Assembly: GCA_947258585.1 (NCBI GenBank)
Contig: CAMYIZ010000032.1
Coordinates: 1-51,058, forward strand
Length of the DNA: 51,058 nt
From: an uncultured Haliea sp.
Lineage (GTDB): Bacteria > Pseudomonadota > Gammaproteobacteria > Pseudomonadales > Halieaceae
Reading direction: 5' to 3'
Shown one piece after another: positions 1 to 51,058 of the stretch. A program made the position numbers and the translations under genes. Position 1 is the first letter of the stretch. Each line of letters starts with the position of its first letter. The notes beneath the pieces were generated by a model, which saw nothing but the letters and a program-made list of their open reading frames with translations, searched no databases and was not told where the DNA came from.

Positions 1-99
1 GATTATGACCTAGGATTCTTTGACCAGAACGAGAACAGGGTGGAGCCGGTAGGGGTTAACCCCTTCGCTCCAAAAGTGTTACCCATGTCCTCGGAATAA
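1..99 (+). mobile_element. C-terminal end of an IS481-family transposase (cut by window edge)
   Basis: The first 32 codons from base 1 form an open frame ending in TAA at 97-99. The peptide runs from DYDLGFFDQ through NPFAPKVLPM. The LGFFD...VEP...NPF.PKVLPM pattern is what I know from the extreme C-terminus of IS481-type DDE transposases. The catalytic core would lie to the left of the window, so I cannot tell whether the element is intact. Just past the stop, two imperfect copies of TGTYACCYATGT occur near 77-115, which may belong to the element's end. The exact terminus and any target duplication were not resolved. Confidence 0.6.
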
Positions 100-136
100 A
101 CTGTCACCTATGTGGCCGGAAAGGACCTTTGTAGTT

Positions 137-213
137 TGGCGGGGGCAGAAGGACTCGAACCCTCGACCTACGGCTTAGAAGGCCGTTGCTCTATCCAGCT
201 GAGCTATACCCCC
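137..213 (-). tRNA. tRNA-Arg (anticodon UCU)
   Basis: The reverse complement folds as a full cloverleaf. The acceptor GGGGGTA pairs with TGCCCCC, the D arm begins TAGCTCAG, and the anticodon stem ACGGC/GCCGT encloses loop CTTCTAA with anticodon TCT. The T arm is GAGGG-TTCGAGT-CCTTC. The discriminator base is G and the CCA tail is encoded at 137-139. It is the last of three co-directional tRNA genes, and the IS481 remnant lies just beyond its 3' end. Confidence 0.96.
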
Positions 214-290
214 GGAGGCGTGAGATTGTAGCATCGCGGGCGCGCGAAGAAAGCGGTCGCCGGGTGCAAAAACTACATGACAAGGAGGGA

Positions 291-367
291 TGGGGTGGCC
301 GACGGGTCTCGAACCCGCTACCTCCGGAGCCACAATCCGGTGCTCTACCACGTGAGCTACGGCCACC
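291..367 (-). tRNA. tRNA-His (anticodon GUG)
   Basis: The reverse strand gives GGTGGCCGTAGCTCACG at the 5' end, including the extra G-1 typical of histidine tRNAs. The anticodon stem CCGGA/TCCGG encloses loop TTGTGGC, so the anticodon is GTG. The T arm contains GGGTTCGAGACCC. CCA is encoded at 291-293. It is the middle gene of the Pro-His-Arg cluster. Confidence 0.97.
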
Positions 368-418
368 ACTGCAAAGTCTGAAAACTGCTTAACCAACCTG
401 ACAGCTGTGGCCATAAGT

Positions 419-495
419 TGGTCGGGGTAGAGAGATTCGAACTCCCGACATCCTGCTCCCAAAGCAGGCGCGCTACCAGACTGCGCTATACCCCG
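419..495 (-). tRNA. tRNA-Pro (anticodon UGG)
   Basis: The acceptor CGGGGTA pairs with TACCCCG. The 5' start CGGGGTATAGCGCAGTCTGG is typical of bacterial proline tRNA. The anticodon stem CCTGC/GCAGG encloses TTTGGGA, giving anticodon TGG. The discriminator is A and CCA is encoded at 419-421. It is the first gene of the three-tRNA transcript; I did not identify a convincing promoter in the bases just above 495. Confidence 0.97.
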
Positions 496-680
496 ATGAT
501 CCTGCGGGCTGTAATGAGCCACCCGTTTTCAGGAGGCGCATGATACTCAGCCCCCGGCGAGCCGTCAACGCCATCTTGGTGATTTTACGCGGGTTTCAGC
601 CGGCGCGCCTCTCCCATTTACAGGCACTGCATGGGACAATACGCGCCCTCCTCAGTTCGCCAACACAGGAAACACAGCCC

Positions 681-1526
681 ATGTCAGCACTGGTTCTGGA
701 CGGCAAGACCCTCGCGGCCCAAACCGAGGCCGACCTGCTTGCCCGCGTCGAGCAGATCAAGGCCAAATCCGGGGGCAAGACCCCCATCCTCGCCACCATC
801 CTGGTGGGCGACGATCCCGCCTCGGCGACCTATGTGAAGATGAAAGGCAACGCCTGCCGCCGGGTGGGCATGGAATCGCTGGCGGTGGAACTGCCCGCCT
901 CCACGTCTACCGAGGCCCTGCTGGCCAGGATCCACGAACTGAACGCCAACCCGGAGGTCCACGGCATTCTGCTGCAGCACCCGGTGCCCGCGCAGATCGA
1001 TGAGCGCGCCTGTTTCGACGCCATCGCCCTGGAGAAGGATGTCGATGGCGTGACCTGCCTGGGCTTTGGCCGCATGGCCATGGGCGAGGACGCCTATGGT
1101 TGCGCCACCCCCCAGGGCATCATGCGTATGCTGGAACACTACGGAATCGACATTGAAGGCAAGCACGCGGTGGTCGTCGGCCGCAGCCCGATCCTGGGCA
1201 AACCGATGGCGATGATGCTGCTGCAGAAGAATGCCACGGTCACCATCTGCCATTCCCGCACCCGGGACCTGCCCGCCCTGGTGGCCCAGGCGGATATCCT
1301 GGTGGGAGCCGTGGGCAAGCCGGAGTTTATCCGCGCCGACTGGGTCAAACCGGGCGCGGTGGTGGTGGACGCCGGCTACCACCCCGGCGGGGTGGGCGAT
1401 GTCGAACTGGGACCACTGGTGGAGAAGGCCAGCGCCTACACCCCGGTGCCCGGCGGCGTGGGACCAATGACCATCAATACGCTGATCCTGCAGAGCGTCA
1501 TGTCCGGGGAGAAGTCCCTGGGCTGA
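681..1526 (+). CDS. folD: Bifunctional methylenetetrahydrofolate dehydrogenase / cyclohydrolase FolD
   Basis: FolD interconverts 5,10-methylene-, 5,10-methenyl- and 10-formyl-tetrahydrofolate in the cytosol, supplying one-carbon units. The 281-residue product matches the usual length. Near the N-terminus it has the substrate-site motif [14 protein letters not shown] with the family's Tyr and Lys. The middle has [10 protein letters not shown] and EKDVDG, and the Rossmann half has [12 protein letters not shown] and the C-terminal [10 protein letters not shown]. The frame is open upstream to 540, but only the ATG at 681 gives the family N-terminus (MSALVLDGK) and has AGGAAAC about 10 bases upstream. 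It converges with cysS. Confidence 0.97.
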
Positions 1527-1550
1527 GCCCAGTCCCTGGCGGTATGCGGC

Positions 1551-1568
1551 GCGCCCCGTGGAGGGCGC
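1551..1568. terminator. GC stem-loop between convergent folD and cysS (possible terminator)
   Basis: GCGCCC (1551-1556) and GGGCGC (1563-1568) can pair around a six-base loop in the 48-bp gap between the convergent folD and cysS ends. No T-run follows on either strand, so it is at best a weak or Rho-assisted stop and may only protect 3' ends. Confidence 0.22.
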
Positions 1569-1574
1569 CCCGGG

Positions 1575-2954
1575 TTACACCCGCCGCCAGCGTGTCCCCT
1601 CGCGGGAATCCTCCAGTTCCACCCCGGCCGCCAGCAACTCGGCGCGAATGGCGTCGGCGCGCGCGTAATTTTTGTCCGCCTTGGCCTGCTGGCGCTCGGC
1701 AATCAACGCCTCAATCGCTTCGGCGTCGACCAGTTCCTCTCCCGCCCCGCCCTGCAGCCATTCCCGGGGATCCTGCTGCAGGATGCCGAGCAATGCCCCG
1801 ACCGCCAGGATACGGGCCTTCAGCCGGGGCAGGTCTGCATCCGCCGCCTTGTGCAGCTGCTTGACCAGCGCATGCAACTCGGCAATCGCCAGTGGCGTGT
1901 TGAGATCATCTTCCAGCGCCCGGTAGAAGGGTTCATCGCCGAGCGCCACTGCCGCGTCATCGGCCGACAGCTCCTGCACCGCCCGCAGGGCGTTATAGAA
2001 CGCGGCCAGGGTCGCTTCCGCCTGGTCCAGCAGTTCCGCGGAGAAGTTCAGCGGCGACCGGTAGTGGGCCGAGAGCAGGGCAAAGCGCAGCACTTCGCCG
2101 CGATAGTGGCCCAGCAGCTCGCGCACGGTGCGGAAATTGCCCAGGGATTTGGACATTTTCTCGCCGTCGATGTCCAGATAGGCATTGTGCATCCAGTAGC
2201 GCACATAGTCGCCACCGTGGGCGCAGCGGCTCTGGGCGATTTCATTCTCGTGATGGGGGAAGATGAGATCCCGGCCGCCGCCGTGGATATCGATGGTCTC
2301 CCCCAGGTGGGCGCGGATCATGGCCGAACACTCCAGGTGCCAGCCCGGCCTGCCCCGCCCCCAGGGGCTGTCCCAGCCGGGGTCCTCCGCAGCCGCGGGC
2401 TTCCACAATACGAAATCGCCCGGGTGGCGCTTATAGTCCGCCACCTCCACCCGCGCGCCGGCCAGCATGTCGTCCAGGGAGCGTTTGGACAGACGCCCGT
2501 AGTCGGGCATGGACTCCACCGCAAACAGGACGTGACCCTGGCTCTCGTAGGCGTGGCCCTTCTCGATCAGGGTGCTGGTCAGGGCGATCATGGCGTCGAT
2601 ATTGTGGGTGGCGTGGGGCTCTAGCGTGGGCGGCAGGGCATTCAGGGCCGCCATATCCTCACGGTACTTGGCGGTAAACTCCTCCGTCACTTCCTCGATC
2701 CCGCGACCGGTGTCACGGGCAGCGGCGATGATCTTGTCGTCGACATCAGTGATATTGCGGGCATAGATCACTTTGCCGTACCGGGTCTGCAACAGCCGGA
2801 ACAGCACATCGAAAACCACCACCGGACGGGCGTTGCCGATGTGGGCGAGGTTGTAGACCGTGGGCCCGCACACGTACATGGTGACCGTGTCGGGCACCAG
2901 CGGTACGAAGGGTTCCTTGCGCGCACTCAGGGTGTTGTAGACGGTAATGCTCAT
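1575..2954 (-). CDS. cysS: Cysteinyl-tRNA synthetase
   Basis: Class I aminoacyl-tRNA synthetase that charges tRNA-Cys. The 459-residue product has the [10 protein letters not shown] segment, whose Cys29 is a zinc ligand in the family, followed by the HIGN signature at 38-41. Further on are WHLECSAMI and IFPHHENE (the other zinc ligands) and the KMSKSLGN loop, then the helical anticodon-binding C-terminus. The length matches other bacterial CysRS. Its ATG overlaps the last four bases of glnS (ATGA), so the two synthetases are probably made from one transcript by coupled translation. Confidence 0.98.
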
Positions 2955-4627
2955 CCCTGGTCTCCGCCGCCCGCGCTCCAGGTGTCGCGCAGCCCGATGG
3001 TACGGTTGAACACGGGGCGCTCGGGCGTGTGCTCATAGCGGTCCGCCACGAAGTATCCCTCGCGCTCGAACTGGAAGCCCTGCTCCGGTGCGGCGTCTGC
3101 CAGCCCCGGCTCGATCCAGGCATTTTCCACGACTTTCAAGGACTCCGGGTTGAGGAAATCCATATAGGCGTTGTCCCCGCGGTCCGGCGCCTCGTGGGTA
3201 AAGAGGCGGTCGTACAGGCGTACGGTGGCACGGCGCCCGGCGCTGGCGGACACCCACTGGATCACGCCCTTGGGCTTGATGCCGTCGGCGGGATCTTCAC
3301 CGAAGGTGTCGGGGATCGTCACCGCGTGCACTTCGGTGATGTTGCCGGCAGCATCCTTGACCACGTTCGTGGCCTCGACCACGCAGGCGTTGCGCAGCCG
3401 CACCCGCTTGCCCAGCACCAGTCGTTTGTACTTCTTGTTGGCTTCCTCCCGGAAGTCATCGGCATCGATGTACAACTCGCGGGTGAACGGCAGCTGGCGA
3501 CTGCCCAGATCATCCCGGGTCGGGTGCGCGGGCGCGCTCAGCGTTTGCTGGTGGTCCGCCGCGAGGTCCGTCAGCACCAGTTTCAGCGGGTTGAGGACGC
3601 ACAGGGCACGGGGGGCGTTGTCGTTGCGGTCGTCGCGGATAGCGTGCTCCAGCATCGCCACATCCACCACGCCGTCACTGCGGGTAACACCGATCATGTC
3701 GCAGAAGCGGCGGATGGCGGCCGGGGTAAACCCGCGGCGGCGCATGCCGGCGATGGTGGGCATGCGCGGGTCGTCCCAGCCGTTGACCACGCCGTCGTCC
3801 ACCAGCTGCTTGAGCTTGCGCTTGCTGGTGACGGTGTAGTTCAGGTTCAGGCGTCCGAACTCGTACTGCCGCGGTCGCGACGGCACCGGCAGGTGCTCTA
3901 TGAACCAGTCGTAGAGGGGACGGTGGTCCTCGAATTCCAGGGTGCAGACGGAGTGGGTAATACCCTCGATCGCATCTTCCTGGCCATGGGCGAAATCATA
4001 GGTCGGGTAGATGACCCACTCGCTTCCGGTCTGGTGGTGCACCGCTTTGCGGATGCGATAGAGAATGGGGTCCCGCAGGTTCATGTTTGGCGCGGCCATG
4101 TCGATCTTGGCCCGCAGCACCCTGCTGCCCTCGTCAAACTCGCCGCTCCTCATCCGCGCCAGCAGATCCAGGTTCTCCTCGACGGACCGCTCCCGGAAGG
4201 GGCTGTTGCGACCAGGCTCGGTCAGGGTACCCCGGTACTCCCTGGCCTGTTCGGCATTGAGGTCGCAGACATAGGCATCGCCGTTGCGCACCAGGTGCAG
4301 GGCCCAGTCATAGAGCTGCTGGAAGTAGCTGGAGGCATAGCGCACCTCCCCTGCCCACTGATACCCCAGCCAGCGCACGTCGGCCTGGATGGACTCAATG
4401 AACTCCTGGCTCTCCTTTTCCGGGTTGGTGTCGTCAAAACGGAGGTTGCAGCGGCCACCAAAGCGCTCCGCCAGGCCGAAGTTAAGGCAAATGGACTTGG
4501 CGTGGCCCACGTGCAGGTAGCCATTGGGCTCCGGCGGAAAGCGGGTGACCACCTCCTGTACCCGGCCTGCGGCCAGGTCGTCCGCGATCAGTGTCTGGAG
4601 GAAGTTGTTGGCGGGCTTGATATCCAT
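2951..4627 (-). CDS. glnS: Glutaminyl-tRNA synthetase
   Basis: Charges tRNA-Gln with glutamine. Residues 30-45 carry [16 protein letters not shown], the GlnRS form of the class I HIGH motif, then [11 protein letters not shown]. The KMSKS-type loop reads TSKRKL in a context typical of GlnRS ([12 protein letters not shown]). The C-terminal beta-barrel anticodon-binding part runs from about 340 to the end. The 558 residues match the usual bacterial size. It is first in the glnS-cysS pair and has a perfect TATAAT at 4657-4662 about 30 bases before its start. Confidence 0.98.
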
Positions 4628-4656
4628 GCGGTCCGGGTCGACTCCAAAAACCGGGC

Positions 4657-4662
4657 ATTATA
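4657..4662 (-). promoter_or_regulatory. -10 element of the glnS-cysS promoter
   Basis: On the minus strand these bases read TATAAT, a perfect sigma-70 -10 hexamer, 29 bases upstream of the glnS ATG. The -35 region (TGTAAG or CTGTAA at 17-18 bp spacing) is poor. Start-site distance and position support the call; strength cannot be judged. Confidence 0.5.
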
Positions 4663-4791
4663 CTGCCTGTCGGGAAGGCCTTACAGGACTTTGCTGGGGT
4701 CGGGAAGGCTATTGTCGCGCACGCCGTGTTTTACTGGCCGGGAAAAGCCCGTATCATTGCGCACTCTTTTTCGACAGCGACGGTTTCTGCA

Positions 4792-5289
4792 ATGGTCATC
4801 ATCAAAACCACCTTTGGCGACATCACCCTCACCCTGGATGCGGAAAAGGCCCCCGCCACCGTGGCCAACTTCCTCAAATATGCCAGTGAAGGGTACTACG
4901 ACGGCACCATTTTCCACCGGGTCATTGACAACTTCATGATCCAGGGTGGCGGCTTCGACACCGACATGCGGCAGAAGCCGGCCGGGGCGCCCATTACCAA
5001 TGAAGCCGACAACGGCCTGAAGAATGATTTCGGCACCATCGCCATGGCCCGCACCATGGATCCGCACTCGGCCACGGCCCAGTTTTTCATCAATGTGAAG
5101 GACAATGACTTTCTCAACCACAGCGGCAAGAACCCCCAGGGCTGGGGCTACGCCGTGTTCGGCAAGGTGACCGGCGGCGAGGAAGTGCTGAACAAGATCC
5201 GCGTGTTGCCCACCACCAGCCGCGCCGGCCACCAGGATGTGCCCGTGGATCCGGTCATCATCCAGACTGTCGAGATCACCCAGGACTGA
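4792..5289 (+). CDS. ppiB: Cyclophilin-type peptidyl-prolyl cis-trans isomerase, cytosolic (PpiB type)
   Basis: Catalyses proline cis-trans isomerisation during folding. The 165-residue product is a single cyclophilin domain. It shows the family blocks TTFGDITL, FHRVIDNFMIQGGGF (active-site Arg, Phe and Gln), MARTMDPHSATAQFFIN and WGYAVFGKVTGG. There is no signal peptide from the chosen ATG, which fits the cytosolic PpiB rather than periplasmic PpiA. The frame extends upstream to 4726, but that part is unlike the family. lpxH follows 13 bases later, as in many gammaproteobacteria. Confidence 0.95.
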   Translation: MVIIKTTFGDITLTLDAEKAPATVANFLKYASEGYYDGTIFHRVIDNFMIQGGGFDTDMRQKPAGAPITNEADNGLKNDFGTIAMARTMDPHSATAQFFINVKDNDFLNHSGKNPQGWGYAVFGKVTGGEEVLNKIRVLPTTSRAGHQDVPVDPVIIQTVEITQD

Positions 5290-5302
5290 GGCAGCGGCCG
5301 CA

Positions 5303-6019
5303 GTGCCTGCAACCTACTTCATTTCCGACCTGCACCTGGAAGCAACCCGCCCGGCGGTCGTCCGGGCCCTGCGGCGCTTCCTGCTGGAGCACCAGGACTG
5401 CGACGCGCTGTATATTCTCGGGGATCTGTTCGAAGTCTGGATCGGCGATGACGACGACTCATCCCTGGCGCGGGAAGTGAAGGAAATGCTCAAGCGCTTC
5501 AGCGCAGCCGGGCCACGCCTGTACCTCATGCAGGGCAACCGGGATTTCCTGCTCGGCAAAGAGTTCTGCCAGCAGGTGGGTGGCAAGCTGCTGGGGGACC
5601 CCCGCGTGGTCAATCTGTACGGCGAACCAACCCTGCTGCTGCACGGTGACAGTCTCTGCACCCGGGACACGGAATACCAGGCTTTTCGCAAAACCACCCG
5701 CACCCGCGCGTGGCAGACCGAGCTGCTGGCCCGCTCGCTGGAAGAACGCAGAACCCTGGCCAGGGAACTGCGCAATCGCAGCCGTGAGGCCAACAGCAAC
5801 AAGGCGGAGGACATCATGGATGTCACGCCGAGCGAGGTTGACCGCGCCCTGCTGGACCACGAGGTCCGGCAGATGATCCACGGCCATACCCACCGTCCGG
5901 CGCGCCACGATCATTCGGCGGGTACCCGCTGGGTGCTCGGTGACTGGGACCAGAAGGGCTGGTATATCGAGGCGACACCCGAGAAGATGTCTCTGATTGA
6001 TTTCGATATAAAACAATAG
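5303..6019 (+). CDS. lpxH: UDP-2,3-diacylglucosamine diphosphatase LpxH
   Basis: Membrane-associated Mn-dependent hydrolase that turns UDP-2,3-diacylglucosamine into lipid X in lipid A synthesis. The 238-residue product has the calcineurin-like phosphoesterase ligands in order: ISDLHLE, LGDLFEVWIGDDD, GNRDFLL, HGDSLCT and HGHTHRP. I placed the start at GTG 5303 because VPATYFISDLHLE is the family N-terminus and GAGG lies upstream. The longer frame back to 5237 overlaps ppiB and adds nothing family-like. It is probably co-transcribed with ppiB and confirms a Gram-negative lipopolysaccharide maker. Confidence 0.95.
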   Translation: MPATYFISDLHLEATRPAVVRALRRFLLEHQDCDALYILGDLFEVWIGDDDDSSLAREVKEMLKRFSAAGPRLYLMQGNRDFLLGKEFCQQVGGKLLGDPRVVNLYGEPTLLLHGDSLCTRDTEYQAFRKTTRTRAWQTELLARSLEERRTLARELRNRSREANSNKAEDIMDVTPSEVDRALLDHEVRQMIHGHTHRPARHDHSAGTRWVLGDWDQKGWYIEATPEKMSLIDFDIKQ

Positions 6020-6045
6020 GTTACAGTTTCTTTCTAAAATAGTAA

Positions 6046-6687
6046 TCAGGTTTTGACGCGGGGTGCGAGCACTTCCGGCACACCGCTGTGGAAGCGGAAC
6101 TCGCTGTCGGCGCTCTCGACCAGCCCGGCTTCACAGGCGCCGAGGACAGCCAGCCGCTCGGCAATCTCCGCCGCCGGAGCAAGGCCCGCCGCCAAGCCCA
6201 GATAGTCCTCAAAGTGACGCGCTTCGGATTTCAGCAGCGATGCGTAGAAATCCGCCAACTCCAGATCCAGCACCGGGATCAAAGCCGCGAAGCGCTCGCA
6301 GGAGCGGGCCTCGATGAGCGCCCCCACCAGCAGCGTGTCCACCAGTCGCCCGGGTTCGTTGCCCCGCACCAGCCGGCGCAACTCCCCGGCATAGCGCGAG
6401 GCTTTCAGCTGTGGATACGCCACCCCGCGCTTCTGCATGAGGGCGAATACCTGCTCGAAATGGCGCAGCTCCTCCCGCGCCAGGCGCGACAGCTTGTGCA
6501 GCAAACGCGGCTGGTCGACATAGCGGTACATGAGGTTGAGCGCCGTGGAGGCGGCTTTCTTCTCGCAGTTGGCATGGTCCACCAGCAGCAGTTCGGGATG
6601 CTCCAGCGCCCACTCGACCCAGGCCGCCGGAGTCGCGCAGGGGAGGAAGGCCCGCACCGGCGCCAGCAGGGCATCGACCCCCGGCAT
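6046..6687 (-). CDS. miaE: tRNA-(ms2io6A37) hydroxylase MiaE
   Basis: Non-haem diiron monooxygenase that hydroxylates 2-methylthio-N6-isopentenyl-adenosine-37 in tRNAs reading UNN codons. The product has 213 residues. The ferritin-like four-helix core supplies iron ligands in NCEKKAAS, REELRHFEQV, EARSCERF and SEARHFEDYL, i.e. the paired E..ExxH pattern of the family. It starts at an ATG that shares one base with the stop of the upstream DUF1289 gene (TGATG), implying coupled translation. It converges with lpxH across a 26-bp gap. Confidence 0.92.
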   Translation of the reverse strand: MPGVDALLAPVRAFLPCATPAAWVEWALEHPELLLVDHANCEKKAASTALNLMYRYVDQPRLLHKLSRLAREELRHFEQVFALMQKRGVAYPQLKASRYAGELRRLVRGNEPGRLVDTLLVGALIEARSCERFAALIPVLDLELADFYASLLKSEARHFEDYLGLAAGLAPAAEIAERLAVLGACEAGLVESADSEFRFHSGVPEVLAPRVKT

Positions 6688-7157
6688 CAGTGCCCCTGCC
6701 CGCCGAACAGGTCGGGGGTGCGCATGTAGCGCTCATAGTAGGCTTCGGAGAGGATATAGAACTCCTGGTCGATCAGGTCGCGCAGCTGCGGCAGCGCCAG
6801 CTCGCGGAACTCCCCGAACACGGTAAAACCGAAATCCTCGGTGCGTGCAATCTGCCCGGCGCCCGCCTTCAGCAGGCTGAAAAGCTGGCAGTATTCATCG
6901 TGGTCAGGGTTGAAGCGCAGCTGCTGCACCTGCAGTTGCCATTGCAACAGGGCGCTGTCGACCACCGCCAGCTTGTTGCTGACACAGCGCGAGAGAAAGT
7001 CCGCCAGGCGCCCGTCAACCGCCAGCTTCTGCTCGTGCGTGTAGCCGTTCCAGTTGATAACCTCGTGACTGAAACGCTTGCAGCCGCGGCATACGGCATC
7101 GCCGATGCCGGTGGAGCAAACGCCGATACAGGGCGTCTTGACGACGGTTCTAGGCAT
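6687..7157 (-). CDS. DUF1289-domain protein with C-terminal extension
   Basis: The 156-residue product opens with the DUF1289 cysteine pattern TPCIGVCSTGIGDAVCRGC (four Cys in the first 28 residues), followed by a trypto-/tyrosine-rich segment. This is probably a small metal-binding module. Most DUF1289 proteins are 50-80 residues; here about 90 further residues follow, with no motif I recognise. Function is unknown. Its stop overlaps the miaE start by one base, so the two form an operon. A link to tRNA modification or to iron supply for MiaE is only inference. The start is the ATG at 7157. Confidence 0.8.
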   Translation of the reverse strand: MPRTVVKTPCIGVCSTGIGDAVCRGCKRFSHEVINWNGYTHEQKLAVDGRLADFLSRCVSNKLAVVDSALLQWQLQVQQLRFNPDHDEYCQLFSLLKAGAGQIARTEDFGFTVFGEFRELALPQLRDLIDQEFYILSEAYYERYMRTPDLFGGQGH

Positions 7158-7266
7158 AGGTAGAAGCGGAAAAACGGGGCCGGTTACGGTTTGGAAGTGT
7201 AAGCCATCGATCGCCTGAATGCACGGTATAAGGATCGCGCCGATTTATCTTGCACCGGCGCTGGGC

Positions 7267-7272
7267 TATACT
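7267..7272 (+). promoter_or_regulatory. Candidate acnB -10 element
   Basis: TATACT (5 of 6 with the sigma-70 -10 consensus) lies 82 bases before the acnB GTG, in the 197-bp gap between the divergent DUF1289 and acnB genes. The matching -35 is weak (TTTATC at about 17 bp). The long leader leaves room for post-transcriptional control, as known for other acnB mRNAs. Confidence 0.35.
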
Positions 7273-7354
7273 GCGCCACCAGTTTCCACGGCAGCGGACG
7301 CAGCCACCAGGCCTGCCCGCAGGGCCACCCGTCACCGCAACAAGGAGCTTTACT

Positions 7355-9973
7355 GTGCTAGAAGCCTATCGCGAACACGTGGCCGAAAGGGCCGCCCTCA
7401 ACATTCCGCCCAAGCCCCTGAACGCCGAACAGGTCGCCTCCCTGGTAGAGCTTCTGAAGACGCCGCCCGCCGGAGAAGAAGAATTTCTGCTGGACCTTAT
7501 CACCACCCGCGTACCCCCGGGAGTGGACGAGGCCGCCTACGTCAAGGCCGGCTTCCTGTCCGCGGTCGCCAAGGGCGAGACCGAGTGCCCGCTGATCGAC
7601 CGCGCAGCCGCCGTCACGCTGCTGGGCAACATGCACGGTGGCTACAACATCGAGACCCTGGTGGGCCTGCTGCCCGACCCCAAGCTGGGCGCCCTGGCCG
7701 CCACCGAACTCAAGCACACCCTGCTGGTATTCGACGCTTTCCACGACGTGGAAGAGCTGGCCAAGGCCGGCAACGCGAACGCGAAGGAAGTGATGGAATC
7801 CTGGGCCGAGGGCGAGTGGTTCACCGGGCGCCCGGAAGTTCCCGCCTCGATCAAGGTGGCGGTGTTCAAGGTCACCGGCGAAACCAATACCGACGACCTT
7901 TCCCCCGCCCCCGATGCCTGGTCGCGCCCGGACATCCCCCTGCACGCGCTGGCCATGTACAAGATGACCCGCGATGGCCTGACCCCGGAAGAGCACGGTG
8001 TCACCGGCCCCATGAGCCAGATCGCCGAGCTGCAGGCCAAGGGCCTGCCGGTCGCCTTCGTCGGCGACGTGGTTGGCACCGGCTCCTCGCGCAAATCCGC
8101 CACCAACTCGGTGCTGTGGTTCTTTGGCGAGGACATGCCCGGCGTACCCAATAAAAAGGGTGGAGGCATCTGCATCGGCGGCAAGGTGGCGCCGATTTTC
8201 TACAACACCATGGAAGACGCCGGCGCATTGGTGTTCGAAGCGCCGGTCGATGAGCTGAACATGGGCGACGTCATCGAAGTGCGCCCCTATGACGGCAAGA
8301 TCCTGTCTGAATCCGGCGCGGTGCTGTCCGAGTTCGCGCTCAAGTCTGACGTGCTGCTGGACGAAGTGCGCGCCGGCGGCCGCATCAACCTGATTATTGG
8401 CCGCGGCCTCACCACCCGCGCCCGGGAGGCCCTGGGCCTGCCCCGCTCCACCCTGTTCCGCACCCCGGAAGTCCCTGGCGACAGCGGCAAGGGCTTCACG
8501 TTGGGGCAAAAAATGGTCGGCCGCGCCTGCGGCGTGGACGGCGTCCGTCCCGGCACCTACTGTGAGCCGCGCATGACCACGGTCGGCTCCCAGGACACCA
8601 CCGGCCCGATGACCCGGGACGAGCTCAAGGACCTGGCCTGCCTGGGCTTCTCCGCGGACCTGGTGATGCAGTCCTTCTGTCACACCGCCGCCTACCCGAA
8701 ACCGGTGGACATCGACACCCAGCACTCGCTGCCCGACTTCATCATGACCCGCGGCGGTGTCTCCCTGCGCCCCGGCGACGGCATCATCCACAGCTGGCTG
8801 AATCGCATGCTGCTGCCCGACACGGTCGGCACCGGCGGCGACAGCCATACCCGTTTCCCGATGGGTATCTCCTTCCCCGCAGGTTCCGGCCTGGTGGCCT
8901 TTGCCGCCGCCACCGGCGTCATGCCCCTGGACATGCCGGAATCCGTGCTGGTGCGCTTCAAGGGCAAGATGCAGCCCGGCATCACCCTGCGCGACCTGGT
9001 GCACGCCATCCCCTACTACGCCATCCAGCAGGGCCTGCTGACGGTGGAGAAAAAGGGCAAGAAGAATATCTTCTCCGGCCGTATCCTGGAAATCGAGGGC
9101 CTCTCCGGCCTGACCGTGGAGCAGGCTTTCGAGCTGTCGGATGCCTCAGCCGAGCGCTCCGCCGCCGGCTGCACCATCGCCCTGGACGAGGATACCATTG
9201 GCGAGTACCTGCGCTCGAACGTGGTCCTGCTGCGGGCCATGATCGCCGAGGGCTACGGTGACTCCCGCACCCTGGAGCGCCGCGCCCGCAAGATGGAAGA
9301 GTGGCTGGCCAACCCCAGCCTCATGCAGGCCGATGCCGACGCCGAGTACGCGGCGGTTATCGAAATCGACCTGGCGGAGGTGAAAGAGCCGATCGTCTGC
9401 GCACCCAATGACCCGGACGACGCCCGCCTGCTCTCCGCCGTGGCCGGCGACAAGGTCGACGAAGTCTTCATCGGCAGCTGCATGACCAATATCGGCCACT
9501 TCCGCGCCGCGGGCAAACTGCTGGACCAGCACAAGGGCAGTCTCTCCACCCGCCTGTGGATATCCCCGCCTACGCGGATGGACCAGCACCTGCTGATGGA
9601 AGAGGGTTATTACAACATCTTCGGCGCCGCCGGTGCCCGCACCGAGATGCCCGGCTGCTCACTGTGCATGGGCAACCAGGCCCGGGTGGCAGCGAACAGC
9701 ACCGTTCTCTCCACCTCCACCCGCAACTTCCCCAACCGGCTCGGCGACGGCGCCAACGTCTACCTGACCTCAGCGGAACTGGCGGCGGTGGGTGCGATAC
9801 TCGGCAAGCTGCCCACGCCGGAGGAGTACCTGCAGTTCGCGAGCAAGCTGGATGCCATGTCCGCGGAGATCTACCGCTACATGAACTTCGACCAGATCGT
9901 GGAGTTCCAGAACAGCGCCGAGGAAGGCAAGCGTATCGCCGCGGTGCAGGTGGACGTGGTCAGCGCCGCCTGA
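7355..9973 (+). CDS. acnB: Aconitate hydratase B (bifunctional with 2-methylisocitrate dehydratase)
   Basis: Interconverts citrate and isocitrate in the TCA cycle; AcnB also acts on 2-methylisocitrate and can bind RNA when it loses its iron-sulfur cluster. The 872-residue product follows the AcnB order: N-terminal HEAT-like region, swivel domain ([20 protein letters not shown]), then the three catalytic domains. Cluster ligands lie in [10 protein letters not shown] and [12 protein letters not shown]. The start is GTG 7355, preceded by AAGGAG at eight bases' spacing and giving the family N-terminus [14 protein letters not shown]; the frame continues upstream without family similarity. The 3' end overlaps the convergent methyltransferase-like gene by 14 bases. 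Confidence 0.97.
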
Positions 9974-10529
9974 GCAGCAGCTCCAGCCGACTGTCCGCCA
10001 GCAGTACGCTGCGCTCAAAGCGGAAGTCGGCCATCACCGCCTGTAACTGGGCCTGGGGCATGGGCGCATAGCCGGCTAGCGGCTGCCGCCGCGGTCTCAG
10101 GCTCAGCATATCCGCACTCTGGATTCCGTGAACCCGCGACTCCTCGGGCGCACCGCGCTTGTGGACGCCGAAGGCGTGGGCCCGGGTGCCGGCGTGGAGG
10201 TGTGGTCGCAGCAGCTGCAGCAGGGCTCTGGCGGCGTCCTCGGGCAGGTAGTTGAACAGGTCCCAGAACAGGCAGATATCGAAACGGATGCCCGGCGGCA
10301 GGGACAGTAGCGCCTGCAGCTGCTCGCCAAGGCCGGGATCGGTTTCCCCGACCGACAGCGGCAGCGCGCTGAACAGGTCGACAATGTGCAGGGTACAGGG
10401 CGCAGCGGAAAAGAAGGCCACCGTTTCCGGCAGCGCCGGACCCACATCCAGCACCGTGACCCGCTCCCCTTCCTCCATGGGCTGTAGTGCCGCCGCTAGC
10501 AGCTTCGACGACTGACTCTGGGTGCTCAC
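9960..10529 (-). CDS. Small class I SAM-dependent methyltransferase-like protein
   Basis: The 189-residue product looks like a Rossmann-type methyltransferase. [17 protein letters not shown] (about 24-40) fits motif I, the Asp in LHIVDLF fits the strand-2 acidic residue, and [14 protein letters not shown] fits the strand-4/post-motif region. Motif I is not the canonical GxGxG, so SAM binding is likely but unproven. The C-terminal part carries no known substrate domain and the substrate is unknown. The gene overlaps the 3' end of acnB by 14 bases tail to tail. It may be transcribed with the upstream bactofilin gene, 49 bases away. Confidence 0.6.
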
Positions 10530-10578
10530 TATCCGGGCAGGCGCAGTGCCATCCCGACCGGGAACAGGACCATGGGGC

Positions 10579-11100
10579 TCAACCGTGCTTCAGGTCCAGA
10601 CCCGGGTTGCCAGCTGGTGCTGTGGCGGCGGAGGGCTTGTCTGCCTTGGCCGGGGCCTGGACTGTGCGGGTGTCGCCTGGATCCATGTCGATGCTGCCCT
10701 TGAAGATGGCGCCATCCTCCAGGGTGACCCGCGGTGCGACAATGTTGCCGCGAACCCGGCCGGATTTGGCGATCACCACCTTTTCGCTGCCGGTGACGTC
10801 ACCGGCCACTTCCCCCTCGATCTTGACCGTCTTGGCCTTGATATCCGCGGTGACCTTGCCCGACTGGCCGACGGCGACTTCGTGGTCGCCCAGATCTATC
10901 GTTCCCTCTACCTTGCCCTGGATCAACAGGTCTTCACCACCGCTCACGGTGCCTTTGATATGAATGCTCGGTCCAATCATTGCGCTATTCCTCGGGGCGA
11001 CGGGGTTGGGCGTGGGCGGGGTTACCGGCGGCCTGGGTGCTGCTGCCGGCTCCTGCACCGGCGGCTCCGCCGGCGTTTTGTTCTTGTTTCGATCAAACAT
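10579..11100 (-). CDS. Bactofilin-family cytoskeletal protein
   Basis: Bactofilins self-assemble into filaments near the inner membrane and position cell-wall or polarity factors. The 173-residue product has a proline-rich N-terminal tail (about 1-38). A right-handed beta-helix core (about 42-150) follows, made of short repeated strands such as GEDLLIQGKVEGTIDL, GKVTADIKAKTV and EGEVAGDVTG. A disordered Ala/Pro/Lys tail ends the protein. Length and layout are standard. No M23 peptidase partner, often found beside bactofilin genes, is present here. AAGG lies upstream of the ATG at 11100. Confidence 0.9.
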   Translation of the reverse strand: MFDRNKNKTPAEPPVQEPAAAPRPPVTPPTPNPVAPRNSAMIGPSIHIKGTVSGGEDLLIQGKVEGTIDLGDHEVAVGQSGKVTADIKAKTVKIEGEVAGDVTGSEKVVIAKSGRVRGNIVAPRVTLEDGAIFKGSIDMDPGDTRTVQAPAKADKPSAATAPAGNPGLDLKHG

Positions 11101-11227
11101 CGAATCGCCACCTTAATGCCTGTGTGGGCCAGCAATCGTAGCAGGGCTCCAGGGCTCGGGGAAGCAGCCCTTTTGGGGTATCTGGACTTTTCGGCAATTC
11201 GCCACTCGCGCCGGCCGCCGCCTGTGC

Positions 11228-12418
11228 TCAGCTCAGACGGGTGCGAAAATCCTCGTAGCTGAACTCACGCACCACTTCCAGTGCACCAGTAGCCGAGTTC
11301 CAGAGCGCGATGGCCGGTAGCCGGGTGCCGTTGAAGGTACTGGTCTTCACCATGGTGTAGTGGGCCATGTCCTTGAATACCAGGCGCTGGCCGATCTGCA
11401 GCGGCGCCGGGAAGCTGTAGTCGCCGATAACGTCCCCGGCGAGACAGGTCAGCCCACCGAGACGGTAGGTATGGGCCAGCTCTCCGGCCTCCCCCGCTCC
11501 CTGCAGTTCGGGCCGGTAGGGCATCTCCAGGGTATCGGGCATGTGGCAGGTGGCGGAGCAGTCGAGAATGGCCTGGTCCAGCGCATTCCAGGTCAAATCC
11601 AGCACCTCGGTAACCAGCACCCCGGTGCCAATCGCCACGGCCTCTCCCGGCTCCAGGTAGACCTGTACCTGGTGGCGGCTGGCGAAATCACGGATGCAGC
11701 TCACGAGGTCGTCGATCTGGTAGCCCGGGCGGGTAATGTGATGGCCGCCGCCAAAATTGACCCACTGCATCTGCGGCAGGAGGTCACCGAATTTGGCCTC
11801 CACTGCCTCCAGGGTGCGCTGAAGGGGCGGAAAATCATGCTCGCAAAGGGTGTGGAAATGCAGCCCGGTGATTCCTTCCAGGGTAGCGACATCCAGCTGT
11901 GAACGCGGAATACCCAACCGCGAACCCGGCGCGCAGGGGTCGTAGATGGGCACGTCGCCTTCGGAATGTTCCGGGTTGATCCGCAAGCCAAAACGCAGCG
12001 CCGGGCGCTCGCGCTGGGCTGCCAGGCACAGGGGCCGGAATCGGACCCACTGGGCACAGCTGTTGAACACCACGTGGTGAGCGATCTGCAGGATCTCGCG
12101 CAAGTCGGCCTCGTGGTAACCGGCCCCGAACACATGGACCTCGCCGCTCTCGTCCGTGCCGCGATAGTAGTCGTGCCCCAGCCGCGCCTCGTGCAGACCG
12201 CTGGCACAGCTACCGTTCAGGTAGCGTGCGGTCAGCTCCCCCAGGCGCCAGCAGGAAAACGCCTTCAGCGCCGCCAGCACCTTTGCCCCGCTGGCTTCGG
12301 CCACACCCTGCAGGATGGCCAGGTTGCGCTCCACCGCCACCTCGTCGACGACATAGCAGGGGGACGGCAGCCGCGCGAGGTCCAGGGTAGCAAAGTCCGT
12401 GAACTGGAAAATCTGCAC
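11228..12418 (-). CDS. nspC: Carboxynorspermidine/carboxyspermidine decarboxylase family (PLP, alanine racemase fold)
   Basis: PLP-dependent decarboxylase that removes the carboxyl group from a carboxylated polyamine (carboxyspermidine, carboxynorspermidine or carboxyaminopropylagmatine). Lys52 in LAALKAFSCW is the expected PLP lysine. WVNFGGGHHITRPGY is the family glycine-rich block, and LDCSATCHMPDTLEMPYRP and LAGDVIGDYSF are characteristic C-terminal motifs. The start is set at GTG 12418, one base after the upstream stop, with AGGA eight bases before it; the frame further upstream overlaps the preceding gene. The product is 396 residues. It is the third gene of the speA operon; substrate choice within the family cannot be read from the sequence. 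Confidence 0.88.
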   Translation of the reverse strand: MQIFQFTDFATLDLARLPSPCYVVDEVAVERNLAILQGVAEASGAKVLAALKAFSCWRLGELTARYLNGSCASGLHEARLGHDYYRGTDESGEVHVFGAGYHEADLREILQIAHHVVFNSCAQWVRFRPLCLAAQRERPALRFGLRINPEHSEGDVPIYDPCAPGSRLGIPRSQLDVATLEGITGLHFHTLCEHDFPPLQRTLEAVEAKFGDLLPQMQWVNFGGGHHITRPGYQIDDLVSCIRDFASRHQVQVYLEPGEAVAIGTGVLVTEVLDLTWNALDQAILDCSATCHMPDTLEMPYRPELQGAGEAGELAHTYRLGGLTCLAGDVIGDYSFPAPLQIGQRLVFKDMAHYTMVKTSTFNGTRLPAIALWNSATGALEVVREFSYEDFRTRLS

Positions 12419-12419
12419 G

Positions 12420-13640
12420 CTAGAGATCCTGGCCCTTGACCACATCGAGGCGGAAGGACGGGTCCAGCTCAATCACAGTCCAGGGCAGACCGTAGCTGTT
12501 CATGTCCGCCATGAAAGGGTCCGGGTCACGCTGCTCGACATTCCACACCCCGGGCTCACGCCAGTGCCCCTCGATGATCATCTTGGCGCCGATCACCGCC
12601 GGCACACCCGTGGTGTAGGAAATGGCCTGGGACTGCACCTCGCGGTAGCAGGCCTGATGGTCGCAGATGTTGTACAGGTACATCACCCGCTCCGCGCCGT
12701 CCTTGGTCCCGCGCACGATGCAACCGATGCAGGTCTTGCCCTTGGTGCGCGGCCCCAGCGTGGAAGGGTCGGGCAGCAATGACGCCAGGAACTGGATGGG
12801 CACGATCTTTTGCCCCTGGTAATCCACCGGCTCGATGCCGGTCATGCCCACATTGCGCAGCACTTCCAGGTGCTTCAGGTAGTTCTCCGAGAAGCTCATC
12901 CAGAACTGGGCGCGCTTGAGGCCGGGAAAGTGCTTGCTCAGGGATTCCAGTTCCTCGTGGTACATGCGGTAGATATTGTAGGCGCCGACATCCTCGGGGC
13001 AGTCGAAGCGCGCCTGCTTGGACATGGGCGGCGTGGTGACAAACTGGCCGCCCTCCCAGTGCCGGCACTCGGCGCTGACCTCGCGGATATTGATCTCCGG
13101 GTTGAAGTTGGTCGCGAAGGGATAGCCGTGGTCACCGCCGTTGACATCGATAATGTCGAGTTCGCTGATCTCGTCAAAGTAGTGTTTGGCAAGGTAGGCG
13201 GTGAAAATATTGGTGGCACCGGGATCGAAGCCGCTGCCGAGGACCGCGGTGAGGCCGGCATCGCGGAAGCGGTCCTGGTAGGCCCACTGCCAGTGATACT
13301 CGAACTTCGCCGTATCCGGCGGCTCGTAGTTGGCGGTATCGAGATAGTGCACACCAGCCGCCAGGCAGGCATCCATGATGGTGAGATCCTGGTACGGCAG
13401 CGCCACATTGATCACCAGCAGCGGCTGCTCGGCCTGGAGCAGGGCGGTGAGCTCGGCCACATTGTCCGCATCCACCTGTGCGGTGCGAATAGGCCTTGAG
13501 ACCTGGGCGGCGATAGCCTTGCACTTGGACTCTGTACGGCTGGCCAGCAGGATATCGGTAAACACTTCCGGCAGTTGCGCACACTTGTGCGCCACCACGG
13601 CGCCGACGCCGCCGGCGCCGATGATTATCACTTTGGACAT
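12420..13640 (-). CDS. Carboxynorspermidine/carboxyspermidine synthase (saccharopine dehydrogenase-like)
   Basis: NADPH-dependent enzyme of the saccharopine dehydrogenase superfamily that reductively condenses an amine with aspartate beta-semialdehyde. The Rossmann motif VIIIGAGGVGAVVAHKC starts at residue 4. LGSGFDPGATNIFTAY and DINGGDHGYPF-like blocks (IIDVNGGDHGYPFATN) mark the polyamine subfamily rather than lysine catabolism. The start is ATG 13640 and the product is 406 residues; the longer frame runs into speA. It lies 28 bases after speA and directly before the decarboxylase gene. The amine acceptor could be putrescine, 1,3-diaminopropane or agmatine; the neighbouring arginine decarboxylase favours agmatine or agmatine-derived putrescine. 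Confidence 0.88.
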   Translation of the reverse strand: MSKVIIIGAGGVGAVVAHKCAQLPEVFTDILLASRTESKCKAIAAQVSRPIRTAQVDADNVAELTALLQAEQPLLVINVALPYQDLTIMDACLAAGVHYLDTANYEPPDTAKFEYHWQWAYQDRFRDAGLTAVLGSGFDPGATNIFTAYLAKHYFDEISELDIIDVNGGDHGYPFATNFNPEINIREVSAECRHWEGGQFVTTPPMSKQARFDCPEDVGAYNIYRMYHEELESLSKHFPGLKRAQFWMSFSENYLKHLEVLRNVGMTGIEPVDYQGQKIVPIQFLASLLPDPSTLGPRTKGKTCIGCIVRGTKDGAERVMYLYNICDHQACYREVQSQAISYTTGVPAVIGAKMIIEGHWREPGVWNVEQRDPDPFMADMNSYGLPWTVIELDPSFRLDVVKGQDL

Positions 13641-13668
13641 GTCTGTGCTCCTTTTTTTGCTGCCTGGA

Positions 13669-15594
13669 TCAGTGGTGCTCGAAGTAGGTGTAGCCCTGCA
13701 GGCTGTCGCGGAAGGCGCGCAGGATCTCCTGGCGCTCGGCGACCGAGATGCGGCCGCTGCGCACCGCGCTCTCCGCCACCTGGCGGAACTGTTCCTGCAT
13801 GTGCTTGGGCTCATATTCGACGTAGCTCAGCACGTCGGCGATGCTGTCGCCGTGGAATTCACGGGCGAAGTCGAAGCTGCCGTCCGGATTGACCGTCACG
13901 TTGACCACATTGGTGTCGCCGAACAGGTTGTGCAGGTCCCCCAGGGTCTCCTGATAGGCCCCGACGAGGAACACGCCCAGGGTATAGTCTTCATCGTCCT
14001 GCAGGCCGTGCAGCGGCAGGGTGCAGCTGGTGCCCGCGGGCAGGGAGAACTTGTCGATTTTGCCGTCGCAGTCGCAGGTAAGATCCGCGAGCATGCCGCG
14101 GCGGGTCGGCTCTTCCTGCAGGCGGTGCAGGGGCATGATCGGGAACAGCTGGTCGATGGCCCAGATATCCGGCAGCGACTGGAACAGGCTGAAATTGCAG
14201 TAGTAGATGTCCGACAGCAGTTCCGGCAGGTTCTCCAGCTCCGGCGGCACCCGCGTCAGTTCCGGCAGCAGGACCACAATACGCTGCAGCACCGCCAGGC
14301 AGATGTCGTCCGCCAGGGCCCGCTCGCGCAGGCTGGCCTGCCCGTGCTGGAACATTTCCCGAATCTCGTCGCGATAGAACAGCGCGTCGTTGTAGCACTC
14401 CTGGAAATTCTCCCGCCCCACCACATCCAGCACTTCGCGGATATTGCGCAGGGTGTCGTTGCAATCTTCCGGCAGCACCTCGGGAATATGCTGGGGCTCC
14501 CAGGTTCTCACATCCAGGACGTTGAACAGCAGCAGCGAGGAGTAGGCCACCGTGGCACGGCCGGACTCGGACACAATCACCGGATGCGAAATATCCAGGG
14601 GGTCGAAAATCTCGCGGATACTCTCGACGATGTTGACGCAGTACTCCTCCAGCTGGTAGTTCATGGAGTGCGTGCTGTTGGTGCGCGCACCCTCGTAGTC
14701 CACCGCCAGGCCACCGCCGAGATCGAGATAGCCCATCGCTGCGCCCTCTTCGACCAGCCCGGCGTAGAAGCGGCACGCTTCCAGCACGCCGTTGCGGACG
14801 TTGCGAATATTGGGCACCTGCGAGCCGAGGTGGCAGTGCAGCATTTGCAGGCAATGCAGCATACCCGCCTCGCGCAGCTCATCGACTACGGTGATCAGCG
14901 CGGGCGTGGAAAGCCCGAAAATGGAGCGGTCACCGCTGTCCTGGCTCCAGTGGCCATCCACTTTCACCGAGCTTTTCATGCGCACACCGATCAGGGGTTC
15001 GACCCCGAGCACCCTGCTGCGCTCAATGATCATCCGCAGTTCGCTGACAGACTCCAGCACGAAGAAGCAGGGGTAGCCCATGCGCCGGGCATACAGGCCC
15101 AGGTCGATAAACTCGGAATCCTTGTAGCCGTTACAGACCACCAGGCTCTCGGTATCACGCAGCTGGCTCAGGGCAATCGTGAGCTCGGCCTTGCTGCCGG
15201 CTTCAAAGCCGTGGTGAAAGCGGGTGCCATAATTGGCGATCTCCTCGATCACATGGCACTGCTGGTTGACCTTGATCGGGAACACGCCGCGGTACACATT
15301 GTTGTAGCCACCACTGGCGATGGCGTCGGCAAAGGCTTCGTTGAGTACCTTGATGCGATGGTCCAGCACGTTGCGGATCCGCAGCACAGCCGGCATCTCC
15401 AGATTGCGCGCACGCATCCCGGCGACGATGTCCATCAAGGATACGCTGACCTCACCGTCACCGGGGTTGACCGTCACCTGGGCATGGCCATTGTCTGCGA
15501 TGCTGTAGTAGCCTGCGCCCCAGGCGTTGATGCCGTAGAGCTCGGCGCTGTCGGCAACGCTCCAGCCCTCTGTGGGCTGCGCTGAATCTGTCAT
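13669..15594 (-). CDS. speA: Biosynthetic arginine decarboxylase
   Basis: PLP enzyme converting arginine to agmatine, the first step of the arginine route to polyamines. The 641-residue product is close to E. coli SpeA in length. It opens with the family segment YGINAWGAGYYSIADNG; GVFPIKVNQQ carries the PLP lysine (Lys108). LHCHLGSQ and LDLGGGLAVDYEG are glycine-rich cofactor blocks, and the C-terminal half has VSESGRATVA. The start is ATG 15594, with GGGAGGA a few bases upstream; the in-frame extension to 15729 is not family-like. It heads the three-gene operon ending in the carboxypolyamine decarboxylase. No agmatinase or agmatine deiminase gene is in the window. Confidence 0.96.
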   Translation of the reverse strand: MTDSAQPTEGWSVADSAELYGINAWGAGYYSIADNGHAQVTVNPGDGEVSVSLMDIVAGMRARNLEMPAVLRIRNVLDHRIKVLNEAFADAIASGGYNNVYRGVFPIKVNQQCHVIEEIANYGTRFHHGFEAGSKAELTIALSQLRDTESLVVCNGYKDSEFIDLGLYARRMGYPCFFVLESVSELRMIIERSRVLGVEPLIGVRMKSSVKVDGHWSQDSGDRSIFGLSTPALITVVDELREAGMLHCLQMLHCHLGSQVPNIRNVRNGVLEACRFYAGLVEEGAAMGYLDLGGGLAVDYEGARTNSTHSMNYQLEEYCVNIVESIREIFDPLDISHPVIVSESGRATVAYSSLLLFNVLDVRTWEPQHIPEVLPEDCNDTLRNIREVLDVVGRENFQECYNDALFYRDEIREMFQHGQASLRERALADDICLAVLQRIVVLLPELTRVPPELENLPELLSDIYYCNFSLFQSLPDIWAIDQLFPIMPLHRLQEEPTRRGMLADLTCDCDGKIDKFSLPAGTSCTLPLHGLQDDEDYTLGVFLVGAYQETLGDLHNLFGDTNVVNVTVNPDGSFDFAREFHGDSIADVLSYVEYEPKHMQEQFRQVAESAVRSGRISVAERQEILRAFRDSLQGYTYFEHH

Positions 15595-15633
15595 GCTCCT
15601 CCCGTGTTCGATGTCTGATGCACGCGGAGGTCT

Positions 15634-15729
15634 TGAGGCCCTCAGGTGCGGCTGTTGCTGGCAACTGGCATACAGTCGTGTGGGTAGTGGAATCGGCGCC
15701 GATTTTAGGGTGCTGCGGCGCAAACGCAA
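15634..15729 (-). promoter_or_regulatory. speA promoter and leader with three dyads
   Basis: On the minus strand TAAAAT (15702-15707) is a plausible -10 with TTGCGT (15724-15729) 16 bp upstream. A perfect 14-bp palindrome, AATCGGCGCCGATT (15691-15704), overlaps that -10, where a repressor would sit. Within the leader are two more dyads: GTTGC-TG-GCAAC (15654-15665) and TGAGG-C-CCTCA (15634-15644). The sequences are seen; an operator or leader-structure role is inference, and palindromes of this length also occur by chance. Confidence 0.33.
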
Positions 15730-15810
15730 GTGCTAAATCCCAACCGGCCAGCACAGCCCGACAGCCTACCCTGTCAGTTTGGTAGTTTTCAACCTGCGCC
15801 CCCTCAGTCC

Positions 15811-15840
15811 ATGACAGGCACCGGCCACAGGCACTATATT
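15811..15840 (+). promoter_or_regulatory. Promoter of the GNAT-C39 / DUF1704 operon
   Basis: ATGACA (15811-15816, 5 of 6 with TTGACA) is followed after 18 bp by TATATT (15835-15840, 5 of 6 with TATAAT). Transcription would begin near 15847, leaving a leader of about 20 bases before the ATG at 15867. Confidence 0.55.
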
Positions 15841-15866
15841 ACAGTGAATCCGAAGTTGGACGTTAC

Positions 15867-17069
15867 ATGTCTGCCCAGCACGCCAAACAGTTGGCCCACA
15901 CGACCGCCGAGCCGCGCCCGGAAATCAGCATTGAGCGGGCGCTGCCCGCCGACCTGGACGCCCTGCTGGACATCGAAGCGGCCTGTTTCAGCAGCGACCG
16001 CCTGTCCCGGCGCAGCTTCAAGCGCTGGCTGCGCCGCTCTGACTGTGTCTTTCTGGTGGCGCGGGCCGGGGAGAGACTCGCTGGCTACAGTCTGGTGCTG
16101 CTGCGCCAGGGTACGCGCCTGGCACGCCTCTATTCCCTGGCCGTGTCCCCGGATTTCCAGGGTCAGGGACTGGCGAGGCGCCTGCTGCAACAGGTAGAGC
16201 GTGATACCCGCGCCACCGGCGCCCTGTACCTGCGTCTGGAAGTGGCCAGCACCAACGAAGCCGCGATTGCGCTGTACCAGCAGCTGGGGTATACCCAGTT
16301 CGGCCTCTATCGCGATTATTACGAGGACCACGGCGACGCCCTGCGCATGGAGAAGTGCATCCGCCCCTACGAACCCGGCGGCGACTCCCATTCCATTCCC
16401 TGGCTGGCCCAGACCACGCCCTTCACCTGCGGCCCCGCGTCGCTGATGATGGCCATGGCCGGACTCGACAGCAGCTACGAGCCCACACCGCTGGAGGAGA
16501 TCGAGATCTGGCGCGAGGCCACCACCATCTTCATGACCTCGGGCCACGGCGGCTGCCATCCCCTGGGACTGGCGCTGGCCGCCAATGCACGCGGTTTCCG
16601 CAGCGAAGTCTGGGTCAATACCGTCGGTCCGCTGTTCCTGGAAGGTGTGCGGGACGAAAACAAGAAGCGGGTCATGAACCTGGTCCACGACGCCTTTGTG
16701 GTCCAATGCGACCGCAACAAGATCCCCGTCCACTACCGGGATGTCGACCAGCAGCAGCTGGTGGAGTTGTTCGACGCAGGCGCCAATATCCTGATCCTGA
16801 TCTCCAGCTATCGACTCGACAGCAAGAAGGCACCGCACTGGGTGGTGCTGTCAGGCTACGATGACAGCTGCCTGTATGTCCACGACCCGGAGCTGGATGA
16901 CCTCAGTACTCCGACTGCGGCCCGCGATGCCAACAAGGCGCCGCTGGATTGCCAGCACCTGCCCATTGCCCGCGCCGACTTTGCCGCCATGAGCCGCTTT
17001 GGCGGCAGTCGCCTGCGAGCAGTCGTGGTGGTGCAGCCGAAAAAGCGCCGGCGCAAGGCAAAGCCGTGA
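15867..17069 (+). CDS. GNAT acetyltransferase / C39-like peptidase fusion protein
   Basis: The 400-residue product joins two domains. Residues about 20-165 are a RimI-like GNAT domain: the acetyl-CoA motif is FQGQGLARRL (97-106), followed by LEVASTNEAAIALYQQLGY. Residues about 175-390 are a papain-like C39-type domain with QTTPFTCGPASL (Gln182, Cys188), PHWVVLSGYDD (His324) and VHDPE (Asp340), so a Cys-His-Asp triad appears intact. There is no signal peptide, membrane segment or ABC transporter, so this is not a bacteriocin exporter peptidase. The C-terminus is very basic (KKRRRKAKP). The stop overlaps the DUF1704 start by four bases. Substrate unknown; homologues are usually annotated by this same domain fusion. 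Confidence 0.9.
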   Translation: MSAQHAKQLAHTTAEPRPEISIERALPADLDALLDIEAACFSSDRLSRRSFKRWLRRSDCVFLVARAGERLAGYSLVLLRQGTRLARLYSLAVSPDFQGQGLARRLLQQVERDTRATGALYLRLEVASTNEAAIALYQQLGYTQFGLYRDYYEDHGDALRMEKCIRPYEPGGDSHSIPWLAQTTPFTCGPASLMMAMAGLDSSYEPTPLEEIEIWREATTIFMTSGHGGCHPLGLALAANARGFRSEVWVNTVGPLFLEGVRDENKKRVMNLVHDAFVVQCDRNKIPVHYRDVDQQQLVELFDAGANILILISSYRLDSKKAPHWVVLSGYDDSCLYVHDPELDDLSTPTAARDANKAPLDCQHLPIARADFAAMSRFGGSRLRAVVVVQPKKRRRKAKP

Positions 17070-18349
17070 GCGCCGACCCCCACTATCTCAGCCTGGTGCG
17101 GGAACTGTCCGAGCGCATGGTGGCGGCCCAGCGCCCGATTCGCATTCTCGACGCGATCAAGTGGAACGGCGCGGTGCGCAGGGACTTCTTTGCCCGCGGC
17201 TGCCGCGAGCTGCCGCGGATCGACCGCGACTACTACCGGGAGCAGAATCCCCTGGATTTTGACCCGGCCTTGAAACGCGCGGAATTCCAGGACATCGAGC
17301 GTGACATCGCCCGCAAGCTGGGGCAACTCAACCCCCTGGCCCAGATCATGCGCCGCATGTGCCGGGAGTACCGGAGCGTGGTACAGATGCTCGAGGCCCG
17401 CGGCGAACCCGATTTCGGCACAATCTCCGTGGACCTGTACGGATCCGCGTCCGACGTCTTCCACGCCGGCGATCCCACCCTGGCGGACCTTGGCACGGTA
17501 ATGGAAGACACCCTCACCAACCTCCTGCAGAACCGCTCCATGCAGGAAGCGGCCAAGGACATCGACGCCGGCCAGGCAGTGGAAATGCTCAATGAACGCC
17601 TGCTGCGCGTGTTCCCGGACGCCGGCATCCGGGTCTTGCTCAACGACCAGATGACGGCAGATGCCGCCGCCGGTTCCGACTACCTGAAGATCCGCAGCGA
17701 CGCCCGTTTCAACCGTCTCGACATCGATGTCCTGGAAGTTCACGAAGGCTGGGTACATCTCGGGACCACCCTGAACGGCAGTGCCCAGCCGGCCTGCACC
17801 TTCCTCGGCAAGGGTACCCCGGCCGCCACCACTACCCAGGAGGGCCTCGCGGTACTCACCGAGATTCTGACCCTGCGCTCCAGTCCCTCGCGCCTGTTCC
17901 GGCTGATCAACCGGGTCCGGGCGGTAACCCTGGCGGAGGACGGCGCCAGTTTCGTTGACGTGTTCCAGTATCTGCGCGAGCACGGCATGGGCGAGGATGA
18001 CGCCTGGAGCATCGCCATGCGGGTATTCCGCGGCAGTACCCCGGACGGCAAGCCCTTTACCAAGGACCTCGCCTACATGCGCGGTTTTGTCCAGACCTAC
18101 AATTTTCTCCGTCTCGCGATGAGCGAGGGGCAACTCGACAGCCTGCCGGTGCTGTTCTGCGGCAAGATCACCCTGGAGGACATCCAGACCTGGCGTATGC
18201 TGATTGACGAGGGCGTCGTGGAGGCCCCGCGCTTCGTGCCCCCGCACTTCGCGGACCTGCAGGGCCTGGCGACCTGGATGAGCTTCTCGCGTTTTATCGC
18301 CTCGCTGAATTTCGACCAGCTGCAGGCGGACTACGGCGCCCTGCTCTAG
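17066..18349 (+). CDS. DUF1704 'QEGLA motif' protein, putative HExxxH metallopeptidase
   Basis: The 427-residue product belongs to DUF1704, often called flavohemoglobin expression-modulating QEGLA-motif protein. It contains HEGWVH (226-231), an HExxxH zinc site, and TQEGLAVLTE, whose Glu259 is the likely third ligand. The eukaryotic branch of this family includes the tubulin tyrosine carboxypeptidase MATCAP, which uses the same motif, so a peptidase role is a reasonable inference. The start is GTG 17066 inside the GTGA overlap with the GNAT-C39 gene; this gives MSADPHYLSLV, and the upstream frame is only a shadow. Elsewhere I recall such genes next to RimK-like ATP-grasp ligases; none is present here. 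Confidence 0.87.
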   Translation: MSADPHYLSLVRELSERMVAAQRPIRILDAIKWNGAVRRDFFARGCRELPRIDRDYYREQNPLDFDPALKRAEFQDIERDIARKLGQLNPLAQIMRRMCREYRSVVQMLEARGEPDFGTISVDLYGSASDVFHAGDPTLADLGTVMEDTLTNLLQNRSMQEAAKDIDAGQAVEMLNERLLRVFPDAGIRVLLNDQMTADAAAGSDYLKIRSDARFNRLDIDVLEVHEGWVHLGTTLNGSAQPACTFLGKGTPAATTTQEGLAVLTEILTLRSSPSRLFRLINRVRAVTLAEDGASFVDVFQYLREHGMGEDDAWSIAMRVFRGSTPDGKPFTKDLAYMRGFVQTYNFLRLAMSEGQLDSLPVLFCGKITLEDIQTWRMLIDEGVVEAPRFVPPHFADLQGLATWMSFSRFIASLNFDQLQADYGALL

Positions 18350-18360
18350 GGCTGGCCTGC

Positions 18361-20403
18361 TCAGCCCCGGACCAACCGGCTCGCCCCCGCTGCGCGCCCC
18401 GGCATTTGCTGCAACAATCTGCGCAAGCCTTTCAGCTGCGCTCTGGCGCCATCGTTCGCGCCGCTGCTGGCATAGGCCAGCTCCTCAAAGCCGGCGGTGA
18501 ACTCCTCCGCCCATTGGCCCAGCGCCGGGTCGGTGCCCGCCACCCGCCGGCAAAAATCCCGCGGGCCCTCACCGCGACCCCGCGTCAGGCCACGTCGCGC
18601 CAGCCGGGCACAGAAGGCCAGGTAGAGTCGTTCCGCGGGGTCCGGCGGGCGCCGCCTGTGGCGCCCCAGCAGCAGCCACGCCACGGGTAGCAGCACCAGC
18701 GCGCCGCTGGCGAGAACGATGATGACGAAGGTTCGCGCGCGCACTGTGCCAAACAGGTCCTGCAGCAAACGATACTGCTGGTCGCTATTGAATCCCACCA
18801 CCCAGCTCTGCCAGCGGTAAGTCCATGCGTCATAGCGCAGCCTGAGCATATTGACCCAGTTCACACCCCGGTAGCGCAACGGCGACAGCGGCGAGTTGGC
18901 CAGGAAACTGCCCTCCCCGGCCACTGCCTGTTCCAGCCCCAGCTCGATGCGTTCCGGGGATACAGCGGCGGTGGGATCCACCCGCACCCAACCCCGCCCT
19001 TCCAGCCACACTTCAGCCCAGGCATGAGCGTCGAACTGGTGCACGATCACGGTCCGGTTGAGGGGATTGATTTCCCCGCCCTGGTAGCCCGCCACGACCC
19101 GCGCCGGAACTCCCGCGGCGCGCATCATCAGCGTGAACGCGAAGGCATAGTGTTCACAGAAGCCGCGGCGGGTTTCGAACAGGAACTGGTCCATCGGCTC
19201 TGGCGCCGACAGCAGCGTCGGCTGCAGGGTGTAGACAAAGTTTTCCCGATTGAAATACGCCAGGACCGCATCGACAAAGGCGGCGTCGGTGGGGCTTTCC
19301 GCGCGGATGCCCAGGGCCAGCTCGCGGCTGCGGGGGTTGCTGGCGGGCGGCAACGCCAGCTCCGTGCGCCGGCGCCAGTCTGACAGCTCGGTTTCCAGCG
19401 GCGTTTCAGGCCAGCTGTTGACGCTGTAGCGCAGCTGGTCCTCGACCTCCACCGGAGAGTAGAGACGAAAGTCCGGAGTGGCCAGCACACCCGATTGCGG
19501 GGAGCGCGCGTAGCGCAAGCTGTAGAGCCAGTTCTGCTGGGTGGGCAGCATCAGCACCGAATAGGACAATTCGGGGCCTGACGGCTCCAGTCTGGGCGCC
19601 CGCAGCTCCGCCGCGGGCAGCTCGTGATAGCGCAGGCTGCGCCAGGTACCCGCATCCAGCACGCTGAACACCAGCCCCCGCCAATACAGCTCCGAGCGCG
19701 GGGGAATATCGCCGGCAAACCGCACCCGGAAAGCGACCTCATCCGACTGGCTGAGACTGGAGACATCCCCGGGCTTCATGAAATCGCTGACCCCGGTGCG
19801 GGCGGCGTGGCTTTGCACCGGCACGGTCCACAGCGGCCCGATGCGGGGAAAGAGAAAGAACAGCACCAGCATGAGCGGAAATGCCTGGGCCAGCATCAAC
19901 GCCGGCAGGCGCAGGGTATCGACCCGGAACCGGTGCTCTCCAGGGCGGTGCAGCGCAACCAGGGCCGTGGTGACCAGCAACAGCGTGAACAGGGAATACA
20001 GGACCAGCAACAGGTCCTGGGTGAATAGAAACGCGGTCACGCAAATGAAATAGCCAAGGAAGATAACCACGTAGGCATCCTTGCGCCTGATCAGCTCCAG
20101 CAGCTTGAGAGCAAAGGCGGTGAGCAACAGGGCCACCGTCGGCTCAAGCCCCAGCAGGTTACCGTAACTGAAGAACACCGCGGCGAAACCGGCACCAATC
20201 AGGGCGATGCGGACCCAGCGTCCGGGAAAGGACACCCGGCCCTGATAGACCAGCAGGCGCCAGACTGCGGTCAGCAGATACACCAGCACCACCCAGACCG
20301 GCAGCCGCCCCAGGTGCGGCAACAGCAGGGCGAACTGGCTGAGGATGATCCACACCAGTGCGTTGCGCGGAATCAGGCTGGCGGCGCCGAAAGGAACACT
20401 CAC
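18361..20403 (-). CDS. tgpA: TgpA-type membrane transglutaminase-like protease with DUF4129-like tail
   Basis: The 680-residue inner-membrane protein has about six hydrophobic helices in residues 10-185 (e.g. LLLTAFALKLLELI, FLGYFICVTAFLF), then a periplasmic transglutaminase-like domain. Cys416 (RRGFCEHYAFAF), His460 (FDAHAWAEVW) and Asp476 (VRVDPTAA) form the expected triad. One more membrane helix (VIIVLASGALVLLPVAWLLL) and a cytosolic tail follow. In P. aeruginosa the homologue TgpA is reported essential, with an unknown substrate. Its start overlaps the DUF58 stop by four bases (ATGA), so it closes the MoxR-DUF58-TgpA operon. Confidence 0.92.
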   Translation of the reverse strand: MSVPFGAASLIPRNALVWIILSQFALLLPHLGRLPVWVVLVYLLTAVWRLLVYQGRVSFPGRWVRIALIGAGFAAVFFSYGNLLGLEPTVALLLTAFALKLLELIRRKDAYVVIFLGYFICVTAFLFTQDLLLVLYSLFTLLLVTTALVALHRPGEHRFRVDTLRLPALMLAQAFPLMLVLFFLFPRIGPLWTVPVQSHAARTGVSDFMKPGDVSSLSQSDEVAFRVRFAGDIPPRSELYWRGLVFSVLDAGTWRSLRYHELPAAELRAPRLEPSGPELSYSVLMLPTQQNWLYSLRYARSPQSGVLATPDFRLYSPVEVEDQLRYSVNSWPETPLETELSDWRRRTELALPPASNPRSRELALGIRAESPTDAAFVDAVLAYFNRENFVYTLQPTLLSAPEPMDQFLFETRRGFCEHYAFAFTLMMRAAGVPARVVAGYQGGEINPLNRTVIVHQFDAHAWAEVWLEGRGWVRVDPTAAVSPERIELGLEQAVAGEGSFLANSPLSPLRYRGVNWVNMLRLRYDAWTYRWQSWVVGFNSDQQYRLLQDLFGTVRARTFVIIVLASGALVLLPVAWLLLGRHRRRPPDPAERLYLAFCARLARRGLTRGRGEGPRDFCRRVAGTDPALGQWAEEFTAGFEELAYASSGANDGARAQLKGLRRLLQQMPGRAAGASRLVRG

Positions 20404-21392
20404 TGGCGCTGTTCCCCGATGCGGAACAGCGCCAGTGCGGTCAGCACCCGCGCCAGCTGCGCCTCACCGCGGGCAGGGGCAATCTCCGTGCCCGGCAGGC
20501 GCAGACCGTAGTCCTCGCCGCCGCGCTCATACTGCAGCGCCCAATAGCAGAGGTGGGACAGACGCTGCTCCACTGGAATCCCCGGGAATGCCTCCCAGTC
20601 CAGCCAGGCGCTGTGATCGGCAAACGCGGCATAGTGTTTGGTCTGCAGAGCCAGGCCCCGGGCCAATCCCTTCCAGTACACCTGGCGCAGGGAATCGCCG
20701 CGGCGATACTCCCGGAAACCATGGAAATCATCGCTGCCGCTGACCGGCACAGTCGCCCCCTCGGGCCTTTCACTGCTCCCTCCCGGCAGGACTGATGACG
20801 CCAGCGGCTGGGGGTAGACCAGAGCCCGCAGGTCCAGGTCCACCCAGGTCCAGCACCGCAGCAGCCCCAAGGGGTAGCTGCTCTCCAGCAGCAAGCGCCC
20901 GGGATGATGCCAGCCGCGCGTGCCCACCGGGACAAAGAGGGCCAGTTCGGCGCTGTCCCGATCAACCAGGCTGACCTGGGTGTCACTGCCACCGGGCCAG
21001 GCCAGGCGAAGGCCGAAGTGGGAAGCGCGCCGTCCCCGCTCGAGGCGCAGCGTGAACTCGCTTTGCTGTCCGGGGAAAGCGGACGTGGCGCTCACCGCGT
21101 GCAGGCTCAGGCCGGCCAGGTTTGCATAGGTATGCAGGATGGCGATGATGAACAGGGTCGCGAGCAGGAAGGCGACCGCGTAGGCCATGTTGTTCTGGTA
21201 GTTGATCGCTGTGAGCAGGATCAGCAACAGCAGCAGGAGGAAAAAGAGGCCCGGCAAGGAGGGAAAGATGAAGATCCGGCGCTGGTCCAGGGTCACCGAC
21301 CGCGCCGCCGGAATACGTCGCTCAAGCCAGCGGCCAAAGCGTCCTCCAGGGCTCCCGGGAGTGCGCTGTGTCACCTCGGCGGCGGCGCCCAT
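20400..21392 (-). CDS. DUF58 membrane protein
   Basis: The 330-residue product has two adjacent hydrophobic helices at about 45-65 (LPGLFFLLLLLLILLTAI) and 70-88. A soluble part then carries the DUF58 signature DFHGFREYRRGDSLRQVYWKG around 220-242. The family often accompanies MoxR ATPases and TgpA-like transglutaminases, with the DUF58 protein thought to be a membrane-bound client or effector. It sits seven bases after moxR and overlaps tgpA by four. The biochemical function is not established. Confidence 0.9.
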   Translation of the reverse strand: MGAAAEVTQRTPGSPGGRFGRWLERRIPAARSVTLDQRRIFIFPSLPGLFFLLLLLLILLTAINYQNNMAYAVAFLLATLFIIAILHTYANLAGLSLHAVSATSAFPGQQSEFTLRLERGRRASHFGLRLAWPGGSDTQVSLVDRDSAELALFVPVGTRGWHHPGRLLLESSYPLGLLRCWTWVDLDLRALVYPQPLASSVLPGGSSERPEGATVPVSGSDDFHGFREYRRGDSLRQVYWKGLARGLALQTKHYAAFADHSAWLDWEAFPGIPVEQRLSHLCYWALQYERGGEDYGLRLPGTEIAPARGEAQLARVLTALALFRIGEQRQ

Positions 21393-21399
21393 ATCCGGC

Positions 21400-22329
21400 T
21401 CACCGCCCTATCACGTCCACACTGCGCTGCAACAGGTCCACCAGCGCCTGGCCATCCCCGGCGTAATCCCCGCTGGGTATCAGCCGATGTCCTGCCACGG
21501 GGGCCAGAACCGCCTGCAGGTCTTCTGGCACCACGTGGGCACGACCGTTCATGTGGGCCCAGGTACGCGCGCAATCCAGTAGCGCCAGCGCGCCCCGCGG
21601 TGACAGGCCAACGGCAAACTCACGACTCTGGCGAGTGAATGCCACCAGCCGCTGCAGATAGTCAAGCAACGAGTCCGCGACATGAACCCGGGTCACGGCG
21701 TCGCGAAACCCCGTCAACTGTTGCGGTGACAGGCAGCGGCGCAGGGCCCCGCTGCGGAACTGGCCGGAGTGCTTGCTGAGGAACATCTGACGCTCGGCCT
21801 GGGGATCCGGATAGCCGAGCTGGAGGCGCATCAGGAAGCGGTCCAGCTGGCTCTCTGGCAGGGGGTAGGTGCCGGACTGATCAATGGGATTCTGGGTGGC
21901 GATCACGAAAAAGGGTTCCGGCAAGGGCCGCGTCTCGCCCTCGATAGTCACCTGTCCCTCCGCCATCGCCTCCAGCAGTGCACTCTGGGTGCGCGGGGTG
22001 GTGCGGTTGATCTCATCGGCCAGCAAGACCTGGGTAAAGATGGGGCCGGGGTGGAAACTGAAGCTGGCATCAGTGCGGTCATAGACGGAGACGCCGAGGA
22101 TGTCCGCGGGCAGCAGGTCACTGGTGAACTGGACCCGCTTGTACGACAGCCCCAGTACTTCCGCCAGGGCATGGGAGAGTGTGGTCTTGCCCATGCCCGG
22201 CAGGTCTTCGATCAGCAGGTGACCGCGGGACAGCAGGCAACACAGCGCCAGGCGCACCTGCGCCTCCTTGCCCAGCAGCACGGTGCCGACTTCCGCCACC
22301 GCGCTGTCGATTGCGCCCTGTATCTCCAT
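21400..22329 (-). CDS. MoxR-family AAA+ ATPase
   Basis: The 309-residue AAA+ protein has Walker A in LPGMGKTTL, Walker B in LLADEINR, sensor 1 in IATQNP and the MoxR block GTYPLPESQLDRFLM. MoxR proteins act as chaperone-like ATPases for metal insertion or membrane-complex assembly. I set the start at ATG 22329 because GGGGAG lies six bases upstream; a TTG nine codons earlier is the only alternative. It is first in the moxR-DUF58-tgpA operon, 114 bases after metZ, so read-through from the long upstream operon is possible. Confidence 0.93.
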   Translation of the reverse strand: MEIQGAIDSAVAEVGTVLLGKEAQVRLALCCLLSRGHLLIEDLPGMGKTTLSHALAEVLGLSYKRVQFTSDLLPADILGVSVYDRTDASFSFHPGPIFTQVLLADEINRTTPRTQSALLEAMAEGQVTIEGETRPLPEPFFVIATQNPIDQSGTYPLPESQLDRFLMRLQLGYPDPQAERQMFLSKHSGQFRSGALRRCLSPQQLTGFRDAVTRVHVADSLLDYLQRLVAFTRQSREFAVGLSPRGALALLDCARTWAHMNGRAHVVPEDLQAVLAPVAGHRLIPSGDYAGDGQALVDLLQRSVDVIGR

Positions 22330-22443
22330 GCCTAGCTCCCCGGACTCGCCTTGCAACTGCAGTCAATTACGCGGCACAGCGGCCTCTGGACTTTCCCCCG
22401 GCGGCCGGCCACCGGATCCGCGCCTGGGCGGCGACCAGTCACC

Positions 22444-23643
22444 TCAACCCGTCGCATCCAGACCGCGCTGCAGGTCCGCGCGCAGGTCCGCGACATCCTC
22501 CAGGCCCACCGCGACACGAATCAGGCTGTCACTGATTCCCGCTTCCGCGCGCTGGGCCGGCGTCAGGCGACCGTGGGTCGTGGTGCCGGGGTGCACAATC
22601 GTGGTCTTGGCGTCACCGAGATTGGCTGTCAGCGAGAGTATGCGAGTGGCATCAATGCAGCGCCAGGCGGATTCGCGCCCACCGTGGACTTCAAAGGACA
22701 GTACCCCGCCAAAGGCGCGCTGCTGGGCGCTTGCAAGGGCGTGGCCGGGATGGTCCGGCAGGCCCGCGTAATAGACTTTCTGTACCTGGGGCTGCTCTTG
22801 CAGCCACCGGGCAAGCTCCAGCGCCGAGCGCGAATGGGCCTCCATCCGCAGGCGCAGCGTCTCCAGCCCCTTGAGGAATACCCAGGCGTTGAAGGCGCTC
22901 ATGGTGGGACCACAGGTACGCAGGAACACGACGATCTCGTTCATCAGCGCCTGCGAGCCAACCACCGCGCCACCGACACAGCGGCCCTGCCCGTCCAGGT
23001 ACTTGGTGGCGGAGTGAATAACGATATCCGCACCCAGCTCCAGCGGCCGCTGCAGGGCCGGCGTACAGAAACAGTTGTCCACCACCAGCAGGGCCCCGCC
23101 CTTGTGCGCCAGATCCGCCAGCTGGCGGATGTCCGCCACCTCACACAGCGGGTTGGAGGGCGTCTCGATATACAGCAGCTTTGTCTCCGGCCGCATGGCC
23201 GCCTGCCACTGGTCCAGGGCCAGCAGGGGCACGAAGTCCACGCTCACGCCGAACTTGGCCATGTAGCGTGCAAACAGGTTGGTGGTGGTACCGAACACGT
23301 CCCGGGAACAGATAACATGGTCACCGGCACAGAGCAGCGCCATGCAGGTGCTGAGTATGGCGGCCATGCCCGAGGCGGTACCCACTGCGGCTTCGCCGCC
23401 CTCCAGCGCCGCCAGCCGCTCCTCGAAACTGCGCACCGTCGGGTTGGTATAGCGCGAGTAGACGTTGCCGGGACTGTCCCCGGCAAACCGCGCCGCGGCG
23501 TCCGCGGCGGAATCAAATACGTAGCTGGAGGTGGCGAAGATCGGCTCCGAGTGCTCGCCCTCGGCGGTCCGGTGGATTCCCGCGCGAATGGCGAGGGTGT
23601 CGAGCCTGGCATCCGCCAGCGGATCGTCGCGTTGGTCGCTCAT
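22444..23643 (-). CDS. metZ: O-succinylhomoserine sulfhydrylase
   Basis: PLP enzyme of the Cys/Met-metabolism family that makes homocysteine directly from O-succinylhomoserine and sulfide. The 399-residue product has YSRYTNPT, the cofactor block VDNCFCTPALQRP and the PLP lysine Lys214 in SATKYLDGQGR. The C-terminal SLGDAKT-like block reads ANLGDAKTTIVHP. The position directly after purF is the same as in Pseudomonas, which supports metZ over metB or metC. It is the last gene of the long co-directional block, six bases after purF. Confidence 0.95.
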   Translation of the reverse strand: MSDQRDDPLADARLDTLAIRAGIHRTAEGEHSEPIFATSSYVFDSAADAAARFAGDSPGNVYSRYTNPTVRSFEERLAALEGGEAAVGTASGMAAILSTCMALLCAGDHVICSRDVFGTTTNLFARYMAKFGVSVDFVPLLALDQWQAAMRPETKLLYIETPSNPLCEVADIRQLADLAHKGGALLVVDNCFCTPALQRPLELGADIVIHSATKYLDGQGRCVGGAVVGSQALMNEIVVFLRTCGPTMSAFNAWVFLKGLETLRLRMEAHSRSALELARWLQEQPQVQKVYYAGLPDHPGHALASAQQRAFGGVLSFEVHGGRESAWRCIDATRILSLTANLGDAKTTIVHPGTTTHGRLTPAQRAEAGISDSLIRVAVGLEDVADLRADLQRGLDATG

Positions 23644-23649
23644 GGGGCC

Positions 23650-25173
23650 TCAGCTGGCGTCGTTGTGAATGCCGACCACCGTACCCTCGGCCAGCAACTG
23701 GGCGCGGTTCCGGGTCTGGGCGTCGTCATTGCGCAGGGCTTCAATGCGGTCGAGATAGTCGCGATCGACATCGCCGGTGATGTATTCACCATTGAAGACG
23801 GAGCAATCGAACCCGGCTGTACTGCTGTTGCCTGACCGGGAGCACTGCACCAGCTCATCCAGGTCCTGGAACACCAGCCAGTCGGCACCGATCAGCTCGC
23901 AGATTTCCTCGACACTGCGATTGAAGGCAATCAGCTCGCTGGCCGAAGGCATATCGATGCCGTAGACGTTCGGATAGCGGACCGGCGGCGCGGCAGAGGC
24001 GAAGTAGACCTTGGCGGCGCCCGCGTCTCGCGCCATCTGGATGATCTGCCGGCAGGTGGTACCGCGCACGATCGAGTCGTCCACCAGCATGACGTTCTTG
24101 CCGTCGAACTCCAGCGGCACCGGGTTGAGCTTCTGGCGCACGGACTTCTTGCGCTGGCTCTGGCCCGGCATGATAAAGGTGCGGCCGATATAGCGATTCT
24201 TCATGAAGCCTTCGCGAAACTTGATGCCCAGCTCCGACGCCAGCGCCTGACCGGCGATGCGGCTGGTGTCGGGAATGGGGATCACGACATCAATATCGTG
24301 TTCCGGACGCAGGCGCATGATTTTCCGGGCCAGGGCCTCGCCCTGGCGCATCCGGGTCTTGTACACGGAAATCCCGTCCATCAGGGAATCCGGGCGGGCA
24401 AAGTACACATGCTCGAAGATGCAGGGGCGCAGTTGCGGGCTGGATGAGCACTGGCGTCGGTGCAGTTGACCTGCGGCATCGATGAACACCGCTTCTCCGG
24501 GCTCCACGTCGTCAATCAGGCGAAAACCGAGCACATCCAGCGCCACGCTCTCGGAGGCGAGCATGTACTCGGTGCCGGCGGAAGTCTCGCGCATCCCCAC
24601 TACCAGCGGACGGATGCCGAAGGGGTCACGGAAGCCGACGACACCATAGTCCACGACCAGCGCCACCGCCGCATAGCCGCCACGACAACGGCGATGCACC
24701 GCGGTGACGGCCTGGAAAATGTCCTCCGCTCCGGGGCTCAGCTTGCCCAGTGTCTGCAGCTCGTGAGCAAACACGTTCAACAGCACCTCGGAGTCGGAAT
24801 CCGTGTTGAGGTGGCGCAGGTCGTCCTGGAACAGCTCGCGGGTGAGCTGCTCGGAATTGGTCAGATTGCCATTGTGGGCCAGGGCGATGCCGTAGGGCGA
24901 ATTGACGTAGAACGGCTGCGCCAGAGCTGGACCCGAACTGCCGGCAGTCGGGTAGCGGACATGACCGATACCCATGGGACCCTTCAGTCGCTGCATGTGG
25001 TCCTGGCGAAACACATCCCGCACCAGGCCCTCGCTCTTGCGCTGGTTGAAGCGACCGCCCTGGCAGGTCATGATGCCTGCCGCATCCTGACCGCGATGCT
25101 GCAGCACCGTCAGGGCGTCGTAAATATCCGGCCCGACGTCGCCCTTGCCTACCAGTCCAACCAGCCCGCACAT
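23650..25173 (-). CDS. purF: Amidophosphoribosyltransferase
   Basis: First committed step of purine synthesis: transfers ammonia from glutamine to PRPP. The 507-residue product begins MCGLVGLVG, so Cys2 becomes the N-terminal nucleophile once Met is removed. The glutaminase domain shows [13 protein letters not shown] and the PRPP site is [13 protein letters not shown]. There is no cysteine-ligand set or propeptide of the Bacillus type, so it is the E. coli-like class. It lies between cvpA and metZ as in related gammaproteobacteria. Confidence 0.97.
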
Positions 25174-25191
25174 CCAGTATTCACCTCGTTT

Positions 25192-25719
25192 TCAAGTCCT
25201 GATTGCCGACAATCGGTCGGTATCCAGCTGCCCAAGGATCTGCATCGCCCAGTTCAGCAACGCGTCAATTTGTGGCATCAAATAGGCCTGGTAAAGCCAG
25301 ACCTGATCCCGCGGTGGCAGCAGCTCCCGGATCAGGAACACCAGCACCAGCACGATGATCACACCGCGGGCGAAACCGAAGATGGTGCCCAGCAGGCGGT
25401 CAAGCATCCCCAGCCCTGTCGCCCTCACCAGTTGCGTCACCAGCATGCTAACCAGGCCCGTCAGCAACAACACCCCGACCAGCAGCAGCAACCAGGCGGC
25501 GATATAGCGCGCCGTCAGGTTGCTGATGAATCCGGTCAGGCGCGACGCCACCTCGCCGGCAAACACATAGGCAATTACGAACGCCGCTATCCAGCCCAGC
25601 AGGGAGAGCGCCTCACGGGTAAACCCCCGCAGCAGGCTGACCAGCATGGACAGGCCGATAATCGCCACTACCACCCAGTCCACCCAGGTAAATGCGTCCA
25701 GCACCAGCACACCCGTCAT
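25192..25719 (-). CDS. cvpA: CvpA family inner-membrane protein
   Basis: The 175-residue product has four hydrophobic segments (WVDWVVVAIIGLSMLVSLL, LSLLGWIAAFVIAYVFA, AAWLLLLVGVLLLTGLVSML, IIVLVLVFLIREL) and the family's RGFTREALSL and LLGTIFGFARG motifs. CvpA is needed for colicin V production in E. coli and for bile or envelope-stress tolerance elsewhere; its molecular role is unknown. I used ATG 25719, with GGAG nine bases upstream; a GTG five codons earlier is possible. It immediately precedes purF. Confidence 0.92.
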   Translation of the reverse strand: MTGVLVLDAFTWVDWVVVAIIGLSMLVSLLRGFTREALSLLGWIAAFVIAYVFAGEVASRLTGFISNLTARYIAAWLLLLVGVLLLTGLVSMLVTQLVRATGLGMLDRLLGTIFGFARGVIIVLVLVFLIRELLPPRDQVWLYQAYLMPQIDALLNWAMQILGQLDTDRLSAIRT

Positions 25720-25816
25720 GTCGCCCTGCTCCACGATCCCGCGCGGCGCATTCTAGCAGAGCGCTGCAGCCCACTGAAGGAACCCAGCGGATTTACCGGT
25801 CCGGACCGCGCTCGCA

Positions 25817-26470
25817 CTAGGGCAGGTAACGCTTGACCAGGGATTTGACACCGAACTCGGCGTCAATTCCAGGCCGCAGCGCCTCCAGCCGGGCGCGCTC
25901 AAATTTGGGGCCAACATTGACCCGGTACAAGGTCTTGCCATCGATCGTGACCGGTGCAACCCAGGCCTTTTCGCCCAGGGCCTCGAGGCGCTGGCGCAGG
26001 GCCTCGGCCTTGTCCGCGCTGCTGACGCTGGCCACTTGCAGCATCCAGGCCACAGGCACGCCCTGGGCATCAATCACAGGCTGCTCTGGCGGCTCGCTGC
26101 GGGTCTCCCCCGGTTCCGGTGGCGAGGCTGCGACGGCGGCCTGGCCTGCCTCGACCAGGGCTTCGGCTTCGCCCATCGGGGCCCCGGCTTCGCCCACCGG
26201 CGCGGGTTCGGCAAACTTCCTCACCTCCGATTCCAGCATCTCGTTGTCGCCGTATTCACTCTCTGCGAACTCGAGCTCAGGGGATCCTCGCAAGCCGGCG
26301 GGATCAGGTGCCGCAATGGGCGTCGTGTCCACCTGCGGTCGCGGTGGAATGCGCAGATCCTCCATCCCCGCCCCCTGGTCCGGGTCGACAAAAATGATTG
26401 GCCAGAAAATGACGCCCAGGGCGATCAGAATCAGTGCACCTACCAGTCTTTGCTTGAGGATATCGTTCAC
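25817..26470 (-). CDS. dedD: SPOR-domain cell-division protein (DedD-like)
   Basis: Bitopic inner-membrane protein that binds denuded peptidoglycan at the septum through a SPOR domain. The 217-residue product has a short basic N-terminus, one transmembrane helix at about 8-27 (RLVGALILIALGVIFWPIIF), a long acidic/proline-rich linker, and a SPOR domain at about 138-214 (WMLQVASVSSADKAEALRQR ... TLYRVNVGPK). Layout and position after folC match DedD. Only three bases separate it from folC; a 97-bp gap without obvious signals follows before cvpA. Confidence 0.9.
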   Translation of the reverse strand: MNDILKQRLVGALILIALGVIFWPIIFVDPDQGAGMEDLRIPPRPQVDTTPIAAPDPAGLRGSPELEFAESEYGDNEMLESEVRKFAEPAPVGEAGAPMGEAEALVEAGQAAVAASPPEPGETRSEPPEQPVIDAQGVPVAWMLQVASVSSADKAEALRQRLEALGEKAWVAPVTIDGKTLYRVNVGPKFERARLEALRPGIDAEFGVKSLVKRYLP

Positions 26471-26473
26471 CTG

Positions 26474-27751
26474 CTATCCCTTCCCCTGTTCCCTTGCGAG
26501 CCACTTCATCGCCGCCGCCACCGTATGAAAGGATCCGAATACGACCAGCCTGTCGCCCGGCGCCATCACACTGCGAGCGCGAGCCAGCGCCTGGCGTAGA
26601 TTCTTGCTGACGCTGATCATCCCCTGCCCGGCCTCGCGCAGCAAGCCGGCAATGACCGCCGCCGGGGCGGCGCGGGCATTGTCTGGCTGGTCGCCAAGGA
26701 ACCAGGCAGCGAAGTGCTCGCCCGCGGCGGCAATCATGGCCTGGATGTCTTTGTCTGCCATCGCTGAAAAAACCGCAATAGTCTTTCCATTACAATGAGT
26801 TGTGTCAATAAACTCAACCAGTTTGTTAACAGCGGCCGGGTTGTGCGCCACATCCAGGATCAGCTCCAGTTGCCCCAGGCTCAGACGCTGCCTGCGGCCG
26901 GGAGGTTGCAGGGTGGGCACCGCAGCCAGCAGATCGGCATCGCTGGCCGGGAGTTCCAGCAGTTCCAGCACCTGCAGGGCCGCACAGAGATTGGCGGGGA
27001 GCAGGGACGGATTTTCCAGGGCCGGCAGCATCCGCCGCTCCCCGCTGCTGGTCTGCAGCCAAGCGTGCCAACGTGCCCCGTCCAGGGAGAAACCGAACTC
27101 GCTCTCCAGCCACAGGCCGCGGGCGCCGCTGGCGGTCACGGCCGCCGCCAGCCCCGGGGGTTCCGTTGCGGCAACCACCACGGGTATGCCTGGACGCAGT
27201 ATGCCCGCCTTCTCGCGGGCGATCTGCTCCAGGCTATTGCCCAGCCACTCCTGGTGATCCAGGGCGATACTGGTAATCACTGCGACCGTCGGGTCCACAA
27301 TGTTGACCGCATCCAGGCGCCCGCCGAGACCCACCTCCAGCACCACCACGGCAACCCCCCGGGTGCGGAACAGCAGCAACGCCGCCAGGGTTGTGAATTC
27401 AAAATAGGTCAGGGCAACGCTGCCGCGAGCCGCCTCGATCTGCTCCAGGGCGGCGACGATGTCAGCATCCGTTGCCTCTACGCCGTCGATGCGGATACGC
27501 TCGTTGAAACGCAGCAAATGGGGCGAGGTATACACACCGGCGCTGACACCCCTGCGCTGCAGTAGTGCTTCCAGCGCGGCCACTACGGAGCCCTTGCCGT
27601 TGGTGCCCGCCACGGTAACCACTGGGACCGCGACCGGCAACAGGCCCAGTGCGCCGGCGACCGTGGCGACACGCTCCAGGCCCAGTTGTATCGGTTGCGG
27701 GTACAGTGCTTCCAGACGTGCCAGCCATGTGGCCAGCGCAGGCTCAGTCAT
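26474..27751 (-). CDS. folC: Bifunctional dihydrofolate synthase / folylpolyglutamate synthase
   Basis: Adds glutamate to dihydropteroate and extends the polyglutamate tail of folates. The 425-residue Mur-ligase-type protein has the P-loop [35 protein letters not shown] and the C-terminal [11 protein letters not shown]. The start is ATG 27751, which overlaps the last eight bases of accD; the longer frame lies inside accD. Order accD-folC-dedD is the same as in E. coli. Confidence 0.95.
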
Positions 27752-28694
27752 CCCTGTTGTCGGGACTGAACTCGACCGGCTCCTCTGACTCCGCACTGCT
27801 GCTATCCTCCTCGTCCCCGGCGGCCGCTTCGACCGCGATCTGCTGCCCGGTCAGCTTGGCCAGCAACCTGGCGAGGGTATCGCGCATATCGTTGCGATGA
27901 ACGATCATGTCAATCGCGCCGTGCTCCAGCAGGAACTCACTGCGCTGGAAGCCCTTGGGCAACTTCTGGCGGATGGTCTGCTCAATGATGTTGGGGCCGG
28001 CGAACCCGGCCCGGGCATCGGGCTCGGCGACGTTGATATCCCCCAGTAGCGCGAGAGACGCCGACACACCGCCGTAGATCGGGTCGGTCATCACCGACAC
28101 GTAGGGTACCCCGGCGATTTTCATACGCTCGATAACAGCGCTGGTCTTGGCCATCTGCATGAGGGAGATCAGTGCTTCCTGCATACGCGCCCCGCCGGAA
28201 GCGGAAAAGCAGACCAGGGGAATACGCTCCTTCAGTGCCAGCTGGGCAGCCTGGGTAAACTTCTCGCCCACCGCATAGCCCATGGAGCCGCCGTGGAAGG
28301 CAAACTCGAAGGCAACGCAAATCAGGGGCATGCCCTGCAGGGTCCCTCGCATCGCCACCAGCGCGTCTTTCTCACCGGTGGCTTTCTGCGCGGCAACAAT
28401 TCGATCGCGGTAGCGCTTCTTGTCGCGGAACTTGAGGCGATCAACAGGCTCGATATCGGCCAGGATTTCCTTGCGGCCAGCCTTGTCCAGAAAAATATCC
28501 AGGCGCCGGCGGGCACCGATGCGCATGTGGTGATCGCACTTGGGACAGACGTCGTCATTGCGCTCGACATCTGGCCGATACAGCACCGCATCGCACTTGA
28601 CGCACTTTTTCCACAGCCCTTCAGGTACGCTGGAGCGCCGTTCGCCCTCCTCCTTGCGCACCCCGGACGGCAGTATCTTGTCAATCCAGCTCAT
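27744..28694 (-). CDS. accD: Acetyl-CoA carboxylase carboxyltransferase subunit beta
   Basis: With AccA forms the carboxyltransferase that makes malonyl-CoA for fatty-acid synthesis. The 316-residue product has the N-terminal zinc ribbon (Cys31, Cys34, Cys50, Cys53 in CVKCDAVLY and CPKCDHH), then the crotonase-like core with [17 protein letters not shown] and [10 protein letters not shown]. The C-terminus is acidic ([13 protein letters not shown]). The start is ATG 28694, with GGGAG five bases upstream, rather than the TTG four codons before. A TATAAT at 28718-28723 suggests its own promoter downstream of trpA. Confidence 0.96.
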
Positions 28695-28717
28695 GGCATC
28701 TCCCAATTGGTGACGCC

Positions 28718-28723
28718 ATTATA
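28718..28723 (-). promoter_or_regulatory. Perfect -10 hexamer upstream of accD
   Basis: The minus strand reads TATAAT in the 46-bp gap between trpA and accD, placing a start about 17 bases before the accD ATG. The -35 side is poor. It would let accD-folC-dedD-cvpA-purF-metZ be expressed independently of the trp genes. Confidence 0.45.
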
Positions 28724-28740
28724 AACGCGCGCGGTAGCAA

Positions 28741-29562
28741 CTAGGAAGCGATGCTGTCCAATCCCGCGCGTATCTCTGCGACCAGGCTCGATGCGGCCCG
28801 CAACAAAGCGGCGCGATCGCCGCCCCCGGCGGCAGCCCTGGCGACACAATCCACCAGCGCGCTGCCCACCACAACGCCATCCGCGCTCGCTCCCACCAGG
28901 CGGGCTGAAGCCGCGTCCTTGATGCCGAAGCCCACCGCCAGTGGCAGCGCCGTGTGTGCGCGGATCAGGTCCAGGTGCCTGGCCACATCCGCGGCATCCA
29001 GGTTCCCGGCGCCGGTCACGCCCTTCAGCGCCACATAGTAGATAAAACCGCTGGCCTGGCCGACGATGGCCTTGATGCGCGCGTCGGGCGTGGTCGGTGC
29101 CACCAGGAAAATATTATCCATACCGACCCGGTGCAACTCGGCGTTGACCCCGGCGACCTCCTCCGGCGGGATATCCACGGTCAGGAGCCCATCGACACCC
29201 GCCGCCGCCGCCCGGTCGGCAAAGGCGGCATAGCCCATGTGCTCGACCGGATTGGCATAGCCCATCAGCAACACCGGCGTGTCAGTATCGCGCTGGCGAA
29301 AGGTCTCCACCATGTCCAGGGCATCGCGCAGCCGGGCACCGTTGGCCAGCGCCCGCTCGTGGGCCTGCTGGATCACCGGGCCCTCGGACATGGGGTCGGA
29401 GAACGGTACGCCCAGCTCGATAACATCAGCCCCGGCTTCCACCAGAGCGTGCATCAGCGGCACCGTCAACGCCATCTCCGGGTCGCCGACCACGATATAG
29501 GGGATCAGGGCCTTGCGGCCCTGTGCGGCCAACTGCTGGAAGCGCCCGGCTATTTTGCTCAC
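28741..29562 (-). CDS. trpA: Tryptophan synthase alpha chain
   Basis: Cleaves indole-3-glycerol phosphate to indole, which tunnels to TrpB. The 273-residue TIM-barrel protein has LIPYIVVGDP, ELGVPFSDPMSEGPVIQ (catalytic Glu and Asp region), LLTVDIPPEE and the phosphate loop FGIKD...GVVVGSALV. The start is GTG 29562, preceded by AAGGAG and 13 bases after the trpB stop; the frame upstream runs into trpB. It ends the trpF-trpB-trpA group. Confidence 0.96.
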   Translation of the reverse strand: MSKIAGRFQQLAAQGRKALIPYIVVGDPEMALTVPLMHALVEAGADVIELGVPFSDPMSEGPVIQQAHERALANGARLRDALDMVETFRQRDTDTPVLLMGYANPVEHMGYAAFADRAAAAGVDGLLTVDIPPEEVAGVNAELHRVGMDNIFLVAPTTPDARIKAIVGQASGFIYYVALKGVTGAGNLDAADVARHLDLIRAHTALPLAVGFGIKDAASARLVGASADGVVVGSALVDCVARAAAGGGDRAALLRAASSLVAEIRAGLDSIAS

Positions 29563-29575
29563 TACTACCTTCTCC

Positions 29576-30796
29576 TTAAAATTCAATGCCGTCGATGTCG
29601 GCCACAGTGTGGATGTCCTTGTCGCCACGACCCGAGAGATTGACCACAATCGTCTGCTCCGGAGTCATGGTCGCAGCCAGCTTCTCTGCATAGGCCAGGG
29701 CGTGGGCACTCTCCAGCGCCGGCATGATCCCTTCGGTGCGGGTGAGGGCATGAAACGCGTGCAGCGCCTCGTCGTCGTTGATGGCAACGTAATTGACGCG
29801 ACCGATGTCCTTGAGCCACGAGTGCTCGGGTCCCACGCCCGGGTAATCCAGGCCCGCGGACACGGAGTGGGTATGGAGGATCTGGCCGTCCTCGTCCTGC
29901 ATCAGGTAGGTGCGGTTGCCGTGCAGCACACCGGGGGTTCCAGCGCTCAGCGGCGCCGCGTGCTGGCCGCTGTCGATGCCGTGACCACCGGCTTCAACGC
30001 CGTAGATGGCCACGCTCTCGTCCTCGAGGAAAGGGTGGAACAGACCGATCGCATTGGAGCCGCCGCCGACGCAGGCTACCAGCGCATCCGGCAGTCGCCC
30101 GGTGCGCTCCAGGATCTGGACGCGCGCTTCCCGCCCGATCACACTCTGGAAGTCCCGCACCAGCATCGGGTACGGATGCGGCCCGGCCACGGTGCCGATG
30201 ATGTAGAACGTATCATCCACGTTGGTAACCCAGTCGCGCATGGCCTCGTTCATCGCATCCTTCAGCGTACGCGACCCCGAAGTGACAGGGATCACGGTCG
30301 CGCCCAGCAATTTCATCCGGTATACATTGAGTGCCTGGCGACGCACATCTTCCTCGCCCATGAAGACATGGCATTCAAGACCCAGTCTCGCGGCGATGGT
30401 CGCCGTGGCCACGCCGTGCTGGCCGGCTCCGGTCTCGGCGATTACCCGGCGCTTGCCCATGTGCTTCGCCAGGAGTGCCTGCCCCACGGTATTGTTTACC
30501 TTGTGGGCGCCGGTGTGGTTGAGATCCTCACGCTTGAGGTAAATACGGGCGCCGCCGACGCGATCGGACCAGCGACGGGCCTCGTACAGTGGCGAGGGAC
30601 GACCGACATAGTGGGCGAGATCCTCGTCCAGTTCACGCTGGAAATCCGCGTCCGCAGACATTTGCCGATACAAGGCTTCCAGCTCCGACAGCGCGGACAT
30701 CAGGGTCTCGGCGACGAATTTGCCGCCGTAAACGCCAAAGCGCCCCTCTGCGTCAGGCACTGACGCGAAGATCCTGCTGGTCATTTCCGTAGTCAT
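29576..30796 (-). CDS. trpB: Tryptophan synthase beta chain
   Basis: PLP enzyme joining indole and serine to give tryptophan. The 406-residue product has [29 protein letters not shown] (the PLP lysine follows GAH), [13 protein letters not shown] and the phosphate-binding [21 protein letters not shown] and the C-terminal NLSGRGDKD are standard. It is the long-established TrpB1 type and pairs with the adjacent trpA. GGGAG lies seven bases before the ATG at 30796. Confidence 0.97.
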
Positions 30797-30816
30797 GGTG
30801 TGCTCCCTGGGTGAGT

Positions 30817-31434
30817 TCAGCTGCGTACAGCAGCCACAAAGCGGTTCATCTTGCCTGCATCCTTGATTCCCGGCGCGCTCTCCACCCCGCCGCTGACGTC
30901 CACTGCCGCCGGCTTGACAGTGGCGATCGCAGTCGCAACGTTGTGCTCGTCGAGACCACCCGCCAGCACCAGTGGCCGGGACAGTCCCGCGGGAATCCCC
31001 GACCAGTCAAAGGTCTGGCCGGTGCCGCCGGGAACGCCGGGCTGCCAGCTGTCCAGCAGCACGCCGCGGGCACTCCCATAGCCGTTGGCGGTGCCGCCCA
31101 CATCCAGGCCCGGGCGCATGCGCAGGGCTTTGAGATAGGGACGCTGGAACTGGCTGCAGAACGCCGGCGTCTCATCGCCGTGGAACTGGATACAATCTAT
31201 GGGTACGCATTCGAGAATGCGATGGATTGTTGTCGCCTCCTCGTTGACAAACAACGCCACCATAGAGACGAAGGGCGGCACCGCCGCCACGATCTCACGC
31301 GCCTGCTCCGGGCTTACGCAGCGCGGGCTGGACCCGTAGAACACAAGCCCCAGAGCGTCCGCCCCCGCCTCGCAGGCGGCCTGGGCATCGGCGCTGCTGG
31401 TAATGCCGCAGATCTTGACGAGGGTGCGTGACAC
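30817..31434 (-). CDS. trpF: Phosphoribosylanthranilate isomerase
   Basis: TIM-barrel enzyme isomerising phosphoribosylanthranilate in tryptophan synthesis. The 205-residue product shows the catalytic Cys in [33 protein letters not shown] and the C-terminal catalytic-Asp block [15 protein letters not shown]. It starts with GTG (31434); no stronger start is in frame. In Pseudomonas trpF sits alone between truA and accD. Here trpB and trpA lie between trpF and accD, making a compact trpFBA group. A promoter at 31468-31497 may serve it. Confidence 0.95.
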
Positions 31435-31467
31435 AGGTGATGGCTACTGGCTTGCTGAAGGGCGCAG

Positions 31468-31497
31468 ATGATAGCAGAACCGGGGGGCCAGTGTCTT
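31468..31497 (-). promoter_or_regulatory. Candidate trpFBA promoter inside the truA tail
   Basis: On the minus strand AAGACA (31492-31497, 4 of 6) is followed after 18 bp by TATCAT (31468-31473, 5 of 6). The predicted start leaves a leader of roughly 27 bases before the trpF GTG, too short for a classical trp attenuator. The -35 box touches the truA stop codon. Confidence 0.4.
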
Positions 31498-32342
31498 CAG
31501 GTCGCCAGCAGCAGCGGGCCCGGAGGCGTCGGAGGAAGACCGAAGCGCCGCGGATACAAGACCTCTACCAGGTAGAGACCATCGGCGGGGGCGGTGTCGG
31601 CTGCCCGGGTGCGATCCCCTCCGGTCAACAGTTCCTCTATCCATCCGGGCGCCCTGGCACCGGTACCGACGGCCATCAGGCTGCCGGCGATATTGCGCAC
31701 CATGTGGTGCAGGAATGCATTGGCCTGGATATCTATCACGACCAGATCCCCGCGGCGGCTGACCTCGCAGTGAGTGACGCAGCGAAAGGGCGTGCTGGAC
31801 TGGCAGGAAGCCGCACGGAAGGCACTGAAATCCTGTTCTCCCAGCAGCGAACGGGCCGCCGTTTGCATGCGCCCCGCATCCAGGGGCCGGCGCTGCCAGC
31901 TCAGCTGCCGGCCCAGCAGTGCCGGACGAATGGACGTGTTGGCAATCAGGTAGCGGTAGCGCCGGGCCAGGGCCGAGAAACGCGCGTGAAAATCCTGCGC
32001 CACGGGCTGGGCCCAGTGCACCCTGATGTCCGGCGGCAGGCGGCTGTTGCCACCGACTACCCATGCCTTGCAGCTGCGCGCTGTCGGGGTATCCAGGTGA
32101 ATGATCTGCGCGTGGCCATGGACCCCACTGTCCGTGCGCCCTGCACAGTGCACCCGCACGGGCGCTGCGGCAATTTCGCTGAACGCCGTTTCCAGGGTCT
32201 GCTGTACTGTGCGGGAACCGGGGTGAGGCTGGGCCTGCCAGCCATTGTAGGCGCTGCCGTCGTATTCGATGCGGCAGGCTATTCGGGTACCGGGGGGCAA
32301 CGGATCAGTGGCAAAGACCCGCTCATCACTCTGCTCAGCCAA
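31497..32342 (-). CDS. truA: tRNA pseudouridine(38-40) synthase TruA
   Basis: Converts uridines 38-40 of tRNA anticodon stems to pseudouridine. The 281-residue product has RIEYDGSAYNGWQAQ, the catalytic Asp in AGRTDSGVHG, and FLHHMVRNIAGSL near the C-terminus. The start is uncertain: between the fimV stop and the conserved IEYDG there is no in-frame ATG or GTG. I chose TTG 32342, which overlaps the fimV stop by eight bases, with GGAG about 12 bases upstream. A second TTG lies further in. Order fimV-truA-trpF matches Pseudomonas. Confidence 0.93.
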   Translation of the reverse strand: MAEQSDERVFATDPLPPGTRIACRIEYDGSAYNGWQAQPHPGSRTVQQTLETAFSEIAAAPVRVHCAGRTDSGVHGHAQIIHLDTPTARSCKAWVVGGNSRLPPDIRVHWAQPVAQDFHARFSALARRYRYLIANTSIRPALLGRQLSWQRRPLDAGRMQTAARSLLGEQDFSAFRAASCQSSTPFRCVTHCEVSRRGDLVVIDIQANAFLHHMVRNIAGSLMAVGTGARAPGWIEELLTGGDRTRAADTAPADGLYLVEVLYPRRFGLPPTPPGPLLLAT

Positions 32343-34692
32343 GTCTGTCGAGCAGCTCCCGGGCTTCCCGCTGCTGCTCGTCGCTGCCTTCGGTCCCGAC
32401 TTCCTCGAGAATCTGCCGGGCACCGTCGTCATCGCCCATATCGATATAGGCGCGGGCCAGATCCAGCTTGGTCGACAGCGGGTCACCGTCTTCCGCGAAC
32501 ACAAAGTCCTCATCGCTGCTGTCGCTGCGACCAGGTTTGCCGCCAAAGTCCGCTGACACATCCAGCTCTTCGACCGGGCTGTCCTCAATCTCCAGGCCGA
32601 GGAACGCCGCTTCCTCGGTCTCCGGAGCCTCGAGATCGTCGCGGCTCTCAGACCCCGGCTCATCCAACTCGCCGAGCTGCTGGCTGAGGTCTTCCGCCGG
32701 GACCACGGGGGCAACTTTCTGCTCCTCGGGTTCCGGTTCTGGTTCCGGTGCTGATTCAGATTCCGCAGGCCCGGACGCCAGATCCGTGGTTTCCAGATAG
32801 GGATTGGCGGCAACAGGCTTGCTGGCGACAATCGCCTTGGCCCTGGCAACGACGTCTTCGTCGCCGGTGCGCTGCAGTTCGCCGAGCTGGTAGTCGACCT
32901 CGCCCCGGTCGCCGCTCTCGGCAGCAAGTTCCAGCAGCTTCATACGATAGGCAGTGTTGTTCGGCTCTGAGCGCAAGGCCTTGCGCAACAGGTCCATGGC
33001 CTGGTTGTAGCGGCCATAGGCAATGTAGATGTCGGCCTCTGCAAGCGCGTCGCCTGCCTCGACATCCGAGGCGTACTGATCATGCTTGCGCTCGCCGTAG
33101 CCACGCTGGCCGGTCGGTTCCGGGGAAGCACTTTGAGCAGACGCCCCCGTGGCGCCCGCACCGGCCCCCTCCAGGACGGCAGCGAGGCCATCGTCCTCGT
33201 CCACATCGAGCTCCGAGTCGCGCAGCTCGATGTCTGCGAAAGCATCCGCCTCGGCTTGCCGGCCCGGAGCAGGTCGGGCAGCAGCATACATGCCGCCAGC
33301 CTCTTCCTCGGACGCCGTCCTGCGCCGACGCCAGAACAGCAGCGCCAGCAACCCGGCGGCAATCACGCCGCCGGCGATGTATACCCAGCTACCGACGCCG
33401 CCCGCGGCAGGAGCCGCCGCCGCTGGGGGTGGTGTTTTCGCGCTGGGGGCCGCACTGGCAGAAGCGGCGCCCGCCGCCTCCCCGGCCCCTGCCGCATCGA
33501 CTCCCACCAGCGTGTCCGGCCCGGAGGGCGGCGGCATACCGCTCTCGGCGGCCGCCAGAGCCTGCTGCAAAGATGCTATCTGCGCATCCTTCAACTCGAC
33601 AATGCGTTCCAGGGTTTCCAGACGATCGGCCAGGGCCGCCAGGCGCTCGCCCAGCTCACCGCGTTCCCGCTCGGAACGCTGCAGCTCGTCCTGGGTCGCG
33701 GCATCGACCGACGAAGACTGCCCGGGGGCAGCGGGAACCTGTTCCGGTGGTGTCGCTTCAGTTTCTGCTTCTGCGGTCTCTTCGCCAGATGAAATCCGCA
33801 GGGCCGGCCCCGCTGCCACAGGTGCCGATGCGCGCCCGGCACGCCAGTCCTCGTTCTGCTGCCGCACAGCCTCCAGCGCCGCCTCCACATCGGCGTCGCT
33901 AATGTCTCCGGACGCCGGCAGGTAAATAATGAATCCCGCCTTGATCCTGTTGATATTGCCGTCGATGAAGGCATCGGGGTTCAGGCGCTGGATCTCCAGC
34001 ATGGTCTGCTGCACCGAGACCCCGTCCACGCGAGCGCGCTGGGCGATCGTCCAGAGGGTTTCATCGCGGCGTATCATGTAACGGGCGCCAGGTGTGGGTT
34101 CGGCGGCAGTACCGGCGCTGAACTCACGCTCGGGCATGGCGCCCGGGGCCAGCCCGGACTCCCGCATGCTTACCCGGGTGCCGCTACCCTGGACCTCAGT
34201 GGTGGTTTTTTTTTCCGCGGCGTCAGGCGCCGGCAGGCCCTCGGTCGCAGCCACCCGCTCACTGGCGGAGACTACCGGGGACCGCGTGTCAAAGGCGGGG
34301 GGATCCACCAGCACCGTGTAGTTGCGCAACAGGCGCCCGGAGGGCCAGCGTGCCTCTACGATAAAGTCCAGGTAGGGCTCCAGCACCGGGTCATCGGAGG
34401 TGAGCACAATCACGCCACGGCCACTGCCGTCGATATCAACTTCGAACTTGATGCCGGTAAGGAAATAGGCCCGGTCGACACCGAGCCTGTCAAAGTCGTC
34501 CGCGGCGGCGAGGCGCACGCGAATCTGGTCTTCGTGAAGATTGCCGATATCCAGCAGGCTCACTCGCGCCTTCAATGGCTCGTTGAGAAAGGACTGCAAT
34601 GTGAGCTCGCCCAAGCCTAGCGCCCATGCGGGCACCGTCTGCAGGCAACCCAGGGACAGAAGCGCCGCCGCCAACCGCTTTTTACGAGCCAT
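32335..34692 (-). CDS. fimV: FimV-family polar hub / type IV pilus assembly protein
   Basis: FimV is a large inner-membrane, peptidoglycan-binding scaffold needed for type IV pili, polar localisation and cAMP signalling in Pseudomonas. The 785-residue product has a signal peptide (about 1-25, ending VPAWA), the N-terminal GLGELTLQSFLNEPLKA block and a LysM domain (about 205-260). A coiled coil (about 335-390), a transmembrane helix (WVYIAGGVIAAGLLALLFW) and a long acidic cytosolic region with TPR-like helices (ALAEADIYIAYGRYNQAMDL) follow. The C-terminal FimV motif LDLARAYIDMGD ends the protein. A run of nine A residues in its coding strand (34206-34214) is a possible slippage site. Confidence 0.94.
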   Translation of the reverse strand: MARKKRLAAALLSLGCLQTVPAWALGLGELTLQSFLNEPLKARVSLLDIGNLHEDQIRVRLAAADDFDRLGVDRAYFLTGIKFEVDIDGSGRGVIVLTSDDPVLEPYLDFIVEARWPSGRLLRNYTVLVDPPAFDTRSPVVSASERVAATEGLPAPDAAEKKTTTEVQGSGTRVSMRESGLAPGAMPEREFSAGTAAEPTPGARYMIRRDETLWTIAQRARVDGVSVQQTMLEIQRLNPDAFIDGNINRIKAGFIIYLPASGDISDADVEAALEAVRQQNEDWRAGRASAPVAAGPALRISSGEETAEAETEATPPEQVPAAPGQSSSVDAATQDELQRSERERGELGERLAALADRLETLERIVELKDAQIASLQQALAAAESGMPPPSGPDTLVGVDAAGAGEAAGAASASAAPSAKTPPPAAAAPAAGGVGSWVYIAGGVIAAGLLALLFWRRRRTASEEEAGGMYAAARPAPGRQAEADAFADIELRDSELDVDEDDGLAAVLEGAGAGATGASAQSASPEPTGQRGYGERKHDQYASDVEAGDALAEADIYIAYGRYNQAMDLLRKALRSEPNNTAYRMKLLELAAESGDRGEVDYQLGELQRTGDEDVVARAKAIVASKPVAANPYLETTDLASGPAESESAPEPEPEPEEQKVAPVVPAEDLSQQLGELDEPGSESRDDLEAPETEEAAFLGLEIEDSPVEELDVSADFGGKPGRSDSSDEDFVFAEDGDPLSTKLDLARAYIDMGDDDGARQILEEVGTEGSDEQQREARELLDRLG

Positions 34693-34781
34693 AAATACGC
34701 CTTGTTATCCTTCCCCTGACATCACTCAAGCAGGCATCCCCTAGACTCCCGCCCCTACATGATGCTTTTGAAGATACCCGA

Positions 34782-34810
34782 AGTATGTTTTAACGCAAGT
34801 TTTTAATCAA
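34782..34810 (-). promoter_or_regulatory. Candidate fimV promoter
   Basis: On the minus strand TTGATT (34805-34810) and CATACT (34782-34787) are 17 bp apart, each matching 4 of 6 consensus bases. The -35 overlaps the asd stop codon. The 110-bp asd-fimV gap is the largest inside this part of the block and is AT-richer than its surroundings, so an independent fimV-truA promoter is plausible. Confidence 0.33.
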
Positions 34811-35828
34811 GATAAGTACTAATCAGAGCCTCGGCAATTTGCACACTGTTCAGGGCCGCCCCTTTGCGCACGTTATCGGACACAACCCAGAGGTTCAGGC
34901 CCCGAGGATGGGAAATATCCTCCCGGATTCGGCCTACAAAGACCGGATCCTTGCCGGCGCTCTCGGTAACCGGTGTCGGGTAACCGCCGTCGGCACGCTC
35001 ATCCATCACCGTAATACCGGGAAAAGCGGCCAGCAGCTTGCGCGCATCCGCTGCGGAAATTTTCTCGGTGGTCTCAATATGGACGGCCTCTGAGTGGCCA
35101 AAGAATACCGGCACGCGGACACAGGTGGGATTGACCAGCACACTGCTGTCACCGAGGATTTTTTGGGTCTCCCACACCATCTTCATCTCTTCCCGGGTGT
35201 AGCCATTGTCCTGGAAAGTATCAATATGGGGCAGCACATTAAAGGCGATCTGCTTCGGGTAGACCTCGCACTCGATCTCCTGGCCGTTCAGCAGCCGTGC
35301 GGTCTGCCCGGCCAACTCCTCAATGGCCTCTTTGCCCGTACCAGACACCGCCTGATAGGTGCAGACGTTGATCCTCTCGATACCGACAGCGTCGTAGATA
35401 GGCTTCAACGCCACCAGCATCTGGATGGTGGAGCAGTTGGGGTTGGCAATAATATTGCGGGTGGTATACCCCGCCAGCGCCTCCGGATTGACCTCCGGCA
35501 CCACCAGCGGAATGTCGTCATCGCGACGGAAGTGGGAGGTATTGTCGATAACGATGCAGCCAGCCGCCGCGGCCTTGGGCGCAAACTCCTCGGAGATGCT
35601 GCCACCGGCGGAAAACAGGCCGATCTGCACCTGGCTGAAGTCAAACTCGGCGAGGTCTGTCACTTTGACCTGCTTGCCGCGAAACGTGATGCTCTTGCCA
35701 GCGGAGCGGGCACTGGCCAGGGGGTAGAGATTGCCAACCGGGAAGTTGCGTTCCTCAAGGATGGTCATCATGGTTTCACCGACCGCGCCGGTCGCGCCGA
35801 CAACGGCGACATCGTAAAGCTTGCTCAT
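34803..35828 (-). CDS. asd: Aspartate-semialdehyde dehydrogenase
   Basis: Reduces aspartyl phosphate to aspartate beta-semialdehyde, the branch point to lysine, methionine and threonine. It is also the likely carbon donor for the carboxypolyamine enzyme encoded at 12.4-13.6 kb. The 341-residue product has the NADP motif VVGATGAVGETM, the catalytic Cys in ANPNCSTIQM and the His block VPVFFGHSEAVH. It is the shorter Asd class found in Pseudomonas next to leuB. It lies 28 bases after leuB. Confidence 0.96.
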   Translation of the reverse strand: MSKLYDVAVVGATGAVGETMMTILEERNFPVGNLYPLASARSAGKSITFRGKQVKVTDLAEFDFSQVQIGLFSAGGSISEEFAPKAAAAGCIVIDNTSHFRRDDDIPLVVPEVNPEALAGYTTRNIIANPNCSTIQMLVALKPIYDAVGIERINVCTYQAVSGTGKEAIEELAGQTARLLNGQEIECEVYPKQIAFNVLPHIDTFQDNGYTREEMKMVWETQKILGDSSVLVNPTCVRVPVFFGHSEAVHIETTEKISAADARKLLAAFPGITVMDERADGGYPTPVTESAGKDPVFVGRIREDISHPRGLNLWVVSDNVRKGAALNSVQIAEALISTYLD

Positions 35829-35856
35829 AGCTACCTCTTTCCTGCGAATTGAATGA

Positions 35857-36936
35857 TCAGGCCTGCAGGGCGGCTACCACCGCCGCGCCCATGTCCCGCG
35901 TAGAAACCAGGGTCATGCCCTCGGCGTGGATATCCGCGGTACGCAGTCCCATGTCGAGCACTCCGCTGACCGCCTGCTCAATCGCGGTCGCGGCTTGCGG
36001 CGATGCCAGGGTATAGCGCAGCATCATGGCGACCGAGAGAATGGTCGCCAGCGGGTTCGCCTTGCCCTGCCCCGCGATATCCGGCGCCGAGCCGTGGCAG
36101 GGTTCGTACATGCCCCGCCCGTTTTTGTCCAGGGAGGCAGATGGTAGCATACCGATGGACCCTGTCAGCATGGCGGCAGCGTCGGAGAGGATGTCGCCAA
36201 ACATGTTGCCGGTGACCAGGACATCGAATTGCTTCGGGGCCCGCACCAGCTGCATGGCGGCGTTGTCCACATACATATGGCTCAGCTCCACATCGGGATA
36301 CTCCTTGCCCACCTCCTCCATGACCTCGCGCCAGAGCACGGTGACCTCCAGCACGTTGCTCTTGTCGACCGAGCAGACGCGGTGATCGCGCTGTCGCGCC
36401 AGCTGAAAGGCCAGATGCCCTATGCGGCGAATTTCCGATTCACTGTAGACATAGGTATTGAAGCCCTGGCGCTCGCCGTTCTCCAGGGTGCGAATGCCGC
36501 GCGGCTCTCCGAAATAGATGCCGCCGGTCAGCTCGCGCACGATAAGGATATCCAGCCCCGACACAATTTCGGGCTTGAGACTGGAAGCCGCAGCGAGCTG
36601 CGGGTAGAGAATGGCCGGGCGCAGGTTGCCAAACAGCTCCAGTGCCGAGCGCAGACCCAGCAGCCCGCGCTCCGGCCGCAGCTGACGCTCGACCTTGTCC
36701 CACTTCGGCCCCCCGACGGCGCCGAGCAGGATCGCATCCGCAGACCGCGCACTGGCCAGAGTTGCCTCCGGCAGCGGCACCCCGTGTACATCCAAGGCGG
36801 CGCCACCCAGCAGGCCATGCTCGAGTTCCAGGTCAAGGGCAAAGCGGCGGTTGACCACCTCCAGCACGGCGACCGCCTCGGCCATGATTTCCGGGCCGAT
36901 ATAGTCGCCCGGCAGTACCAGTATTTTCCTCCCCAT
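35857..36936 (-). CDS. leuB: 3-isopropylmalate dehydrogenase
   Basis: NAD-dependent oxidative decarboxylation of 3-isopropylmalate in leucine synthesis. The 359-residue product has [11 protein letters not shown], the Arg-rich [24 protein letters not shown], the catalytic Lys/Asp blocks SVDKSNVLE and [12 protein letters not shown], and [20 protein letters not shown]. The start is ATG 36936, one base after the leuD stop; the longer frame lies in leuD. An oddity: the N-terminal motif reads LPGDYIGPE where the family usually has LPGDGIGPE. Confidence 0.96.
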
Positions 36937-36937
36937 C

Positions 36938-37597
36938 TCAGCGCTGCTCCTGTCCAAGCACCCCGAACAACCAGGGTGAGCGCTGGCGCCAGCGCTGCTC
37001 AAAGCTGCGAATCGCCTCGGCACTTTCGAGGGTCACGCCGATATCGTCGAGACCCTGCAACAGGCAGTGCTTGCGCGCAGGGTCCACCTCAAAGCGAAAC
37101 ACCTCGCCCTCCGGAGTCTGCAGCTGCTGTTGCTCCAGATCCACTTTCAGCTGGTAGCCCTGCTCCGCGTAGAGCTCTGTGAACAGCTGGTCCACCTGCT
37201 CTGGCGTCAGCACCACCGGCAGAATGCCGTTCTTGAAGCAGTTGTTGTAAAAGATATCGGCGAAGCTTGGGGCGACGATACAGCGGAACCCGTAGTCTTC
37301 CAGCGCCCAGGGCGCGTGTTCGCGACTGGAGCCACAGCCGAAGTTTTCCCGCGCCAGAAGAATGGATGCGCCCTGGTAGCGTTTCTGGTTGAGTGGAAAA
37401 TCCGGGTTCAGCGGCCGCTGGCTGTTGTCCTGGCCGGGCTGGCCTTCGTCCAGGTAGCGCATCTCGTCAAACAGGTTGGGGCCGAAGCCACTGCGCTTGA
37501 TCGATTTCAGGAACTGCTTGGGAATGATCATGTCCGTATCGACATTGGCGCGATCCATGGGCGCCACCAGTCCCTCTAACACAGTAAAGCTTTTCAT
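36938..37597 (-). CDS. leuD: 3-isopropylmalate dehydratase small subunit
   Basis: Forms the swivel subunit of isopropylmalate isomerase with LeuC. The 219-residue product has [17 protein letters not shown], then the substrate-loop motif [16 protein letters not shown] and [16 protein letters not shown]. Length and motifs are those of the bacterial leucine-pathway LeuD1 type. The ATG overlaps the leuC stop by four bases and leuB begins one base after its own stop, so leuCDB is tightly coupled. Confidence 0.97.
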
Positions 37598-39027
37598 GCC
37601 CCGGTCTCCTGCAGGCTGCGTATATCGATAAAATGGCCGGCGATCGCCGCTGCCGCCGCCATCGCCGGGCTCACCAGGTGAGTGCGGCCGCCGGTGCCCT
37701 GGCGCCCTTCAAAGTTGCGGTTGGAAGTGGACGCACAGTGCTCCCCGGAGCCCAGTTTGTCCGCGTTCATGGCCAGGCACATGGAGCAGCCGGGCTCACG
37801 CCACTCCAGCCCCGCGTCAATGAATATCCTGTCCAGCCCCTCGGCCTCGGCCTGGGCCTTGACCAGACCCGAGCCCGGCACCACCAGCGCCTGCTTCACA
37901 CTGGCGGCTACCCGCTTGCCACGCACCACTGCGGCGGCGGCGCGCAGATCCTCGATTCGGCTGTTGGTACAGGAACCGATGAATACGCGATCCAGGCGGA
38001 TATCCGTAATCGCCATGCCGGGGCTGAGGCCCATGTATTCGAGTGCGCGACGGGTGCCTTCCCGGCGCGAGGGATTCTCGATCTGCGCCGGGTCGGGCAG
38101 GATGCCATCGATGGGCAGCACCATTTCCGGTGAGGTGCCCCAGGTCACTTGCGGCTGGATGTCTTCGCCACGCAGAGTCACCACCCGGTCGAATTCGGCG
38201 TCGTCGTCACTGTGCAGATCAGACCAGGCCTCGACGGCCGCAGTCCACAGTTCACCACTGGGAGAGTAAGTGCGCCCGCGCACATACTCCAGCGTCGTGG
38301 CGTCCACCGCCACCATGCCCATGCGGGCGCCGGCCTCGATGGACATGTTGCACAGGGTCATGCGCCCCTCCATGCTCATCGCGCGGACAACGTCGCCGCC
38401 AAACTCGATGGCATAGCCGGTGCCGCCCGCGGTGCCAATCTGGCCGATAATAGCCAGCGCCACGTCCTTCGCCGTGACCCCGGGCAGCAGGCTGCCGTCA
38501 ACGCGCACCAGCATGTTCTTCATCTTCTGCTGCACCAGGCACTGGGTGGCCAGCACATGCTCGACTTCGGAGGTACCGATGCCGTGGGCCAGGGCGCCGA
38601 GGGCACCGTGGGTGGAGGTGTGGGAGTCGCCGCAGACCACGGTCATGCCGGGCAGCGTGGCGCCCTGCTCCGGACCGACCACATGCACGATTCCCTGCCG
38701 CACGTCATTGATCGGGATCTCGGTGATATCAAAGGCGAGACAGTTGTCATCCAGGGTCTGGACCTGCAGTCGCGAGACCTCGTCGATAATCCCGGCGACA
38801 CCGCCGGCGCGCTCGGCGGTCGAGGTCGGTACGTTGTGATCCGGTACCGCCAGGTTGGCGCCCAGGCGCCAGGGTCTGCGCCCCGCCAGCCGCAGGCCTT
38901 CGAACGCCTGGGGCGAAGTCACTTCGTGGATAAGATGGCGATCAATATAGATCAGGGCAGAACCGTCGTCGCGCTGCTCGACAAGGTGATTGCGCCAGAG
39001 TTTGTCGTAGAGTGTCAGCCCGGCCAT
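37594..39027 (-). CDS. leuC: 3-isopropylmalate dehydratase large subunit
   Basis: Iron-sulfur hydro-lyase converting 2-isopropylmalate to 3-isopropylmalate with LeuD. The 477-residue product has [16 protein letters not shown] and the cluster cysteines in FIGSCTNSR and [11 protein letters not shown], then [12 protein letters not shown]. The start is ATG 39027, with GAGGA seven bases upstream, giving [11 protein letters not shown]; the extra 12 upstream codons are not family-like. It is the first gene of the long minus-strand block and has a good promoter at 39063-39091 that interlocks with that of the divergent lysR. Confidence 0.97.
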
Positions 39028-39062
39028 GGGGATTCCTCGCCTGCGGTGAATTCGGAAAGCCA

Positions 39063-39091
39063 ATGATATGCTTGACCCTTTGATAACTCAA
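39063..39091 (-). promoter_or_regulatory. leuC promoter
   Basis: On the minus strand TTGAGT (39086-39091) and TATCAT (39063-39068) are spaced by exactly 17 bp. The start would fall near 39056, about 29 bases before the leuC ATG. This leaves no room for a leucine leader peptide, so LysR-type control is more likely than attenuation. Confidence 0.6.
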
Positions 39092-39100
39092 ATTTATTAT
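39072..39100 (+). promoter_or_regulatory. lysR promoter interlocked with the leuC promoter
   Basis: TTGACC (39072-39077) and TATTAT (39095-39100) are spaced by 17 bp on the plus strand. Its -35 lies in the spacer of the leuC promoter and the leuC -35 lies in its spacer, so polymerase can occupy only one at a time. The tract is far more AT-rich than the surrounding genes. Confidence 0.58.
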
Positions 39101-39133
39101 TTTTATCTATCGCATTCCAAATGGTAATCTGAA

Positions 39134-40021
39134 ATGGACCTGCAGAATCTTCAGGCTTTTCTTCTGGTGGCAGAGGAAGGCTCCTTCTCCCTGGCCGCCG
39201 AACGCCTGCACCTGTCCCAGCCCGCGGTCAGCAAGCGCATTGCGCTGTTGGAACAGGGCCTGGGTAGCGAGCTGTTCGACCGTATCGGCCGCCACGTCGG
39301 GCTCACGGAGGCCGGCCAGGCCCTCCTGCCCCACGCCAATGCGATCGTACAACAGCTGTACACCGCCGAGCAGGCAGTGCGCGACCTGTCCGGGGAAGTC
39401 GCCGGCCAGCTGCGGCTGGCCACCAGCCATCATATCGGCCTGCACCGTCTGCCACCGGTACTCAGCGCCTTCAGCAAATCCTATCCGGGGGCCAAAATCG
39501 ATATCGACTTCATGGACTCGGAGCAGGCGTACGACCTGATCATGCAGGGTCGTTCCGAACTGGCTGTAGTCACCCTGGCACCGGTTGCCGACGACAGCAT
39601 GATCACCCGGCCCGTGTGGCAGGACCCCCTGGTCTTCATGGTGGCGGCGGACCACCCCCTGGCCGGCAAGGGCGACTGTAGCCTGGCCGACCTGGCGCGG
39701 CACCCGGCGATCCTTCCCGGGCTGAACACCTACACCGGCCAGATCGTCAAGCGCCTGTTCGCCGAGCACCGGCTGGCGCTGCAGGTGACCATGGCTACCA
39801 ATTACCTGGAAACCATCCGCATGATGGCCTCAGTGGGGCTGGGCTGGACAGTTCTGCCCCGCACCATGCTGGACCCGGGCCTGGTGGCACTGCCGGTGTC
39901 GGACACCGCGATCGAGCGCTCCCTCGGGCTGGTATATCACCGCGGTCGCAGCCTGTCGCGGGCCGCCCAGGCTTTCATGGCAGTATTGGCGGAATTCGCC
40001 GATACCACCACGAAAGCCTGA
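39134..40021 (+). CDS. LysR-type transcriptional regulator, probable leuCDB regulator
   Basis: The 295-residue product has the N-terminal winged HTH of the family: MDLQNLQAFLLVAEEGSFSLAAERLHLSQPAVSKRI is summarised by SFSLAAERLHLSQPAVS at about 17-34. The periplasmic-binding-like effector domain spans about 90-295. It is divergent from leuC over 106 bp, the classic arrangement for a LysR regulator controlling its neighbour and itself. Pseudomonads have a similar regulator next to leuC. The effector is unknown; a leucine-pathway intermediate such as 2-isopropylmalate is a reasonable guess from LeuO/IlvY-type logic. Confidence 0.88.
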   Translation: MDLQNLQAFLLVAEEGSFSLAAERLHLSQPAVSKRIALLEQGLGSELFDRIGRHVGLTEAGQALLPHANAIVQQLYTAEQAVRDLSGEVAGQLRLATSHHIGLHRLPPVLSAFSKSYPGAKIDIDFMDSEQAYDLIMQGRSELAVVTLAPVADDSMITRPVWQDPLVFMVAADHPLAGKGDCSLADLARHPAILPGLNTYTGQIVKRLFAEHRLALQVTMATNYLETIRMMASVGLGWTVLPRTMLDPGLVALPVSDTAIERSLGLVYHRGRSLSRAAQAFMAVLAEFADTTTKA

Positions 40022-40091
40022 CCCCCCTACTTCTGGAAAGCCGCCCGTCCCCGGTCTCTGGCTTTGCGCCTGCTGACCGGTTTAGCGGCAG

Positions 40092-40547
40092 TCAGAAAAT
40101 ACCCATTTCCAGCCCGGTAGCGAAGGCTTCTCCCAGTTCCTCCGCCTGCCGGCAGTGCGCCGCGTTCACCTCGCCGCGGCAAATCACGGGTTCCATGGCC
40201 GCCGGCAACGGGTAACCGGAAAGGATGCGCCGGGCCTGTTCGCGGGCACCGCGACCGTCGTTGCCGGCGCTGATCAGCAAGCCGTAGGGCAGCACCCGCC
40301 CGGACTCTCCCACCGGATAAAAGGTCCGGTCCAGGAAGTCCTTGATGCCACCACTCAGGCTCCCCGAATTTTCCGCGCCCACCAACAGCAGGCCATCCGC
40401 TGCCAGCAGATCGGCGCTGCCGGCATCCCAGGCCCGCAACACCCGGACCTGGACCCCCGCCACGCTGGCAGCGGCGGTAAAGCAAGCGCGGGCGAGCCTG
40501 GCGCTGGCGCCGCTCTGGCTGTGATAGACGATCAACAGTAAACGCAT
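40092..40547 (-). CDS. Flavodoxin-fold NAD(P)H-dependent reductase family protein
   Basis: The 151-residue product starts with the flavin-phosphate loop LLIVYHSQSGASARLA. Its central block ENSGSLSGGIKDFLDR resembles the FMN-contacting loop of NADPH-dependent FMN reductases. It is somewhat short for that family and the substrate is unknown. I used ATG 40547, with a G-rich ribosome binding site just before it; an ATG four codons upstream is an alternative. It converges with lysR (70-bp gap) and has the DnaA-box region upstream. Confidence 0.78.
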   Translation of the reverse strand: MRLLLIVYHSQSGASARLARACFTAAASVAGVQVRVLRAWDAGSADLLAADGLLLVGAENSGSLSGGIKDFLDRTFYPVGESGRVLPYGLLISAGNDGRGAREQARRILSGYPLPAAMEPVICRGEVNAAHCRQAEELGEAFATGLEMGIF

Positions 40548-40633
40548 TGCGCCCCCCATGCCGCAGATCAGGATTGGAGCACAGCCCGCCGGGCCAGGCC
40601 AGCCATCCCATCAAATCCGCCCAGATCCACCGT

Positions 40634-40659
40634 TTATCCACACACTGCCCTGTGGATAA
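40634..40659. promoter_or_regulatory. Pair of perfect DnaA boxes, inverted, 8 bp apart
   Basis: TTATCCACA at 40634-40642 (plus) and its exact reverse complement TGTGGATAA at 40651-40659 are separated by eight bases. Both match the high-affinity DnaA consensus perfectly. They lie 87 bases or more upstream of the reductase start and next to an AT-rich tract. The match is seen; binding by DnaA is inference. Confidence 0.7.
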
Positions 40660-40732
40660 CTGTGGGGATAGCTTGTCTCCACGACTCTGCCTAACCGCGT
40701 TAAAATGTTACTCCGGGCCCGGCCTCGGCGCT

Positions 40733-40800
40733 GAATATAATTAATATTTATCATTACATTCATATAGTTACGATACTTATCGAGAAATTAACTCAGAAAC
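40733..40800. other. AT-rich tract beside the DnaA boxes
   Basis: About 68 bases starting GAATATAATTAATATTTATC and running through repeated TTA/ATA steps, with very few G or C, in an otherwise GC-rich region. It includes TATAAT on the plus strand (40735-40740) although no plus-strand gene follows. It could be a DNA-unwinding or bending region, a promoter UP-like element, or simply divergent intergenic DNA. Confidence 0.5.
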
Positions 40801-40875
40801 TCACCACACCCGGGCGCAGGCCGGGGTGCGCGCCAGGAATTGTGGACAGTGCATTTCCCGGGGGTTGGCAGGCGC

Positions 40876-43140
40876 TTACCTGCGGGACCACGGACTATCG
40901 CGTCCCGGCGGCGCTGCGGCAGCGGTCAGGCGCCAGCACTGGTGAATCCGGCTGTTGCGCTGAAAGTCTGGATCCAGGGTGCTGCGGGTGATGTCCTCGC
41001 AGTTGAAATCCGCCTCCAGATTCGGGTCCAGCCGGAATCCCCGACGGTTATTGGAAAAGTAGAGTACCCCCCCGGGCCGCAGCAGTGCCATCGCCCCGCG
41101 CACCAGTGGCGAATGATCCCGCTGTACATCGAAGGACTCCGAGAGCTTGCGGGAATTCGAAAAAGAAGGCGGATCCAGCAGGATCAGGTCGAAGTGGCGG
41201 CCACAGGCCTGCAGCCAGGACAGGCAATCCGCACGCTCCAGGCGATTGCGGGTCTCATCCAGGCCGTTGTGGGCCAGGTTCCTGCGCAACCAGCCAAGAT
41301 AGGTGTTGGACAGGTCCACGCTGGTAGTGCTGCGGGCCCCACCCAGCGCCGCGTGGATCGTTGCTGCACCGGTGTAGCAAAAGAGATTGAGGAAATCCTT
41401 GCCGGATGCCTCGCGCCCGAGACGCAGACGCAGGGGGCGATGATCGAGGAACAGGCCGGTATCCAGGTAATCGCGCAGGTTGACCAGCAACTTCGCCCCG
41501 CCCTCGCGCACCGACAGCACTTCGCCGCTGCTGTCCTGCTTGCGGTACTGCTCGTCACCGCGCTGGCGCTGGCGCAGCTTGTAGACAATGTTGTCTGGGG
41601 CCACACCCAGGGCAGCGGGCAGCGCCGCCTGCACTTCGGCCAGGCGCCCAGCGGCGGCCGCGGGGTCCACATCCCGAGGCGCCTGGTATTCCGCCACATG
41701 CACCTGGTCGCCGTACAGATCCACCGCCACGGCATACTCCGGCATATCCGCATCGTAGAGCCGGTAGCACTCGATGCCCTCGCGTTTTACCCAACTCGCC
41801 AGACGGCGGCGGTTCTTGCGCAGGCGATTGGCGAACATCTGTGCACCGCCGGTGAGCTCCGCCAGCGGCGCGGCGGTGGCGACGGGCTGCACGTCCGTCA
41901 CTTGCGGCGCCTTGTCGCTGAGCCGGTTGTTACCCAGATCGAACAGCAGCAGACTGGACTCCAGCGCCCCGTTCCACAGCTTGTACTGCTTGTGACTGCG
42001 CAGGCCGGTGGCGCGCCCAAGATCCTTGTCGGAGGTGAAAATGGCCGCCTGCCAGCCGGGAAACTCCCGCAGCAGGGTCTCGCCAAGCTGGCGGTAGAGA
42101 TACTGCAGGCTGTCCTTGTCCCCCAGGCGCTCGCCGTAGGGCGGATTGCAGACCAGCAGGCCCTGCGGCAGGGAAACATGGGTTGGCCGGGTGAGCTCCG
42201 CCAGGGGCTTGCAGCTCACCCGCACCACGGCCTCCAGCCCCGCGCTGGCGATATTTTCCTGCGCCCGGTGCACCACCTTCGGGTCCGCGTCGTAGCCACG
42301 GATCTCCGGCAACCGGGCCTGTTTGCCCCGCTCGGCACGGCCTCGCGCATCGCTGAGCAGGGCCTGCCACTGGGGTGCGCTATGGCCCTGCCAACGCTCG
42401 AAGCCGAAACGCGTCCGGGCCAAACCCGGGGCGATATCTGCCGCCATCATGGCGCCCTCCAGCAACAGAGTCCCGGAACCGCACATGGGATCGATCAGGG
42501 CGCCGCCCCGGGCCGCCATACCGGGCCAGTCCGCGCGCAGGAGAATGGCCGCCGCCAGGTTTTCTTTCAGCGGCGCCGCCCCCGCCTGCAGCCGGTAGTT
42601 GCGCCGATGCAGGCTGCCGCCGGACATATCCAGGGCCAGCAGGATGCCGTGTCGCGAGAGACGCACATTGAAGCGCAAATCCGGATTGGAACGATCTACC
42701 GAAGGCCGTTCGCTGCCGCGCTGGACAAACCAGTCGACGATGGCGTCCTTGCAGCGCTGGGCCCCGAACTGGGTGTTGCGGATATGGGTGTTTTCCCCGC
42801 TGAAATCGATACTGATGGTCTGCTCCGGGGACATGATCCCGGCCCAGTCCACCCGCATCAAGCCGGCGTACAGGGCGTCCGCGTCCTGGGCATCGAATCT
42901 CTCCAGTGGCAACAGTACCCGATTGGCGAGGCGCGACCAGAGGCAGGCCCGATAGCCGATCGCCAGGGGGCCATCGAAGTAGACCCCGGCCACGGTTTCC
43001 CGGCCGCCGCTGGCGCCCAGCGCCAGCAACTCCGCCAGCAGCAGCCCTTCGATACCCTTGGGGCAGGTGGCAAACCATTGCCGTTCGGCGCTGGCGGGCA
43101 GCTTCGCGGGAGCCACGGTATCGTCGGGAAAGCTGCTCAT
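40876..43140 (-). CDS. rlmKL: Bifunctional 23S rRNA methyltransferase RlmKL (m2G2445 and m7G2069)
   Basis: Methylates two guanines of 23S rRNA using two fused SAM domains. The 754-residue product has an N-terminal THUMP region (about 20-165), the RlmL methyltransferase with DPMCGSGTLLLEGAMMA and the N2-guanine motif NPPYGERLG, and the C-terminal RlmK half with LNLFCYTGAATIHAALGG and LDPPSFSNS. Length and layout match E. coli RlmL (YcbY). The start is ATG 43140. An upstream gap of 54 bases separates it from the XRE-type gene. Confidence 0.96.
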   Translation of the reverse strand: MSSFPDDTVAPAKLPASAERQWFATCPKGIEGLLLAELLALGASGGRETVAGVYFDGPLAIGYRACLWSRLANRVLLPLERFDAQDADALYAGLMRVDWAGIMSPEQTISIDFSGENTHIRNTQFGAQRCKDAIVDWFVQRGSERPSVDRSNPDLRFNVRLSRHGILLALDMSGGSLHRRNYRLQAGAAPLKENLAAAILLRADWPGMAARGGALIDPMCGSGTLLLEGAMMAADIAPGLARTRFGFERWQGHSAPQWQALLSDARGRAERGKQARLPEIRGYDADPKVVHRAQENIASAGLEAVVRVSCKPLAELTRPTHVSLPQGLLVCNPPYGERLGDKDSLQYLYRQLGETLLREFPGWQAAIFTSDKDLGRATGLRSHKQYKLWNGALESSLLLFDLGNNRLSDKAPQVTDVQPVATAAPLAELTGGAQMFANRLRKNRRRLASWVKREGIECYRLYDADMPEYAVAVDLYGDQVHVAEYQAPRDVDPAAAAGRLAEVQAALPAALGVAPDNIVYKLRQRQRGDEQYRKQDSSGEVLSVREGGAKLLVNLRDYLDTGLFLDHRPLRLRLGREASGKDFLNLFCYTGAATIHAALGGARSTTSVDLSNTYLGWLRRNLAHNGLDETRNRLERADCLSWLQACGRHFDLILLDPPSFSNSRKLSESFDVQRDHSPLVRGAMALLRPGGVLYFSNNRRGFRLDPNLEADFNCEDITRSTLDPDFQRNSRIHQCWRLTAAAAPPGRDSPWSRR

Positions 43141-43194
43141 GCCGGGGATCCTGGGGGGTACTGAAAAGGGTGCCCAGTGTACCGGAAAGTCGTG

Positions 43195-43881
43195 CTAGCT
43201 GCGCTTGCGCGGCGCCCGTTTCCGCGTCGCAGCCGCTGCGGGCTTGCGCCGGGGTGGGGACTGCGGCGCATTGGCCAGCTTTTCCTTCGCCATCACATCC
43301 AGCACCAGCTGGGCGGCGCTGTCGATGTAGCTGATGAAACGGGCGTGCTCATCATCGCTGAGGGTACGCAGGACATCGTGCTGCCGATAGAGGTTGACGA
43401 AACGGCGCTCGCGCTCGTACTGGCGCGGCAGGGCCATCACTCCCCACTGTTCCAGCGTCTGCTCGAGCTGGGGATTGTAGGTTCGCAGGAACTTGATCAG
43501 GAACGGCACCGGGTCGTGCCGGGCCAACAGGCTCGCACTGCGCAACACCAGCTCCAGCGGCATGATTTTCTCGCCGCTTTCGATGTCTTCCAGCATCGAC
43601 TTGTCGGAGACCCCGAGGCTGTCCGCCAGCTCTTTCAGTGACAGGCCCGCCGTCTCGCGGGCATCGCGCAGGAAGTGGCCGGCGTCGGCCATGGCCTCGA
43701 GCCGCTCGGGCTCAAAGCTGTTGAGCAGAGTACTGCGCAGCCAGCCTTCGCCGAACATGGCTGTCATGGTAGCGGTATTGCGGGCGATTTCCAGAGTCCC
43801 GCCGGCAACCTGGCCGCTAAAGCGCAGCAGGCCGGCCAGCAGGCTCTCGGAGTCGTTACCCTGATTCTTCTTGTCAGCCAT
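43195..43881 (-). CDS. XRE-family helix-turn-helix regulator, uncharacterised
   Basis: The 228-residue product has an XRE HTH at about 70-125 (FLRDARETAGLSLKELADSL followed by GVSDKSMLEDIESG). The N-terminal 65 residues have no recognised domain. After a helical middle part comes a strongly basic, Ala/Pro-rich tail (RRKPAAAATRKRAPRKRS) that may bind DNA or RNA nonspecifically. No effector domain is visible. It follows two lipoprotein genes and precedes rlmKL; whether it regulates the lipoproteins is unknown. Starts at ATG 43881. Confidence 0.75.
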   Translation of the reverse strand: MADKKNQGNDSESLLAGLLRFSGQVAGGTLEIARNTATMTAMFGEGWLRSTLLNSFEPERLEAMADAGHFLRDARETAGLSLKELADSLGVSDKSMLEDIESGEKIMPLELVLRSASLLARHDPVPFLIKFLRTYNPQLEQTLEQWGVMALPRQYERERRFVNLYRQHDVLRTLSDDEHARFISYIDSAAQLVLDVMAKEKLANAPQSPPRRKPAAAATRKRAPRKRS

Positions 43882-43934
43882 GGCTACAGCTTAGCCGAAC
43901 ATCCGCCACTTGCCGAGGTCCACAGCGGTCCGCC

Positions 43935-45071
43935 TCACTGCAGCCCCGACTCCAGCCGGAATATCTCCCGCAGAATCTCCCGCCACTCGTCATACTGGCT
44001 CTCCAGACTGCCATTGAGCCGGTAGACACTGCCGCTGACGTCGAGGACAGTCGGCAGGACCTCATTGTTGAAGCCCCTCGCGAGGTCTTCGAGATCCTGC
44101 TGCTGAATCTTGCTCCACTTGAATGCATTGTAGGTCTGCTCCATCGCGGCGTAGGTGCCACGCGCCCCAGCGCGGTCGCGCTGGGACAGCCGCCGGGCAT
44201 AGTCCTCCCGATACAGGGCCTGTTCGCGGCCGTACTGGCGCCACAGGTCGTAGGTGGGCTGCATCGTCTGGTAGAGATCGACGTACTGCTCGTCGACCAC
44301 ATCAATGAAGCGGAACTCCTGGCTGCGGATCAGTTCAACCCGGGCCAGCATCGGATCGTTCTCCGCCGGCAACCGCAGTAGCTGCTGGCGCCCCGCCGCA
44401 TCCTCGGCCACAAACCCGGCAAAGTAGTCAGGTGCCAGGTCGCCCGCCTGCCGCAACAGCGCGAGTTCGGGCAGTTGCTGTAGTTCGGCGTGAGCCTGGT
44501 TTCGGTATTCCGCCAACAGGTCGTTGGCAATCTTGCGGTACAGATCGATAAACGGATCCCCGCCGCCCACTACCGGGTAGTCGGACGCCTGCGCCTCGTC
44601 AGCGTAGATCCGGTCCAGCCAGATTCGACCACTGGCATCCTCGGCCCGGATCTGCAGCACCAGGAAACGGCCATCCGAGTGCAGTATCTTGCCCTCAAGC
44701 TGCAGCACGGCGGCAGGCTGCGGCTCGGGCAACACCCGCACCGCGCCCCAGGCATTACTCTCCTGCAGCAGCTGACGCAAACGCACCGGCATATAGCGGG
44801 CCTCGGCCTTGCGGATGTCCGGGAAAATGCCCTGGCGACTGAGACCCGCGGTCTGCTCCGGAATACCCGGATCAAAGCTCACCAGGGCCAGGTCCAGGGC
44901 CGGTTGCGGCGGCTGGGCCAGCACTTCGAGCCTGACAGAGCCTACCGAGGGGGGCCAGCTTTGGACTGCGGGCGGCAGGGGCTGGGCTGTCTGCGGCGCG
45001 GGAGCGCTGCCACAGCCCGCAAGCAGCAGGAGCAGGCCCAGGCAGTGGATCAGGGCGATTCGGTGGTACAC
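43935..45071 (-). CDS. Conserved lipoprotein of unknown function (378 aa)
   Basis: The N-terminus is a lipoprotein signal: basic start, hydrophobic core LGLLLLLAGC and Cys20 in a clear lipobox. Gly-Ser after the Cys argues against inner-membrane retention, so outer-membrane placement is likely. The mature part is rich in Gln, Glu and Arg helices, with many aromatic residues in the second half (YVDLYQTMQPTYDLWRQYG); I recognise no domain. It begins with GTG 45071 (GAGG seven bases upstream), overlapping the preceding lipoprotein gene by 22 bases, so translation is probably coupled. Confidence 0.72.
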   Translation of the reverse strand: MYHRIALIHCLGLLLLLAGCGSAPAPQTAQPLPPAVQSWPPSVGSVRLEVLAQPPQPALDLALVSFDPGIPEQTAGLSRQGIFPDIRKAEARYMPVRLRQLLQESNAWGAVRVLPEPQPAAVLQLEGKILHSDGRFLVLQIRAEDASGRIWLDRIYADEAQASDYPVVGGGDPFIDLYRKIANDLLAEYRNQAHAELQQLPELALLRQAGDLAPDYFAGFVAEDAAGRQQLLRLPAENDPMLARVELIRSQEFRFIDVVDEQYVDLYQTMQPTYDLWRQYGREQALYREDYARRLSQRDRAGARGTYAAMEQTYNAFKWSKIQQQDLEDLARGFNNEVLPTVLDVSGSVYRLNGSLESQYDEWREILREIFRLESGLQ

Positions 45072-45751
45072 ACTTTACCTCGGGTGAGGGTCTGCTCACA
45101 GGAGAATCCGTGAGCCTCGGGGTCCATGCGCCGGTAGACCCGGTTGAGGGAAAACGGCGAAGACACACGATCCGAGCTGACCGTGGTGGCGATATTAAGC
45201 ATCTGGCCATCCGGTCCCAGCGTCAGGCGGTGGCGAATTGCCAGACCCTCGGGCAGGGAGAGCACAAACAGCAACTGGTGACCGTCCCAGCCACAGAACT
45301 CGCTGCCGAGGGGCGTTTCGACCACCGTCGGGCGGCCCTCATGGAAATCGCAGTCGAGGGCGAAATCGCCCTCCCTGCGGACACGGATCTGGCTGAGGTC
45401 CTGCTCTATATCGAGCAGCTGGGAGCGGGTCACCAGGTCTGCCATCTGCGCCAGGCCGATGATTGATGCGCCGCTGTCCGTGCCGGCATCGCCGATCATC
45501 AGGGCGGCGCCGGGACCGCGCAGCTCGCCACCCCCGGCCTGGGCACGGCGCTCCGCCTGGCGCTGCAGCTCGCGTACCAGGCCGTTGAGGCGCACCTGGA
45601 TGTTGTCACTCTGGCCGTAATCCAGCGACCAGCTGCCGCTGAAGTCGACACCCACACGGGAAGCGGCGGGCTGGCGCTGCTCCTGGCTGCCACAGGCTCC
45701 CAGCACCAGCAGCAGGGGGGCGAGCAGTATCTTGGCGAAGGGTTTCATCAC
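45050..45751 (-). CDS. Conserved lipoprotein of unknown function (233 aa)
   Basis: The signal has core ILLAPLLLVLGAC with Cys20 in a lipobox and Gly-Ser following, again pointing to the outer membrane. The mature protein begins with a VGVDFSGSWSLDYGQSDNIQ segment, contains a likely coiled stretch (LVRELQRQAERRAQ) and ends in beta-rich sequence with several Cys (DCDFH, SEFCGWDG, FSCEQ, GKVC). No known domain is evident. The 3' end overlaps the next lipoprotein gene by 22 bases; they likely act together in the envelope. Confidence 0.72.
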   Translation of the reverse strand: MMKPFAKILLAPLLLVLGACGSQEQRQPAASRVGVDFSGSWSLDYGQSDNIQVRLNGLVRELQRQAERRAQAGGGELRGPGAALMIGDAGTDSGASIIGLAQMADLVTRSQLLDIEQDLSQIRVRREGDFALDCDFHEGRPTVVETPLGSEFCGWDGHQLLFVLSLPEGLAIRHRLTLGPDGQMLNIATTVSSDRVSSPFSLNRVYRRMDPEAHGFSCEQTLTRGKVCTTESP

Positions 45752-45794
45752 GGCGGCCAGTGTAACCCAGGCGCCGGCGTTTCAGCAGGGGTGG

Positions 45795-46922
45795 TCAGTT
45801 AAAAAGACCTTCACCGGCGGACAACCGCCTGCCCAGAGCGGCCACCTGGGCACCGCTGGAACCCAGCGCCATTTCGTTGTAGCGCAGCCACAGGCAGTAG
45901 CGCCACAGCGGGTAGTCGCGATCAATACCGGTGCCGCCGTGCACGTGCTGGCAGGCGTAGCTGACCCGGTGACCCACATCGCCGGCCCAGATCTTCGCAA
46001 TCTGCACCTCGGTGGTCGCGGCTTGCTCGTCGCTGAGCAGCGACAGTGCCTGCCAGGTGCACAGGCGCAGGCACTCGACGTCGATGTAGCAGTCCGCCAT
46101 GCGATGCCCCACGGCCTGGAAGGTGGCGATGGGCACCCCGAACTGACGCCGTTCACTGGTATAGCCCGCCGCCATGCGCAGGGCGTGGTCGGCAGCACCC
46201 AGCTGCTGGGCACAGAGCGCTGCCGCACAGCGCTCGCGGGTCCAGCGCAGCAACGCCTCGCCGCCACGGGTCATGACCATATCCGCGGACGGTACGACGA
46301 CTCCTGCCAGCGTCACCTGGCAGTGGGGCTCGAAGTGGGTCATCTGGAGATCGGCGAGCGTCACCCCAGGGGCCCGGGGGTCCAGCAGGACCACCGCGGT
46401 GTCGCCGCCCACGCGTACCGGCAACAACATCCAGTCGGCTTCCCGAGCGAATGGAACCATCGCGCACTGCCCCTCCAGAACCAGGGTGTCGCCCTGCCAG
46501 CGAGCCTGCACCCGGGTCGGATCGGCGCTACTCAAACCGCTCCAGAAGTCGCCGGTCAGCAACAGTTCGCCGCGGGCAGCGGCGGGCAGAACACGCTCGC
46601 GCAATCCTGCCGCTGCAAATTTCTGCAAGGGCAGCAACCCGGACACACAGTGCGCCAGCGCCGGCACCGGCGCCACACTCCGCCCCAGCTCCTCGATAAA
46701 CAGCCCGAGTTCCATGAAGTCCAGGCCCATGCCCCCGTACTCCTCGGCTATCGCGACAGCGGGCAAGCCGGCCGTCAGCAGTGTCTGCCAGAGCGCCCGG
46801 TCAAAGCGCGGCGCCCGGTATTCATCGTAGGCGCCGAGACTGGCGGGGCTGACTGCGTCGTCGAGGATCTTGCGGGCGAGCCCGCGCAATTCTTCCTGAA
46901 TCTCCGAAAACCCAAAGTCCAT
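45795..46922 (-). CDS. Acyl-CoA dehydrogenase, second subunit of a pair
   Basis: FAD enzyme family introducing an alpha-beta double bond in acyl-CoA. The 375-residue product has the N-terminal helical domain (EEYGGMGLDFMELGLFIEELGR), a beta domain and the C-terminal block RRQFGVPIATFQAVGHRMAD, then HGGTGIDRDYPLWRY. At the position where medium-chain dehydrogenases carry the catalytic Glu the sequence reads ALGSSGAQ, so that base is absent. This fits heterotetrameric (alpha2beta2) dehydrogenases of steroid or isoprenoid side-chain breakdown, where one subunit is degenerate. The start is ATG 46922, 13 bases after the first dehydrogenase gene. Confidence 0.87.
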   Translation of the reverse strand: MDFGFSEIQEELRGLARKILDDAVSPASLGAYDEYRAPRFDRALWQTLLTAGLPAVAIAEEYGGMGLDFMELGLFIEELGRSVAPVPALAHCVSGLLPLQKFAAAGLRERVLPAAARGELLLTGDFWSGLSSADPTRVQARWQGDTLVLEGQCAMVPFAREADWMLLPVRVGGDTAVVLLDPRAPGVTLADLQMTHFEPHCQVTLAGVVVPSADMVMTRGGEALLRWTRERCAAALCAQQLGAADHALRMAAGYTSERRQFGVPIATFQAVGHRMADCYIDVECLRLCTWQALSLLSDEQAATTEVQIAKIWAGDVGHRVSYACQHVHGGTGIDRDYPLWRYCLWLRYNEMALGSSGAQVAALGRRLSAGEGLFN

Positions 46923-46935
46923 GACTGGCGCCCCC

Positions 46936-48123
46936 TCAACGGCTGGCGCGGGGCATCCACAGCCCCGCGGCGGAAATGATGTCGCGCTGGATCTCGTTGG
47001 CACCGCCGCCAAAAGTAATGATAGAGGCGGTGCGGTAGAGGCGCTCGATTCGACCGGCCTGCTCCTGCGCCGCGGGAGAATGTGCCCGCAGCAGGCCGGC
47101 CTCGGCGACGATCTCGCCGAGGAGCCGGTAGACCTCGATGAAACCCTCGGAGCCAAACACCTTGGCCGCAGAGGCGTCAGCCATGCCCAGGGTACCGGCG
47201 GTCATCGCCCAGGATTGCTTGTACACGATCAGTTTCATGCATTCGATCAGGGCCCGGCTGCGAGCCAGATTGGCCTGCACCCAGGACTGCGCCGCGACCG
47301 GCTGACCATCCTCCCCCGGCGCCTCCCGCGCCCAGTGTACAACCTGGTTGAACAGCTCTGAGATGGGACCGAAGTTGATCAGGCTCAGCCGCTCCCGGTT
47401 GAGCTGGCTGGTGATCAGCTTCCAGCCCCCATTCAGCTCTCCCACCCGGTGGTCGTCGCTGACGCGGATGTTGTCGTAAAAAGTCGCGTTGGTGCGCACG
47501 CCGCCCAGCGTATGGACGGGGGTGCAGCTCCAGCCCGGGTCACTGTTGGGGACCAGGAACATGGAAATACCCTTGTGCTTCTTCGGGGCGTCCGGGTCGG
47601 TGCGCACGGCGAGCCAGGTGTAGTCGCAAAAATGGGCCAGGGAGGTCCACATCTTCTGCCCGTTGATCACCCAGTCCTCGCCGTCGCGCACCGCGCTGGT
47701 GCGCAGGGCCGCCAGGTCGGTACCCGCGCCGGGCTCCGAATAACCGATAGACACCAGCAGTTCGCCGCGGAGGATTTTGGGCACAATCTCCTCGCGTATC
47801 CAGGCATTGCCGTGTTCAGCCAGGGTTGGCCCCACGGACTCCGTGGTCAGGAACGGGAACGGGTAGCCCGCGCGCATGACCTCCTCCACGAACACGAACT
47901 GTTCCAGCGGCGAGAGACCGCGGCCACCGTATTCCCTGGGCCAGCCCAGGCCTATCCAGCCGTCCCGCCCCATTTTCGCCAGTGCCGCTCGCCACAGGGG
48001 GCCGCCGCCCTCGCCCATGTCGCGCTCGCACTCGGCCCGCAATTCCGCTGTCATCAACTCGCGGAAATAGGCTCGCAGCTCGTCACGCAACGCCAGCTGA
48101 GCGGGGGTAAACTGTATCTTCAT
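46936..48123 (-). CDS. Acyl-CoA dehydrogenase, first subunit of a pair
   Basis: The 395-residue product is a complete acyl-CoA dehydrogenase: PREYGGRGLSPLEQ in the N-terminal domain, GYSEPGAGTDLAALRT and the flavin block GQKMWTSLAHFCDYTWLAVR, and C-terminal FGGGANEIQRDII. The usual medium-chain Glu position is Gly, so the base may sit at the alternative site used by isovaleryl- and steroid-type enzymes. The start is ATG 48123 (MKIQFTPAQLAL). It lies between the luciferase-like gene and the second dehydrogenase; the pair probably forms one enzyme. Substrate not determinable. Confidence 0.9.
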   Translation of the reverse strand: MKIQFTPAQLALRDELRAYFRELMTAELRAECERDMGEGGGPLWRAALAKMGRDGWIGLGWPREYGGRGLSPLEQFVFVEEVMRAGYPFPFLTTESVGPTLAEHGNAWIREEIVPKILRGELLVSIGYSEPGAGTDLAALRTSAVRDGEDWVINGQKMWTSLAHFCDYTWLAVRTDPDAPKKHKGISMFLVPNSDPGWSCTPVHTLGGVRTNATFYDNIRVSDDHRVGELNGGWKLITSQLNRERLSLINFGPISELFNQVVHWAREAPGEDGQPVAAQSWVQANLARSRALIECMKLIVYKQSWAMTAGTLGMADASAAKVFGSEGFIEVYRLLGEIVAEAGLLRAHSPAAQEQAGRIERLYRTASIITFGGGANEIQRDIISAAGLWMPRASR

Positions 48124-48213
48124 CTCAGGCTCCTCGCGATTGGTGCTGAAATCATAACCGCGGCTCGCGACCGGCACAGGCTGGATTGCGGCCAATCTTC
48201 ATGGCGAAAGCGT

Positions 48214-49257
48214 TCAGGCAGCGCCCTGCAAGCGGCGCAAGTCCTGCAGGATTTCCCGCCACATGGGGTCCGGGGCCGCATAGGGGGCGTAGATTGCCAA
48301 CCGGTCGGCGCAGTCGCCATAGCGCGCCAGGAGTGCCGCCGCGATATCCCCCGGATGACCACTCAGCGCAAAGGCGGCAATAAATTCATCGTCGATATGG
48401 CTGCCCAGCACGTCCCATTGCCCCTGTTTGGAGAGCCGGTTCAGTTCCGGCTGCAGATCACCGTAGCCAATGGCTGCCATGGGCGGCAGGTAGGCCGGCG
48501 TCGACGCGTAGAAACCGAGTAAACCACGCACGGCCGCGGTGGCGGCCTCGCGCCCCGCGGCGTCCTCACCGGTGATGACAATGGCGTTGACCTGGAGGAT
48601 GAAATCGGCGCGCGACCTGCCCGCCAGGGCGAGGCCCCGTTCCACCGCGGGCAGGGCCTGCTGGCGCAGGAAACGTTCGTTGTTGAAGGGGTGGACGATC
48701 AGGCCGTCAGCGACCTCCCCCGCTATTTCCGTCATCCGCGGGCCCAGTGCACCGAGTAAAATGGGCGGGGCGCCATAGGGATTGGCACCGGGGTTGAACA
48801 TCGGAGTCATCAGGGTGTGGCGATAGAACTTGCCCTCGTAGGCCAGCGGCACCCCGTCCTGCCAGCAGGCGAAAATGGCTTTCAGGGCCAGTATATAGTC
48901 GCGCATGCGGGTCGCCGGCGGGTCAAAGTCGATGCCAAACCGCTTCTCGATATGGGCCTTGATCTGGGAGCCTATTCCCAGCAGGAAGCGACCTCCGCTG
49001 AAACGCTGCAGGTCCCATGCCTGGTAGGCCAGGTGCAGCGGGTTGCGGGGAAACGCGACTGCAATGCCCGTGGCGATATCCAGTTCCGGCGCGTGCTCGG
49101 ACGCCAGCACCAGCGGTAGGAACGGATCCCAGCTACCCTCCAGGGTATAGACACCGTCGTAGCCAATGTCTGCAAGTCGCCGGGCTTCCGCGGCTGCGCC
49201 TGCCAACTGCGCATAGAACGGGCCATCGATTTTTATCGTCACGGTTCTGTTCTCCAT
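48214..49257 (-). CDS. Luciferase-like (LLM class) flavin/F420-dependent oxidoreductase
   Basis: The 347-residue TIM-barrel product has the LLM pattern: GYDGVYTLEGSWDPF near the N-terminus, GIAVAFPRNPLHLAYQAWDL, SGGRFLLGIGSQIKAHIEKR and PPILLGALGPRMTEIAGEVADGL split by family-typical spacers. It resembles the subgroup annotated as F420-dependent (TIGR03617-like). I chose ATG 49257 because a TATAAC -10 at 49290-49295 would start transcription near 49283, at the alternative GTG 49284. It is 90 bases upstream of the dehydrogenase pair and likely in the same transcript. Whether the host makes F420 or the enzyme uses FMN cannot be told here. Confidence 0.83.
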   Translation of the reverse strand: MENRTVTIKIDGPFYAQLAGAAAEARRLADIGYDGVYTLEGSWDPFLPLVLASEHAPELDIATGIAVAFPRNPLHLAYQAWDLQRFSGGRFLLGIGSQIKAHIEKRFGIDFDPPATRMRDYILALKAIFACWQDGVPLAYEGKFYRHTLMTPMFNPGANPYGAPPILLGALGPRMTEIAGEVADGLIVHPFNNERFLRQQALPAVERGLALAGRSRADFILQVNAIVITGEDAAGREAATAAVRGLLGFYASTPAYLPPMAAIGYGDLQPELNRLSKQGQWDVLGSHIDDEFIAAFALSGHPGDIAAALLARYGDCADRLAIYAPYAAPDPMWREILQDLRRLQGAA

Positions 49258-49454
49258 TTCCGGGACAGCGGATAGCGCTGACACCGGACGTTATAGCGCA
49301 GAGCAACACGGCTCGGCCACGACATTGCCGCCCCCGGTCGGTATCCGCGCGATCGCCGCGCCACAGGTCGGCCACTGGTACAGATAGGTGTACGCCGACA
49401 CGCGCTGCCAACGGCCGTCTGCGCCATAATCGCGCTTTCAATGTGAGGACCCCG
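49258..49454. promoter_or_regulatory. Divergent promoter region between two LLM oxidoreductase genes
   Basis: A minus-strand -10 TATAAC lies at 49290-49295 and a plus-strand -10 CATAAT at 49425-49430, each 5 of 6 with consensus; -35 elements are weak on both sides. No regulator gene is adjacent, and no clear dyad was found between them. Confidence 0.35.
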
Positions 49455-50345
49455 ATGATGAAAACCGGAATCTGCCTGCCCTACATGAAAGCCGGGCTCA
49501 CCCGCGATGACTACCTGCAATGGTTCCAGCGGGTCGACGCCGGACCGTTCCACAGTGTTTCCTGCGGTGAACGGGTACACGGCCCGACCTTCGATATGCG
49601 CGTACTGCTGGCGGCGGCTGCCGCCTGTACCAGCCGGGTGGAGATCACTCCCACCCTGTACGTATTGCCCATGCACCCCGCCGTGCAGGTGGCAAAAGAA
49701 GTCGCCAGCCTCGATATCCTGTCCGGTGGTCGCGTGCAGCAGGTCTGCGTTGGCTACGGCGGCCGCGAGGCCGACTATGCCGCGGTGGAGGCTACCTTCA
49801 AGGGCCGCTATGGTCGTATGGACCAGCAGGTCGCAACCCTGCGCCAGGTCTGGAACCAGCAGGAAGTGATCCCGGGGGCCGGGCCCATAGGCCCCCTGCC
49901 CAGCCGTGACGGCGGCCCCCGGCTGCTTGCCGGAGCACTGGGCCCGAAGAGCATCGCCCGCTGTGCCCGGTGGGCCGACGGCCTGTACGCGTGGTCCGGC
50001 AACGGTGAACAGGGTGAACTCGGCAACGCTTTCCGCATGGCGGACGAAGCCTGGGACGCCGCCGGCCGCGAGCACAAGCCCTACCGGCTGGGGGGGTTCT
50101 GGTGCACCCTGGCGGATGACGGACCGCAGCGGCTGCATGACTACGTCTACGACTACCTTGCCATCGCCGGCCCGGAAATCGCCAAAATGATGGCGGAGTC
50201 CGTGCACCGCAGCTCCGAGGACGCCATCCTGCAGGCCCTCGACAACGCCGAGGCGGCGGGATGCGAGGAGGTGTTCCTCGTCCCGGCGACCGCGGATATC
50301 GCCGAGGTCGACCGCTTGGGGGATCTGCTGCTGCGGCGGGGCTGA
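49455..50345 (+). CDS. Luciferase-like (LLM class) flavin-dependent oxidoreductase
   Basis: The 296-residue product has MKTGICLPYMKAGLTRDDY, the substrate-barrel segment ITPTLYVLPMHPAVQVAKEV, SGGRVQQVCVGYGGREADY and LLAGALGPKSIARCARWADG, a typical LLM layout. It lacks the long C-terminal insert of true luciferases. The start is ATG 49455 (a second ATG follows directly), with GAGGA five bases upstream; the longer frame back to 49017 is antisense to the divergent LLM gene. It is only distantly like the LLM protein on the other strand, so the two are not recent duplicates. Substrate unknown. Confidence 0.86.
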   Translation: MMKTGICLPYMKAGLTRDDYLQWFQRVDAGPFHSVSCGERVHGPTFDMRVLLAAAAACTSRVEITPTLYVLPMHPAVQVAKEVASLDILSGGRVQQVCVGYGGREADYAAVEATFKGRYGRMDQQVATLRQVWNQQEVIPGAGPIGPLPSRDGGPRLLAGALGPKSIARCARWADGLYAWSGNGEQGELGNAFRMADEAWDAAGREHKPYRLGGFWCTLADDGPQRLHDYVYDYLAIAGPEIAKMMAESVHRSSEDAILQALDNAEAAGCEEVFLVPATADIAEVDRLGDLLLRRG

Positions 50346-50412
50346 TTGAAGCGGGGCCCGGAGCGGCTCTTTCACCTGGCGCCCCGGCGGTCGTTTCGTG
50401 GTTCACTTTGTT

Positions 50413-50491
50413 CGCGTGGCGGCCTGGCGGCCGCTGCATCGCTTCGTGGGCCGCTTCGTCCGCGTGGCGGCCTGACGGCCGCTGCGTCGCT
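50413..50491. repeat. Two direct 31-bp repeats, each with a GC-rich hairpin (REP-like)
   Basis: Copies at 50413-50443 and 50461-50491 match at 29 of 31 positions with a 48-bp period. Each contains GCGGCC-TGRC-GGCCGC, a perfect six-base-pair stem with a four-base loop. The layout after a gene's stop codon resembles repetitive extragenic palindromes. Only two copies are present, so this is not a CRISPR array. Confidence 0.65.
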
Positions 50492-50830
50492 CCGGGAGGC
50501 GGGGACTTCGCTACTCCATTGCGGGCGCATGCGGCGCGCGCTCCTGTGGTGATCTTGCGCTGCCTTCTGGCCGCGCACGGTGTGAGCCGGGGAGGCATGA
50601 GGCATGGCGCCGGTGGGGTTGGCGCGTGCCTGTTCCCGCTTCTGGGACTGCAGGTTCGCAGCCCCTAAGGGGATCAGGTGGGCGCACCGACGCCCTCCAA
50701 GTCCGTAGCGAAGCCCCCACCCCCCGCATCAACGCGGGGCACCTTGAATACCCGCTCGGCGCTTCGTCTGCGCGGGACACCGGTTGCGTGCCAGGCCCCC
50801 TGGACGACAGCCAACGGCCCGCCGGAACAT

Positions 50831-50870
50831 CGGCGTATCGGCGTATCGGGCTTCAGGCTTCAGGCTTCAG
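50831..50870. repeat. Short tandem repeats (CGGCGTAT x2, CTTCAGG x3)
   Basis: CGGCGTAT is repeated twice head to tail from about 50831, directly followed by about three units of the 7-mer CTTCAGG (50851-50870). Such simple repeats are slippage-prone and may vary in copy number between strains. Confidence 0.6.
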
Positions 50871-51058
50871 AGCCAAAATCCCGTACCAGCAGCCGTCCTC
50901 ACCAGAAACAAAGTCCCTGCGCCACAACCTCCCACCCGCGTTGATCCCGGGCGGGAATGGCCTTTTTCGGACTCGGAGGGCGTCGGTGCGACCACCGTCC
51001 CCGCTTAGTGGCTGCCAACCCCCAGCCAAGAAAGTGGGAACAGCCCAGCACCGAACCC

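What the first reader, a model, noticed from the sequence alone, without database searches (positions are those of the whole stretch)
15867..18349. Two-gene GNAT/C39-peptidase fusion plus DUF1704 metallopeptidase system of unknown function
Seen: the genes overlap by GTGA and share one promoter. The first protein has an intact GNAT acetyl-CoA motif and a Cys188-His324-Asp340 papain-like triad with Gln182. The second has HExxxH (226-231) and Glu259 in QEGLA. Known: DUF1704 includes the eukaryotic tubulin tyrosine carboxypeptidase MATCAP; the bacterial members have no settled role. Inference: an acetyltransferase, a cysteine peptidase and a zinc carboxypeptidase-like enzyme made together suggest a cytosolic peptide or protein-tail modification and trimming pathway. 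The RimK-like ATP-grasp ligase I expect from memory beside such genes is missing, so this may be a reduced version or the ligase is elsewhere.
Basis: partly seen in the sequence, partly recalled or inferred. Interest (0 to 1): 0.72.

Follow-up and report, generated by a model that had tools for sequence, protein, structure and literature searches.

The report
Split peptide-ligation and trimming system
Two overlapping bacterial genes encode a two-domain enzyme and a relative of a human tubulin-trimming enzyme; the joining enzyme thought to work with them lies elsewhere in the same genome, so this looks like a scattered peptide-building and trimming pathway whose product is still unknown.

Summary
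Window 15867-17069 encodes a GNAT acetyltransferase fused to a papain/C39-like domain (DUF3335); 17066-18349 encodes a MATCAP/DUF1704 metallopeptidase; they overlap by GTGA. The named catalytic residues are invariant in the relatives aligned.

The "missing" ligase is present: an RLAN-RimK ATP-grasp ligase on another contig. It tracks GNAT-C39 closely: all 51 GNAT-C39 genomes among 145 of the order have it (39 within 3 kb), as do 78 of 80 named GNAT-C39 genomes (58 within 5 kb).

The metallopeptidase beside the pair varies: DUF2817 (M14-like), DUF1704 or an M42-like enzyme. DUF1704 is the looser partner; many copies stand alone. A divergent DUF1704 clade, fused to an N-formylglutamate-amidohydrolase domain, adjoins a glutathione-synthetase-like ATP-grasp gene.

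Best reading: ATP-grasp ligation, N-acyl capping and C-terminal trimming of an unidentified glutamyl-type peptide or protein tail. The GNAT-C39/ligase link probably belongs to amidoligase pathways predicted in 2009 (paper not available). New here: the split layout, the varying peptidase, the counted partnership. New variant of a known kind.

The parts
15811..15840 (+). promoter-like site (ATGACA-18-TATATT) upstream of the pair
   Evidence: 1 found, 0.4 expected by chance in the region; weak
15867..17069 (+). GNAT acetyltransferase / papain-like C39 (DUF3335) fusion gene, 400 aa
15957..16292 (+). GNAT domain (res 31-142); best PDB hits are protein N-alpha-acetyltransferases
16395..17033 (+). 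DUF3335 papain-like domain (res 177-389) with Q182, C188 (16428-16430), H324 (16836-16838), D340 (16884-16886)
17066..17069 (+). 4-nt start/stop overlap GTGA (translational coupling inferred)
   Evidence: the junctions of two relatives, L111 and L119, read ATGA
17066..18349 (+). DUF1704 / MATCAP-family metallopeptidase gene, 427 aa
17741..17758 (+). HExxxH metal-binding motif HEGWVH (res 226-231)
   Evidence: aligned to HEIGTH of human KIAA0895L 7z5g
17837..17851 (+). QEGLA motif (res 258-262), E259 = third metal ligand by alignment to EEGLA of 7z5g

Best explanation
The two genes are the capping and trimming arm of a cytosolic, non-ribosomal amide-ligation pathway whose ligase (RLAN + RimK-like ATP-grasp, same genome, contig C17) is encoded elsewhere. 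Proposed steps: (1) the ligase activates a free carboxylate of an acceptor peptide, protein tail or acyl-amino acid with ATP and joins an amino acid, most likely glutamate; (2) the GNAT domain acetylates the alpha-amine of acceptor or product; (3) the fused papain-like Cys188-His324-Asp340 site cleaves or transfers at an internal or gamma-glutamyl-type amide; (4) the DUF1704 enzyme, a metal-dependent carboxypeptidase of the MATCAP family, takes residues off the C-terminus, which makes the ligation reversible. Shown: gene content, invariant active-site residues, signs of purifying selection, the ligase/GNAT-C39 partnership, different metallopeptidase kinds in the neighbouring slot, and a second ATP-grasp/DUF1704 pairing. 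Inferred: all four reactions, glutamate as donor, order of steps. I lean to a small N-acylated glutamyl-type peptide over a protein tail, because the second DUF1704 context pairs an N-formylglutamate-amidohydrolase domain with a glutathione-synthetase-like ligase.
For: Ligase in the own genome: RLAN E 4.4e-33 with RimK/ATP-grasp in one ORF. Co-occurrence: GNAT-C39 in 51 of 145 genomes of the order; RLAN in all 51 of these and in 6 of the other 94, Fisher p 7.6e-33; matches within 3 kb in 39 of 51 (distances counted by eye). Named set: RLAN within 5 kb of GNAT-C39 in 58 of 80, and elsewhere in the genome in 20 of the 22 others. DUF1704 within 5 kb of GNAT-C39 in 8 of the 20 order genomes that have both, six of them with matches 129-165 bp apart; the overlap state lies in two separate clades of the DUF1704 tree. 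DUF2817 directly next to GNAT-C39 in 29 of 80 loci. DUF2817 keeps H78xxE81, N133-R134, H229, E297 invariant in 25 sequences (I recognise the M14 pattern from memory) with weak M14 similarity (E 0.003, below cut-off; MpaA E 0.05). Ligase profile: best solved relatives are RimK-type S6-glutamate ligases. Second context: a GshB-like ATP-grasp gene at the 5' side of the FGase-DUF1704 fusion in 6 of 6 long-form loci examined (5 of the 7 long forms of the order plus Photobacterium); FGase, DUF1704 and glutathione synthetase annotated side by side in Mesorhizobium. In PMC10308900 (passages and section 19 read) a QEGLA gene and a GshB gene with the preceding locus tag are induced 27.5- and 38.4-fold at low salt.
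Against: No activity of any of these bacterial proteins is known to me or was found. In this genome the ligase is unlinked (each gene lies over 15 kb inside its contig), so the partnership rests on other genomes. DUF1704 is loosely tied: 12 of 32 DUF1704 genomes lack RLAN and GNAT-C39, and 31 of 51 GNAT-C39 genomes lack DUF1704; even in the window's own family two genomes (G040, G134) have ligase and GNAT-C39 without DUF1704. 18 of 51 GNAT-C39 genomes have none of the three metallopeptidases, and the M42-like link is not significant (p 0.07). Of 12 further DUF1704 loci fetched, 8 (L201, L203-L209) show no ligase beside the gene by BLAST with two ligase queries, and none of the flanking genes scanned in them, one to two per locus, is a ligase. 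RLAN occurs without GNAT-C39 in 6 of 57 genomes. Glutamate as donor is weak: in Pfam the D-Ala-D-Ala-ligase model fits the ATP-grasp part better than RimK, and NCBIfam LysX and RimK models stay below their cut-offs. The low-salt data concern the other DUF1704 context. Shared ancestry inflates the Fisher p, and the 80 named loci are the best 80 of 568, hence biased to near relatives.
Confidence: 0.5

Rival explanations
1. An osmolyte-type small peptide pathway that works like the NAGGN system: acetyltransferase + ATP-grasp ligase make an N-acetylated dipeptide-like solute, and the peptidases degrade it when salt falls.
For: Same logic of parts: NAGGN (recalled) uses a GNAT-ATP-grasp synthetase and an M42 peptidase, and an M42-like gene sits within 5 kb of GNAT-C39 in 5 of 80 loci and beside the ligase in 3 order genomes (by eye). 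Many hosts belong to marine genera (names, habitat recalled). A DUF1704 gene and a GshB gene are strongly induced at low salt in Photobacterium. Polyamine genes flank the operon in three Halieaceae-type genomes.
Against: The window GNAT matches the NAGGN synthetase model with 26 bits against a cut-off of 569; the ligase does not hit it. The M42-like protein tested hits no NCBIfam model at E 0.001. 22 of the 80 named hosts carry Methylo- names, methanotrophs that are largely not marine (recalled). The amidotransferase of NAGGN was not looked for.
Confidence: 0.2
2. A protein-tail modification cycle: ligase adds residues to the C-terminus of a cellular protein, DUF1704 or M14-like DUF2817 removes them, GNAT and C39 act on the N-terminus or processing of the same protein.
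For: GNAT is nearest to protein N-alpha-acetyltransferases (ARD1/Naa10, RimI); ligase nearest in the PDB to RimK, which modifies ribosomal protein S6; DUF1704 homologous to human TMCP1/MATCAP, which trims and deglutamylates tubulin tails (PMC10499314, passages).
Against: No candidate target gene recurs: beyond the labelled genes, only two families reach 5 of 37 genus-level groups within 4 kb, a DnaX and a histidine kinase. The alignment to human MATCAP covers mainly the catalytic half. Patchy distribution (51 of 145 genomes) would be unusual for modification of a core protein.
Confidence: 0.2
3. A graspetide/microviridin-like RiPP cluster (ATP-grasp + GNAT + C39).
For: Same enzyme classes as microviridin clusters (recalled).
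Against: No short ORF recurs widely beside the block: among 1100 free small ORFs in the 80 loci the widest cluster spans 5 loci and looks to me like a dispersed repeat; no transporter is among the families that recur in 5 or more genus-level groups.
Confidence: 0.03
4. Chance neighbours: GNAT-C39 and DUF1704 are merely adjacent and functionally unrelated.
For: DUF1704 is often far from GNAT-C39, has no ligase beside it in 8 of 12 further loci, and in 4 of 21 main-clade genomes occurs without GNAT-C39.
Against: Overlapping genes in two separate DUF1704 clades, main-clade DUF1704 enriched in GNAT-C39 genomes (17 of 21, p 4.7e-6; main clade chosen by me from score and identity), and the pair kept in four Halieaceae-type genomes (window, L111, L118, L119).
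Confidence: 0.07

Closest known systems
RLAN-RimK ATP-grasp / GNAT-papain amidoligase neighbourhoods (Iyer et al. 2009, Mol Biosyst 5:1636; not held, content recalled; cited in PMC10318531 for GNAT-fused DUF3335)
   Same: same ligase and GNAT-C39 families, same partnership
   Different: ligase on another contig; DUF1704 in the peptidase slot; partnership now counted
MATCAP/TMCP tubulin carboxypeptidases (KIAA0895L, PDB 7z5g/7z6s)
   Same: PF08014, HExxxH + EEG/QEG, further shared N, Q, R-G, K-D, Y and G-K residues in the alignment
   Different: bacterial; alignment mainly over the catalytic half; substrate unknown
FGase-DUF1704 + glutathione-synthetase-like gene pairs (Photobacterium, Mesorhizobium and others)
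   Same: DUF1704 paired with an ATP-grasp ligase
   Different: other ligase family, FGase in place of GNAT-C39, divergent DUF1704 clade
NAGGN osmoprotectant operon (recalled)
   Same: acetyltransferase + ATP-grasp + peptidase
   Different: domain fusions and families differ; model cut-offs not met
Glutathionylspermidine synthetase/amidase (recalled)
   Same: ATP-grasp ligase paired with a papain-like amidase
   Different: fused in one protein there; different domain families

Membership tests
MATCAP / DUF1704 (PF08014, TIGR02421) | profile score above curated cut-off | tested here: met
   447.3 bits vs 27; 359.4 vs 338.65
MATCAP / DUF1704 (PF08014, TIGR02421) | HExxxH plus third Glu ligand, conserved in homologues and aligned with the solved enzyme | tested here: met
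   E 9.4e-14 to 7z5g with the profile
MATCAP / DUF1704 (PF08014, TIGR02421) | metal ligands meet in 3D | tested here: inconclusive
MATCAP / DUF1704 (PF08014, TIGR02421) | tubulin or C-terminal carboxypeptidase activity | not testable with these tools
DUF3335 / papain-like C39 | profile match and Cys-His-Asp triad with oxyanion Gln | tested here: met
   290.4 bits vs 25; invariant residues
GNAT acetyltransferase | profile match and acetyl-CoA loop | tested here: met
   71.2 bits vs 20.7; QGQGLA loop (res 98-103), G99 invariant in 44, G99 and G101 at 90% or more in 68
RLAN-RimK / GNAT-C39 amidoligase pathway | RLAN ATP-grasp ligase in the genome | tested here: met
RLAN-RimK / GNAT-C39 amidoligase pathway | ligase adjacent to GNAT-C39 | tested here: not met
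   contigs C32 and C17; 12 of 51 order genomes are also not seen linked, some perhaps by contig breaks
RLAN-RimK / GNAT-C39 amidoligase pathway | amide bond formation | not testable with these tools
   -
NAGGN system | GNAT-ATP-grasp synthetase TIGR03103 | tested here: not met
   26 bits vs 569 for the window GNAT; the ligase does not hit it
Graspetide RiPP | conserved precursor peptide next to the ligase | tested here: not met
   (80 loci around GNAT-C39); the own-genome ligase locus was not scanned for small ORFs
Anti-phage defence | match to a PADLOC model | tested here: not met
   0 hits for 3 proteins

The most novel reading that the evidence does not exclude
The system is a bacterial counterpart of the tubulin-tail cycle: an ATP-grasp ligase (the fold of TTL/TTLL, recalled) adds C-terminal residues, and carboxypeptidases of the same kinds that act on tubulin (MATCAP-family DUF1704, or M14-like DUF2817 as CCPs are M14, recalled) remove them, on a still unknown bacterial protein. 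Both peptidase kinds in one slot would mean that the eukaryotic tail-editing toolkit was already assembled as a functional unit in bacteria.
Probability: 0.1. Interest if true: 0.85.

Novelty: new variant of a known kind. Interest (0 to 1): 0.5.

Why it matters
I know of no assigned function for bacterial MATCAP relatives, and name searches of the held library showed none (titles and abstracts of the listings only, apart from the papers named). A counted partner set (ligase, GNAT-C39, varying metallopeptidase) turns that open question into a few defined experiments, and two separate ligase pairings suggest that DUF1704 often serves to undo ATP-grasp-made bonds. If the substrate is a protein tail, the origin of tubulin tail editing becomes testable.

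Tried and rejected
Reduced system without ligase: rejected. RiPP cluster: no widely recurring small ORF. Defence or phage gene: no PADLOC hit, no phage record with GNAT-C39, no DUF1704 relative confirmed in viral contigs; PHROGs hits are acetyltransferases for the GNAT part and an S6-modification-like ligase for RLAN-RimK. 2OG-Fe(II) oxygenase as a fixed partner: it overlaps the ligase gene in this genome and lies beside it in G077 and a Haliea genome and near GNAT-C39 in G006, but it matches in 84 of 145 genomes, and by eye only 5 of these (G000, G006, G064, G077, G078) have it within about 3 kb of a ligase or GNAT-C39 match; so only a local association. DUF155 neighbour: 6 of 80 loci, not followed. 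M42-like peptidase: adjacent in few genomes, enrichment not significant. Own-genome FGase (C75) and DUF2817 (C52) exist but are not linked to the pair. Counts rest on BLAST-labelled ORFs; loci cut by contig ends were kept in the denominators. In one search one of 80 loci (L118) was dropped because a spurious ORF masked the gene; one search repeated the count on all 80. Rows left out of alignments: 5 of 32 DUF1704 genomes in A2; near-copies and odd lengths in A1 and A3.
Full report
WHAT IS THERE. Protein 1 is a GNAT domain followed by a DUF3335 papain/C39-like domain; protein 2 is a full-length MATCAP/DUF1704 protein. They overlap by GTGA. The triad and Gln of the papain-like domain are invariant in 44 sequences from the order and in 68 sequences, the window's plus 67 of the 80 named loci. 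The HExxxH, the QEG Glu and further residues are invariant in 27 DUF1704 proteins down to about 25% identity to the window's. dN/dS is 0.10-0.27 against three close relatives. The nearest named relatives found are Halieaceae (which may leave out the window's own species).

THE LIGASE IS NOT MISSING. A search of the whole genome finds one RLAN domain (E 4.4e-33) in the same ORF as a RimK-like ATP-grasp domain, on contig C17, with a 2OG-Fe(II) oxygenase gene overlapping its 3' end. A stronger RimK match of ordinary RimK length is separate, on C61. GNAT-C39 and the ligase each lie over 15 kb inside their contigs, so they are not neighbours.

CO-OCCURRENCE. The same 145 genomes of the order were searched for three families: DUF3335 occurs in 51, RLAN in 57, DUF1704 in 32. 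All 51 DUF3335 genomes have RLAN (p 7.6e-33; relatedness is not corrected for). The two lie within 3 kb in 39 of 51; the other 12 include likely contig breaks. Against a strict link, 6 RLAN genomes lack DUF3335. In a second set of 80 named GNAT-C39 loci (best 80 kept of 568 confirmed; species may overlap with the first set), RLAN lies within 5 kb in 58. Of the 22 others, 20 have RLAN elsewhere in the genome; the two misses are Methylococcaceae MAGs. The split layout of the window is therefore an ordinary minority state.

THE METALLOPEPTIDASE SLOT. Next to GNAT-C39 stands DUF2817 in 29 of 80 loci. In the order it is adjacent in 11 of the 14 genomes that hold both a strong DUF2817 match (20 genomes, E under 1e-30) and GNAT-C39 (by eye). 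DUF1704 lies within 5 kb in 8 of the 20 order genomes that hold both and in 2 of the 80 named loci. An M42-like peptidase is near in 5 of 80. DUF2817 has weak similarity to M14/AstE enzymes and invariant H78, E81, N133, R134, H229, E297, which I recognise as the M14 pattern from memory. The kinds are not strictly exclusive: G095 and G006 have both DUF2817 and DUF1704 in the neighbourhood, 7 GNAT-C39 genomes carry both somewhere, and 18 of 51 have none of the three.

DUF1704 ON ITS OWN. The tree of 30 DUF1704 proteins puts the GNAT-C39-overlapping ones in two separate clades, one Halieaceae and one in family f24 (with a ligase-linked relative from G033), among unlinked relatives; two gains, or one ancestral linkage with several losses, are both possible. 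Within the window's family, G040 and G134 have ligase and GNAT-C39 but no DUF1704, and G106 has none of the three. A divergent clade holds fusions of an N-formylglutamate-amidohydrolase domain with DUF1704 (Pfam on L199; five others by full-length BLAST), with a GshB-like ATP-grasp gene at the 5' side in 6 of 6 loci checked; in Mesorhizobium the three are annotated side by side as separate genes. Against a general rule, 8 of the 12 further DUF1704 loci fetched (L201, L203-L209) show no ligase beside the gene, and their scanned neighbours are a mixed lot: glycosyltransferase, metallo-beta-lactamase, chromate or phosphate transporters, MoxR-type ATPase, ThiF-family protein, M48 peptidase, aldehyde dehydrogenase, HemY and others, two without a Pfam hit. 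L202 has a RimK gene about 2.8 kb from DUF1704, with an SDF transporter gene and another ORF in that stretch. So DUF1704 repeatedly, but not always, sits with an ATP-grasp ligase.

SUBSTRATE HINTS. The GNAT part is nearest to protein N-alpha-acetyltransferases; the ligase to RimK-type ligases in the PDB, though in Pfam a D-Ala-D-Ala-ligase model scores better than RimK and NCBIfam models stay below cut-off; DUF1704 to human KIAA0895L, 7z5g, E 9.4e-14 with the profile. PMC10499314 (passages only) reports that this human family trims tubulin C-termini, removes glutamates, has HExxxH with a third ligand in an EEG motif, and is inactive as E281A. PMC10308900 (passages and section 19) lists a QEGLA gene (27.5-fold) and a GshB gene with the preceding locus tag (38.4-fold) as induced at 1% versus 3% NaCl; a Photobacterium locus read here has this gene pair (L212). 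This concerns the second context, and supports an ionic or osmotic link only loosely.

MECHANISM. I favour ligation by the ATP-grasp enzyme, alpha-amine capping by GNAT, internal cutting or transfer by the papain-like domain, and C-terminal removal by DUF1704. What is shown is the partner set and active-site conservation; every reaction is inferred.

KNOWN OR NEW. PMC10318531 (passages) notes that DUF3335 is often fused to GNAT and cites Iyer 2009, whose title names ATP-grasp amidoligases; that paper is not held. My recollection is that it predicted such neighbourhoods. Searches for DUF1704, QEGLA motif, DUF3335, DUF2817 and the NCBI product names listed no functional study of the bacterial proteins in the held library (for KIAA0895L with bacterial homologues, 20 of 52 listed); I judged by listings apart from the three papers named, and subscription papers are mostly not held. 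Hence 'new variant of a known kind'.

DUF1704 loci without a ligase neighbour corrected from seven to eight of 12 and their neighbours scanned; wording on G99, on the oxygenase counts and on the ligase profile mended; two contrary results (family members without DUF1704; Pfam ranking of the ligase) added. The first rival went from 0.22 to 0.2 only so that the odds do not pass 1; the others are unchanged.

Noticed in passing
window 11228-15597 (-): Carboxynorspermidine decarboxylase (nspC, above cut-off), a carboxynorspermidine-synthase-like gene (406 bits, cut-off 800) and biosynthetic arginine decarboxylase lie divergently upstream of GNAT-C39; the order is kept in G077 (L111) and Haliea L118. 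In PMC10308900 carboxynorspermidine genes are also induced at low salt.
   Followed up: partly
L010:7269-7940 (+), G000 contig C17: A 2OG-Fe(II) oxygenase gene overlaps the 3' end of the RLAN ligase gene; also beside the ligase in G077 and a Haliea genome (L235), and near GNAT-C39 in G006.
   Followed up: partly
L104:3241-4065 (-); L110:8350-9219 (+): A DUF155 (RMND1/Sif2-like) gene lies beside GNAT-C39 in these two order genomes (Pfam on L104, L110 by BLAST) and within 5 kb in 6 of 80 named loci.
   Followed up: no
G000 contig C52 (L210:4518-5669): The own genome also has a DUF2817 (M14-like) gene, unlinked to the pair.
   Followed up: partly
window 18361-20403 (-): A long ORF downstream, convergent with the pair, that I take from its sequence for a membrane transglutaminase-like protein; no NCBIfam hit at 1e-20. 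A relative lies further off in L118.
   Followed up: no
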